Positions 1 through 64,000 of a stretch of DNA of 64,000 nucleotides are shown piece after piece. Under the pieces are notes generated by a model. The model did no database searches, was not told where the DNA came from, and worked only from the letters and a program-made list of their open reading frames with translations. This stretch comes from Lentinula raphanica. Taxonomy: Eukaryota; Basidiomycota; Agaricomycetes; Agaricales; Omphalotaceae. The first letter of the stretch is position 1. Each line of letters begins with the position of its first letter. Position numbers and translations under genes: made by a program. The stretch covers positions 310,001-374,000 of the forward strand of contig JANVFP010000027.1 in assembly GCA_027919835.1 (NCBI GenBank), given 5' to 3'.

Positions 1-118
1 AGTTATAGCCGCATATAAGAAGCTCAGTCTGGAGACGCGTATAGAACTCAACCATGGAATCGATAAGCGCAACCAGAATCGAGGTCTCAAGAAGGCGACA
101 GCATCCAGCTCGACCGAG

Positions 119-1303
119 GTGGTTTCAGATGTTGAATCTGAGGTTGATATCGAGCCCTACGAATGGGATATCGTTCGGACCAATCCTACTGTTTTCAACC
201 ACGTCAAAGATAAACTCAAAGCGCACACCCTAGCCTGGATAGATGGGAGAAACAGAGAAGAGAATAGGCAGCCGAGAGCAGAGGATGAAACTGAAGAGCC
301 TGCTCCAAAACGGATGCGCTTCAAAGAAGAGGTTCCTTTGGAGGAAGTCGACAGTACTCAACGTCTCGCAGTCGCAATTCCAGAAGATCTCTGACAGTTG
401 GCTATGTCCGGTCAGCAAATCCCACTCTGTATTCTTACAGAGAAGAATCTCCACTTCATAAACGCGAATCTACCCATGTTCAAACGCGATAAACTCTCCC
501 ATCTCGAAGATTCCCCTCGTGTTATCAACATCTCGGACATCTTGAAGAAGATCAAAGACTCGCAAGGAAGGGCGGGTCCTTCGCGAGACCAAGATCTATC
601 CTACAACACTTGGATGGAGGCAACTCAGAATATGTTCGACTTGATCTCCAGGCGTTTCTGGCAGAGTGACAACAAATCCCCAGAAGCAATCTTCTTTAGG
701 CAGCACACTAGTTTCTTCGAGAATCAGACTCACAGTGCTGACCTTATTGAGCTGTGGCTCGAGCACGAGATCGAGCTTAGGGAGGAGCATCACATCAAAC
801 CATTGGCTTTCAACCCTCTCAAATATTCCAGCGTTTGGACTCGCGTGGAGGCGAAATGGGACACGATTAAGCAACAAGCCCAAGTTCTTAATCTCTACCC
901 AAATGTTCCAATCCCTGAGCTTATCCGTCGTTTCAAGACGGGTGCTTTGTCCAACCCACTGAATTCAAAGACCTCGTTTTATCCTTCCTCCACATCAACC
1001 TACCAGCCCTTTTGGAAGGGCAACGGGGAGCAAGGCTCCAGAACTCCCCATTGCATTGGTTGTGGAGCCAAAGGACACACACTCGCAGGCCACAAGTATG
1101 CCGAGCACGGAGGTTTTCGGTGGGCAAAGATGTCGGGTCGAGACCTCATCAGTCCAACCCCGGCAAAGACCCAGCTCTGCATTTACTGGAACATCTTTGG
1201 GAAATGTGACAGGAACTGTAGCGGCGAACGCCACATCTGCACTCTCTGTGGAAAGGATCATTGGGCGCTTCAAGGGAACTGCAACAATCTCCAACCCCTC
1301 TGA
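119..1303 (+). pseudogene. Gag-like protein of the YR retrotransposon, interrupted by one TGA
   Basis: Two open segments, 119-391 and 398-1303, lie in the same frame and are separated only by a TGA at 392-394; reading runs straight through from an acidic, Lys/Arg-containing N-terminal stretch into a region starting near MSGQQIPLC. The C-terminal third has a Cys/His cluster (CIGCGAKGH, then CIYWNIFGKCDRNC and CTLCGKDHW) that looks like nucleic-acid-binding zinc knuckles, as expected of a capsid or nucleocapsid-like protein. The single stop is either an inactivating mutation or a readthrough site; other decay in the element favours mutation. The true start may lie upstream of the window or before position 119. 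The pol frame begins in the +1 frame near the gag stop. Confidence 0.7.
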
Positions 1304-1666
1304 GTCCTTCGAGGACCTAGCACCAAATCCAAAGCTTTCTTTCTTCGATTTCAAAGACAGTATCCATGTTCGGGCTCCTCTCCCTAATACACCCGAAGAA
1401 TTCATCTCTCTATACGATCGCATAATAACGCCATACAACCCAGATAATTTCTACATAGAACTCTGCAGCACAAATCTTCTTGACCAATACCTGTTTCTTG
1501 TCGACAATCTTCGCAAAGGTTTCCCACTCGGTTGTATGCCAACACTCTCCGAAACAATAATTATCCCCAATCATTCATCAGTCAGCAAATTTCCCAATGT
1601 CGTGTGGGATTATATCCACGAGGAGAGTGAAGCCAGACGAATGTCAGGACCTTTTACGCAAGGCGA

Positions 1667-3313
1667 TAATACGCCCATTTTGCGTGCAGGCATGCAATGG
1701 CCTAATTTTAACGATTAGAGCCTTGTAGAGTACTAAAGGACTGTAGTGAGCCCGAGCTGACAGTCAAACTTGTATCATGTTAATGCCAGGACGTCAGATC
1801 CAGACAGGAAAACACATCCTGACGAGTAATAAGAGTTAACACTCGAGTCCCTTGGTCGGGGAGTCCTTCAAGACAAAGCCACCTCTGATATGAGCTATCA
1901 AGGGATTATCAACTTAGTTTTCAATGCCTAACGGCCAACTGAGTATGATACTGCACCGAGACGAGCTTAGAACCAATAGATCTATTCGTATTACCAGTGG
2001 GGATGGATTATTCAAGGCCCAGACTCAACAGATCTGTTCACTTAGATCAAGTTTCGGGATGGATCAGGTCGCAGGAATGTGACTAAACGGAGAAACAACC
2101 AAAGTGTATCATCCCAGTTACATGTGGACGTTTCCTAAATGGGAAATAGACGCCTGAGATGTACAGCTTTGACCAGGAGTGTTGCAAGGGTAGATCTTTC
2201 GACTTCACCATTGTTAAACCTCTGGATCTATTCGATATATGCATATCGTTGGAAAGCTAGAAGCCAAATGAACCTATTGGGACAGGTTTCCCCCCTTTAT
2301 ATGTACTCCCATTCAGTTGGAGAGGCATACAACCGTTCACATAGCGGAATCAAATGAGGAAACATTTGAGTTACCTGTGCAGGAGCTTATCCGTGCCCTT
2401 TAACCACCAGCATGTGGATGGACGCACAGACCAGGTCCGGATTCGAAGGTCAGGCAACTAGATCTCGACAAAGGACCACCAGAAATGGACATTTTACTTG
2501 TTTTTATCCTTTTTACTCTCTGTTTCTCTGGTGTTTGTATCGTTTCTCATCCTATCTTTCCTTATTTGTATCAGATCTCGGACTCCGTTCTCTCAAATCT
2601 ATAGATCTATTCCATAAAATAGTAAATTGGCTACAGATCTCTTCGTAGAAGTACTTAAGGACGTAGCCTACAAAAATATACTCAGGTTTTGTGCCCAGTT
2701 TCTCTGACTAGCTAACCTTTGCTCTCATACGTGAGGAGTAAAGGCTTTGTAAGCCGGGCGGTCTTCGAAAGTGGTTGTGAAATTCTCATCTCGTTAGGCC
2801 CGATATCTTGTCAGTTGATAAAGTCTCAGCTAGATTTGAATCGAAGGTAGACTCCTATCGTGGAGATACAGAGGACTTGGTTCTCGGTTGTTCCAAGTGA
2901 GCGTTCAGAGTTTCGGTGGCTCTGTTCAACTGTGATCGGTGATCAGTAGATCTTCAACCTGGTTCTGATAGTATTTGTGTGGTCATAAAGTCTGATCTAT
3001 ACAAGTTCTCTCGTTCCTTGTAAACCCTTTGAGTGGATCACTCACCCCCTTCGAGTCCAGATCAAAAGATCTGTACTTCCGTGTCACTTCGCTCTGTTGA
3101 CCTGTATTGCGGATCCAGTAGATCTTTTAAGACTACCAGTTCGTTCTAAGGTATAAGATCGTGCGGAATCTCTGACAACGCCCCACACCTCGCTTAAATA
3201 CATTTGACAAACGACATAAGAAGTATATTGGTGATCAGTGTTCAGTGATAAAGTCACTAGGTCATTAGATCTATCCAACGAAGCATTAAATTGCACCCTT
3301 CATATCCTCGTTA
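1667..3313. mobile_element. 1,647-bp non-coding insertion inside retrotransposon pol, GCGA target duplication
   Basis: The pol reading frame stops making sense at 1667 and resumes exactly at 3318. The four bases GCGA occur at 1663-1666 and again at 3314-3317. Removing the insert with one GCGA copy joins the two halves in one frame (GGC GAG ATG GAG), giving the expected MSGPFT...ELIMRGYFYSSP order. No long ORF is present. The insert starts TAATACG and ends CTCGTTA, so at most three bases of inverted end (TAA/TTA). It contains 11 AGATCT palindromes. It could be a solo LTR or a non-autonomous element; superfamily not identified. I do not favour a long intron because the 3' border would be poor and the GCGA repeat would be unexplained. 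Confidence 0.65.
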
Positions 3314-3534
3314 GCGAGATGGAGCTGATCATGAGGGGTTACTTCTACTCATCTCCGCTAATTGTCTCCGAGCAAATTCAAGGTCCCGATAAACCACCCA
3401 AGTATCGGGTCTGTCGAAACCTCTCCAAAGACGGTCGAAACTCTCGGGGACAAGCGGTTCTTTCTGTTAACTCATATATCGAGAAGGCGTTTTTCCCTAC
3501 CACTTTTGATTCTGCGTTGAAAACTGCTGAACTG

Positions 3535-3756
3535 GTGAGTGTTTCCTCAAAATTCATGATTCAGAGTTATCTGCTCTGTTTCTACCAAATATGAATATGT
3601 GCGATTGCTCATAAATAAAATCTTCAATCGAATCTCAGCATTTGCTCAATTTTGGCTATCGCCTAAATAATAAATTCAATCAGAACGGATCCGTTCATAA
3701 TCTCATAATCCCAATAATCCATAAATTCACCAATATTAATATGATTAAATTCACAG
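3535..3756 (+). other. Intron-like 222-nt gap in the RT domain
   Basis: Begins GTGAGT and ends TTCACAG. The coding frame is phase 0 on both sides (AEL before, VTSAPAGT after), giving an uninterrupted RT sequence into the DISKFHRT motif. The gap is AT-rich with stops in frame. It is longer than the usual 50-60 nt introns of this genome. Confidence 0.6.
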
Positions 3757-4935
3757 GTAACCTCTGCCCCAGCAGGGACGAGAGCCTGTTCAATGGATAT
3801 TTCGAAATTCCATCGTACCGTCCCTCTGCTACCTCATCATAAACCTTACATGGTCGTCTGTGATCCTTCCGGTGGTTTTTGGGTAGATCACTGCTTCGCC
3901 TTTGGTGCTTCATCTGCCAGTAGTTCCTCTGGGATGATATCGGCTGCTTTCAGGGACATCTGGCACATAAAGGGAATATCCCCAGTTGTGAAGATTGAAG
4001 ATGATCTGGCCGCATTCGTGACACCACACATGGCAAAAACTCTTTCGCTATACAACCGGGATGACATTCTTGCTACCACAAAGGACCTCGACGTACCATG
4101 GCATCCAGTGAAGGGCGAGCGTTATTTGTTTTCCTCTTCGCATTCATAGGTTTCCTGTGGGATCTCGAACGGAAGCGAGTCAGCCTCCTGGAGGAAAAGC
4201 GGGTGAAATATCTTTACAGACTCCAAGATTTCCTTTCGACATACAAGAAAAGGAAAGTTCCACGGGTAAAAGTAGAGTCTATTCACGGAACGCTCTGCCA
4301 CATTTCTTTCATCTATGCCGATGGTCGCCACACCTCCCGCCTATATCCAACTTTATGGCTTCCTATTGGGGCCGTGAAATAGAGCAGGGGAAATATGCGA
4401 CGAAGATCTTTGATGAAATAAAATGGTGGATCAACCGTTTGGAGGACCCACTGTTCTATCGGGAGTTGCGTGACCTGGGACCCACTCTGGACTTCGGTAT
4501 TTTCGTGGATGCCTCAATGGATTGGGGCATAGGAATTATAATTGGCAATTTCTGGGCAGCTTTCAAGCTAACCGAGACCTGGAGGGCGCCAGGTAGGGAA
4601 ATTTGTTGGCTCGAAACTTTAGCTGTTGAGCTGGTGGCATATTTCCTAGAAGTATCAGGATTCCACGATATCCGTGTCCTTATTCATTCAGATAATCAGG
4701 CTACCATTGGTGCCGTACACAAGGCGCGCAGTCCAAACTACTGGATCAACCTTTCCATTTCTCGTACTTCACAGTTTTCGGCCCACTCTTCATACAACCT
4801 GAACTCGAATACATTGAATCTTCACTCAATCTGGCTGACCCGATCTCGCGCGGGGTTCTGGGTCCGTCGGATAAGAAGTTATCACTGGAATTTACGCTCC
4901 CAGAGGAGCTCGAAGATGTCCTTGTTTATGTTTAG

Positions 4936-6412
4936 CAAAACTCTCACATCTGCGCTGGGGAGTCCTGGCGCGAGACCCGATGTTCCGCGCACATCGAGTT
5001 CTCAAACTTCTTATTTCGCTCTTCGCTCTCGTTTCACACAGCCTACCTCATCCATACATCCAGACAAAACATCTATCTCAACCAATCTTTCCCGCACACA
5101 TGCAACCACATCCCTGCGTACACGTTTCACACACCAGCTTCCGCCTACCAGCCTATTCCCTGCCCTAGACACACTCGAACCGCCCAACAGGAAGACCAAA
5201 GAATGTTCATCTATTGCACACAATCCACTACGTCCTGATGTTCGGGCTAAGGACCGAATACACGTTTGGTCCACTCCTTATTCTATTCAACAACGGTCCT
5301 CCAATATCAAAAAGTATTCCCTTGATCTTATTGAATCTGGTCAGAAAGCAGTTTCAGCCGGCCTTGCGGATAGCACGAAATCTTCATATGGAGCCGGTTT
5401 GCTACGTTTCAATCAATTCTGTGACTTAATGGGCGTAGCAGAAAATCTTCGAATGCCTGCAGACGAAACTTTGCTTATAGGTTTCGTTGGTCATCATTTG
5501 GGCTCAAAATCAGGTTCATGTATCAAAAGTTGGTTGTCAGCTATCCAGGCCTGGCACACACTTGCAGGTGCACCGTGGCCTTCAGATTCAAAGCTTCTTA
5601 AACTGGCTCGGAAAGGCGCTCGCATTGCTGGAACCAAATTTAAGCGGCCCCAACGAAACCCTGTCACTCTCACTCATTTACTTGCTTTGTATTCATCCAT
5701 CGATCTTTCTAATTCCTTTCATTCCGCTATATGGGCTGTTGCATGTGTTGCTTTCTGGGGTTGCCGCAGACTAGGTGAGCTCACGATTCCTAGTCAGAAT
5801 GGCTTCAATCCAAAATATCACGCATCACACTCAACCGAATTCAATATCACCAGAAATTCCGATAATACTCCACGTTCTATCAGTTTCCACATCCCTTGGA
5901 CAAAGTCTACCCAGGAAGAAGGTGCCACTGTTGTCGGTACAGCTCAAATCAATTCGCTTGGCCCATTTTGTCCCGTCACCGCGGTTTCGAATTATTTGAA
6001 GGTTAACCCTCACATTCCCGACAATCTCTCCTTATTCGCCTACATGGACGCAAATAACAAACCAAGGAATATGGTGAAATCAAACTTTCTTTCCTTTTGC
6101 GACAAAATTTGGAAGTCAAAGAATTTGGAGAATGTGCAAGGTCACAGCTTTCGTATTGGCGGGGCTGTCGAGCTTTTGTTAGCCGGTGTCACACCTGAAG
6201 TTGTAGCGGCAATTGGAGGTTGGACATCTTTGGCTTTTCTCCTTTACTGGCGCCGATTTGAAGACATTCTCCCTACACACATATTGAAAGCTTACGGTGA
6301 TACAGAAATTTTGCGTTTGAAAGATACTATAGAAAATTACCAGAAAACAAATAAGATACCTAATTCTTTACTGCAGGCTTGTATCAACGGTTTAGATTAT
6401 ACAGAATTCTAA
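4936..6412 (+). CDS. Tyrosine recombinase domain of the retrotransposon
   Basis: The open frame runs to the TAA at 6410-6412. A low-complexity Ser/Thr/Pro stretch comes first, then from about 5290 a core-binding (SAM-like) domain beginning near SGQKAVSAGLADSTKSS, then the catalytic domain. Catalytic residues can be placed: first Arg in WGCRRLGEL (about 5760), His-x-x-Arg in GHSFRIGG (about 6140), and the nucleophile Tyr in FLLYWRRFE (about 6245). This family integrates circular cDNA by recombination without the staggered cut of DDE integrases. It is in frame with the RNase H segment but separated from its tail by a stop in the shifted frame, so the start codon or upstream fusion is unclear. 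No inactivating change seen in the YR domain itself. Confidence 0.8.
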
Positions 6413-6508
6413 CATCACCGTCACTCTATCTGCCCGTGCTCGTGTGCGCTCTGAGGGAGCTCCGGCTCTGTTTGGGGTGTCACGATCGCTCACTTCCACG
6501 GGCGGGTA

Positions 6509-6592
6509 ACGCAGGGCCAAAGCCCAGGCAAACACACTCGAAATATATACTGATTCATTCTCATTTATTTCTCGACAGTGATTCATCTTATT
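6509..6592 (+). repeat. Direct repeat B1 of the YR retrotransposon
   Basis: An approximately 84-bp segment starting ACGCAGGGCCAAAGCCCAGG and ending ATTCATCTTATT recurs at 6841-6924 in the same orientation with essentially no change, offset 332 bp. This matches the B1-A2-B2 arrangement of Ngaro-type ends. Confidence 0.8.
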
Positions 6593-6596
6593 CCGA

Positions 6597-6701
6597 GTTA
6601 AGAATCCTTTGGGGTTCTTAACAGAGGATAAGATGTGAACGACGTGAGAGTTGGCAAGCGCCATTTAGGCGCCCTAACTCATTCTTATTGCCAACTCTCA
6701 C
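6597..6701. repeat. Hairpins in the A2 segment of the retrotransposon
   Basis: Two inverted repeats: GTTAAGAA (6597-6604) with TTCTTAAC (6615-6622), and a perfect 14-bp pair GTGAGAGTTGGCAA (6644-6657) with its complement at 6688-6701. GCGCC/GGCGC is nested inside the second loop. The first resembles a transcription stop or RNA-end hairpin. The second may be a recombinase-binding or cDNA-circularisation site. Function is inferred from position only. Confidence 0.5.
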
Positions 6702-6840
6702 CGTCGCCTTTTTCTATACATCGAATTTCGTGTCCCTCCCTCCCTCCCTATTGCATTATCTCAACAGCGTAGGTGTACACCTTCAGCTCCGCCTTTGGTC
6801 ACTGTGCGTGCTTGGTATTAACTCTTGTAGTTGCCCACCC

Positions 6841-6924
6841 ACGCAGGGCCAAAGCCCAGGCAAACACACTCGAAATATATACTGATTCATTCTCATTTAT
6901 TTCTCGACAGTGATTCATCTTATC
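6841..6924 (+). repeat. Direct repeat B2 of the YR retrotransposon
   Basis: Second copy of the 84-bp repeat at 6509. It marks the probable right end of the element. The block in between (6593-6840) would be A2, whose partner A1 should lie before the window. Confidence 0.75.
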
Positions 6925-8540
6925 CGATTTGGACCGATTTGACATTCACATCACATGATTGGGTTAGGCGCTCAACCGACTCCTCATCCAGTTTTCATTT
7001 TCTCAATTTGCTCTTCTTCATGCAAAATTCCAGTTGAATTGAAGCAAGAAGGAGCACTTATATCAATGCTTTTTGTATCAGCTCAATTTATAGCACTTGC
7101 AGCCCTCAGCAGTCAAGAAATCATTGAAAACAAACAGTCTGCCATGGCCCATGTGCTCAATTTGCCACATCGGGCGCGCGCTCGCGCGCGCCAAAATTTT
7201 GGCATTCATACATACATATCAATGAATTCTGCACTGATCCGGGGCTGTAGAATACTAGTACTGCTAATTCTGATAAATAATGTCTTGTTTTCAGACTCAA
7301 AAAAGCCTGAGTTTTGAGTTATACACACTCAATTTTGAACAGAGCCCTCGGCTCATTTGCTTCCGCTACTGAGAAAACCCTCGGCGGGTCTGTGGACGCC
7401 TGCGGCGTCCTCTGACCCTCGGCATGACCAATTTTTGTTACGGAGGCACCCGTTATACATCTCTCCATCATCCCTACACCAGCATCTCTCAGCATCCATT
7501 GGAGAAGCTTTTCACCTATCCAGCAACCCTAATTTGAAGTGGATTGGTGAGGAGGCTGTGAAGATGCTGATGTTCAAAGATTCCGGCCCTATAGACAAGA
7601 TCAAAGTTCGGCCACGGCACGTCGACATTTTTTGACTCTCAGCCACCACGACGACATCCTCCGCTACTTCATTTCCTTTGTCCTCACCTTGACTGTCCTC
7701 TCACTGGCCGCAATTATCAAGACCAACCTGTGCAACGTTTTTATAGGAAGAATTTAGGTGGTCCCAAGGATGCGAGTTTCAAGAAGTGGGAAGTGGGAGA
7801 ACTGTGGTATTTCAGCCTTTCTCGGACTGTGCTTAGATGTATGTCTTCTCTTCAATGTTCTTCGTGCGCCTTCTATATGTGAATGGCGAGCTGATGTATG
7901 TGATTGTCCACCCAGATTACTCCCATTACATGCCTTCATGCTTTAAATACCTCTATCACAAGGCTAGCTTGATCTCAATGCTCTCGGAATGAATCCACAG
8001 ATGGCAGTCTTGGCCTATTGACATGCGCAGATACCTCTGCTGTTTGTTGACATCCTTCGCCGACCATTGTTGATGGAGACGTTTTGAATCGTCGTTTTTT
8101 TGCAATGCACAGCTGTCTTTCACTACTACTTCCTCTATATATGCTTGTTTTGACCCTCAGCTATTCCCAGATTGTGATGCGTCGTAATGAATTGGGGTTC
8201 ACCATATCTCGACTGTTCTGTTTTTCCTACTCCGGACATTCCTAGACTTGCAGGTCCCATGTCATATCCATTCCCTCCGTATTCGGTCCGCCTGCGGAAG
8301 CAATGAGCACGCGTCGGTGAGTATTTGCTGCTTTCATTCATGGTCCCCGCTAAAGCCTCCAATCATCTAGATAACGGTTATCCCGTTCATTTCCTCAACA
8401 TACCACTGCCGCCCTGTTTTTGATATACTACCGATCGCATACGTTCCTGCACTACGTGGAATACGCACAAACTTCGGCGTATATTCGAAGCTTGTCTGAG
8501 CATTTAAGGACTCCCTCTAGTTGTGTTCAGTTTTCTCATT
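6925..8540. other. Gene-poor stretch after the retrotransposon
   Basis: No coding region I can support. Contents seen: an AT-rich part, a GC palindrome at 7173-7192 (9-bp arms GGCGCGCGC around TC), an inverted CTCAAAA/TTTTGAG near 7295-7315, and a CCTCGGC-rich patch at 7345-7425. Open frames at 6955-7317 and 7357-7635 show no recognisable motif. Possibly remains of other transposons. Confidence 0.4.
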
Positions 8541-8548
8541 CCCTCCCA

Positions 8549-9889
8549 CAGCTTCACATCGAACTCCGACGCATTTTCTTCCTGCAGCCGTTTTCAAAAA
8601 CCATCACGTTTCGCGCACCAGCCGTATACTCATCGTGACTACAAGACTCCTCAGGGCGATGCGTGGCTATTTGGTTGATATCTGTATGTGATGGTCCTAT
8701 TACGCCTCGCAATAAACTAACAAATATTCAAGGCTTTTACCTTCGAGTAGTGGGATACGACCGACCGGTTATCGATATACGCTGAGCGAGTCATGAGACT
8801 CGCTCGCTGCTAGACCCCCATTCGTGTTCTCGGAACCGTGTTTATTCCACTTTACTCCGAATTCCGGGCTGGAGGTTGGCTAGAGGCTGGATAATATTGA
8901 GGAATAATGAACACGGGTCGAGTTCTCGTAATATCTTTGTGCGTGTGTTCTTCCTATTCCAAGAGATAATTGGATCCGAGCTGAATGAAAACCGCCTTTA
9001 GAATATTGTTCTTCCTTTTCCTTCTCTCCACCATCGCCTCTCTATCGTACCAAGTCGCCTCTGCTCTTACACTGGCCCATATCGTTCCTTGTCAAATTGC
9101 GGGTTCTCGTTTGCTCTCGGTTGCACGCACATGAGCTATCGGGAGATGATGATGGCAAAAATCGACAAAGCAATTGATAACTTCAATTCATTATTCAGCG
9201 TTACTCCCGGTGCCTGCGTCGACAGACCTCGAACAAGTTCCTCTATTCGTTAGGGCTTAGGCATAGGTCACGGTCCAAATATCATCAAAAGACTCATTAT
9301 AACCTTCAACTTCTCGCTCCGAGTGCCCCTCCAGTTGTTTAGTTTGTTTAGCTAGGACATTTCCATTATCCCTCACCGTTGATTCCTTGCCGTATGTCGC
9401 ATCTTGCATGCAACCCCTTGTCCTCCACAACCTCGCTTCGCTCAGATGAGGGCTCCCAAAAATAAAGTGACGACCTTGTTCAGTCATATCGTTCAAACAA
9501 ACGCCGACGAACCGTAATGCCAGGTCTGCAACGGAGTTCGATTCTATCATCGCACGATCGCTATGACTCTCAGATGGGCATGGGACATGAAGAAAGTGAG
9601 GACAAATGAGCACGAAGGAAACGCCGACAGGAGATAGCGATCGTTGTTTAGGATTAACGAAGACTCACGAGGAGACTGGAACTCGTTCATGAAACTCGTT
9701 CGCGCTCATCGAAGGCGTTTCGGGAGAACCTGATACTTGCAAGAGGAGGATCCGGGATAGGATCCAGTCAGATTACCAAGCCTTAATTCTTTGAATCTTC
9801 GTGAGTAGTCCTACGTTGGTCTCGGGTTCATTGTGCTGATTGATAGTTACTGGACATAGAGACCATCGCGGGAAGCTGTGCTCTTCCCC
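8549..9889. repeat. Copy 1 of a 1.35-kb tandem duplication
   Basis: Many blocks recur about 1,353-1,358 bp downstream: the CAGCCGT...CATCACGTTT block at 8581 and 9934, the GAGTTCTCGTAA block, GGATCCGAGCTGAAT, a related minus-strand open frame (RFVGVCL in both), and GATTACCAAGCC at 9771 and 11129. Divergence is moderate with small indels, so the duplication is not recent. No complete gene identified in the unit. A hairpin AGCGAGTC...GACTCGCT sits near 8784-8803. Confidence 0.8.
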
Positions 9890-9894
9890 TCGCG

Positions 9895-11244
9895 CAGCTT
9901 CGCATTACACTCTGATACATACGGTATTACCTTCCTACAGCCGTCTTGAGAACCCATCACGTTTTGCGCACCAGCCATCCTTCTAGAGTACTCCTTCTAC
10001 TTATGACTACGACTATAACACTGCTCTGGGCAATGTATAGCTGTTTCATTGATCTCCGTACGTGATAATCCTTTTACGCTTCCCACTGAACTAACGAATC
10101 TCTAAGGCTTCGACCTTCAAATAGTGGAATATGACCTACCGGGTATCGACATACGCCAGCGAGTCATGGGACTTGCTCGCCGCTGGATCTGTTCCCGGAA
10201 CCACGTTCATTCCACTTGAATCCGGATTCCGGGCTGGACGTTGACTAGAGGCTGGAAAACGATGAGGAATAATCGGGGTGAGTTCTCGTAACAACAATAA
10301 ATTCTTTGTAGGTAACATTCTTCCTACCCGAAGAGATGTTCGGATCCGAGCTGAATAGAATAAAAACCGCCTTCATATTTCTTTTTTCCTTCTCTTCATC
10401 ATCGCCTCTTGACTACACCAGCTCGCCTCTGCTCTTCTCTTCGCCTACGTTGTTTCCCGTCAACCTCGAGATTGTGGACCACTATCAGTCTCTTTGGGCA
10501 ATGCTTATGATCTATCGGGCACCTGTAATGGCAGAACGGATGAGTTACGGAAATAACTGCAAGGGAACTCGATGATTCCTCTCTCAACACTCAGTATCTG
10601 CATCAACTCAGCTCAAATACGCCGTCGAAAAACTCCATAACTTTCGAAACTTGCTTCCAGCACCCACTCCTTCATTGTCTTCGTTTGTTTCTAGACCGTT
10701 TCCTGATCGCTCGACGTAGATTCCTCGCTGTACATTCCATCTTCCTTGCAGCCCCTTGTCCTCCACAACCTCGCACAAACAAGGGCTCGCCAGAGTAAGG
10801 TGACGACCTTCTTCAGTTGTTTCGTCCAAACAAACACCCACGAACCGCGGTGCCAGATCCACGACGGAATTGAAGTCTATCGCTGCAAATTGATATGATC
10901 AGATCCGTTGGGCACTGGTACGAAGAAAGCGAGGATAGATGAGCACGAAGGGAACGCGCACAGAAGATAGCGGTCGGGAGCTGGGACTAACGAAGACTCA
11001 TGCGGGACTGGACTTCGTTCATGGCACCCGTTCGCGATCATCAAAGACGTTTTGTAACGGGAGAACCTGATACTTGCAAGAAAGAGCTGTGCGTTAGGAG
11101 AAAGAGGTTCCGGAATAGGATCCGGTCAGATTACCAAGCCTCAATTCTTTGAATCTTCGTGAGTAGTCCTACGTTCGTCTCGGGTTCATTGTGCTGATTG
11201 ATAGTTCCTGGACATAGAGACTATCGCGGGAAGCTGTGCTCTTC
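9895..11244. repeat. Copy 2 of the 1.35-kb tandem duplication
   Basis: Adjoins copy 1 and ends with the same GGGAAGCTGTGCTCTTCC block (11228-11245) that ends copy 1. The minus-strand open frame at 10608-10862 (RFVGVCLDETTEEGRH) is the counterpart of the one at 9257-9613 (RFVGVCLNDMTEQGRH). This is weak evidence that the unit once held part of a protein gene. Hairpin arms around 10153-10183 (CCAGCG/CGCTGG) correspond to the copy 1 hairpin. Confidence 0.8.
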
Positions 11245-12501
11245 CATACACCTTCCCGCTCAATGAATCAATGGAGGCCAATAGTATTCGTGAGCCCAAA
11301 CGATGAACGTACACGGAACGTACAAATTGAAATCAATCCAAGACCATCGACGCGTGCTTTTTTCATGCCTTGACATCCGACGTTTTTGCAAGATCCTACA
11401 TCGCCGCATCCTCGGAACCCCTTCGTATGGAGTATTGAGATGCGGGGTACTTGCATGGCCGCCCTTGCCCGCTGCATGCGTTCCAGTTACGATCGAAAAG
11501 ACCGGGCGACGATGAACACGCTGCCGTTTCCCATTTTCGAATAGGTCGAAGACAGACAGCGGCCCCTCGTTCGTCCCCAATATCCTACCGGTTGGGTTCA
11601 CAGTCTAGAAAAAACTGGGGACCGCTCGAATTTGCTTCCGTTGATCACGTTCTTGCCCGTTGGGGAGTATCGGTGGTCGTGAAATCGACTAGTCTAGGCC
11701 ATTCGTGTCCAGAGTAGAACGAAAGAGCGTCCAAGAGCCTGCGCAAACTCTTCGTTGGCCATATTTTCAGGTACCAGGGACAAGCTGAATCGATTGCTTA
11801 GGCGTACCGAATTTGTGCATCATGGTGAGTTTTGCTTTTGTTTTCGCAATATCGATTTCTGATATACCTCTGAATTCAGTTGGCTAGTTTAGGCCGGTGA
11901 GATTGATATCCGGGGCATCTGAACAAATAAGGTTACGTAGGAGGAGTGGTTTGATCCCTGAAAAATGGAGTGGGCGTTGAGTGGATGGATGGATGGACGG
12001 ATGATAGATTGCAGAAAGCCAGATAGAGAGGAGCGTCATCGGCGGAGGCTGTAACGCCTGAAACTGGAGTCTCTGTGCTTTGCGGTTTGCGGAATACGCT
12101 GTTCACGGTGAAGGATGGCCAATTGGCTGTTCAACACATCCTAGACAACCCCAGACTCGCTTAGCTACCCCGGACTATTGTTGATCGCGACACCCCGCAA
12201 TCCAGGTCCCTAACCGACCTCCGCATCCGGCGGCCTGGCATTAACCTTGTCCCGTTTTGTGAGGTTTCCCCCTTCCTCTGTACGAACTTTTTGATAACTT
12301 TGAGGACATAGAGGCTTTTTATTTGCACAGAACTTGTTGTTAACGACAAAGATGGGGGGGATGAGGACCATGTGGACGTTGACAGGGCCGTTTTTAGCAC
12401 CCGAACTAATCACCGACCCAAAAATTAGAGGGGAGACCGTGTGACAAGGTCCGCCCGCCTTTTTCAAGTGATCCGATCCATTCATGTGACTTACGGTTCT
12501 C
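11245..12501. other. Intergenic region upstream of the sugar transporter
   Basis: No supported gene; open frames at 11260-11717 and 12161-12485 lack recognisable motifs and overlap on both strands. The last few hundred bases hold CCCC/GGGG runs and a TATA box and probably include the transporter promoter. Confidence 0.4.
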
Positions 12502-12509
12502 TATAAATA
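12502..12509 (+). promoter_or_regulatory. TATA box of the sugar transporter
   Basis: TATAAATA lies 101-108 bp before the start codon, followed by a pyrimidine-rich stretch (12530-12600) typical of strongly expressed fungal promoters. Confidence 0.5.
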
Positions 12510-12609
12510 CCGGCCCAGAACCTTACCCTTCTTTTCGTGCTTGCTTTTTTGCATCCTCTTTACCCCAGCTCTCACCTTCCCGAGTTTTATCTCTAGAGCT
12601 TTTTGCACG

Positions 12610-14409
12610 ATGCCTGGCGGCGCAGTCCCTCTTCACGCTACGACCGATGTCAACCGTATCGAAGCACCAGTCACCGTAAAGGCCTACCTTATGTGTGCAT
12701 TCGCCGCGTATGTATCATCTTCGTCGTCTCCAATCGTCGTAACTCAACTCGTTTCGCTGCAGATTTGGTGGTATCTTCTTCGGTTATGACTCTGGTTACA
12801 TCAACGGTGTTACCGGTTCAGCCGTGTTCATTCACTCTATCGAAGGAGACGGCGTAGATTCTCTGACTTCCTCCCACAATTCGCTCATCGTCTCCATCCT
12901 CTCTGCTGGTACCTTCTTTGGTGCCCTCATCGCTGGTGATCTTGCTGAATGGTATGGTCGTCGTCCCGTCATCATCGCTGGTTGCTTCGTCTACATGATC
13001 GGTGTTATCCTCCAAGCTGCCCACTCTTCTGGTCTTGGTCTCATCGTCTCCGGTCGTCTCATCGCTGGTTTTGGTGTCGGTTTTGTTTCGGCCATCATTA
13101 TCCTGTACAGTACGTCAAATATGTCCGCTTTCGCCACTTGCAATCTTGACTGATCACTTTTCAATAGTGTCTGAAATATCTCCCCGCAAAGTCCGTGGTG
13201 CTCTCGTTTCCGGTTACCAATTCTGTATCACTATCGGTCTCCTCCTCGCATCTTGCGTCGATTATGCTACCGAAAGCCGCAACGACACTGGCTCGTATCG
13301 TATTCCCATCTGTATCCAATTCGCATGGGGTATCATCCTCGCTACGGGTCTTTTCCTCCTTCCCGAATCCCCTCGTTATCTAGTCAAGAAAGGCCAACTT
13401 GACCGTGCGAGAAACGTTCTCTCTCGTCTTCGTGGTCAGCCTCCCGAGTCAGAGTACATCGAAACCGAGATTGCCGAAATCCTTGCCAACCACGAGTTCG
13501 AGAAAAACCTCATCCCCGACTCTGGCTACTGGGGCTCCTGGTACCAATGCTTCACTGGTGGTCTCCGGACTTCTAACTCTAACCTTCGTAAGACCATCCT
13601 TGGCACTTCCCTCCAGATGATGCAACAGTGGACTGGTGTCAACTTCATCTTCTACTACTCGACGCCTTTCCTGCAGTCGACTGGCGCCATCTCCAACTCC
13701 TTCCTGATGTCGTTGATCTTCACCATCATCAACGTCGTCTCTACTCCTATCTCTTTCTGGACCATGGAACATGTCGGTCGTCGCCCCGTTCTCATTTGGG
13801 GTGCCGCCGGTATGTTCTTCTGCCAGATCATCGTTGGTGCTGTCGGAGATTCCGTTGGTTTCAACAGTAAGTTCAAAAACCCCTTATCCTCTTTTCGTCA
13901 CTAACGTATATTTTACAGAGACTCACGTTGACTCTGCCGGCAACACGATCGCCAACAACATCTCTGCCGTCAACGCTCAGGTCGCTTTCATCGCTATCTA
14001 TATCTTCTTCTTCGCCTCCACCTGGGGACCAGCCGCTTGGGTCTGCATTGGTGAAATTTTCCCTATCCAGATCCGTTCCCGTGGTGTCGCGCTCTCTACC
14101 GCCTCCAACTGGTTGTGGAACACTATCATCGCCGTCATTACCCCTTACATGGTCGACAGTGACCGAGGCAACCTCCGTTCGAATGTCTTCTGGGTCTGGG
14201 GTGGTCTTTGCGGATGCTGCTGGCTATACGCTTACCTCCTCGTTCCTGAGACAAAGGGACTTTCGCTCGAACAGGTCGACCAGATGATGGCTGAGACTAC
14301 ACCCAGGACATCCTCCAAGTGGCGGCCAACGAAGACTTTCGCAGCGGAGATGGGTATGGCCGGCGACCACAAATTGGTCCACGACGAGGAGCATAAGGAG
14401 ATGGCGTAA
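12610..14409 (+). CDS. MFS monosaccharide (hexose) transporter
   Basis: Four exons: 12610-12707, 12763-13109, 13168-13866 and 13919-14409, all with GT-AG introns of 52-58 nt, giving 544 aa. Family marks: FGYDSGYINGV in TM1, WYGRRPVI (loop 2-3), PESPRYLVKKGQ at the start of the central loop, QQWTGVNFIFYYS (TM7), GRRPVLIWGA (loop 8-9) and PETKGLSLEQVD after TM12. These are the signatures of the sugar porter family, and length and motifs match fungal high-affinity glucose/hexose permeases of the plasma membrane. The ATG is the first one after the TATA box and gives the short cytosolic N-terminus expected. Substrate cannot be fixed from sequence. The C-terminal tail is hydrophilic (DEEHKEMA). Confidence 0.92.
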
Positions 14410-15891
14410 TCGTCGTTGTCGTTCTTAGTGTACCAAACCTCACATATCTTCGATCTTCATTCACTTGACACTCTGTGGGCTTTCTCTTATTCTTGACGAC
14501 CTTCTGTACTTCTACTGTAATTCATGCAAAGCAAGTTTTGTGCTGGCCTCTACGTAGTATACTGGCCTCTAACTGGGATTCTAATGATACCGAAATGAAA
14601 AATCAACTCAAACATCAAACATCTGCGGGAGAACCTTTAGAGTCTTATGAGCTTGCGTGAAAGCGGTAACGAGCGCAGTGGGGAAAGAGAAGCGTTTGGA
14701 TTAAAAATCTCATCCAGGGTCTCAATTGCTCGACCATGAGGACACTGAGTATAGTATATACGAATGTCAACGTAGAAAACGGTTCGCTGCCATTCGCATA
14801 TGCAATCCCGCATCTGTTTGACGAATCTATTCACAAATCACAGTACGTCTCCAACCAGTATATCTACGCGTTCCAATCGCCAAATCTCTCGATTTCAATT
14901 ACCACTGGACCAACCGGAAAGGCCTCAGTTTTGACGGTGGAGAAATCATTTACTGGCGGACACTAGGAAGACTGAATTGCGATATCGAACTACCATTTCG
15001 ACCGTATTGCATATACCTCGTAATACGGAAGACAATCTCTATCGACTTCACTAACCGAATTCATGATTATGTGTTCCCCCGGATCGTAGGGCTGAGGACT
15101 TGTCATAGAGAAGTGAATTATCGTTCGAACATCGAGTATATTAAGATGAATCGGTCGTTCAACGCCATGATTCGAGGGTGAGGGATTTCGGAATCGTATG
15201 TGAAATTCAAAGTTTTACATTAGAGGCTTTCCACTGGCTTTAGTCACGCCTGTAGCTCATGCCACTGCCAGTGAAGCTCGATTCGATCTGATTCATTCGA
15301 GTTGATGAGGTATACCTGCGCGAGTTCAAAACCGTCGTATCACCCAAGAGATCAAACACGTTGAACACAAAAAGGAAAACATCATTGGTGTTGCACCTCA
15401 TGATCTTTGTATTAAGTGGGTTTTGGCCTGAATATGATAAGAGAAGGTTTCAGGATTGAAATAGACCGCATACCATAGGCCTCGAGTACCAAACTAAACA
15501 ACCTGAGGATAGTAGGCTGCAAGATGAATTGACAAGGGACTTTATTTATGCTGGTTCGCCTTATCTTCGGAGACGGCCGATAAAGAGTATCTAAAGGAGA
15601 CAGCAGCTACGGGTCACGTACAGACAGACGGGCGCAGAAGTCCAGTCAGGTAACTGACTGGCCATGGGTCGGCCTCTCATCAGAGTCGCGCGCGCAGTAG
15701 GCACCTGATATTGGTCCCTTGGGAGGATGCCCCAGACCCATTCCCCTCCATAAAAACCTACGCATATGCCGTGGTCCCCAATGCTTAGTCAACCAACTGC
15801 AGTTGAATTGGGTATCATGTGGTTCAATGCCATGTGACATACTCCACCCCGCGATTAGGTAGCCATGTTCTGTAATTGCTAAAGTAGAACC
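14410..15891. other. Intergenic, no gene recognised
   Basis: Short overlapping open frames only. One neat hairpin, CCAGTCAG (15642-15649), loop GTAA, CTGACTGG (15654-15661), lies 230 bp before the tRNA-like sequence. Confidence 0.4.
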
Positions 15892-15992
15892 GGCAGGTTA
15901 GGGCAGCGGTTAAGCCCTCTGATGAGCTCCTTCGCGAGAGCGAAACCTGCTATAAAGTCCCTACCTTTCGGGTTCGAACCCCAAAGCTGTCC
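15892..15992 (+). ncRNA. Degenerate tRNA-Ser-like sequence (tRNA pseudogene or SINE head)
   Basis: A pol III B box GGTTCGAACCC lies at 15971-15981, and a D-arm-like GGGC...GGTTAAGCCC at 15901-15917. The ends can pair as an acceptor stem, GGCAGGT with AGCTGTC, with one G-G mismatch and one G-U pair; the T-stem has one mismatch. The arm layout (long insert between D arm and T arm) would suit a Ser/Leu-type tRNA with a variable arm or intron, but no convincing anticodon stem-loop could be folded. A functional tRNA is unlikely. Confidence 0.4.
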
Positions 15993-17552
15993 ACTTTTGG
16001 TAATCTCTCACCATCTGAATTGAGCGTCGTATCCGCCGGGCTTGAGATAGATTGATGGTACGAGTAGGAAAAATTTCCTGTACTCGAAGCTGCTGAATTG
16101 ATGTCGTATGGAGAACCTCAGGAGAACCTTGTCTCTGGAGATTTCTGATTCGAGAACAAAGCAACTGGCGCAGTGGGAAAATCCTTCCCAGTTAGGAAAA
16201 CCTCATCAGCTCACGTGCTTTTATAATAGACGCCTGTCTTCTCAGCCGTCCGGCGTCGACGGTCGCATAATGATCTTGTTGATATCCAACGCATGCACTA
16301 GATGCTCCTTGTACCTCTATAAAGCCATAACCAATGTTTGGTGCTGAACTCAACATCCAACATACGTCAAGCTTAAACTTACAATTGCACTAAAACTCCT
16401 CAAAAAATTCATACCCTAGTTCATACATACCCCTCATCTTCTAAACTTCTCATCAAAATATCCGAAGAACGAGTACGAACAGCTACAACTATGCTTTCGT
16501 ACGTATCCTCGCATGAAGGCTCTGCTGTGGTTAATCGTCTTTCCTGCTTCCCTGGCATCCATTTATAAACCGGAATTTTCAGTGGATGCTCGCTGGGACA
16601 AGGCCCGTGGTGGTCTTATATGGTCTGTAATTCCTCAACGCTCCTACAGTTCGTGTGGTTCCTCTGCTCTCGACTGAGCCAGTGAACGACGCGCTTACCC
16701 CTTTCAGACTAATTATCGACCTGGTCGTTATGTGCACCACACTCGTCTCTTGCGGTGCTTCCGTCATCTATGGCCTACTCCAATCGTACTTCACTACTAT
16801 CAATAAGCCTCGTTCTCCACTCAACTATCCAGGAAGTGTTCGAGGTACTATCTCGCTGCAAAGATGGTCAAGTCATGTCGATTTATCAGAAGCCAACATC
16901 GCAACGGAGAGCCTGTGCTGATCCTGTGCTGATCCGCACTAGACTGGGCTCAGTGGCCTCGCACAGGCTAGCGGGTTGAATCAGTTAGTCTTCGCACTTG
17001 ACAATCTCCTGCCCCATCTTGCTCCAACGCGCACTTTAACTTTGTTTCTCAGATCAAATCCAACCTGATTCGGATTGTCTAGCAGTGCCGCATCGGTTGA
17101 GTGAAATTTACGCAGTATAGGTCGAATGCCCAATTTCGACAGAGAAACTGGAGAGAAGGCACACACATAGACACCTTTTCAGTAGCTCTCTGCATGTGTG
17201 CGAAGTTTGAGGCTGAACGGAAAAAATTACGTCCAGGAATTCGTGGTTTGTCCCAGTCGTTTCAACTCTTCAGAAGGGAGATGCACTCAACCTCATGCCA
17301 GAAAGATATGTTTCGTGCGCCTTTTGTCTCCTGTCTCAGTATCTCCAGTCTCCGATGTGACTCGTGACATATCCCCCTCCATCTTCTCCTGTTCGTTTCG
17401 CTTGAAAGTGAGGTCAACTTTCTTCCGGTATTTTAAGAGCAGTCAAGCTCTTCAATAACATGCTAAAGGCTCTTCTCATTTGTCTGCTTCGTCAACAAAG
17501 GGTGGAACAAAATATCCTACATTCATCTTCCCGTAGTGGTCATCATTGACTT
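15993..17552. other. Intergenic with promoter-like motifs, gene unresolved
   Basis: TATAAAG at 16318-16324 is followed by an A/C-rich leader and an ATG at 16490 that runs at once into a GTACGT splice donor; an acceptor TTTTCAG follows near 16580. Joining them gives only about 36 codons before a stop, so a gene is possible but not supported. The open frame at 16655-16921 holds one hydrophobic stretch and nothing recognisable. Confidence 0.3.
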
Positions 17553-18212
17553 TCACTCTGTGATCAGTTCCCAAACATCTTCCCCACTCGCTACTTCCTT
17601 CAAACCACGAAATCTATTCCGTCCTTGCAGAAGCTCCCATCTCAACGATCTGTCCTCCCAAGATTCTAGACCAGGTTCACTCTGATGATTTCCTCTTCGC
17701 CGTTTAACCCTTTTTTTCAGGTCCTTGCAGATTGTACGCAGTACATCCAATACGGTGACGTGTTCTGAAACGGAACGATGCACAGTAATGAACCATGGCA
17801 ACAACGGATGAGTGATCGTCAATGACGGGAGAGGTGGCTGAGTAGCCGGATTGAAGATCTCTGCTCCTGCTGCCATCATCAGAGCTGATTGTACTGTTTC
17901 AGATGCGGACAAGTCGAGATCAATTAGAGCTGCGGGAGAGGCTGAGCTGCTGTCGTGGCTTTGAGACAAATATGAGCTGCTGGATGCTCGCAGTAATGGG
18001 TGCAACGATATCGGACCTCCAACGGTATTCTGGGAAGGAAGAGGTATAGGACTGTATGGTGAAATTGAGTAATGCAGCATCGGTGGTGCGGATAAAATCG
18101 GTGCTGCATTGTATGTACCAAGTGGCGGATACAGTGGTGAGTTGGCAATGACGTGTCTTGACACAGGATGACCAGATGATCTTGAAGGCAAGGACTGTGC
18201 GTAAGGATGCAT
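17553..18212 (-). CDS. DUF6699 domain protein
   Basis: 219 aa from the first ATG of a 711-nt open frame. The N-terminal half is disordered and rich in Pro, Ser, His and Tyr. The C-terminal part begins PPLPSLTITHPLLPWFITVH and continues with VTVLDVLRTICKDL, which is how I recognise the DUF6699 domain, a family of unknown function common in Agaricomycetes. It ends with WELLQGRNRFRGLKEV. Upstream on the same strand there is a likely 5' intron (donor GTGAGT near 18484, acceptor TTTCAG near 18422) and an ATG at about 18401 starting MHPNTIRHRSS; I could not connect it in frame, so an N-terminal extension remains possible. Function unknown. Confidence 0.7.
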   Translation of the reverse strand: MHPYAQSLPSRSSGHPVSRHVIANSPLYPPLGTYNAAPILSAPPMLHYSISPYSPIPLPSQNTVGGPISLHPLLRASSSSYLSQSHDSSSASPAALIDLDLSASETVQSALMMAAGAEIFNPATQPPLPSLTITHPLLPWFITVHRSVSEHVTVLDVLRTICKDLKKRVKRRRGNHQSEPGLESWEDRSLRWELLQGRNRFRGLKEVASGEDVWELITE

Positions 18213-18263
18213 TCTATTCAAACGCACAGACGGTGAACTCTGGCGCCTTCTCGTCAGTTTCAC

Positions 18264-20398
18264 ATCGCTACCTGTTGGTTTAACAAAGAACCCACCAATT
18301 CGGAATCACTTGAAGCGTGTCGGCTCACAAGCGGGTGGGGATTCTGATAATGCTGGTGCGACGACGACGAAGAGCGATGACGGATAGTGTTTGGATGCAT
18401 GATGATATGGAAGAAAGGATCGGCTGAAACAAACGTGTTTCACAAGTAAGTCCTGGTGCATTATACGAGTTGGTTTGCAGTACTCACCTACGTTGCGATT
18501 TGCCCAACGAACGGTTCAAAATGCAGCAAGGATGGCAGATAGCAGCAGGATTATGGGCAAGGAAGGGCCAGCGCAAGCCAATGAATGTGGAAAGGACAAA
18601 AGAGCAGCCTTGACGGTAATACTTGGTCCCTCTGGCTTTATATTGTCATGGGATGACAAATTTACACCTCTTCAGCAATTGAAGACTATCGAATATGTTA
18701 TGGCCAATTTTGGAGCCTCAGTCATTTTGCGTATACTGATTTGGAGGAAAATGGTACATAAGAATGTTGAAATAACAAGCAACCGAGACTAAAAAAGAAG
18801 CCCCAGTGCCATCATTGACCGCATGCTATGTTTGTTTTCGAGGTGTCCCATCCCGAAATGATCATTCATCATTGTGATTGTACTATTGGAGTATGTCCCG
18901 TCAGCAGCTGGGCAATTTGAGAATGTCTCCAGGATTGCCTCTGTGCCGCAGTTTCGCTGTCGCGATTTACTACGACTGACATACCCTCCATCTGAGGCTG
19001 TTCAATGCCCAGGTAAACACAGCTTTGAGAAATAGTGTCGATACAGCCTTGAGCTGTTTACCTTCTAGTTTGCACATGCTTCGAGACTATAATCTCGAAT
19101 CTCCTGTGTCTTCTCGTCTGGTCAGTACATATACGCTACTTCCAAGGTAAAGGGTCCTTCCTTTTATCTCTGCCTTCTTCGATCTTTGTTGGTGCCTGAG
19201 CCCATAGAGGGCTTAGGATCAGAGTACGTTTCGTCTCCTGATCATTGATGTAATTGCGAGGAGTACCAGACAACGGAGAATGTCTTTTGTTATTTTGCCA
19301 GGGCAATAGCTTCGGAATGCCTTCGTGAGAGCGGCAGAAGACGCAGTAATTTACAAGAGCAGATCTTCCAAAATGAACTTGAACTTCCATTGACATTCAC
19401 TTAGGTTGATGAATTGTGCCATGAAATTCCGGTCATTGTGTCCCCTGCTCAATCGCCCAACTCTATACGCTCGCTACTGCATTCAACAAAGTTCGGTGCC
19501 TCACTAATCATCGATATCTCTCAACTTGACCCATGAATCTTGTTCGGTGATCTGAGTTGAAACATTGAAGAAGCGCGAAGATGCGAGGGACTGTATCTTT
19601 TTTCGGATGGCACCCAGATGAACAACAGAAGTCGTAAGTGTTGATTCTGATTCTCCAATAATCATCTATCACGGAGATTGTTTCGAGTCAGCGTCAATCA
19701 CCCACCAGTCAAATCGATAGACCCAGTCTCAGAGATCCATTCGACTTCGTGACAGAGTCAGCGGTGTGAATACAAATAGCAGCTGGGAGGTATCGTTGTT
19801 GTAGTGAATAGCTATCGAACCAGATTCAGGATGACCTTACGCTTGGTAGCAAACATAGTACAAGTTTTTTATAATATTACCGCTTTTGCATCTACACACA
19901 GCAATGACTGACTATGACAACGAATTGATTAGAAAAAAAGAACACCTTTTGGAAGCGAGCTCTAACCATGGATAGCTGTGACCTGAACCACAGAGTCCCG
20001 ATGGGTTCGGTTGGAGATTGTAGAAAGCACTCGTACTAGTTTCAAATAAGTGCATTCGGTTTCGTCGAACTGGACGCAGCATAGGCGTGCTGCTATCAGT
20101 GATCACTACTAAAGGATGTGAACAGTGAGACGGCAACTCGTGAAGTTACTATGTCAAGGTTCGAAGTGGCAGTGAACCACACCCTTGATTGCACAGCTGG
20201 GGCGCTACGGAAAGCAGCGGGCTCCCGAACGTAAATGAAGACTTTTGTCATTAAGCCTGCGTGGATAGAGTCTTGCGGTTGGTATATGGCGGCAAAACCT
20301 TTCCGTGTCCGACAGTTGCTTGGTTGCTACATCAAGACCTACCCCATATGATATTGCAAGCGTGCAGCAGCTTGGAGCAAAGTATTCGATTTTGAGTT
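18264..20398. other. Intergenic, no gene recognised
   Basis: A TATA-like ATATAAAG on the minus strand near 18645 could serve the DUF6699 gene. The plus-strand open frame 18475-18792 is antisense to that promoter and has no recognisable motif. Nothing else supported. Confidence 0.35.
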
Positions 20399-20693
20399 TC
20401 AACCACCTTCGGTGGAAGCTACGTGATTTGGCGTAGCAGGCAACTCTTGAAGAGACTTGGCATCTAACAATGACAGGATGAGATCTACAGGAAGCATTGC
20501 GGCAGAAGCAAGAACAGAGGAGTTGTACTGTCTCGAGGGGATACGAACATGGCGGAGGAAATTAGATTCGACCAGAGCCTGGCCTAAAGAATCAAGGGAT
20601 ATTCCTGACAAAAAGTACAGGCAAAGTACCAATTAAGGAGGATACTTGAAATGCTTGACCTGCCTTTGCTGCTTCCAACGCTCGTAGAATCAT
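20399..20693 (-). CDS. Tentative small or partial gene, function unknown
   Basis: Exon 20399-20604 joins in phase to an upstream exon ending at 20660 through a 55-nt GT-AG intron (GTCAAG...TTGTCAG). The joined sequence reads MILRALEAAKAGISLDSLG and continues to a stop at 20399, about 79 aa from this Met; the frame stays open farther upstream, so the start may be earlier. Helical, Leu/Ala-rich composition looks protein-like, but I recognise no family and the donor is weak. Confidence 0.3.
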
Positions 20694-21413
20694 AAAGAGA
20701 CAGAGAGCAGGCAGTGTTGAATGCTGAGTGCTGAGGGTTCGACTGTGGCGATTCAAATGACAGATTGCACATCATCCACAACCGTATATGATGAGAGACT
20801 TTCGGTCTCCAACCCTATAACGTCTCGAGCGAGCTCCAAGGCCGACGACGCGCGCGTTCTTCGATACTTCATGCACAGAAATTACGCAGTGAACGGACGA
20901 TAGACTTTCTTAAAGACGGGGGGCAGAGAAATCATGGGATGAATATAGTCGCAGGTCTGAGAGTAACACGAAAAGTTGAATTATTTGATACAACGATTGA
21001 TTGAAGGAGGAGACAAATACGCATCGAAAAAAAATTGTACCCAGAGCTGATTAGCCACCTAATCAGTAGAAAAGTACGACAAGACGACATGCCCAGCTCT
21101 GGCTTGCTTCCTCTACCCGCCAACATTGAAGACTGTTCATGAGACGAATCCTAGCCTTTCTTATGGGAGATGTGGACGGGATGACTGTAGAGAAAAAAGA
21201 TGCGTAGACGCCGCCAACTTTTTATACGTGACCGGGATCAAGCGGACCGAATTTCTCCAGTAAGGCGAGGTCAACCAATCAAAACTTATCTTCTTGTTTG
21301 AATTTTCACTTGTTCGCAAATCGGCATAGCATTTTCTACGCTCATACATCTACTGTAAGTACCAGACGATATGGGTATACTCATTCAGAATTCGTAAATC
21401 ATCGACACGGCCT

Positions 21414-23892
21414 CTACTCCTTTACTGCAGCCACGGGGTCCATTTCGATATCCTCCCCACTATTAGTAGGTGTATTCGCTCCCATCTCCGTCTTTGTTTG
21501 TGCAGAGATCTTCGACTTCTCTTTCTCTTTCCTCAGAGCTTCCTTCGCCTCCATCTTCAGCCGGTCCTCATCTCCCCTCAGCAGTTCCTTATGTTGAATC
21601 AGCACAACGCTTGCTACGAACGCAACCGCGGACAATGCCGAGTTCAGGATGAAGATGTTTCTGAACCCCTTGTTGTATCCTTGAGTGAGGATAAAATCAG
21701 CTTGTGTTGACGTGATTCCAAGGCTCGTGAGGTTAGAGGATTGACGGAGGAGGGCCGGTTCGTTGATGATGGTGGTTATTGTGTCGGAAGGGAGAGAGAA
21801 AGAATTCATGGAAACACGCATGGCGTTGTTTCTGGTTATGACTGGTTGAGGAAATGTAGCAGAGCGTACGGTACAAGTGGGACTTACAGTAAAGCAGCAG
21901 AAGATGGAAGTGCGAGTGCGCCCCCGAGGTTCCTCAAAAACTAGCGCATTCCGGTTCCATTAGCTAAATTACGGTTACAAACCACGGACAAAAGACGTAC
22001 GTTTCTCACAGCAGATACCACTGCCATATCCTTCCTCTCGACGCTAGCCTGAGCTGCGACCGTTGTGGTTTGCATGGTCTGGAAATCAAAGCATTCCTGA
22101 TCAGCTATGCAAAAGAACAAGCTACAACGAAGACTCTCACCACTCCTGCACCAAGACCTGCAAGAATCAGGAGGACGACCATCACTACTCGACTCGTCTG
22201 AGCAGTGAATATTGTTATGCAGCCGCATGCGACGGCATACAGGCCAAAACCGAAGTAGATAATGAACTGAAACAGGAGATTAAGACGAGCTTCTAAAAGA
22301 TTGAAAACGCATACTTGGTATTTTCCTGTACGAGTGACCCACATCCCCTAGCAAAGAAGGTTCAATGAGTAACATCTTCTGAATTCGTATCAATTCGAGC
22401 AACCCACAGATGCTAGCGCTGCGAAAACTAAACTGAGAACGAATGGAATGATAAATGAACCTACGGAGAAATAATCGTCAGTCGAAGAAATTGCGAAGGG
22501 GAAATTACGCACCAGAACGAGTGGACGAATAGCCTAAGATGACTTGGAAGAACTGGGGCAGATAGAAAAGCATCGAGAAAAACACATAGCCACTACAGAG
22601 TGCAGCACATTGAGCATGAAGAACTCGAAGACTGCTCTTAAGGTGTGACCTACTTGATGAACATGCAGATATACACGCCAACGACCGTCATGTGTCGAAA
22701 GATATACACTGAGAGAAGCGGATGAGTGCCATGGTCTTTGGACTTGTCGAGTTTGAATGATGCATACTCGGGACAAGGGGAAGCTTCGCTGCTTTGGATT
22801 CCCATACACAAAAGACGCCGACTGCGACTATTCCGGCAACGAGAGGTCCTAATATGATAGCTGAATTCCAAGGAAAGGTGACACCGCCCTGTATACATAG
22901 ATGAGCACTGGTAAAGTCAAGTATAAATCTCGTCTCTGCTTACCCACACCAATGGAAGCATGATCATCGTGCAGGCTCCGAGGGTTAACAGCACGCCGAC
23001 ATAGTCTATCATAAGTAGCTTGCTATTAGCGATAAAATAAAAAGTTAGACGGCGAAAGACAGAGCTCGAGGGAATGAGATACGAACCTACGCATGTCTCC
23101 TTGAACAGGCTTCAAAGGTAAGAGAAAGATGATGGCCACACTTGCCAGTAGAGCCACTGGAAGGGTGATCCAGAACGACCACTATCGATTTCGGTTAAGA
23201 GGATCAGACAAATTGAAAGGATTCGACTCACACGCCAAGTGACATGTTGAGCCAGTGCACCACCTATGATAGGACCAATTGTATATCCAGTTGCCGTCAC
23301 TGCCCCAGCATATCCCATAAACTTTCCTCTGTGAATGAAGTTCGGTCAGATCAAGGCTTTCGGGTCATAAAAGCGAAACAAACCTATCTCTCAACGTTAT
23401 GATATCTGAAATCACAATTTGCACCATACTTGTTGCACCACCATCACCCACACCAGCAATTGCACGACAGACGATCAGCATGATGATGGATTTCGAGAAT
23501 CCCGCGAGTAAATTCCCGAAGATATAGATCCCCATCGCCAGTGTTATCGCAGCCTTGCGGCCAAAGATATCCGAAAGACGACCGTACAAAGGTTGAAACG
23601 CGGTGGATGTCATTAGATACGCAGCTGGGATCCAGGCAGATACGGAGCCAGCGTTGAATGCAGATGAGACTGTTGAAAGAGAGGCAGAGACGATGACTTG
23701 ATCTAACGTCGTGACGAGGTTGCATAGAGAGAGGGCAAAGAGTACGATGATGACCTGACGATGGGGAAGAAGTCGGGTTTGGTCAGTGAGCTGGGGCTCT
23801 TTGAGTTGTGTTCTTCCAGCTGGTGGTTGTGAGTTGGGGCTACCGTTGTCGGTTGGAACCCCAGCAGCCTCTGCTGCCTGTGTCGATGCCAT
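21414..23892 (-). CDS. MFS drug:H+ antiporter-type exporter
   Basis: Starts at ATG 23890-23892. The first exon (to about 23384) has a polar N-terminus, TM1 LFALSLCNLVTTLDQVIV, and RLSDIFGRKAA (MFS loop 2-3 motif). The second exon holds GYTIGPIIGGAL, antiporter motif C (GxxxGPxxGG), diagnostic for the DHA exporters. Several short exons follow (WSFWITLPVALL; DYVGVLLTLGACTMIM). The last large exon (21414-21821 region) ends in a Lys/Glu-rich cytoplasmic tail. At least seven introns; about 14 TM segments are expected for the DHA2 type. Likely role is proton-coupled export of small molecules across the plasma membrane. It is divergent to the methyltransferase at 24842. Not every internal exon border was resolved. 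Confidence 0.8.
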
Positions 23893-24792
23893 CGTGGTCT
23901 AATCTTCAGAAATTTTGTGACTCGAAATTTGATCTGAACAGGTATATATAGTTACGTGTCGGAAACTATCCGAATGCTGATGCAATCGAATTACCTAGAC
24001 TGCCATACATTACCATACAGCAGATTGTACAGTGTAGTATCGCCACTGTCGAAGATATAGATAAGCAACGTCGAGTGAGACGAAGCCGATAGAGTCCGAG
24101 CAACAATCGTCACGGTGGTGGTTGAGAAGCTGATAATATTCGCTTTGACCGGTGGGAACATTCTGTGTTTGAATGAGAAAATCCAGAGAAAATCTCTTCC
24201 TGAGTCGTACCTCCACAAGCGTCCATATTTCACATCACTCACGCCATAGCAGAGTCTGAGTCGCAGGCTTTGAAGTCATTCCAGTGTCCTCACAAGATGA
24301 GCTTCTGTAGCAACAAAAGAAGGAAGTTGCAATTTATTCAACTCTCATTTACTAGAGCCGTGTTGCCCAATGATCATATCTCATCATGCGTGCCCGGTGC
24401 GTACTTGGCCTCCTTGCTGCACCAGTCGTATCTCTCAGCGTTGACGAAAACCTAGCTTATACTATAGAGACCTATAGTCAAACAGGATAACTTCTGACTG
24501 CTCTTTCATCGAAATTTCGGAGCATGATTATCGAGTATTCTTTGTCATTCTGCCCTCACACAGTGATCAATTCCGGATGATTCGAAGAAGAATCTTAGAG
24601 GGCCTTCCGTTTCCGCGCTGAACTGTTGAAGTTACAGTCTGCAGTGTATGTTCTTCGTCAGCCACACAGACTATGACTGTGGTGGTACCCGAACATCGGT
24701 TTCTCACCCAAATTGGTCTATGACCGCGAAGGTACTTAGGTCAGTCGGCTGTATCATATCGTGCTCATGACATTGTGCAATCCTTTGGAAGG

Positions 24793-24799
24793 GTATAAA
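24793..24799 (+). promoter_or_regulatory. TATA box of the methyltransferase gene
   Basis: TATAAAA 43-49 bp before the start codon at 24842, in the 950-bp divergent intergenic region. Confidence 0.5.
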
Positions 24800-24841
24800 A
24801 GACGCGATGTAGGCTTGAGCTGTCCCCCAACCTAGTAGATC

Positions 24842-25798
24842 ATGTCTTCCTTCGAACATCATCATCATGGTCATCATGGTCGCAACGATGCTGAAGACCA
24901 GAACCGCGACTACGTCGAGGCTAACAGAGCCCATTCTGATTCTTCTAACCTTGTTGAACTGCTCGATGAACATCCTGTGTTTGTCGAGTTCGCCGACACG
25001 TATGTGCTTTTCCTATCTGACACGTTCTTGCAAGCAGGTAAACTTTTTTTGTACAGCGTCGGGAAGGCCATGCGTGAAATTTTTCCCTTCGATCCAAACA
25101 ATACCATCGCGCTTGACTTTGCTTGTGGAACCGGTAATGATAATGAATAACCCTTGTCCTGGGACAATTATTGACTGAGCCCCTTCCAGGTCTGAGCGCT
25201 CGTTCCTATGCTCCATACGTCAAATCCGTGCTCGGAGTTGATATCAGTCAAAAAAGTCTCGACATATACAACAAGCAGGCTCTTGCTAAAGGGTTTGCTG
25301 ATAAGATGACTTGTGTTTATATCGAGCTCAAGGGCAATGAAGGCGAGCTGGACGGTGTTAAGTTTGACGTTGTCACTGTAAGTCCCAAGTCTTCATGCAC
25401 TATCTTCTCCGCCTTACCGAATCATACAGTGTGTGATGGCTTACCACCACTTCGCATCTGCCAAAGATACAACTGTCATGTTGGCCAAGTTACTCAAGCC
25501 GGGTGGAATGCTGCTCATAGTCGACATCGAGGCTCCTTCCGCTCACGATCCTCATGCTGAACCGGCTGCTGTTATTGATGGAATGCAAGGTCTGAATCAC
25601 GTCGCAAATAAGCACGGATACACGACCGAGGATATTCAAGAGATTTTCGAAGGAGCGGGACTAGTCTCGTTCAATATGAAACATCTTGCGCATATCGAGC
25701 TCAAGGATTCGAGTTTTGGTGCTGACACCTTTATGGCTAAAGGTTTTGATGTTGACACTTTTATGGCTCAAGGTGTTAAGCCAATGGAAGGATGTTGA
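24842..25798 (+). CDS. Class I SAM-dependent methyltransferase
   Basis: Four exons: 24842-24999, 25057-25133, 25190-25377 and 25430-25798; 263 aa. After a His-rich start (HHHHGHHG) comes VELLDEHPVFVEFADTVGKA, a pattern usual in fungal methyltransferases of this type. Motif I is ALDFACGTGLSA, the SAM-binding glycine loop, followed by LGVDISQKSLDIYN (acidic residue that binds the ribose), VMAYHHFA (motif IV region) and LKPGGMLLIVDIE (motif VI). The intron choice at 25000-25056 removes a foreign stretch and restores the conserved spacing. Substrate unknown; a small molecule is likely, given the family and the exporter next door. The C-terminus contains a short tandem duplication (DTFMAKG/DTFMAQG). 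Confidence 0.85.
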
Positions 25799-26350
25799 GC
25801 ATATGGTGCTCGAGCACATGTATGACTATAGTAATAGTAGTAGAATTCGAATTGTTCGAGCTTCGAGGACGGGCCTCAATATATATAGTAAGAAAGATGC
25901 CTTCTGTTGAACCAAACGTGTTCGCAGTGATTCCGTTCTCAGGCAGCCTCATGTGCCTGATATGCAGGTTGCCAGTAGTTATAAAGACAGCTCGTTCTCT
26001 GATGTAAATTCCTACAAAGAAAATGCAATCCTTGCCCGTCTACATATCTAAAAAGGCCTTCAAGCAGATAACGTGCGTCGCGCCACGAACAAAACACGCT
26101 ACGCGTATCGTGAGAAAGTCTCACATCACTTCGGGATCACGCGCTTCGACGACCACGCGCCAATTTCCTCTCTTCAATCTTCTCCGCGACTTCTATCACC
26201 AGTAAATAAATCAAACTCGTTGATCTAGCGAGCGAGCGAAGGACGGCAGCAAGTGAGTATATATAGCTTTTGCTCGTGATACTTCAATCCATGTGCACAA
26301 CGCTCAGAATGCTACCGGGCTCTTAAAAAGCCAGTTCCCATCTACCAGAA
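25799..26350. promoter_or_regulatory. Intergenic; promoter and leader of the ceramidase gene
   Basis: A TATATATA at 26259-26266 is the best core promoter. A 12-codon upstream reading frame (ATG 26291, TAA ending 26326) sits in the probable leader. Confidence 0.35.
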
Positions 26351-29300
26351 ATGCCTTTTGTCGTCCGGGATTTGCTGTCTTGGGATCTCCTGGATATTGC
26401 TCGTGGCACTCTGGACGCGATGACGGGCACTGTGCTCTACTATCTCACTGCTCTGTTGGCGTCGAGCAATGTTTTCCAAGGCAATGTTGGAGTGCAAAGC
26501 GTGGCTGGGCAGTATCTTCTTGGATTAGGTGAGCAAATAAGCCTCTTTTTTTAACAAAATTTGTCCTCATCTTTGCGAATAGGGACCGGAGACATCACTG
26601 GGTAACCTCCTTCAGCTTCAACGGACCTATGGACTTTCGCTGATTCTTCGTTATAGCCCAGTAGTCGAGACTAACATGATGGTTAGTGATTATGCGCATG
26701 TTTTTCACCGAATATATAGTTGTATTCTTCTAGGGATACGCCAGTCTAGCCCAGACGGATACAGGATTACATATGCGTCAACGCAGTCGTGTATTCATCG
26801 TTGCTGAACAGGATAATCCTTCTAACACCATCGTTTTCATTAACGCCGGTCAGTGATTTGTTTCTTGACCTCATGGCACTCCAGGACATATAGACGAATT
26901 CGGTCGCGAAGTTCTTCCATTCCTCTCAGAAGATGGTTCTTGTTTTACCTGGTGCTGATCTCAGTTACAGATATCGCAATGGGAGACACAGGCGTTCGAC
27001 GATCCATCGTTAGCAACCTCACTACTCTATACCCTGGTCTGTATACCAACGAGAACATTGCGTTCGTTGGAACACATCAACACTCTGGGGTTGGCGGGTA
27101 CCTGGAAAATCTCCTTCCACAAATTACCTCTTTGGGCTATGTTGCTGCTACAGCCAACGCGATCGTTCAAGGCACAGTTCTTGCCGTCCAAAGAGCGCAT
27201 GATAGTCTGGCGCCTGGAAGTCTCAGCTTGGGAAATACCACAGTGTTGAACGCGAACATCAATCGATCACCTTCGGCATATCTGGCGAATCCTGCTGAAG
27301 AGCGAGCAAGATACGAGTTTGATCAGGATAAAGAATTGACATTGTTGAGGTTTGACGACACGAGTGGGAATGCTCGAGGATTCCTCAGTTTTTTCGCTGT
27401 TCATGGAACAAGTCTGTATGAGGTATGTTACCGTCCGTAGTCCATCGTACGGCATCACAAAGGAGTCGCAGAACAACACTCTCATTAGCGGAGATAACAA
27501 AGGAATGGCGGCATACCTTTACGAATGTACGTTCGACCGCCGCTCTATTCTCGTAGTCACCCTTTCATGATCGTCTTCCCCCTAGCGATGGTCGAGCCTG
27601 ATTCAATGCCGGGGAATGCAACTTTCGTGGCCGGCTTTACTCAAGGTGAACCTCATCAATGCTCTAATCATCTTGATCTTTATGGTCGTGTTCAGCCAAT
27701 GTCGGTGATACCAGTCCTAATACGTGAGTCTCCTATGCACAGAAGGTATTCTTGCTGATCTTTGTTGTAAAGCCTCGGGGCGTTTTGCGAGAGTCCTGGT
27801 GAATCTTACGACGGGATGGCTTGTGATTTCGACCACTCCACCTGCGGCGGCACTGTAGAGGATTGTCACGGACGGTAGCCTAATACCCGTTTGTCTCTAG
27901 TCTGCTGCCTAATATCCTAAAAATCTAGTGGCCCCGGCTTCCGTATTTCGGACTTTGCGTCAAACGAGATAATCGCCCAACATCAAGTAGACGGCGCACA
28001 AACCGTCATGAAAGCTTCTAATCGCAGTTCGGTCACTGGTTCAGTGAGGAGTGTGCATGTATACTTGGACATGTAAGTTTTTGTTCAATGAACCGTCTAT
28101 TTTGACATCAGACATATGGCTAAGACCGCATTGAACCATTTTCGGTTAGGGCCAACCATACATTCACCTTACCAAATGGGACCAATGTCCAAACCTGTCC
28201 CGCTGCCATGGGTGAGAGCGTCGCATCACTTCTGCCTCCTAGGGTAAATTTAAAAGACTCCTTTCATAGGCTTTGCTTTCGCGGGTGGAACCACGTTTGA
28301 AAACTCTTGCTTCTACTTGCTGGTGGGAAACTGATTCAATTGCAGCGATGGTCCAGGTGCATTCGACTTCATCCAGGGGGACAATTCTTCGCAACCACAG
28401 TACGTCTTGGTCATCCAGACGTCCTCGTTCTCAATTCTAACGTTCAGATAGAAACCCATTCTGGGAGATAGTAAAAGGTCCGAAACCCTGTAATCTGCTT
28501 ACGCCCGGGATTATCATGCTAACTATAACGATTTTGAATAAGACTTTGTCACTCCAGCACCTTCCGCGGCACAGATAGCATGTCAGAATCCCAAGCCCAT
28601 CCTTCTCAACACTGTACGTTTCTGCGCTTCTATCGCATTTTCTCCCTCCTCTTCGTTCTGAACACGCCACATCAGGGATATGCGGACTTGCCGTATCAGT
28701 GGTCTCCAAGCACGGTGGATATCCAGATGCTTCGTATTGGACAATTGGGTCAGCAGCGCACTGAACGTTGGATTCACTAACTGATCCTTTCTCTTCTAGT
28801 CATGCTCATCATGCCGGGTGCGTTTTTCGATAAGGTTTCTCTTTGATGAGATTGAACCGACCACATTGGCATTGTGATCAGGTGAATTGACTACCATGTC
28901 CGGCCGTAGAATTAGGTTTGTTCCGTTCATTTTGGTGAAGAACGCACTCGAGCTCACAAGGTCTCCCCAATTCTTTTCGTTTTCGTACCACAAATGAATA
29001 GAGAAGCTGTTCGCTCCACGCTGATATCTTCGGGCGTCCTTGATAACAATGCTTATGTCGTGATTGCTGGTCCTGCGAACACATATGCCCATTATGTTGC
29101 TACTCTTGAAGAATACGGTGTACAGAGATATGAAGGAGCTTCCACGATCTTCGGGCAGTGTAGGTTCTAACCTTTGGTTCAACGCATGTTTGACGATCCT
29201 GTCATAATCAGATACGCTCGATGCTTACATTGACAAGTATACCAGCCTTGTACCCTTCATTGCAGACACAGTTGTGGGAACTCCAGCGTCAGACGCTGCC

Positions 29301-30003
29301 CCTGCTGAACAAACCTCCAAAGCCATCTCACTCCAGGTAAACTCATGATGCCACTGCCCGTTGATCCACTGACATAATGTCTCCATTCTCAGTTACCCGT
29401 CGTTTTCGATGCGGCTCCTCTTGGTTCGAAATTCGGGCAAGTACAAACGGATGTCAGTTCTTCCCCTTACCAGGCAGGCCAAACGGCCTTCGCGACTTTT
29501 GTTGGAGCAAATCCAAGGGTGACCATTGCTGTTTCTCATATGTCAGCAACACCGTAGTTGATGGTGATACTTTAGAATAACCTTCGATTAGAAGGAACGT
29601 TTTTGAACGTTGACCGACTTGTCGCAGGAGCATGGCAGCCTTTCAAGACTGACTCTCATCCATCCACGACTTATTCCTGGGTACAAACTAGCACAGTGAG
29701 TATCCGTAATCAGTTCTCAGAATGTATCTACATCGCCTTCATAGATTCTGGGTACCAGTCAAGTCAATATAACCTGGTAACTCCTCTCTTCTCTGAAATA
29801 ATACCATATTTCGGGCTGACGTCTTTTCTCAAGGACTATCGAGGACGGAACTCCATGTAAGTTGGTCTCCTTTTGCACGACCGCTCAATCTCAACGTCAT
29901 CGTAGCTGGAACATATCGTATCCGTTACTTTGGCGATTCGAAACCTCTCATTGGCTCCATATCCTCTTTCACAGGACAATCGAGTAACTTTACTGTCTCA
30001 TGA
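26351..30003 (+). CDS. Neutral ceramidase
   Basis: About a dozen exons. In order: QYLLGLG|TGDITGPVVETNMMGYA (conserved N-terminal catalytic core), SRVFIVAEQ, DIAMGDTGVRR, then THQHSGVGGYLENLLPQ, which corresponds to the active-site THxHSGxGG with the nucleophile Ser. Then GTTVLN-type repeats, LTLLRFDDTSGNARGFLSFF, AVHGTSL, IMPGELTTMSGRRIR (conserved near the C-terminal domain) and a last exon ending GDSKPLIGSISSFTGQS...FTVS, TGA at 30001-30003. The enzyme hydrolyses the N-acyl bond of ceramide to sphingosine and fatty acid. The start at 26351 or the in-frame ATG at 26420 is possible; the latter gives a better signal peptide (MTGTVLYYLTALLASS). No disabling change seen. Confidence 0.88.
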
Positions 30004-30267
30004 ACCATGCAGCGAGAAATGATTTCTTCGTAAATCATACGTTGTTGTTTCATTTCATGGACTTCTTGTAATGACGCTACGCTTGAAATTTGATATCTTT
30101 TCTCGGTGATTCTCCCGCATGGCAGTGGCGGTTTGTTGACCGCCCTCCAGCGGTCCGTTGACCGATCTAACTATGCCTCGAGGTGTACATGTGTTACCGA
30201 AACAACCAGCGCTGGAGAACACGTTCCCAGACAACTTCTCATCGTCTTTCGCGCCATACCCTCGACC

Positions 30268-30896
30268 ATGTTTCGTGATTTAGCTCAGCTCGGTGTCAAA
30301 AGCTCCACATCAGAGAAAAAATCCATGTCACCGACTCTAAGGTCTGATGTTTACACCACCATAGACCAATGCAAAGCCTGGCTTGCTGGGATGCGTGGGC
30401 AGACAGGAGATGGAGTATCATATGCTCCTATGTTGAACACAATCAAGAAACATTTCCCAAATACAACTATCGGTCTAGAGGCGCTTGGACAGATCGAAGT
30501 GGAAGTTGGAGTGATTGTCGGCGGAATCACAAACATGGTTCTCGAAATGAGCAAGTGGGAAGCTCTTGCAGGTGGGATGGCCATGCGTACATGGGTGAAC
30601 ACACTCGTCAACGTGTACGCAACGATTCCTCAGAGCTCAAAGAAGGAAAGAATCGCCCGAGGGATTGTACTAGGGATTAACCAAAAAACGGAGTATTCTT
30701 TGATGACGAAGGAATTTGCTGCCAGAATTCAGATTATATCCTGTTTAAAAAGCCGTAAGCAACTTATTCAAACATTTCCGGCATACCGCTGAATGTTTTT
30801 GTTTTTCGGTTGTCACTAGTTTGCCCAAAAATATTTGGCACCGGGAGCGAGGAGGGCAGACAAGCCGAAGCGATGTTGAGTTCGAAGTTGATTTAG
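30268..30896 (+). CDS. Hypothetical protein, two exons
   Basis: Exon 1 30268-30754 and exon 2 30820-30896 join through GTAAGC...CACTAG to give exactly 187 aa. I chose the ATG at 30268 (MFRDLAQLGVKSS) because the upstream part of the open frame (from 30106) looks like leader. The middle is helical with SKWEALAGGMAMRTWVNTL and a Gly/Ile/Val-rich stretch VEVGVIVGGITNMV. I recognise no family. The predicted C-terminus from exon 2 (FGTGSEEGRQAEAML) is protein-like and supports the splice. It lies 265 bp downstream of the ceramidase on the same strand. Confidence 0.5.
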
Positions 30897-31297
30897 AATT
30901 CCGTACACTCTGTGTTCTCGAACTCCCTCGTCCGTAATGGACAAAACCTTATACAGTCTTGTTCTGACACTACGGACTTTGAGAGAAAAAACAAAAGACT
31001 ATCGTAGGCTATGGTAGGTCACATGCATAGCGAAGTTTTGGTGCTAGAGTACTGAGTAACAAGAAAATGTAGCTGGTATAGGTATAGTAATACAAGAAAT
31101 GACGTTCGGAAATATCCATATCCTCTCGAGAGCCACGAACGACGTTTCGATCCTGGCATAGGAAAAGATGTAGTGGAATTATACCGAAGCATATAAATAT
31201 GAACATAATTTAAGGTCTCTCGCTGAGCGCTTCAAGTTCAAGGCTAACTTGGCTTTGAGCTTCAAATTGCCTACAGCGAAAACTGAAGGAGGATCAG

Positions 31298-32266
31298 TCA
31301 AGAGCGACGTTCAAGATAATCTTCACTCACAAAATGTGACTGCAGCGGAAAGTTCGTTGTGGTTGGCGAGGAAGAGCTCGAACCACTTCCGATACTTGAA
31401 CCACCAAAATCCTCCCAGCAGTCGGGAGTATTCGACATAGAAGTCAATCCTTTTTGACCGACAGCAAGCTCATCTTGAAAGCAATCCCAACCCCGAGAGC
31501 CATAGGTCGCAGACATTTCCGAAACATGGCCATGATTGAATCTTGTGTCGAATTGTCGGTAATCAGAGGCATCGATTGGCTGAAAGGTACCGATATTGGG
31601 GCTCAGAGTGGAAAACGAGGATGCGGGTGAAGAGTCCACTCTTGCTGGTACGTATCTGAATTTGTATGTCGCAGAGAACAATGTAGTCGGTGCGTCAAAA
31701 GATGAGGAAGGCTCGCGTGTTATGTGATGTTCAATGGTGAACTGCGTGGGGTCTTCGTTGTTCTATCAGATCATGTGTACATAGCAATGGCAATAGACTG
31801 CCTTACCTGGACTGTCACAGATCATGTTCCAGTACCTGGGAACTAAGTCGCATGTGTACACAGACGCGCTTGCGGGTGCATGCGAGTCCGCGGCAGTCAA
31901 GAAAGACTGATCGTCAAAAGTGCCGTTAGCACAGTAGATTCTGAACGCTGAATGCGCCGTGGAAACATCGGTGCTCGATGTGAAAGCTAATGACGGCTTG
32001 ATTTCCTTGATCCTGCGAGGGCCACACGATGAGATGGCATCGAGAGAGTTGGTGATATCGAAATCGGGAGAATATTTGTGTGAACCAACAGAAGAAGGGC
32101 CCACTTCAGGTACAAGGTCAATGAATAGCACATCTGGAGAGTTTGTGAACACTGATTCCTGCGATGTAGGTGAGGTTGGAACCGATGAAGATCCGGCAGT
32201 CGAACGAGAACCAGAACGTCGTAGCGAGTAATGCGACCGATTGGAGATAGGGGTTGTAGAGTTCAT
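31298..32266 (-). CDS. Hypothetical Ser-rich protein
   Basis: Two open segments on the minus strand, 32266 to about 31808 and about 31750 to 31298, appear to be one gene. The N-terminal part (MNSTTPISNRSHYSLRRSGS) is Ser/Thr-rich and disordered. The middle reads AFRIYCANGTFDDQSFLTAA and PRYWNMICD, then after the intron TQFTIEHHITREPSSSF and SATYKFRYVPARVD. The donor GTAAGG (near 31807) is good, but the in-frame acceptor has to be an unusual AAG, so the junction is uncertain. The tail is rich in Ser and Gly. No family recognised. Confidence 0.45.
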
Positions 32267-32269
32267 AAC

Positions 32270-33218
32270 GGGTGAAAGTAGCCTTTGTACTATAACCCGG
32301 TGAGCATGAGATAAAGGTCGAGGAGAATACACCGACGTTTTCGACCTCCTCCACAAGTATCTCTCAACTGTTGTAAACGACTACCCACTTGTTTCGCGGT
32401 TCGCACCTCCCCGGTTGTTTTTAGTATGTGATCAGAAATGAATCTGTTGCGCATGGGGAACCTAAATTTTGAGCTCAGCTTGACGAATAAGAGCGTATTC
32501 CTAACCAGTCCTCACCGGCCAAGTAGAAGCGTTTCTCGAGAGTTATCAGGCTGATAAAGAGATAAACCTAACGCGTCTTGGTTAGCTTGACAGTAAAGGC
32601 ATTCGAAAGAACTTGCCTTCGAGGAGAGCGGCCTCTAAATGCAGTGGCCACACAACTTTCCCCCTTTGAGTGTTTTCCAGCTTTTTCGGCATTTTACAAC
32701 GGCACGGAAGACATCATCAGTCCCCGATGACGAAGTCGAGAAGGCGGGATCTAACGAGCAACTTTCGAGACTAGGTGAGGGTGATGAAGTACTCGAGATG
32801 TCACTGTCAGTCGTGTACTGCGAATGTGACAAGCTTGGTGAAAGGTATGCCATAGCAGAAAGGTAGAGTAGAGATGGCAAGAGGATTGACAAACAGGGGA
32901 TGGAGCGGAAGATCTTTTAAATGACCAAGGCCGAGTGGAAATGATGCTAAATCAAAAGATATTCGCCTAGTCCAGCTCGGCTGTAGATAAATGAAAAAAT
33001 ATCCACGGAGTACAGATTGAATCTTCTCGTAAATTGACAAAGCACAGGGATGACTGGCTTCGAACCTTGTTCAAACTGTTCAAACGCCAAACGCATGGAT
33101 CGATTCGGAACTTCTATCGGAAAGTCGTGATAAGTTCAAAAATACAATAACAGCCGAAAAAGGCGATGTAAAGCGCACGATTCTTCTCAGGTGTATTCGT
33201 TCGTTCGACATTCTTGCG
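32270..33218. other. Intergenic, no gene supported
   Basis: A minus-strand open frame (32635-32853 from its first ATG) encodes a Ser-rich 72-residue peptide without recognisable features; I do not call it a gene. Confidence 0.35.
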
Positions 33219-33509
33219 ATGAGTTCGAACAATGTGCAAATCGACGCGTTGAGACGCGAATACCAAAGTTTACTTCTCAGCGTTTGTCGGCGCTTCTCAA
33301 TAACTGAACAGCAAAGAGTAAAAATCCTCCTCGCTCGAACCTGCACATATTTCTCCGTTCTCATGCCATGTGTACAGCCACATGTCGGTGTATGTTTTGA
33401 CCGACAACTATTGACGCGGAAAAAGCTTGTAAGTACCAGTGTAAGTCATAATCTGACACGGAAACTACCTCGACCGGTGTGTTCATTGAAGGAGAGGAGG
33501 AAAACTTGA
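33219..33509 (+). CDS. Doubtful small ORF
   Basis: 96 codons starting MSSNNVQIDALRREYQSLL, which has an amphipathic, helix-like beginning. A GTAAGT donor follows KKL near 33430, so the real C-terminus may differ. No homology recognised and no neighbour context. Confidence 0.2.
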   Translation: MSSNNVQIDALRREYQSLLLSVCRRFSITEQQRVKILLARTCTYFSVLMPCVQPHVGVCFDRQLLTRKKLVSTSVSHNLTRKLPRPVCSLKERRKT

Positions 33510-35651
33510 CTATGTGCTTGTTCGACTGCTCTCACTCTCTTGACAGAAACAGAGAAGAAACGACTCAAACCAGAATCGATTGATAGTGATACGAAATCAA
33601 TGGAGCGTACCGTAATCGACGAATGCGTTTGGTTCGTTGTGAGATGAGCGCTGAATTTTTACCGCTCGACTATTAGGTTGGGTGAGCAAAGAAATAAGGT
33701 TCAGAGAGATCATGTCAGATTGGTTAAACCCATGAGGAATGACATTAGAGAGAACCTATCAAGCCGGTATTATATTAGTGCACCAAAATAATGGGTCAAC
33801 ACAAACGACGGTCATTTGGAAATCCGCCTGTAAATGCAACTGATTGAAGATCCAATGGCAAAGCACTGCAGGAGCTTATCGCAGTGGCCATTACAAGCTC
33901 TGATGGGCCTCCTAGTTTTTGGAGCATGGGTTGAATGCCCTTCGTCAGACTGTAGAATCCTTGAAGCTACACAGCTAGGTCGAAAATCATCATTATTTCG
34001 GATATAAATGAACGACTCGCGGAATTATGGATACGATGAACATGTTCCGACCATTTTGATGTAGCTGCAGGTGGAGTAGCGGCAGGTTACTCATCGATGC
34101 CATCGGACTAATCAAGAAGGAGGCAATAGTCGAACACTCGAAGCGCAGATGGAAGAAGTGCAAAGGAAACCCACTTATACACGTGAGACGTGAATGCTAA
34201 ATAGATCAAAGTTCGCATTCGTACTACGGAGTCTCCCGTTCCGCCACGCCCGCATCGCGAACACTTAGATCAAGTCTGCAGCAAATCATGTTGAAACCCA
34301 CAGGACCAGCTCATCGATGGATCACAATGTCAGAATGAGATGGATATCTCGTTCAGCGGAAATACTTGAGCCATAACAATATTTCTGTTCAATCCAATGA
34401 ATCTGGATGAATTCTGGACAACATCTATTTTGCTACGAAGCAAATTCCAGTGCAATTTTTTGTCGTGAAAATAAGATATGCCATGAGCGTCTTCGATTTG
34501 AATTTTATATGTCGTATGGCAAGCTTACATCTAATCTGGTTTGAAGCTCCCGAATCAAACTTTTTTTCTAAAGTTCTACAACTACGTTCCATTCTGTACC
34601 TGTTCAGTTATAGTGCGTTGGTCCTCGGGATAGCGACGAGGAACTGTTAGGATATCTGGCACAACGCGTAGCATGTGCAACTGAGACTGATGAATGAGCA
34701 AGGATATGAACTCCGTTTCTACTACCGTCTACGCCCCCGAGTCCTTGGGTTTTTACCGTCATTAGCCATCCCGGTAGTATGCACCCTACCGCAACCCGAA
34801 TTGTAGTTGCAGACCCGCATCTTTGTAGCATCGCACTGAATATATACTAATCAGTGGTATTACCTCCCTCCTCCCAGGGAAAGCGTTTAGAGCTATGAGC
34901 GCAAGTAGCACACGTTGAGTAACTTAGTCTTTACTCTGACTCTGCTCTGACTGTTATGCTTGAGTCCAAGGGGACTATGACTCACATACCAAAGTACGCC
35001 GTAACTATCTCCTATAGGCAAAAGGAACTCTGACAGAACGGGAGGACAATCCTGAGACACCGGTTCGTGAAAGTTCACATCAATATTTCCTGTTCTGGGT
35101 GCATTACGAGCAGTCATTTCTTCTGTGGTGTTTTTGAATAAATGTCGTGGAATTTAATGCCTCGTTTTTATCATGAGGTCAGTCCATACACCGACATTTT
35201 CGCCTCTATCTAGCTTCAGCGTCGTACAAAGAAGGCTGCTTGATGGAGTCATCAAGCGACGTTAGGAAGCGTTAGGAAGTGCACAGAGAAGGGAACGAAG
35301 GGAACGACGAAAGCAATGTATCCGTCGGCTTCTGGACCACTGAGCAATGTTAATGAGACTAGTGCGGATTCGGGTTTAGATGTATGCCATAGACATATGC
35401 ATCCCGAGTCATGTTGATAGATATACGCGTACATACGGATGATTAAGGTAAACAGAAGCGGTACGAGGATATGGGATATGGCCGCAATCCATAAAAACGA
35501 GTGTACATGTCCTAAGGAAGCCTATGGTGCAGTCCAAAGAAAAAAAATGTCAGAGGTAACGAGGGTTCAGGAAGTCAACGTGAGGGGGACGATAAACGAT
35601 AAACGTGAATAGATAACGATATAAAATCCTGCTTCGATAACAAGTGATCAA
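33510..35651. other. Intergenic, no gene recognised
   Basis: About 2.1 kb with only short, overlapping open frames on both strands. No repeats or structures noted apart from a small direct repeat GCGTTAGGAAG-like pair near 35260-35280. Confidence 0.4.
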
Positions 35652-38367
35652 TTATTGGACGGCAGTAGCAATTGTATCGGAGTTTGTGGTGGATGTGGCA
35701 GATGCCGAAGTGACCAGTACAGTCGCAGTGGAGGATGTAGTAGCAGCAGCGCCACCACCGCACACCGTAGCTGGGACCGTGGCGCTAATAGCATCCCAGG
35801 CATCAGGGTACGAACAACCCGCAATGGCAGTCGCAGCACTTGTAGTGTCCGAGGAGTCGAACCATCCATTCCCTTCGCTTATGCTCTTAGTTGTCGCCGT
35901 CAGAGTTGGAGGTGGGAGAGTAGCGACGGAGCCTGTAGGAGTATATGTGGGTACGAACGCCATTTGGGCGGCGTCCACACCAGAAATCTGCGCAGGCGGC
36001 CATACTCCAAATTCAGCAGTAGCAGTAGCAGCGATAGTACCAGCACCAGCACCACCGGTTTGCCAAGACTGGAAAGTCTGGTTCCAAGGCTGGCTAACAC
36101 CCTGTGCAGCGCAAGCTCCGACTGCTTCTCGAGGGTCGGTAGGAATCCAACCGCCCTGGAGACCGAGCTGATATGACCAAAGGGGAGACTCGACACGATT
36201 GTTGGCGGTGGAGTTGCCGATCTTCCATGTCCAGAAAAACCAGTTTTGAGTGGCGTCCATGCTGGCCAAGGCAAATGCTTTCACTCCGGCTATTACGGTA
36301 TCGTTCCATGTGGAAGCGTCTTGCCATAAGCTGCAGTCTCCACCGTAGGAAGGAGTGTAGGAGGAGGTCCCCTTCAAGAAAAGACCACAATCGTTGTACC
36401 CATTGGAAAATTCTCCCGCGATAGTGACACCAAAGTCGCTGCGGCTGTCAAACAGTATAGATTATCTCACCGTTATCGGTTCACTCTATGAATTTTTGCT
36501 TTTACCTTGAATTGATGTCAGGGCCCCAAGCGTTACAAGCTTGTGCAGGCCAGATTCCTCCCGCATCAGATCCGAGCCCCGTAGCGATGGGCGAGTCGTT
36601 TGGTTCATTGTCGAAGGCGAAGTAGGCTATGTAGTACTCAAATTAAACGACGTAGTGACCATATAGAATAAGAAACTTACGATGAGTGTCGATATTGATG
36701 CGGTCAGAACCAGGAAGAAAACCGGCCCAGCTGTCAAGACCGACGAAGCCGTCGTGGATGGATATGAAGGGACCATGGCCAGCACCAAGACCTGTGATCC
36801 CCCGAATCATGTCGTGAGCCTCAAGGTAGCTACCGATAGTTTGCATTAACTGGAGCCGTTGATGATAGATGGTCAAAGAGTCTCGACTCACAATTCCGTT
36901 AGCTGATCTTTTCCAATAGTCGATAACAACGCTTCATTCACGATTCCGAACATGGGAACCACATCAAGGTATTCCTGCTGTGTAATGAACTCGGTGATGA
37001 TTCTGATATAGTTCAATGTTCGCTGAGCATTGGCTATACCCATGACACCATTGAGGAAGTTGACTTGACCAAGTTTGCCGGAATGGTTGTAACCTTTAAG
37101 CCATATCAGAAAGGTATGATGCCGATTGATATAGATTCTCACCATTCTGAGAACCTGGGATAGTGTGCAAATCCAGATTGACACGAAGACCATATTTTCG
37201 CGCCCAACTAAGGATGCGAAGAATATACCTGGAGAAAGTGCGTTCTTAAGTGTCTTCGAAAGTGCATGCACTACTAAAATGATAGCTCACTTCCAGCTGG
37301 TTTTAGCCAAGAAAGGTTCACCTGGCCACGTCTCAATTGCCCAGTAGGGGATAGGGAGTCGAATCCAATTTAGACCGGCACCTGCGATTTCGGCAATGTC
37401 CTGTTCCGTCTGGGGCGAGAATGAAAGAAATCAGTCAAGGGTTCGGGTAGCTGAATAAGTGATTACACACGATGAATGTGTTGTAGTGATCTTCAAGTTG
37501 CCCTAGACCCCCTCCTTCGCTCGTATCCGCAGTCATAGCTTCGCTCAAGGTCCACTCATCGACGGCGGTGGTGTATTTCTCAAAGAAGGACGGAGTAATG
37601 AATGGCTCAATGACGAAAAGTCCTCCCAGGTTAACACTGATATTGATATGTGTCAGCATTACCGTCATCGTCGAATGAAGTGTGGCCTTACTGACCCGTA
37701 TACTCTATCAGTTGTCCAGTCCCAGCTTGTGTTCAGCGGGGGGTCCAGGAATTTGGTCGAGCGTCATTGTTGAATGGGTCATTGGGATCGTAGACCCCTT
37801 GGTCATTGAAGATCGTTATCAGCAAGGAAAAGAAACAGCAACGACGACGATGAACTCACAAAATCCACCAAACGAATTCTTGTACGTGAATGTCGTACCG
37901 TCATCTAGGATGATTTCGGAGCCATCACCACCCGAAGTTGCACCGGTAGGGCTTGTAGGATTTCCTGACCCACTACCTACTGACCCACTACCCGCAGAAG
38001 CACCGCTTGTCGTAGCATCGTCCTTGTCTTGTTTCGGTTTGATGACAGTGAAGTAGACCGGAAGTATGACAGCAAGAACTACAATCGCGAGGATACCTAA
38101 ACCAATAAGAGCTAAGATTATTGGCCTGCGCCTCCTGGCCGCCGACTTTGCTTTCGCTGATTGGAATTGATGCTCAGACCCGTCAGATTCAGGCTTGGCA
38201 GCCACTAGGAGTGGTGATGAGTTATTCGGAGTGGATTGAATCGAATTTCCGGCGTTAGAATCGAGGAAAGAGGCCCTAGGCTGCTCGAGGAATCTATCGG
38301 CTTCACCGAGTGGAAGTGGCGTGCCAGGTGCTGAACCGTCTACTGAATGATCGGTGTTTCCCTCCAT
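35652..38367 (-). CDS. Membrane-anchored GH5 exo-beta-1,3-glucanase (GH5_9 type)
   Basis: Start ATG 38365-38367. The N-terminus is cytosolic and disordered, then a basic stop (AARRRR) and one TM helix at residues 82-109 (PIILALIGLGILAIVVLAV), then a Gly/Ser linker, i.e. a type II membrane protein. The extracellular catalytic domain has GVNLGGLFVIEPFITP, GLNWIRLPIPYWAIE, GLRVNLDLHTIPGSQNGYNH, VPMFGIVNEAL (acid/base Glu) and FGVTIAGEFSNGY (nucleophile Glu), all expected of GH5_9 glucan 1,3-beta-glucosidases that remodel cell-wall glucan. At least seven short introns. The tail is Ser/Thr/Ala-rich and probably glycosylated. An in-frame ATG at 38503-38505 exists upstream but would add an unlikely Cys-rich leader. 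Confidence 0.88.
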
Positions 38368-41300
38368 ATTCTCTCTGAGTGCCTCTCCTGCAGCTGAAGC
38401 GAAGTAAAGGGGAGTGGAGAAAAGAGTGGAACGTGAGAGGAATGCGTTGAACACTGAGCAGGGCCAAAAACAAAATTCTTCCGGGTTCCCGCAGTGACCC
38501 CACATTCCATCACGTGCTCACGCGATTCTCAAAATACTAATTAAGATTAAGTATATTTGCCAAGTCTACTACAAAGTACACAGGTATTTTGACGCTTCTA
38601 AGCCTTTGAAGAGTCCCCCCTTCTCAAAGGATTTCTCGTACGCCATGTTTTCTCTGAAATCAGCCTTGCTCAATCCTTGCCATTCACATGTGGTGCCGTT
38701 CTGTTGAAGTCATATTGAAGCTATTTTCAGCACGTTCGTGTCACTACACTCGTGAACTATGTTTGAATTTCGCCTCGTATGCTTATACATCAGTGTATCG
38801 GTAAGCACTCGTATTTCTTGAAGGTTCTGGACGTGCGAACCGAGTCCTTACCGAATCAACATAAGTACTAGTTTTCATTGTTCAAAAGGTTTAATCCAGT
38901 CGGCAGACTGAGAGTTTGACCATAGCGCATCATCATGATCTATCTTCAGAGGTGACAAGAATACGCTCATCTTTCGAGGTTGCTTCGAATACGATTTGAT
39001 CGTCAGGTCCAGTTCTTCCTTTTCATAGTATGTGACAGTGCTTACTCGCGCGTCTTCTTGCAAAAATCTCCTTCTGACTCCACGGTCTGATACAACGCCT
39101 ATTCCAGACCCCCACGCAGATTCTATAATCAATATCGATCCAGAATAAGAAATTTGACGGAATCAACAGGACCAATCCTGCAGAGGCTATAACCTGACCC
39201 TCCATTGACACCCATCGACAAACGATGCAATCAGCTTACCGCAGATCAGCTGCCAATAACATTGTCGTGCGCCATTTGGCGCTGAGATACGCCATGGACC
39301 TGCAGCCTCAAACTATATTCAACTACACAGCTTGGTACGGAGGTTCCCGATATGACTGACAGACACCCCGCATGTGCTGCTCCCTCTTCTTTCAGCGTCA
39401 ATATGGGATCATGATGATCTCAACTAGTATTCAATACGAAGGTGACATAGTTCCTCTCCATGTTCCAACCTTCAGGAATTGACTGGTTATATTCCGACCT
39501 CATTGTAAAACCAACGTAGGCCCGATACAACTACCGGTGGAAATTGTATTCAATGTTTCCACCATGATGTCGTTTGACCTATCTATGACAAAATCTGGGG
39601 GGGACGATAGCACTGGGTTGAATGGAAACAGAGATAACGTTCTGTCTTTTTCGACATCGACGGATCAAGAACCTCGGGGCTGAAATGTAAGCGCTATACT
39701 TTCCTTCCTTCTTCATATGTTGACGCCCTACTCCGATTATAGAGAGCGATTGGAACGCCACACCCTCAAGTTCTACATGATCTATTGCAATGTGTACTTC
39801 GCGTGCAGTGTTATCGCATAGGAAAAAACGAAGACCCACTTTACAGATTGGTATACCAGGCAATCCGACGTAGGCGGGATGTACCTAGTTTCATGGGTGC
39901 TGGTCCCAGACCGGTGGGTTAATCATCTTAATGTTCACTGCTCTGAGTCACGAATGGTCACTGAACAAATCGAAGTATCATCCAAGGATCAGTATCTGAG
40001 CAGGGTAAAAGATCGAAAAAATATCAAGACATAACGAGTTAGATGATACGAGGGTTTAAGCTAGTCTTGAGCCTATTCGATCCAACTTCGTCGGAGAGAG
40101 GGAGATGGCGTATTCTTGGTCATTCAAATATTCACATCATAAGATGTTGGACCCTATCCTAATAACCACAGCCGTAATCCCGCCTCAAGGGGCGACGTTC
40201 ATATCTGACCTTGTAAACCCTCAAGGAAGGGTAGGAGAAACTACGCTTCTCATGTTCGAGGGGCGTCTCTCAAGTTCATGGCGTTTCGAACTTGCTGATA
40301 TATCATTCAGGCTTATCCTAATCGACATGCATATCACATACGTTCGGGCTCGAATCGATTAGGTTACAAAGGCCAACCCGTGATCGAAGGAAACCCACGG
40401 CATGACATAGACTTCTACTGTAGAGATTACACACGGCTGCACGAAAAGAGGAAACAAATACGACATCGGAGGATCAGACCTCAGTACTACTCAGCCTTCG
40501 GTATAGGAGTCTACCAGTTCACCGGCACCAAGCGAGCCAGTGGATTCTTTTACTAGTGAGTACTACGACTGAATATACTACCTCTCTCGCATTACTTAGT
40601 AGCTCGGAGATTGAGATCGGCAGAACATCAGAAACAGGAGGTCAACAAGGAGACATCATTGAGTACTAGACCGTCAGAACTGCAGAACTTGATTGGTGAG
40701 TTTAATGGGGTGAGAACGGCTAGTGGGGGCAAATTGAGGAGAAAGAACTCAACGGGGATTCCAATCGCTTCACGAAAAACAGACGCATAAGCATACCCAT
40801 TCTCGTTGCTAGGATCTGCCGAACAACTGCTCTTGCTTTCGGCAGTCGTACGACTCGGGAGCATGAATTATCCTTTGAGAGCTAACATGATTTTCGAAAA
40901 AGAAGTTCTAATGTCAGTTTCAAACGCTAGTGTAAAGCTCTGCAGAGCCTAGGGAAGGCAGTTCTGGTATCGAGGATAAGAGCTCACTTCAATCAGACGA
41001 TCTGCATGATGAATGGAGAATACCTCGTCTTAACGACAAGTTCGCGACACTCACAGTCAAGGTCGAAGACCATGGAGTACAATGTAGACGATTGCTGCTT
41101 GGTGGTCCAGCCAAGCGTCCGCGACGTGCAACGTAAGTGACATAGAGGGGTGTTTGAAACGCTCTTCTTGATCAGCTTCCGGGCCTGTATACTAGGCGGC
41201 AAAGGGTTGAGTACTCGGTGCGGGGTCATACCTTTGACCGATGCTAGATGCCTCGTCTAGTTCTACTATTGTACCGTAATGCTGACGCAGGATAAGTGGG

Positions 41301-43539
41301 CAACGTACTCGAGTTCTCGGGAGCTGAATCATGCTCAACGCGTACACAGATCGTACGACATTGTCCAACCGAGTATGCCACGGAGAGGTATTGGCCTAAC
41401 GAGGAACAACATACCCATCGTCTCCTATCCTGTAGGCCTGGACATAGAGTATGCCGAGTCTCGTCCTACTCGTCAATTAGACCAGTGCTAGGCCACGCAA
41501 TTCTTGACGTGGATTCTACATTGCGGTCCTGGAGCATATGGGTCGAGAACTATTAGTAGAATTTGCCGTAGATATGCGGAAGATGGGTGTAAATCCGACT
41601 GATAGAACCAACGATACTTGTCAGGCCGATACAAGAGTACAGCACTTGCTCATAGTTTGTTTCGACACTTTTTGAAACGATTGTCTCGAGCTCATCATCC
41701 GGATGTAGTCTCACCGTCATCAACATTCCCTGGCATTCATCATGTTCGCAGGCCGAGTTAGTAGCTTAGTTCAAACCTGTTAGGAATGGAGAGTAAACAC
41801 AGCTTGTTGTTCAATGGATGGAGGTGTCGAATTCCATGCTATATCAGAAAGGTCTCCCCCAAATGCGCACTCGTAGAAAGATGATTTTTGCCATCACGTC
41901 TGTGGCCACTATTAAAATTGAAGATTTGAGTCCAAGATCATTGATGATGAGTAGATTTGCGTCACCATCACTCAGATCATTCCTCGAAGTCAATCGAAAA
42001 GCTCATTTGGCGTCTGGAATTGTAAACGTTCTAGAATGATGACTGCAAAAGCTCATCATGATCATAGGAGCTCGACGTTCAGTGAGTGAAATTTGCATTG
42101 AGGGTACAACTTCAAGAATGAACCGTTGAACGCTTGAGACTCATATCCAGGTTCGCTACATTTGAACATCAATGCCTGCTTTTCCAAAAGGCGAGGATCA
42201 AGCATAATCGAACCGCGCTTACTGCAACGACAGACCCTTCAAAGATGACTTTACCCCATGAGATTGTATGGGGAGTTGAGCAGAGACGATGGTCGCACGA
42301 TCGTGGCTTCTGAGTATTCTCGACGTTCTCGAAACATCCTACCTTTGCTTGATCTACGGCCTTTTCAATTCACACTCGAGCAAGAGAAGTGTTTCCACAG
42401 CGACTCTGTTTCAGTCCCTTCGTCGTTTCTGTCGAACAGGTCGGATCTAGAGGCGTACAGATATCGTCGGCCTGGTTGGGGTATCGTGGGTGAGATGAAA
42501 AGGTAGGTGAAGAATTAGGTACATACATCGTCGCCCGCGGAGCGACCGGTAATCTCTTTTTTCGGCGCCTTTCTATACCCTGGAGTGGACTACTCATCAC
42601 CCGCGAGAATTGTTTACAGAAGTGACGACCAAAATCACCTTGACCTTCGCATCGGTGTTCCCCACGTCGGAAAGCTGAAATGGTCTGGATCCTTCGAAAC
42701 TTGGCCAATGCGACAGCGAACCCAGAGTTATTAGCGCAGATGGTCAGTTCCTACAAGCATCATACACATATGTTCAGTGACGCAAGGAAATTGAATATGT
42801 GCAAGAACTTACATCTTCCGGTAACTTAGTCAACCTGAATCAAAAGACGTGCGGCTAGAATGTTTATGGTGGGCTGCAGAGCTGTCCATTACCATGGCAA
42901 ACTTGTAATTCTAGCACCTTCCCGTATTTCTCCATCTCCAACGTATCTAGTACTTCCTTCCTGTGGATGACCTGGACACAGTACTACGAGCTTGCACCGC
43001 TCTTTTCTCATAGCACCAGCTGTTCCACTCTTTTGTGATTAATTTCCAAGTATGTCGGGCGCATTGTTAGCCTATGGGTTATTAGTAATTTTCCGTTTCA
43101 GACACTGTCCAGCTCGTCAGTCCCTTCATATTAAATGTTTTGCATAAAGCGCTTCCTACCCGAGAATGATGCTTTTGGTCCACCAGGAGGCTTGCCGCTT
43201 GGCAGATGACGGAGTATCTTATATGAGGTTTCCATTGACCTTGACATTGTCTACGAAAAGAAAGATTTTTCAGGGAGGAACGGCGGAAGGAACTAGAGAA
43301 AGTCTGGTAAAGTTGAGAGTAATACAAGCACATTGCATGATGCCAACAGTAGCATGAGACATAACGAACCGCCAGCTACATTGAGGGAAAGATTTGGATT
43401 CACAGATAAAATCGTGCCCTTACGATTAACCTTGGAGACAGGCTGACTCCGAACGAGATAGTCGCGGAACCCTCAGTTTCGTGGATTCGATCCGAAACAA
43501 TACAAAGGACTTCTTCATTTCCAAGCTTGCACAAGGTGA
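38368..43539. other. Five-kilobase stretch with no supported gene
   Basis: Only short open frames. A few minus-strand ones (38875-39132, 39579-39863, 40628-40864) have protein-like composition but no start, splice sites or recognisable motif that I can join; they may be relics of a decayed gene. No terminal repeats of a transposon were found by eye. Confidence 0.4.
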
Positions 43540-44758
43540 TTACTTCTTCTTGCGACCTTTCCCACCACTTCCTGTACCCCCGCCAGCCCCAGATGATACC
43601 GGAGCATCAGTGGCGAAACCTTGTGTAGCTCCAGTCGATCGTCCCTTGTTCTTCTTGCCATGCGTAGGTCGATTGCTTCGCTGGCTCTGTTGGCACGTTT
43701 ATGAGATTACAAAGCTAATGCGCTGAAGAAACTTACCTTCTTGATCCATCTCTCTGGATCCGGTGGTGGTGAGACACCTGGTACCACGCCCTTTGGTACC
43801 CTCTTCGTCCTAACATTCTTCTTTTCTTTCGCAGGCGCTGAAGTAGACGGAACAGCGGACAACGTCGTCACGTTTGAAGGAATAGTAGGTGGCGGGAGAT
43901 TCTCGATGTCTTTCGACCCGGACAGGGAAGGATTGGCGGCTAGTGCTTGGTCTATGGCTTGGAGATATCCAGAATTGATGAAATCAAGATACGTCTGGGC
44001 GGCCTGTAGGTTCGTCTGGATGTCGTGGTATTCTTCGGAGGATGGATCTGCGGTATCGAGTAGTTGCTCGTACAAGTCAAAGGCGGCTTGATAGTTCCCT
44101 TGGCGGTAGCTCTGATATAAATATGAGTGAGATGGTCTGGATACGATACAAGGTAGCACGAACCAGCTGCGCTTCCAGATGCATAATACCTCGTTCTTCT
44201 TCATCATCCACTTCGACATCTATTTCTCGATCAGCTTTCATCGTTTTAAGGATCGCCTCCGCCTCTGCCTCTCGCTTCAACCGATAGAGTGCGTAAGCTT
44301 TCTCGAATAGTTTTGGTTTCGAGTCGGCGTTTGGCGGTTGCTCTTCGTCTATTAGCTCTAACGCCTTCCGATATTCATCCTTCTGCAGGCAGATGAACAG
44401 CTTTGCCTGTTTTGCATCTGAATCGGATGGGTCGATACGAAGGACTGGCGACAGAACGATATAAGGTTGATAGTCATATACAGCAAAACTGACAGTCACT
44501 CACTCTTCTCGCACGTCTTCTCCGCACCCTTCCAATGAGCACCTTCGATCTGAGCCACGAGCGAAGCGTATAAGCGTTTGATTCGGTCTGCAGGAGGTAT
44601 TGTATCCACATCCTTCTTGCCTGCGATTATATATCATGGAGGGCATACACTAACGCTTCGTGAAATATACCTTTGCCTCGAAAAGCTTTGCCTGGATGAA
44701 CTTTCTTGGTTGATGCCATGTTCTTCACTTGGGGAGGCCTAACTGGACGACTCGACAT
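43540..44758 (-). CDS. SRP72: Signal recognition particle subunit SRP72, compact form
   Basis: ATG 44756-44758 (MSSRPVRPPQVKN; an in-frame alternative at 44717-44719 starts MASTKKVHPGKAF). The N-terminal part has TPR-type helices: ASLVAQIEGAHWKGAEKTCEK, LFICLQKDEYRKALELIDEE, KLFEKAYALYRLKREAEAE, SYRQGNYQAAFDLYEQLLD. The C-terminus carries KGVVPGVSPPPDPERW, the SRP72 RNA-binding-domain hallmark, followed by a Lys-rich tail (GGKGRKKK). In the ribonucleoprotein SRP it binds SRP68 through TPRs and 7SL RNA through the C-terminus. At roughly 300 aa it is about half the usual size: the central TPR block is absent and the first TPR region runs almost directly into the C-terminal domain. Four or five introns. 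Confidence 0.85.
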
Positions 44759-45025
44759 GTTGGAAGCAAGACTCAACGTTAGTGGCAGTGGACCAGGATA
44801 AGATTTAGATAAGATTAGATATGGACATTCAAATCACGTGTCACTCTCACTGAGTGGCCCCGAGCATACTCTTCCAAAATGTCAATTGTTCAAGAAAAAG
44901 TAACTATGCAATCTGTATGCGATTGATTAAATATTATGAGGAATGTTCAGTAATATCCACTTCGCTCCCCTACTCCGAGTCGCAGACCCATCGCATCTGA
45001 TCGTCATTCACGAATCACAGCTCAT

Positions 45026-47070
45026 TCAAAGCCGAGTAATCTTCTCGTCAGGTAACACTTGAGCGGATGCAGCGTTGACGTTGAGGATCTGAGCAATATG
45101 ATAGATGAGAAATGGAGGTTGGGATAAACAATACAAGAGGACGATCTTACCTCCTCCCCCTCGAGACGCACTTTCTTACCACGGAGATTCTGAACTTTTT
45201 GACCAACAGCCTTCACAACACGAAAGAAAATGCCACGAATTGCAAAGAGAGCGAGGAAGCTCAAGAACGCCAGAACAGCGCTGTAGTAAGGGTGGTAAGT
45301 AGCAGCGTCAGCGATTTTGTCAGTGAATCCCAAATCTAGGCCTTGGAAGGAGCTGCGACCGCAAACTTCCGCCCATTGTTTGTTGCTGGAGATGACTCCA
45401 CCCTGAAGGAGACGAGATATTCATCAACAAACTGGTCAGAACGACAAGTGGGTGATACTCACCTTGGACTTGTAGATGAACTCAGTCAATGGGATATCTG
45501 CGTGTCTGCCGTAGACGTAGATGGTTTTGAAGCTTCCTCCGGTACCGTTCTTGAACCTGAAGCGGAGGAAGTCCCGAACATCAGGAGGTGAGCCGCGGCG
45601 GAGTTCAATTGCGAAGGCAGAGGCGAAGTTGGCTGAAAAGATCGAGAACGGTATGAAGTTCGATCAAGGTGAAGCAAGATTTCGATGAACTTACGAATAG
45701 CCTGGAGCTCTGGGTTTTCCTTCACAATTTCAAGTTCGTGGAACAAGGAGATGAACGGTTGGTAGCCAGTTTCAATAAGCATGAATTGTAGAGGGTCGTC
45801 GTTGAAGGCAACACGTTCAAGGGCACGTAAGACGGTGTGAAGCATGGTGCGACCAGCAACTGATGAGAGGTTGAGCAATTCATGTCAAAGGGCTAGATAG
45901 TGGAGTTTGATACATACTGTTTCCAATACCACCGCTTTGCTTGTCGGAGAAGACACCGTTTTCGTGGAAGTCAGCCAATCCGCGGGCAGTCTCGAGGAGT
46001 GTAGGAGGGAGACGATAAGCGTAGGTCTTGTTGTGGATGAGTTGAGAGTTCATAAAGTCGTAAAGCTGCGAAAGCATAATTATCATCTGCACAAGAACTT
46101 TCTATACCCGAATGAAGACTTACATTCCACTAAAAAACAAACACGATCCGTGAGATTCAACTTTGACTAGCAGATTGAGGCAAGAATATGACATACTGCG
46201 TTCTCCAAAGTGGTGGGACGTCCAAAGACAAAGTCTTTGACGGACCTGAAGAAGGGCTGGGCATCCTTCTCCTTCTGTTTGAACTCTTCCGATGCGTAGA
46301 ATTCACGAACGTGTTTGTTGAACGCCTGGTGAACCCTTTGTCAGTTTAGAGTACACGACACTACTCAAAAATCTCTTACTGGGCAATCAGTCCAGCTCTC
46401 CAAGCTCCTGTCATTGCTAGGCTCGACAGTCTCCACCGGAACATACTGATATCCATTGAGAGGAGCAGTGACCACCGTCTCGTTAGCCAAAACGATCTTG
46501 TTATTTGGGTTGGGCGGGTAGAGTCCTTGAAGGAGGGCGATCGCAGAATCGAAGATGACAGTACCTTCGCCTCCATTCTTGACGCGGACCTTGATTTCCG
46601 AGTTGTCGACAAGGTCAGAGCGCATGCCATCAATGTACGACGGAGAGGTCGGTGAGAGATATTCCGAGCGGAGAACAGCACCGAGTTGGTGGGATTCGAC
46701 CTTCAATCCCAAAAAAAGACGGTCAGCGAGCCCGTTTTATTCAAAGTCGGCAGAGTTAGCGACTAACCTCTCCCAGCGCAGTAGTCTCGGTGATACCTCC
46801 TTCGTACGTCTTCGGGTCTTGGTAGTATTCCACGCGGTCCCCGTTCCTCGCAATGACGATGACACCGAGCACCTGGGAGTCGGCTACAGCCTCCGCATCA
46901 ATGTCACTCGCGTCCGCCATGTTGACGGGTGAGCTGCGCATGAGCGAAGCGCAGAAGGAGAGGATGAAGAGAGATGTGATGGTGAGATGAGAGAAGAAGA
47001 GCGGGTTGTTCAACTGTGAACGCATCTTGGAAGATGGCCGGGGTGAGTTTGTTGGTGTCTGTCCTGCCAT
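45026..47070 (-). CDS. Histidine-acid-phosphatase-like membrane protein, probably inactive
   Basis: ATG 47068-47070. There is a hydrophobic segment at about residues 26-43 (signal anchor), then GVIVIARNGDRVEYYQDP, which aligns with the phosphatase motif RHGxRxP but with Asn for the catalytic His. Later parts: HQLGAVLRSEYL, IKVRVKNGGEGTVIFDSAIALLQGL, ESWTDCP, NKTYAYRLPPTLLETARGLAD, AGRTMLHTVLRALERV, FRFKNGTGGSFKTIYVYG and RHADIP near the place of the C-terminal HD motif. A TM helix follows near the C-terminus (AVLAFLSFLALFAIRGIFF) with a short cytosolic tail. Fold: histidine phosphatase superfamily branch 2. About eight introns. Loss of the phospho-accepting His suggests a non-enzymatic or altered role. 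Confidence 0.7.
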
Positions 47071-48161
47071 CGTCGCAGGGTTTATGTAGCCTTCGTGATA
47101 CGTAGAACTGAGCTTATTGGTGTGGGAGGCCTGTGTGGAAAAGAGATGAAGTCGTGCCCCCCGGAGTCGAGAAATGAAAAGTCAAGGTGTTAATCGAACC
47201 CAAACACGATATGCCTCGAGTCTGCAGGTTGGCCTTTAAGTACATTACGGTGGATATTGTGAAGCGCGTGTGTCCCACGCGTGCTTGATGGCCGTCACGG
47301 TGGCAGGGTACCACCGTATAAGATTGGTACCAAACGTTGGAAAGTGAATGCAAGGCTAGTGTTTAGATTGAGAAGTTGTATTGAAGACTTTGGAAATTGG
47401 ATCGCGATGTTGACGTGAAGAATTGTGATCACATTGACCGGCTGGCAGTATATTGAACCCTTTTCATTAGAGGAGCGGATCGCCAAGCAACACGAGAAGG
47501 CTTTCCCCAAGGTTTGATGAGGCCGACAGCTAGTGATACGAGCTAATGCATCGTCGTGGTCTTGCGTCGAAGCCAGACGATGAGGCTTTGGTGGAGTAGT
47601 TTAGAGTCTTCGTAGGCATACCGGCGTTGAGTAGTGTTATGAGGGTAGGGTTGCATTTTAGGGTCGGACAAAAATTCGACAGAAAATTGTCCGATGTCAA
47701 AATATCCACCTCACAAGCCGAATCTCAGGAAATAATCTATTGCCGGATTGTCCATTCATGATTCGAATGACTGTTAGGAGCTTCAGGGAGCTGCCTGGAG
47801 CTACTTGAGTCAGAGCAGAGTCATAGAGATTTCGGAAAAGACGTTCGCTGGGGTTCGTGTGGGTTCGTAAGAATTCGTGAACATCGTAACTTGCGAAAAC
47901 GCGATGAACGCACTTTGATTAGATTAAGTACGAGAAGAAAGCCAACGAGACAAATGCAAGGCTGGATGACATTGATGAATCGATGAAGCTCGACAGCTTC
48001 CGAGCGAAGTCTTCTGTGGCAAGGTCACTTAGGGTCACTTGCAGTGGTGGTGCCATGTAACAGAGAGACAATAATTTCGTGGTTGAAATTAGACGCCTAT
48101 AGTAATCAAGCGCCGGAGAGCACTCAGCACAGCCACCTCTCTTCCTTTGCACCGGACCGCG
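47071..48161. other. Intergenic, divergent promoters
   Basis: Lies between the phosphatase-like gene (minus) and the GGPP synthase (plus). No gene recognised; no clear TATA box. Confidence 0.35.
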
Positions 48162-49579
48162 ATGTCATCAAACCTCTACGATAACATCCTCGCCCGTCTC
48201 TCAGCTGGAAACCACTGGAGCCAGCAGAACGAAGATGTAGGGTCTCTACTAAGCACCTCTTTCTGTGCACTCTCATCCTCGGTCATGAACACAACCCAAA
48301 CAGGCTGTCCTGGAGCCATTCACATTCATAACCTCCAATCCGGGCAAAGACATGCGCGGACGGCTTATCGAAGCTTTCAATGCGTGGCTCAACGTACCTC
48401 AGGATAAAACTATCGTTATAGCACGAATCGTGAACATGCTACATGCCGCGAGCTTGATGTGCGTGTTCAATTCGGTACTTCTTTCGTGTTCTCTTCACAT
48501 TAATTATCTGAACATGCTCATCTCAGGGTAGATGATATCGAAGACGACTCCCAGTTACGAAGAGGAAGACCAGGTCGGTATCTATATACGACAGAAATGT
48601 TGTTCTTTTGAGCATCATGCATTCGTTTGTTTCCCTCAGTTGCTCACAAAGTCTATGGAATCCCACAAACGATCAACACCGCCAACTATGTTTATTTTCT
48701 TGCCTTTCAAGAGTTGTTCACCTTGAGCAGCTCGCTAGCTCGCTCAGAAGATCACGACTTGCATGCGATTGTGAATTGTGAGAAGTGATCATTGTTAACC
48801 TAACAAAGTTTCTGAACCTCATTCATAGCGGAGTTACTATCGCTTCATCGAGGCCAGGGACTTGAGATTCTCTGGCGAGACTCTTTGAGATGCCCTACCG
48901 AGGAGGAATATATTGACATGGTCAACAATAGTGAGTCCTATTCATCGAACACACTTCGCTCGCGTTTCGGCTCACTGCTCGTAGAAACTGGTGGCCTACT
49001 ACGCATTGGAATCAAACTCATGATGGCATGTTCCACAACCAAAACCGACGTGTACGAATCTCAGGGCGTATCATCCAACGCGAACATCTGTCTTACATAC
49101 CCTTCGCAGAGACTACGTTCCACTCGTCAATCTCATCGGCGTCTACTTTCAAATCCGAGACGACCTCATGAACCTACAAAGCCCCGAGGTTTGTTTCCTC
49201 TTCAACCTGTATACCTCAATCGAACCCTGATCTATCCTTCGTTACCCGCCGCAAGTACACCACCAACAAAGGGTTCGCCGAAGACCTGACCGAAGGGAAA
49301 TTCTCCTTCCCTGTGGTCCATAGCATCCACGCCGACAAAACTAACAGACAAATCCTCAACGTCTTACAGAAAAGGCCCACGACACCCACGCTCAAGACTT
49401 ACGCCATCTCATACCTCAAACACCGGACAAAGTCATTCGCGTACACCCTGGATGTTTTAGAGAAACTCCACAGACAAGCTTTGGCGGAAATAAACAGGTT
49501 GGGTGGAAATGAGGATCTGGTAAGATTAATGGAGAGTTTTGTCGTTGAGCGAGAAAAGATCTTGGGTGAGGCATCGTGA
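48162..49579 (+). CDS. Geranylgeranyl diphosphate synthase (type III)
   Basis: ATG 48162 ([13 protein letters not shown]). Exons joined by short introns give, in order: [12 protein letters not shown] segment [50 protein letters not shown] (first Asp-rich motif, metal-diphosphate binding), [32 protein letters not shown] (second Asp-rich motif), then [20 protein letters not shown] and a helical C-terminus ending at TGA 49579. The fungal/animal GGPPS pattern GKFSFP is present. It condenses farnesyl or smaller diphosphates with IPP to GGPP, used for protein prenylation and diterpenes. Genomic neighbours are an SRP subunit and transposons rather than a terpene cluster, which fits a housekeeping copy. 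All catalytic motifs look intact. Confidence 0.9.
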
Positions 49580-49668
49580 CTCTTGGTCGATTTTGGAAGG
49601 ACTTCAATTGTAAGTACTACGCCCGCCCGACAATACTTATAAGCACATGTATTATTAGGATTACATTA

Positions 49669-49934
49669 CTGTACCTCTCTGTAGGGAGGCAACCGTCACG
49701 TGACCTGTCACGGAACTTTTTTGGCAACCAGGCCAAATTTTGCCGTGACAGGGCCTGATTTTGGCAACCCGCCGACAAATTTTGAGAAAATTTCGAGTGT
49801 TTTGGAAAAATTTTGGACCTGTCACGGTCCACAACTGGCAACTGGCCTGAAATTTACCGTGATGTCACGGTGTTCTGGCGACGCAACAAGGCCTCCGTGA
49901 CCGTGACCGTTGCCTCCCTACAGAGAGGTACAGT
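49669..49934. mobile_element. 266-bp foldback/MITE-like element
   Basis: Ends are inverted: CTGTACCTCTCTGTAGGGAG from 49669 and its complement up to 49934, continuing to about 26 bp perfect (through GGCAAC) with extension into GTCACG after one mismatch. It is flanked by TA on each side (49667-49668, 49935-49936), as for Tc1/mariner-type MITEs; an ACA flank on both sides is an alternative reading. The inside holds repeated GTCACGG/CCGTGAC blocks in both orientations. No ORF. It lies 89 bp after the GGPPS stop. Confidence 0.75.
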
Positions 49935-49980
49935 AAACAATGCGAATAGGCTTTGCCGCCTTTTGTCGCTGGACGTTATA

Positions 49981-49988
49981 ATGCATAC
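49981..49988. repeat. Target-site duplication, left copy
   Basis: ATGCATAC directly before the left terminal inverted repeat; identical octamer at 55000-55007. Confidence 0.85.
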
Positions 49989-50050
49989 CAGGGGGATGGC
50001 AACGGAGAATTCCGTGAAATCGACTAGTGCAACACCCCCCCCGTGAGAAC
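49989..50050. repeat. Left terminal inverted repeat (62 bp)
   Basis: Starts CAGGGGGATGGCAACGG, ends eight C residues then GTGAGAAC. Mirrors 54938-54999. Confidence 0.92.
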
Positions 50051-50304
50051 TATGAAATGCCGTTGATGGTTGTTGCGGCCGAGCGGCGTTAACTCTGATT
50101 TCTACCACCAACGATGTACCGATTCACCATCGATAGTGGCGTTGCGAGTGCGCGACGGACACAAACTACACCAAAAATGTCATCCTTATCTGTCAATATA
50201 TCTCTTATTAACCTCTTTATCTCTGAGTCCATAAAACTGCCTCCCCAAAGTCTCTTGTCACTTTCTAACATTAGCCTCACATCTTCCGTTCTTTGGTCTG
50301 CAAA

Positions 50305-53300
50305 ATGGGACGAAAAATCGCGCCGACTCTTCGTGAATCAGCTGAAATTCATATCAACAATGGTCCTATCCTACATACCATCTACCACCACTCTCAGGAA
50401 GGCAAAAAATTCTGTTATCACACTGTCCAATGTGATCTCTGTGGCAAGGAGATCAAACTTAATCGACTCGCAAATCCAATCGCATTATTTCAGCACCGGA
50501 CAGCATGTGCTAATCGAAGAGATCGGGCAAAATCGTCAACGGAACAGTTGAGCTCGAGTTCAATGGTTAGCATAAGTGATATCGTGCGTGATCTTTTATT
50601 AAGTCTTCGTTCTTCATTAACATTCCGCTAGATCGATGCTGTTAATGTCCGAAAACAGCCCAACCTGCGAACCGCAAACTCTTCACGCTCACAATCTCCG
50701 CTCCTTCTCTCTAGTCCGTCATCTCATACTCCGGCACCTCTGAGTCGGAGTCCATCACCGGCTGAAGAGGTGGACTCTCAATTTCAAGTTATTAGGTTAT
50801 GTCGTGACTCTCGCATTAATGGTGCCTTGCACAACTCTTTACCATGTCCTGGCATCATGCTTTCCTGGAAACCAGGCTCAATCTGGGATACATATCCTTT
50901 TGCACTTCATGCTGTCCAGGATGTTGGTTGGATACCAATTGGGCCTGGGCATGGTTCTCAGTCTATTCAGCTAAGATCAGATAAGTGCCAGTTCCCAACA
51001 ACTGGTGGTTCTGGTTTACCTTGTGATACCTGTTGTGCTTTGGAATATAGTAGTAGATTCATCAATTTCATGGCACAGGCTGAAGAGGTCAAGGAGCGTA
51101 CACCATGGAAGTATCTTACTTCAACACAAAGGGAAAAGTTGATGAAGAAGATGACATTGACTGCAAAGCAGTTACGCACAAAGGTGAGTTTTTTTGAATT
51201 ACCCTTTGATTAATTTGACAAAATTCATTACTGTAGCTCTCAAATGCAAGTAGGCGGCTTATTGTTGCGAGACGCCGTATTTCAGATCACTCCCGCATTA
51301 TGATGATGCTTGCTAATCATGATTTTCCAGCCCTTCGACGCCTACTTTCCGTTGCATTACGGCGTGGTGCATCACCAAATCATATTATTGAAAAGCTACA
51401 GCAATCCTTAGACAAGTTGTATTCACCAAGAGGTGGTTTTACACAGAGAGATCTTGATATTGCTTTTATTGCCAAAGCCCTTGGAGGGCGTCGATTGCTA
51501 TATACACTGACCAAGGGAATCGGATTACCTTCTGATCGTACAATTCGGAATCGCTTTCCTATACCAAAATTGTTAACATCAATTGGTCCCCCAACTAGCT
51601 CAGAAATTGATAACAATATTTCTGCTTTTTTCAATCCATCTATGCGACCTGCATCACCATCTTATCAATCTCATCCAAGCCTCCCTTCTTTGATTCCAGG
51701 AAATGTGCTTATGTTTGATGGAATTGCACTTGAAGGCCGTTGTCGTTACTGTCCCCAACGTGATGTTGTATCAGGTTTTTGCCGTGAACATGGACAAGCA
51801 ATCTCAATGAAATGTGATACTATAGAATCTATCGAAAATATGCGTAAAGCTGTAGAGGATGGGAAACTTTGTTTTGGGTGTGATGCAACTGTAGTGGCTC
51901 TAGCACCATATGGACGCAGTGATCATTATTCACCAGTTCCTCTTGTTCTTTCTCCATCAGATAAGACAGAAAAAGGTGAACAGTTATCTAAATGGATACA
52001 AACTCTTCTGGACTGCTGGAGAAAAAATGAGCATGGTGCAACATTGCATGGCCCAATATGGTCCTTGGCAAGTGATGGGGATTCTACATTTCGTCTTGCA
52101 AAACATTTGCTATGTATGACAACAAACCTGAATCTTACCAGTGATCTAGGTAGGATTCTCTGTAATCTTCCTGGTCTGAATCTGTGTACCTCTCAAACTG
52201 GTATTACTGGTACATGTGATCCAAAGCATATATTCAAACGGTTTGCAACATTATTGCGAAGTCCAAAGGGTGTTATGGTATTCAGAGATTATCTTACACC
52301 TGATAAAGTCATCAAGCAATTATGCTCCCTTGAAGGTGTAACCCTTGAAAAAGCACAAGGTCTTCTAGATCCATCTGATAAGCAAAATGTACCCAAAGCT
52401 GTCTCCCTTATTCAACATCTACTTCAGCTCAAGAATCAAAACACTGAATTTATCATGCCATCTGAAGTCCAGCACAGAAATTCTTTAATATTCTTGGCTG
52501 AAGTATTGGGCTATTTCCTTCAACCTTTTATTGATATTGACATGTCACTCTCTGAACAACTCAAATCTCTTTCTACTTTTGCTCACCTTGCTGCTGCAAT
52601 GTATCTCAAACATGGTACTGCCTGTTTCACAGGTGCCCTCTACCATGATTGTCAAGCTGTAATCAAAAATATTTATTTTACTGTTGCCCGAATGCAACTT
52701 GTCAGCCCAGATCTTTCACTGTACATCATCTTAGAGGGTACAGATCGGCTTGAGGGACTTTTCTCTGATGTTCGGACACAAGATCATGCTCGAAATTTTG
52801 ATATTGCACAGCTTTCAGAAAAATTAGGATCATCTACCATACTCAATGCTACATATCAGCGAAATCCTGATTTGGATCAAGGTCATAGGCGCTTGAGCTT
52901 GAAAGATGCAATGGGAATTGATCACATAAATCCACGCTCTTGGAAAGGGAATGTTCAAGTTAATGGAGTGCAGCTTGATGTTATGTGGAACCAAGGACAA
53001 GTTCATGCAAATAAAATATTGAAGGAAAGATATTCAAATGAAATTGCAGAAATCAATCCAAAGAATTTCAACCATTATAATTGTGATCTTCTTCGTCCTA
53101 CTGGGGGAAAGTATGTTGGTCTAAATTCTGAAGTTGATGATGAAAGATCTGAGAGAGCAGAAGACAGTGGTGAACAATCTGATACCAATACAGAGTTGAA
53201 TCCTAACAATGAAGGTGGCATTGAGGAACTTGGTATTGATCTAGATGATTTCATGCCACCAACACCTGAGGAGCCATCTAATGAATCAGATTCAATATTT

Positions 53301-54798
53301 TCAAAAACAATGAAAATTGGAGAAAAAACATTTTATAAATCTTCTCTTGTAGCTACTCTGTGTTCAAACCGGGCTAAAAAAGTAACAATGCGAACCCTTC
53401 GAGCTCGTGGTGTTGCACTTGAAGATCTACAAAAAACTAAACAAGAAGAAACATTGGATCAAGTTGATCTAGATGGTCCTGATTTAATCAAAACAGGTGA
53501 TGTTGTAGGCATTCTTGTGCGTATAAATGATAAAGTAGCCTTTGCAACAATGGAGATTACTGGTTTTCAGTCTGGAACAAGCAAGAGTGTTCAAAGTTTC
53601 ATTGAATTCAACAAGTTGGATTATGGATCTGATACAAATTTAACAGTATCTGGTCATATATTAGAATTGAATCGAAAGACTTCAAACTCACATTGGTATT
53701 GGACTGGTCAATATATCAAAATCCTACCAGTTCTGGCTGAGAAGTATCTTACACGACGTCATCTTGTTATTGAAGTTTCTGGTACACTAATATTTCCTCT
53801 TGCACCATCAATCATTACTGAGAATTCAATTGGTTTAACTGCTGGTTCAACACCAAAACTTACTTGGAGTTTTGATGAGAAGCAGCTTTTGGAAACATTT
53901 GAAACTGCATGGCAGGCTTTAGACCCAGAGAGTCAAGATGCTGTTGCAAATCTTGCTGTTTTACCCATCGTGAATCCTTCAGAAATGTTTCCCTATAGTG
54001 ACAACAATGTACCTTATTTTGTCTTGTCAAATCTACCAAATCATCTAAAACCTTGTCCCAAACTTACACGTCTCTCCAAGGTTGAATGTTTTTTGTGTAA
54101 GAGATATGATGGAGACAAAAAAATAGCTTTATACAAAATGCGAGAACATGTTGGCAGACACATTCTTCAAGCTATGAGAGATATTGATGATCCTGATCCA
54201 TCCCAAGTGAAGTGTGAGGTAAGATAATCATACTAGTTGTGATATCATTAGCATTATTGAAAATTGATTGCTTCAGGTTGGCTTGGAACCTTGTGGCTTT
54301 TGTGGTCAAGATGAATGCATAACATCACTTAGATTTACAAAGAATGGGCATCCTCAAGTATCAAGTAATTGTCCATACTATTATGAAGGTATGAGATATA
54401 TTGATCCTGTCAATACATCCAAGAAGCCAAAATGCACAAATACTCCAATCCAATGTTCATTATGTCCCCCATCATCTATGGGATTACCACTCACTATCTG
54501 GAAATATAACTTCTCTATCCATGTTGCAGAAGCACATACCTATGATCAGCCTGCAGATTTTCTTGCACCAGCACAAATGATATCTGATGCCTTCATCTCA
54601 CAAGCAGAGGAAGTACATATGGGAATTGATGCTCAAGACACTGAAGATTTTCGGAACAGGCATATGGTACCAGATAGTGATGGTTTCGAGGCAGTGAGAG
54701 AGGTTTTGAAAAGAGATAGAGCAGCTACTATTACTGTACATACATATACAAAGAGGGCACGGGCAGGTACATACAGTAAAGGAGGCAAATCAGATTAA
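50305..54798 (+). CDS. Putative P/hAT-like DDE transposase, 1,438 aa
   Basis: Four exons, 50305-50565, 50632-51183, 51237-54218 and 54277-54798, all phase 0, no internal stop. An N-terminal zinc finger has C43, C46, H64, C68 (C-x2-C-x17-H-x3-C), suited to binding the TIRs. Exon 2 holds SWKPGSIWDTYPFALH. Exon 3 holds candidate catalytic acids: LMFDGIALEGRCRYC (D about 432, with a Cys pair), LASDGDSTFR (D about 551/553), TGTCDPKHIFKRFATLL (about 599) and EGTDRLEGLFSDVR (E about 777), which resembles the glutamate motif of P-element transposases. Exon 4 has CGFCGQDEC and CSLCPPSS, Cys pairs that may bind zinc. It resembles a protein family I know as hypothetical in Agaricomycetes, but I cannot name it. 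Transposase role is inferred from the TIR/TSD frame and these motifs. Confidence 0.8.
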
Positions 54799-54937
54799 TG
54801 TATCTAGTATGAAATCCATATTCTCATTAGTTTCTTCAATGTGTAAAGACTTTCTGAGACCGTAACTCGAGTTGCTGCCTCGGACATGCCATACACCGGC
54901 TGTACAGATGCCGCATCGCTTATCACGGCAACCTTGA

Positions 54938-54999
54938 GTTCTCACGGGGGGGGTGTTGCACTAGTCGATTTCACGGAATTCTCCGTTGCCATCCCCCCG
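54938..54999. repeat. Right terminal inverted repeat (62 bp)
   Basis: Complement of 49989-50050 with one difference (second terminal base). Confidence 0.92.
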
Positions 55000-55007
55000 A
55001 TGCATAC
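55000..55007. repeat. Target-site duplication, right copy
   Basis: ATGCATAC, identical to 49981-49988. Confidence 0.85.
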
Positions 55008-55294
55008 TCTTTCCTCAAACTCAATCATCATCCATGTGTTAGAGATCGTACTGCGGTTCACAAGGCTTTGCGGTAAAGGAAATGGACAGTGCAAGCTTAG
55101 GACTGCCAGGTAACTTTACAAGGTTCAAAGTTAGATTACTAAAGATACCACTCTGATAGAGGGAAAGTAGTATTACTATACGCGATCCGGAGATAGTCCC
55201 TTCGCTCCGAACAGGCGAGCAGGGGGAAGCCTGAGAAAGACAGTCCAATGAAGGGAACACAAGTGAAGAGTGTAGGCTGGGAAGCCCAGGAGAT

Positions 55295-56412
55295 CTAGGT
55301 TCCGTTCGGACGAGCGTCAAGAGTATGATGAGAATAGGGAGGAGGAGGATAGGGAGGAGGGGCATCATCATCCTCATTGTCGGGGAATCGAAGGGAGTTG
55401 ACTGTGGATGGTTCATTCGGAGGAGGATTTTGTGCGTCTGAGGATTCATGATGAGGATCTACTCTGGAGGGACCATTGAGGGAATGCGGATTCAAGGTGG
55501 AGAGCGCGTTCAGTGTGGAGGGATTGTTGGATGAATGGGACTCCTCTTCGGGGAACGAGGATAAGAATGCATCACATTCCTCGAACAAATTTGTATCCTC
55601 CTCGAGCCAGGGGATCCACAGCTCAGGGTTCTCACGACTATGACGACCCTTGTGTGTAATACCAGGTTCGAAATGCAGGACGATGTATTTCCTCGGGCCC
55701 TTGGCTTGGGAAGTGAAATCTACGCGGACGTTGAACGGGAACTCTACCCAGTGCAAGACAGTATGTTTGCTTGACTGCGGGATAGATATGGCTGTATAAC
55801 CCCAATGGTGACCGGACTCGACGAACAGAAACACCCCGCTCTCGGGTTTGACAGTTCGGAAGATCAATTCTCGTGGGTCGAGTTCGAACATGTTCGATGC
55901 GTCCGGAACGTGACCAAGTTGAAAATCGGAATTGACGACGCTGACTTTGAAGACCTGCCTGAATGTTCTCACTTCGATCAAATTCTTGGACCACATCTGT
56001 ATTTTCCAAAACAGTTTCTTGTTTGTCTTCAACTTCTCTCCAGCTCTTGAAGTGTAAGGTTCTTGATGATAGTATTTCCATGTCCAGCGGGATGCTGCCT
56101 GTTCGAGAGCGACATTATTGAATTGTAGTTGTGAGTGAAAGGTAGTATCATCTCGTAGACTAGGAATCTACCTGAGAAACAGCAGCCTGATGTCTAGCCT
56201 TGAATCGTGAAGGTCGATGAGTGAAAGGTATGCTCGTTTACTAAGAACCTACCTGAGTAGCAGCACTAGGTCTACTTTGGCTAGCCTTGAATCGTAGTCG
56301 TGAGTGACAATTATGCTCATCAGCTGTGCTAGGTACGTACTCCAGGAGACGGCGCAGGAAGTGCGTATGTAACGGAGATCAGCCCCAACAGCAGGAGAGA
56401 AATGCAGCGCAT
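55295..56412 (-). CDS. Secreted protein with tandem micro-exons
   Basis: Four exons on the minus strand: 56341-56412 (24 codons), 56253-56285 (11 codons), 56172-56198 (9 codons), 55295-56098. All are phase 0; 311 aa. Exon 1 is a signal peptide, MRCISLLLLGLISVTYALPA. The micro-exons encode ASQSRPSAATQ and ARHQAAVSQ, and exon 4 starts AASRWTWKYYHQ, so three successive exon starts are similar, as are the three introns (55, 54, 73 nt). The main body (SGVFLFVESGHHWGYTAIS, VRVDFTSQAKGPRKYIVLHF) looks like a beta-rich extracellular domain. The tail is Ser/Asn/Pro-rich and ends near APPPYPPPPYSHH. Family not recognised. Splice models rest on consensus sites only. Confidence 0.65.
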
Positions 56413-56954
56413 GGTTTGATGGTCGTCGGTATAAAAGACTCGGCTGTGCGTAACATTTATAACATCATGAAAATGAGACGAAACGCAATCATCAGACTCA
56501 CAGTGAACGAAGACAGGAATAAGTATTCGAGATGAACGACGACTCGCAGGACAAGGAATCGCAGGAACTTTGCCTAGTAAGGTTTCGTGTGATGAGTAAA
56601 TCGGACATATGTATTTTCTATGGAGCAACGTCTTACTACGGGTGCAGAATATCGAAATTGAGTAGCAGTTGTGCAGAGGCGACACGCAACTTGCAAAAAC
56701 CTTGACTGAAGATTCGGAACCAGTCGATGGAAGAAATCAAAGTCTGAAGACGTTGAAGAAGTATGTAGAACAAGTATCAAGTATTTCCACGGGCCAGCGG
56801 GGAAATTTTTGTGGCTCAAATCGAAGGACGGTGAAAGACCAGCTGAGAACCAGATGAAGGGTAGAAAATCTGTATTCCTAGTCTCCCGAGTCAGTCTCGT
56901 AGATTGATGATCTTGTCAGAGATCACGCAAGAGACGTCGTTGCTATCAATCTAG
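56413..56954. other. Intergenic; promoter side of the micro-exon gene
   Basis: Minus-strand TATA-like TTTTATACC near 56433 precedes the secreted-protein start by about 25 bp. Otherwise no gene. A decamer TGTATTCCTA at 56871-56880 recurs at 62719-62728. Confidence 0.4.
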
Positions 56955-57012
56955 AGTCTGATTTGAAACGCGCTGGCCATACCGTAGCTCGGCACTATCC
57001 TTTTTTAGACAC
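56955..57012. repeat. Left copy of the 58-bp inverted repeat
   Basis: Core ACCGTAGCTCGGC at 56981-56993, 146 bp before the DUF6589 start codon. Pairs with 62660-62717. Confidence 0.6.
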
Positions 57013-57126
57013 AGGGTTCCTTCCTAAAAGAGACCAGATGAGCAAGCAACTCAATCACATGATTAATTACAAAGCACGTTGACTTCATCAACGAAGTCCG
57101 TCGACACTTGCGCTTAAACTTTCGCC

Positions 57127-60100
57127 ATGAGCTTTTACTCGTTTCAGTTGAATACATCAGATTCTCAGAATGCTGAACCTCTACCGCGATCTTTTGGACC
57201 TGTATCGCCATCTTCATTCTATCGCACTCCGCAACCTCGAAACAAGACCAATCGTGTAGCTATTTCTACTACATCTCCCTCGTGTCCTATCCTCGCCACA
57301 ACTCAGAGCACCTCAGCTATTCCATCCTCACCAGCCTCTCCGCAACTCAAACGAAGGAAAGAGAACGATGGATTTACAGTTTACACTTCTGATCGACCTT
57401 CTGTTCCGAAGAAGAGGAAACTCAAGCTCAGCCCTCTCCAAAAGCTCGAGTCCATCCTGCATCATATACAGAGTCTAGATTGGTCCTACAGTGACTATCT
57501 ATTCTACAGCTCAGAGTGGAGACATTTTACACGGGGCAATGCACATTCTACCGCCGTCGAGAAGTTCCTTAGTGGTAGATGTAACCATCATCCAGGAGAA
57601 ATCATCCGAAACTGGTATAGCTCACCTGACGGTCGTCTCGGGGATGCCGACCTTCTCTCTTCTCACATGTGGTCTACCTCTGAACCAAAATACTACGAGA
57701 TCAAGCATATTCGTGCTTGCTTGACCTCGTTTGCTGCACAAATCTGTATACAGCATGCTGTTCACCAAGCAAAGGTTGCTGTCAGGCCTGAAAGTGGACT
57801 TCACGTCCGTCTATCTGTGAAAGGAAGCTCTGGTTCTACTAAGAGCCCTGTTCATACGGAATGGGCAGATATTGGGGCAGACACCACGTCCAGAGTTGGT
57901 GACATTTTCCGAACCTTTGAGCCTTTTCTATACGATTTTCTCTCATGCGTTGCCTCTGGAAATACGGAAATCAATAAAACCATCACGCGCAAAACACGGC
58001 CCATCAACACTGTACGTTCTGACATTTAATATTTAACCTTCGAAGAATGCAGAGATTGACTTGTATCATGTCAGGTGGTTACACACTCAATTGCCGCTCT
58101 TAATTTCTCCCTCAACCGTCGTGCAAATTGGCTCCCTGTAGCACGAGGGATCCTCTATTTTTCGACCTCTGCACCTGTGGATCTGTTTGCTTACGAAAGT
58201 CGTACTGGAACCATGCCCGCGTACAGTACTATCTACGGAATTCTTCGAGAGCTTGGTAATGAAGAAGGCCTTGCAACACGAGCTGCCGGAACTGACCCAA
58301 ACCTTTGGGGAAAAATTTTCTTCGATAACACGCAGCGTCATTTGCGGCAGAGGGATATGCGGGCTGGCCAAGAGAACAAGATGTCGGTAGGCATTGCGGC
58401 AACATTCGTCGAGTATGCTGAAGGTACTTTCCCACCGGATGTCCATGATATCAACGACAAGAAAGCCCGCATCGCTAAAAATGAGCGCGCCCACATTGAT
58501 GTTAACTTTTTCATCGACTTGATCAACGACAAACACCTAGAGACTGTGGGCATGATTCAATGGCTGGATTCTCTCGTCACTCAGATCCCCGAGCTTGCTT
58601 ATCTCAAACCACACATTACCTCGCTTTACAAGACAAAGGGCGCCATAGACCGTCTACCTCCTCGGGCTTCAAAAATCCATTGTCTTTCGACTGTAGGCAA
58701 GAATGAGAACGTCACCGGCGAACTTTATTCCTCCATCCTCGATTTCTTTGCGCAGATCGGACAGACAGCCGACTCGTATAGCTCCCGGGTATGGCCAGTT
58801 GGAGGTGACGGACTTTCCTATCAGAGGCTTCTGGAGTTGAAGCGCTACATGCAGTACGAGGAGAATGAGCTGCTCAACCTGGGCCTACTCGAGCCTCAGC
58901 TCGAATGGTGGCACACAATGTGGCAAGATCTCAATCGACTCTATGAGACTCACTGGGGAGAGCCGCTAAGTCGGGATCCTTCGACGTTTGGCCATAGCTC
59001 CCGCAAAATCGGTCGCGAAGATCCATCAAACCTCAAGAAAATCGATTATTACCCAGGGATACAGCTTGCGTACCTTGTGTTGGACACTCGGATGCTTGAC
59101 TGTTGGAGGTACGTTGTGTTCACTTCGAATCTCAAGATCGGCATGCTTACGCTCAGCTTCGATAGACTTGCGTTCAATACAACGGATATCTTCCAGTATT
59201 TTCGAGAACTCAGCAAGAATGACAGTCTACCCACGATTGAGGTTCTCGAATCTATGGCAAAAACTCTCTTTCATAGCTACAGCACTACGCAGGCCTATTA
59301 TCATGCATTGCATGATGCCGGTGCTTCCGAGAACACTTCGTCGTGGAACAGAAGTGTTCCTGTGGGGACACCTTGGATGGGAGTTGCAGATGATCCCTCG
59401 ATGGTCGATATGGGCCTTATGTTCACGAAGTCAAAGATTCGTTCGGCTGTGAGCAAACCAATGAAGCAGAGGAGACCAACACGAAAAGAGAAAGAGGCAG
59501 ATGAAGAAAAGCAGAAGATACGCACAACGGGCGATCGGGTCTTGGCCAACTCCATCGCATTCATGCGTGATGCTCTCCTGTCACGCGAATGTGCCAACGC
59601 TGTTGCATCCGGTGATGTCGGTAGAGTTTGGGAGGTTTTAAAGGTCAGTTACTTTTGCTCACTGTTGTCGGTAATCGCTCACTTTGAAGATACAGGTCAT
59701 GTTATTCACATTTGCAGGCTCTTCTCATTCGAAATACACAACCTATCTATTGGAAACAATCACCTCGCTTGAACTTGAATCGAGCCAGCCCCTCCGTAAT
59801 GCACTACTCCGAACAATGCTCATCAACCTCAGCGGTAAACCTGGTGCCTTCTCCCCTTGTGATATCATTCAAGAATATTTCAACCGTCTGCTCGAGTTCA
59901 TCGTGGAACGTAAAGGAAAAGAGTTTGACCATGTATTCATCCAGCAGATCATCTCGCGCAACCTTCACCGTATGTCTCAAGTCAAAATTGATGCCAGAAC
60001 AAGTGTCGGTCTTGCGCATCACTCCGGTCGTCACAGTGAGCCGCACTCCAATCCCGAAGTTCGAATACTCTTGAAACAATATGCTCACCATGAACTTCAC

Positions 60101-60592
60101 TTGCGGCGTGTGGGGCGCTATGTGGAGGAACGGGATACCGACAATTTCATGAAGGGTTGGAGCAAGTTGGACAATGGGAAGCTTGCAAAATGGGTTGACG
60201 AAACTGCAAGTGCTCGAGTTAGACTCGACGTCGATACGCGTGTTGCTGCTCTTGATCACTCCTTCCCAGAATCTCATTCCGACCTGGATATTCCTGCGAC
60301 TACTGCTTCTGACCCTCTGGTGGACAACAATGACTGCAATGATGGGGACTTTGCCGACAGTGATACTGATACAGAAACCGATGTTGAGTCAGATGATGAA
60401 GATGACGACTTCGAGACCACGCTTGGCATGGCTGAAATCCATGATGGTACTCTGCACATGACCACTTTGGAGGTCGAGGATATGCTTGAAGAGTTTCTGG
60501 ATGAAGTTGAATGTTCTCAATCAGATAGCGGCGAGGTAAGTATCAAGTCTCATCATTGGTATATACATTCTAATCGCTGCATCTAGGACTAA
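57127..60592 (+). CDS. DUF6589 domain protein, 1,099 aa
   Basis: Exons 57127-58011, 58075-59643, 59696-60535 and 60587-60592; all phase 0. The N-terminus is Ser/Pro-rich with a nuclear localisation signal (PKKRKLK, about residue 95). Then a helical region (LHHIQSLDWSYSDYLFYSS). The DUF6589 core has WPVGGDGLSYQRLLELKR (about 537), LLEPQLEWWHTMWQDLNRLY, DPSTFGHSSRKIGREDPSNL, KIDYYPGIQLAYLVLDTRML and DCWR. Exon 3 opens LFTFAGSSHSKYTTYLLE and has MLINLSGKPGAFSPCDIIQE and HRMSQVKIDARTSVGL; the C-terminus is very acidic. The family has no known function; the GGDG/GDQ plus His-containing core suggests to me a nuclease or transposase-like fold, which is inference. Bases 59110-59163 (GTACGT...CTCAG) could be an extra in-frame intron. 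Stop codons of this gene and the helicase are 24 bp apart. Confidence 0.8.
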
Positions 60593-60616
60593 AAGTATAT
60601 ACAATCTATCATATGA

Positions 60617-62550
60617 CTATCCAATGTTACGGTTCTTTTGCTCTTTCTGTCGCTTCTCATCTGCCTGGATTCGCTGGAAATCCTGCCTCAACGCCTGTAT
60701 CTTCGCAAATAACTGTAGGTCGTGTGGCATCAAACGTTTGTTTTTGAATCCCTCGAGCATTTTTGTGACATCGCTGGCCTCTTTGAGCAGATGGAAGTTA
60801 TCGAGGACCTTCTTCATCTCCTTGTCCGTGAAGAACAGGGAGGACGGGAGTGTATGTACATCCGGACCTGCGGCTCGAAAGAGTTCCAGACGGAATTGCC
60901 TCAGCTCCTGCATGCCATGGGAACGCAATGCTAATGATATTCCCCGGGGTTTTTTAGGTTCGTCAGAGGCCTTTCGTCCATCACCAGCTGATTCGCCAGG
61001 TATGTTCGGAATGAAAAGTTTCAACGCGCAGCCACTGCATTGGCAAGGAATTTTCGGGGGCAAAGGAGGTGAGTTAATACAAGTAGGACAACTACAAGGT
61101 TCGTCGTTCAGAGGATTATCGTAGAGTTGGTCAATCCCTTTAATCTTGCATTTTGTGAGGTACAATTCTGCAAGGGCCTCGTCCATCCCGGCATCGCTTC
61201 CGCTCGACTTCATGACTGCCTTCATGCTCGCACTGGTACCCAAGGCTTCTTCAGCTCGTTTTCGCGCGTTGACGTTGAAGTAAACGATGCCTTGGTAAGT
61301 GATTTGATCACTTGTCTCCTGATAGCGAGGCCGAATACGACCGATCATTTGCAGGAGCTGATCGGTGTCCTCTGGATCTCCAAACACCACTACGTCCTCA
61401 ACGTTATCGACGTCCACACCAACAGCAAGAGCACTCGTCGCAATGACGATATTACATTCACCGGACTGCATAAGTGTCCGTGTCGTCTCATTGTAGTTCC
61501 TCGAGAGTGAGTGATACTCCCGGATCCGCTTCAGCACAGTACGGGGATCGCCACCTAAAGCCTTGTCGCATTTGTAAAGGAATTGGTGAACACGATTTCC
61601 GAGACCAATGGATTGGCAGAAAATGACTGTCTTTCGCTTGCGTCGAATGATCCACTGCAGCTCGGGAAAGTTGGTTCCCTCAATGGAGGAAGAAATCTCC
61701 CGGAATATAAGGTGAATATCGTGTCGCTGGTTTGATCGTCTGATGAGGTGAAACTCGCCGTTCTTGAGCCCCAGGAATTGACAGATGTTCTTCAACACTG
61801 TACCACCCCGCATGGTAGCAGTGAGTCCCATGAGAGTGACTGTGTCTGGTAACCTTGACCGCACCAGCCCAATCTGCTGGAATGGCTTTCGAAAGCTCCT
61901 TCCCCAAGTCAACAAGAGGTGGATTTCATCGACGGCAAGTGAATACAACCGTACGAAGAATCTCTCGTCCTTCAATGCCCTCGCAAACTCATCCGACTTC
62001 AACTGCTCCGGAGACAGAAGGAGGACAGATAGTGAAATATCGTCGACTGCTCTAACCCAAAGGTCGAGAGATCCACTCCTAGTAGCCTCCTCTTTGGTCT
62101 CTTTATTGATGATAAGGATATCGAGGGTGATATTTGACATCTTCTCTTCCTGGTGAACCTACTGTGAGCTGAGATTCCATTGCATGAAATTTATTTGCTT
62201 ACCAACTGATATTCTAGATAATTGGTCGGGCATATTGCCAACATCAGAGGATTTTTTGGAAATCTTTTTGCCGCATTCTGGGCCTCCAGATACTTTTCGG
62301 GATACCTGGTAAGCTCACGGACAACAAGCGCTGTGAATGCAATGTAACCAGTCTTTCCAGAGCCAGTTGGTGTAATCGCCACTAAGTCTTTTCCATCTAG
62401 CATTTCTCCAATGCCGTCGAGGACATAATCGTGGGGTCGAAACGGGGCATAGAGCTGGACTATCTGGGCTATCAGGGCATGTCCAGCCTGACTTTTGAAT
62501 GAGAATGGTGTTGTACAGTCGTTAGCCGCGAGAGCTACATTGGTATTCAT
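60617..62550 (-). CDS. RecQ-like superfamily 2 DNA helicase, 629 aa
   Basis: Exons 62203-62550 and 60617-62158 join through a 44-nt intron (GTAAGC...CAGTAG), giving 629 aa. Motifs: YAPFRPHDYVLDGIGEMLDG (RecQ-type motif 0), AITPTGSGKT (Walker A, about 59-67), AVDEIHLLLTWG (DEIH box, about 193), GLTAT (motif III), VIFCQS (motif IV), VIATSALAVGVDVDNV (motif V) and QMIGRIRPR (motif VI, normally Q-x-x-GRAGR). The C-terminal third has a paired CxCxxC-x11-CxCxxC cluster (about 471-493), probably zinc-binding, and a Lys/Gln-rich end. No RQC or HRDC domain seen; shorter than cellular RecQ. Expected activity: ATP-driven DNA unwinding. Convergent partner of DUF6589 inside the same inverted repeats. Confidence 0.85.
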
Positions 62551-62659
62551 TCTGGTCGTAGCTCGAACGATTGACGCGCGAAAAAAAAGAAAAGTAAAAA
62601 TTTATTGGCCTAATTACGGTCTTGTGATACGTGTCTAAGGGAGAACGTGATATGCACGT

Positions 62660-62717
62660 GAGACCAAATAAGGAAAGAGCCGAGCTACGGTTCGGACCCA
62701 GGTTTTCACACTAGACT
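62660..62717. repeat. Right copy of the 58-bp inverted repeat
   Basis: Core GCCGAGCTACGGT at 62679-62691, 141 bp before the helicase start codon; inverted relative to the left copy. Confidence 0.6.
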
Positions 62718-64000
62718 ATGTATTCCTAACGCTCGTGTTATATGTTATGTTTTCATTCGATAGAGTCGGGCGTTTGGATAGCCTCCGGAGCGGCCCCCCC
62801 TAGCTGCCTAGCAGGACCAATCGAAATCCATCGATTCCTGTCCTTTCCTATCCAGTCGCAATTTGCGCTTGGTATTCAATCTCCCGTAGGAACCTGTAGG
62901 AATCCCGTATGCAGAGTTGCACATGCGATCCAGCTCCATGCGGATTTCCTGATGATCAATCGGCGGACGCAGGGGTCAGGTATAGCCTCGAATCCATATG
63001 CGAGAAATAGCAGTGTAGTACGCATGTGGTGACGAAAATTCGACTTTCTGCTGCTTGCTGGCAGCTGGATGTCCGTGTACCAGTAGCATCGACAATCCAA
63101 CTCCAGAGTCACTGCGACCACCAAAAGTACACCTCCTATGCGCAGGTCGAAACACAAGAGAGGATTGGCAGCTTTCGACGGTTTTCTGGAGAATTAGAAC
63201 GAGAGATATAAGATGGTGGAGATAGGTAATGTCGGTATCAACAAGCAGGGCCACTCGTTTGTGATCCAGATGGAGAAAAAGCCTAGTGGAGAAAGAATCA
63301 AAACCGTTCAGAAGAAAGACCTCAACGAGAAGTTGGCAAGGAGGCAACCAGTGCAATGATATTCGCGCATCACCCTCTCTCATCCTGCACCAAACAATTC
63401 TCTCCATAATAGAGACACACGGGATCGCTCATCGATATTCAGCTTCCCAGCAGCAGTCTCATTGGCTCATCCTCCTGTAGACATTCAAAAGTTGATATTC
63501 GAGGCTGAGATGTATAAGGGCAGAGACTTTTGACTGACTGGGTTCGAACATCGGTACAGCGACGGCGACGGCGGCATTCGGTCGTTTGTATGAGTGGCGC
63601 CGAGCGATGTATAGTAGTGTATAGTATGAGGCTTGAGCTTGAGCGTGTATGTACTCGGATAGATGGACGGAGTGGCAAGCGAGCGAATTGTCAAGCTCTC
63701 AGCAGTGCCACATGAACACAATCATGGAACGACAATCTCAGGAAAGAGTCTGAACGATCATCGATCATCGTTCATTCATACCAAACATCGCCTTCGAAAG
63801 CTCCTCGCAGGAGCAGGCAAGAGCTTGTGTACAATCCACTAAATTCCGTCCGTCCCACGAATCTATCGACGCTCATTGGGGATGACGACTGTGCACCAGG
63901 ACAACCTAAGAGTCGAGCTGGCGTCGAGCAGAATGCATTTGATTGACGAATAGGGATCCAATCGTGACCGCCGGCTGGCACATGCTTCACGTGCAAGGCA
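62718..64000. other. No gene recognised to the window end
   Basis: Short open frames on both strands without motifs. The stretch 63530-63720 is purine/pyrimidine skewed with CGACGGCGACGGCGGC. A gene may begin beyond the window. Confidence 0.35.

Follow-up and report, generated by a model that had tools for sequence, protein, structure and literature searches.

An apparently complete DNA transposon with a P-like pattern of acidic residues in Lentinula raphanica

The element and its transposase gene

A stretch of 64,000 nucleotides from Lentinula raphanica (GenBank assembly GCA_027919835.1, contig JANVFP010000027.1, positions 310,001 to 374,000 of the forward strand), referred to below as the window, was analysed, and all coordinates are given as window positions. 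The element proper spans 49989-54999 (5,011 bp). It is bounded by terminal inverted repeats (TIRs) and by an 8-bp target site duplication (TSD), and carries a transposase gene of four exons; L021, named in the list, is a related locus of the same genome.

49981..49988, no strand assigned: left TSD copy, ATGCATAC, 8 bp
49989..50051, + strand: left TIR, 63 bp, starting CAGGGGGATGGC
50305..50565, + strand: transposase exon 1, ATG at 50305, with a C2HC finger at residues 43-68
50632..51183, + strand: transposase exon 2, its 3' end coinciding with that of the L021 exon in the alignment
51237..54218, + strand: transposase exon 3, with candidate catalytic residues D432, D551, D599xxH602 and E777 and a C2H2-type pattern at residue 1222
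54277..54798, + strand: transposase exon 4, including the stop, with a C2H2-type pattern at residue 1325
54937..54999, - strand: right TIR, 63 bp, 1 mismatch against the left TIR
55000..55007, no strand assigned: right TSD copy, ATGCATAC, 8 bp

The sole TIR mismatch was located at position 2 (CAGGGGG on the left, CGGGGGG on the right). A preliminary description of this DNA had given the same coordinates, the same duplication on both sides and the single mismatch, all of which were retained; its TIR length of 62 bp was corrected to 63 bp. For this exact family, a single full-length copy was recovered from the genome.

The gene model encodes 1,438 aa without a stop and contains three phase-0 introns, as had been described before. 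Enumeration of GT-AG combinations gave 24 without a stop, of which this one was picked for its splice sites. In exon 3 numbering, the candidate catalytic residues are D161, D280, D328/H331 and E506. The second intron occupies matching alignment positions in the window gene and in L021, and the first lies near the first intron of L021, about 17 residues off, within a poorly aligned linker. The third intron has no counterpart, with L021 reading straight across that place.

Related loci, deletion derivatives and insertion sites

A search of the genome with exon 3 yielded four other loci with relatives of the transposase gene. L021 and L022 sit within inverted ends beginning CAGGGGGG and are flanked by perfect 8-bp duplications (AGTTCACC and GGCTCTTC, respectively); at L020 one family-2-type end was found. 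Relatives of the protein thus lie within similar ends with 8-bp duplications elsewhere in the genome, and the association of repeats and protein, whose absence elsewhere would by the preliminary description have refuted its reading, recurs. For L021 an uninterrupted reading of 1,464 aa is available; aligned with the window protein over 1,497 columns, it shows 36% identity. A frameshift in L021 had been considered after a first splice model hit stops, and was dropped when the GT-AG choices for the intron concerned proved to include five without a stop, of which the one with a GTAAGA donor gives the 1,464-aa reading; since stop-free choices exist, L021 is not demonstrably broken. L022 carries in-frame stops. 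Pattern matches in viral contigs (79) and in prokaryote contigs (38) yielded no confirmed relative.

Three shorter copies (L024, L025 and L026) are internal deletions of the window element, 96-99% identical to it, which keep the first 386-464 bp and the last 310-444 bp, including the start and the end of the transposase gene; one of the derivatives measures 825 bp. They lie at separate sites with unrelated flanks, each with its own 8-bp duplication; the duplication match of L026 requires the terminus to be set at 568, owing to a 10-bp partial duplication of the left end. The non-autonomous derivatives for which a search had been suggested are therefore present. One deletion junction is common to L024 and L025 at two unrelated sites, showing that a transposase-less derivative has moved. 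Of the earlier wording "probably active", recent mobility is thereby established, whereas activity at the present day is an inference.

A host gene lying between two unrelated terminal repeats might account for there being a single full-length copy of the exact family. The derivatives, however, keep both ends of the gene inside the repeats, and two related genes lie inside their own repeats with perfect duplications; together, derivatives and relatives in practice refute this reading. The bounded DNA transposon of the preliminary description is supported by the TIRs, the 8-bp TSD, the deletion derivatives and the relatives inside similar ends.

Across three end families, 17 independent two-ended insertions were found, 15 of which showed a perfect duplication (8/8 bp), one a 7/8-bp duplication and one no duplication, a frequency beyond chance. 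This count leaves out L028 and L043 (flanks common with L027 and L041), L045 (whose left terminus was not located), L020, for which one end was identified, the single ends L030, L048 and L051, and L023 (fragment, no ends found). The target sites were biased towards GTNNNNAC-like sequences: the outer base was G at 20 of the 32 sides, where controls averaged 7.3, and none of 20,000 resamplings reached this level.

Domain searches and the putative active site

Sequence searches of Pfam, NCBIfam, PHROGs and PDB gave no convincing match for the window protein family; positive controls for the Pfam searches did match. Weak matches to TSCPD (E 0.005), Med13_N and a design-like repeat protein were taken for chance, and two single-sequence structure models were unusable (mean pLDDT 34.7 and 35.3). 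The neighbouring DUF6589 gene was considered as a relative too: hhalign first aligned the SDG motif, but the match shifted to another place when an alignment of DUF6589 relatives was used, and its score of 16.4 was close to the median of 16.3 from 60 column-shuffled controls (range 11.6 to 23.5), upon which the relation was rejected.

Ends of the CAGGG type, together with 8-bp duplications that favour GTNNNNAC-like targets, are hAT-like features, and also P-like ones. A diverged hAT element would in addition fit the C2HC finger, which has BED-type spacing in the window protein and whose counterpart, the L021 exon matching window exon 1, was weakly BED-like (zf-BED, E=0.017, below the curated cut-off). 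The hAT dimerisation domain PF05699, however, matched none of the window exons, four core members and three L021 exons scanned, although it matched a hAT of the same genome, used as control, at 9.8e-13; that hAT in turn finds Hermes at 4.5e-6. The motif RW.S of the hAT insertion domain, seen in the hAT of the same genome, and the motif SER.FS were both absent from the four cores and from the full 1,438 aa, and the sequence after the candidate catalytic Glu differs from that of hAT enzymes. A hAT assignment is accordingly regarded as improbable.

Still less credence is given to a KDZ element of the Zisupton/Dileera type. Zisupton and Dileera are described as giving 8-bp duplications (PMC12730594), and KDZ genes are abundant in this genome, where the model PF18758 matches at least 158 places. 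That same model nevertheless did not appear in the matches for any exon or core member scanned, and in Kyakuja the duplications are 7 bp long and inverted ends are absent.

The motifs DGIALEG, SDGDSTF and TDRLEGLF, singled out in the preliminary description, do contain acidic residues that are invariant in the four members compared; in L022, the second motif reads SDEESSF and Asn replaces the Asp before the third-motif Glu. With a fourth motif, DPKH, the catalytic signature of P transposases, given as D, D, [C/D](2)H, E in this order in PMC8230255, was matched better than by most alternatives. The invariant D, D, DxxH and E align with D230, D303, D339 and E531 of P transposase, and this quadruple ranked 10, 20 and 25 of 5,866 ordered D-D-D-E choices with windows of 11, 17 and 25 residues, respectively, the second Asp alone ranking only 8th, 4th and 7th of 23. 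In the fly core, the highest scores go to sets with D425 and a later Asp in place of D303 and D339, and five (17-residue window) and four (25-residue window) other ordered quadruples of the family's invariant residues scored higher. No single motif window scored better than against shuffled P sequence, and hhalign against P transposase was not significant (probability 0.1).

The P superfamily includes the Drosophila P element, THAP9 and the P elements of rust fungi. A genuine though strongly diverged P-superfamily element, comparable to those of the rusts, is a serious candidate, to which somewhat less than an even chance is given. The order D, D, D(2)H, E is common to P and to the four members of the window family, the distance from DxxH to E is similar (192 residues in fly P, 178 in the window family), and the surroundings of E531 in the fly (NQDIVEHFF) resemble the pattern D-x-[LIV]-E-x-x-F found in three of the four members, with N for D in the fourth. 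P elements share the 8-bp duplications of the three families, and P elements with such duplications are reported from Basidiomycota (PMC3164196); the rust elements P-1_MLP and P-2_MLP enter this comparison by description. Against this, the three Pfam P models (TNP-like RNaseH_N, GBD and RNaseH_C) match the fly P core, used as positive control, at 1e-17 to 5e-7, but appear in the match lists of none of the four members. Between D(2)H and E, P transposases have a GTP-binding insertion domain; no PF21788 match was listed for the members, whose 178 residues there are close in number to the 192 of the fly. The D-to-D distance is 119 in the window family and 73 in fly P. A THAP-type pattern was absent from the first 200 residues, which hold the C2HC pattern instead; THAP is described as animal-only in PMC7776569. 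A six-frame search of the genome with PF21787 returned nothing, but its controls were silent too, and it is no proof of absence.

The earlier label "P/hAT-like" is therefore too loose: the residue pattern is P-like, whereas hAT hallmarks, P profile matches and THAP were not found. We lean towards a core that, judged by its residues, resembles P transposase most among known enzymes, without filing the element as a P element. No described family was matched, yet the active-site pattern is P-like, and the element thus looks like a new branch of known cut-and-paste mobile DNA.

Proposed mechanism and comparison with known transposons

The window very probably holds a cut-and-paste DNA transposon in a complete copy of the autonomous type. 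The N-terminal C2HC finger would most likely bind the 63-bp ends, perhaps assisted by the C-terminal fingers, and excision would be carried out by a D-D-E active site of the RNase H type (D432, D551, E777 and the DxxH at 599-602). The element would be joined to target DNA at GTNNNNAC-like sites, with the two joins staggered by 8 bp, gap filling by host repair would produce the 8-bp duplication, and the internally deleted copies may have been moved in trans by the same enzyme.

The protein family, for which Pfam, NCBIfam, PHROGs and PDB gave no convincing match, is now tied to a defined transposon, its derivatives and two sister families, so that genes of this kind could be annotated as transposases. 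Should the core be P-like while lacking THAP, it would bear on the relation of P and hAT enzymes, and the unbroken copy provides a concrete test object. More tentatively, and at appreciably less than even probability, the three families may form a separate eukaryotic superfamily between P and hAT and outside the current Pfam transposase models, characterised by a P-like active site, a BED-spaced N-terminal finger, C-terminal C2H2-type fingers, a longer Cys/His-bearing stretch after the first Asp, CAGGGGG ends and GTNNNNAC-like 8-bp targets.

The window protein is about twice as long as the fly P protein, and the ends of the element are longer as well (63 bp against 31 bp in P). Internally deleted derivatives occur in the P superfamily as they do with the window element. 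Occurrence in fungi is shared with KDZ elements, and the combination of an autonomous copy with short derivatives is likewise found in the hAT element MarorhAT-10 of Marasmius oreades (PMC9674265).

Structure of the element and its gene

The element, its flanking duplication and a neighbouring gene were located in the window as follows.

49989-54999: DNA transposon, 5,011 bp
49981-49988 and 55000-55007: duplication ATGCATAC, on both sides of the element
57127-60586 (+): gene with two segments matching DUF6589 (PF20231) at E=4.9e-81 and 2e-33, about 2 kb beyond the right end of the element

The inverted repeats at the element ends were 63 bp long, rather than the 62 bp of the preliminary description, with a single mismatch, as noted there, at base 2. 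From 24 stop-free GT-AG combinations, one gene model was selected by splice-site quality; its four exons on the plus strand reproduced the three phase-0 introns and the stop-free 1,438-aa transposase described before. Intron 2 lies at the identical aligned residue in the relative L021, and intron 1 near L021 intron 1, offset by about 17 residues in a poorly aligned linker. The G+C content was 0.41 in the element and 0.48 in its flanks. Immediately left of the element (49702-49862), direct and inverted repeats based on GACCTGTCACGG were observed.

The DUF6589 gene, a domain with 37 matches in the genome, carries a VGGDGLSYQRLLELKRY motif resembling the second motif of the element; profile comparison gave this likeness no support, and terminal repeats sought around the gene were not convincing. 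Short introns and the many KDZ and DUF6589 genes of the genome are in keeping with a host from the mushroom group of fungi.

Shorter copies and sister families

Copies were searched in the genome (49.06 Mb, 75 contigs), with repeat counts taken as lower bounds. A query of the left duplication and the adjoining 54 bp of the left end found at least 15 places, in which the window copy and six shorter copies are each represented by both ends and L030 by a lone end; further copies and non-autonomous derivatives with the same terminal repeat, proposed earlier as a check, are among them. Three of the shorter copies consist of the two extremities of the window element joined, at 96-99% identity, with start and end of the transposase gene still discernible and with flanks unrelated to each other.

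L024: 827 bp, duplication ATTACTCC
L025: 825 bp, duplication ACTCTTGC
L026: 774 bp, duplication GTCACAGC

The internal junction is identical in L024 and L025, so that one transposase-less derivative is present at two sites, which points to mobilisation in trans. At its left terminus (L026:568-590), L026 carries a partial tandem duplication of 10 bp, as might result from repair of an end after slippage. The remaining three, L027, L028 and L029, with lengths of about 550 bp, show greater divergence, L027 and L028 having flanks in common.

Exon 3 as genome query gave 11 matches, distributed over the window copy and four further loci.

L020 (C8): exon 3 relative, one end of family-2 type, in-frame stops
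L021 (C5): exon 3 relative, typifying family 2
L022 (C4): exon 3 relative, typifying family 3, in-frame stops
L023 (C2): exon 3 relative, fragment

Inverted repeats start with CAGGGGGG in both L021 (60 bp, one mismatch; duplication AGTTCACC) and L022 (about 89 bp, more than 10 mismatches; duplication GGCTCTTC); the lengths of 63 and 90 nt, respectively, from one repeat search include a few flank bases. By their ends, at least 21 places were found for family 2 and at least 6 for family 3, own ends counted. One splice model suggested a broken gene in L021, against which stop-free alternatives for the fifth intron count: enumeration gave five, and the reading with a GTAAGA donor encodes 1,464 aa that, aligned over 1,497 columns, are 36% identical to the window protein. 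Being readable without stops, L021 may be a second intact element of this kind. Between its transposase stop and the element end (L021:1759-2631, minus strand), two open frames (176 aa and 103 aa) were observed, possibly a second gene absent from the window element.

Target site duplications

Flanks were compared for copies of the three families with two ends found. The 8-bp duplication of the preliminary description recurred perfectly (8/8 bases) in 15 of 17 independent insertions, the exceptions being L029 (7/8 bases) and L041 (no duplication). When lengths of 2 to 12 were compared for 16 tabulated copies (L050 was found separately by its own repeat), 8 was clearly best except for L041 and for L026, which had been tabulated with its terminus two bases off. 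The flanks of L041 match those of L043 in reverse orientation (98% over 309 bp), and neither copy shows a target site duplication, which suggests one old insertion within another repeat.

Target bias was assessed on 16 duplications with both strands pooled (32 sides), against controls resampled from neighbouring sequence. The outer base was G on 20/32 sides (control mean 7.3; reached by 0/20,000 resamplings), and the second base T on 14/32 (control mean 8.7; 3.4%). A GTNNNNAC target preference is known for hAT and P elements alike.

Candidate active site and comparison with known transposases

No convincing match was obtained in Pfam for the four exons, each scanned alone, or for two sub-regions, in PDB for exon 3 or from profiles, in NCBIfam for exons 1, 3 and 4, or in Pfam and PHROGs for the four core members (window protein and relatives). 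As positive controls, the core of fly P transposase matched its three Pfam models, and a hAT of the same genome matched PF05699 and found Hermes in PDB; the predicted transposase family is therefore an orphan at the sensitivity of these searches. Its N-terminal finger (C-x2-C-x17-H-x3-C, residues 43-68) has spacing of the BED type, and the L021 counterpart gave zf-BED at E=0.017, under the cut-off.

In the four-member alignment, D, E or H is invariant in 25 columns, some of them in CDxKH, and acidic residues are invariant in each of the three motifs singled out earlier. The P signature is given in PMC8230255 as D, D, [C/D](2)H, E, the fly residues being D230, D303, D339 and E531. Short profiles around the candidates D432, D551, D599xxH602 and E777 were compared with all 5,866 ordered D-D-D-E sets of the fly core. 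At windows of 11, 17 and 25 residues the true set came 10th, 20th and 25th, in a test not fully blind because DxxH had been picked with P in mind. At all three window sizes the true partner was top for the first Asp (among 23 Asp) and for Glu (among 13 Glu); it ranked 1, 2 and 3 for the DxxH Asp and only 8, 4 and 7 for the second Asp. The best-scoring fly sets had D425 and a later Asp in place of D303 and D339. Conversely, the chosen quadruple ranked 1, 6 and 5 among the family's 144 ordered invariant quadruples. Single motif windows scored no better than against shuffled sequence, and hhalign gave no significant match to P transposase.

No description of the window family was found among the titles and abstract openings listed in searches of the open full-text literature (subscription papers and Repbase lying outside this scope), nor in passages of a Laccaria bicolor transposon survey (PMC3411680). 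Of two further papers, one describes a hAT of a mushroom whose non-autonomous derivatives are active (PMC9674265), the other P elements with 8-bp duplications in rust fungi, reported as previously unknown in Dikarya (PMC3164196).

The element was not filed as P because no P model was among the matches listed for the four core members, no THAP pattern was found in the first 200 residues of the window protein, and D-to-D spacing is 119 vs 73 in P transposase. It was not filed as hAT because neither the dimerisation domain (exons and core members scanned) nor the RW.S motif (core members and window protein) was found, nor as KDZ because the profile was not among the matches of the exons and core members scanned, despite at least 158 KDZ matches in the genome; background data on KDZ are from PMC12730594. 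With these P and hAT hallmarks not found, the earlier label 'P/hAT-like' is too broad; the P-like character of the candidate active site has moderate support.
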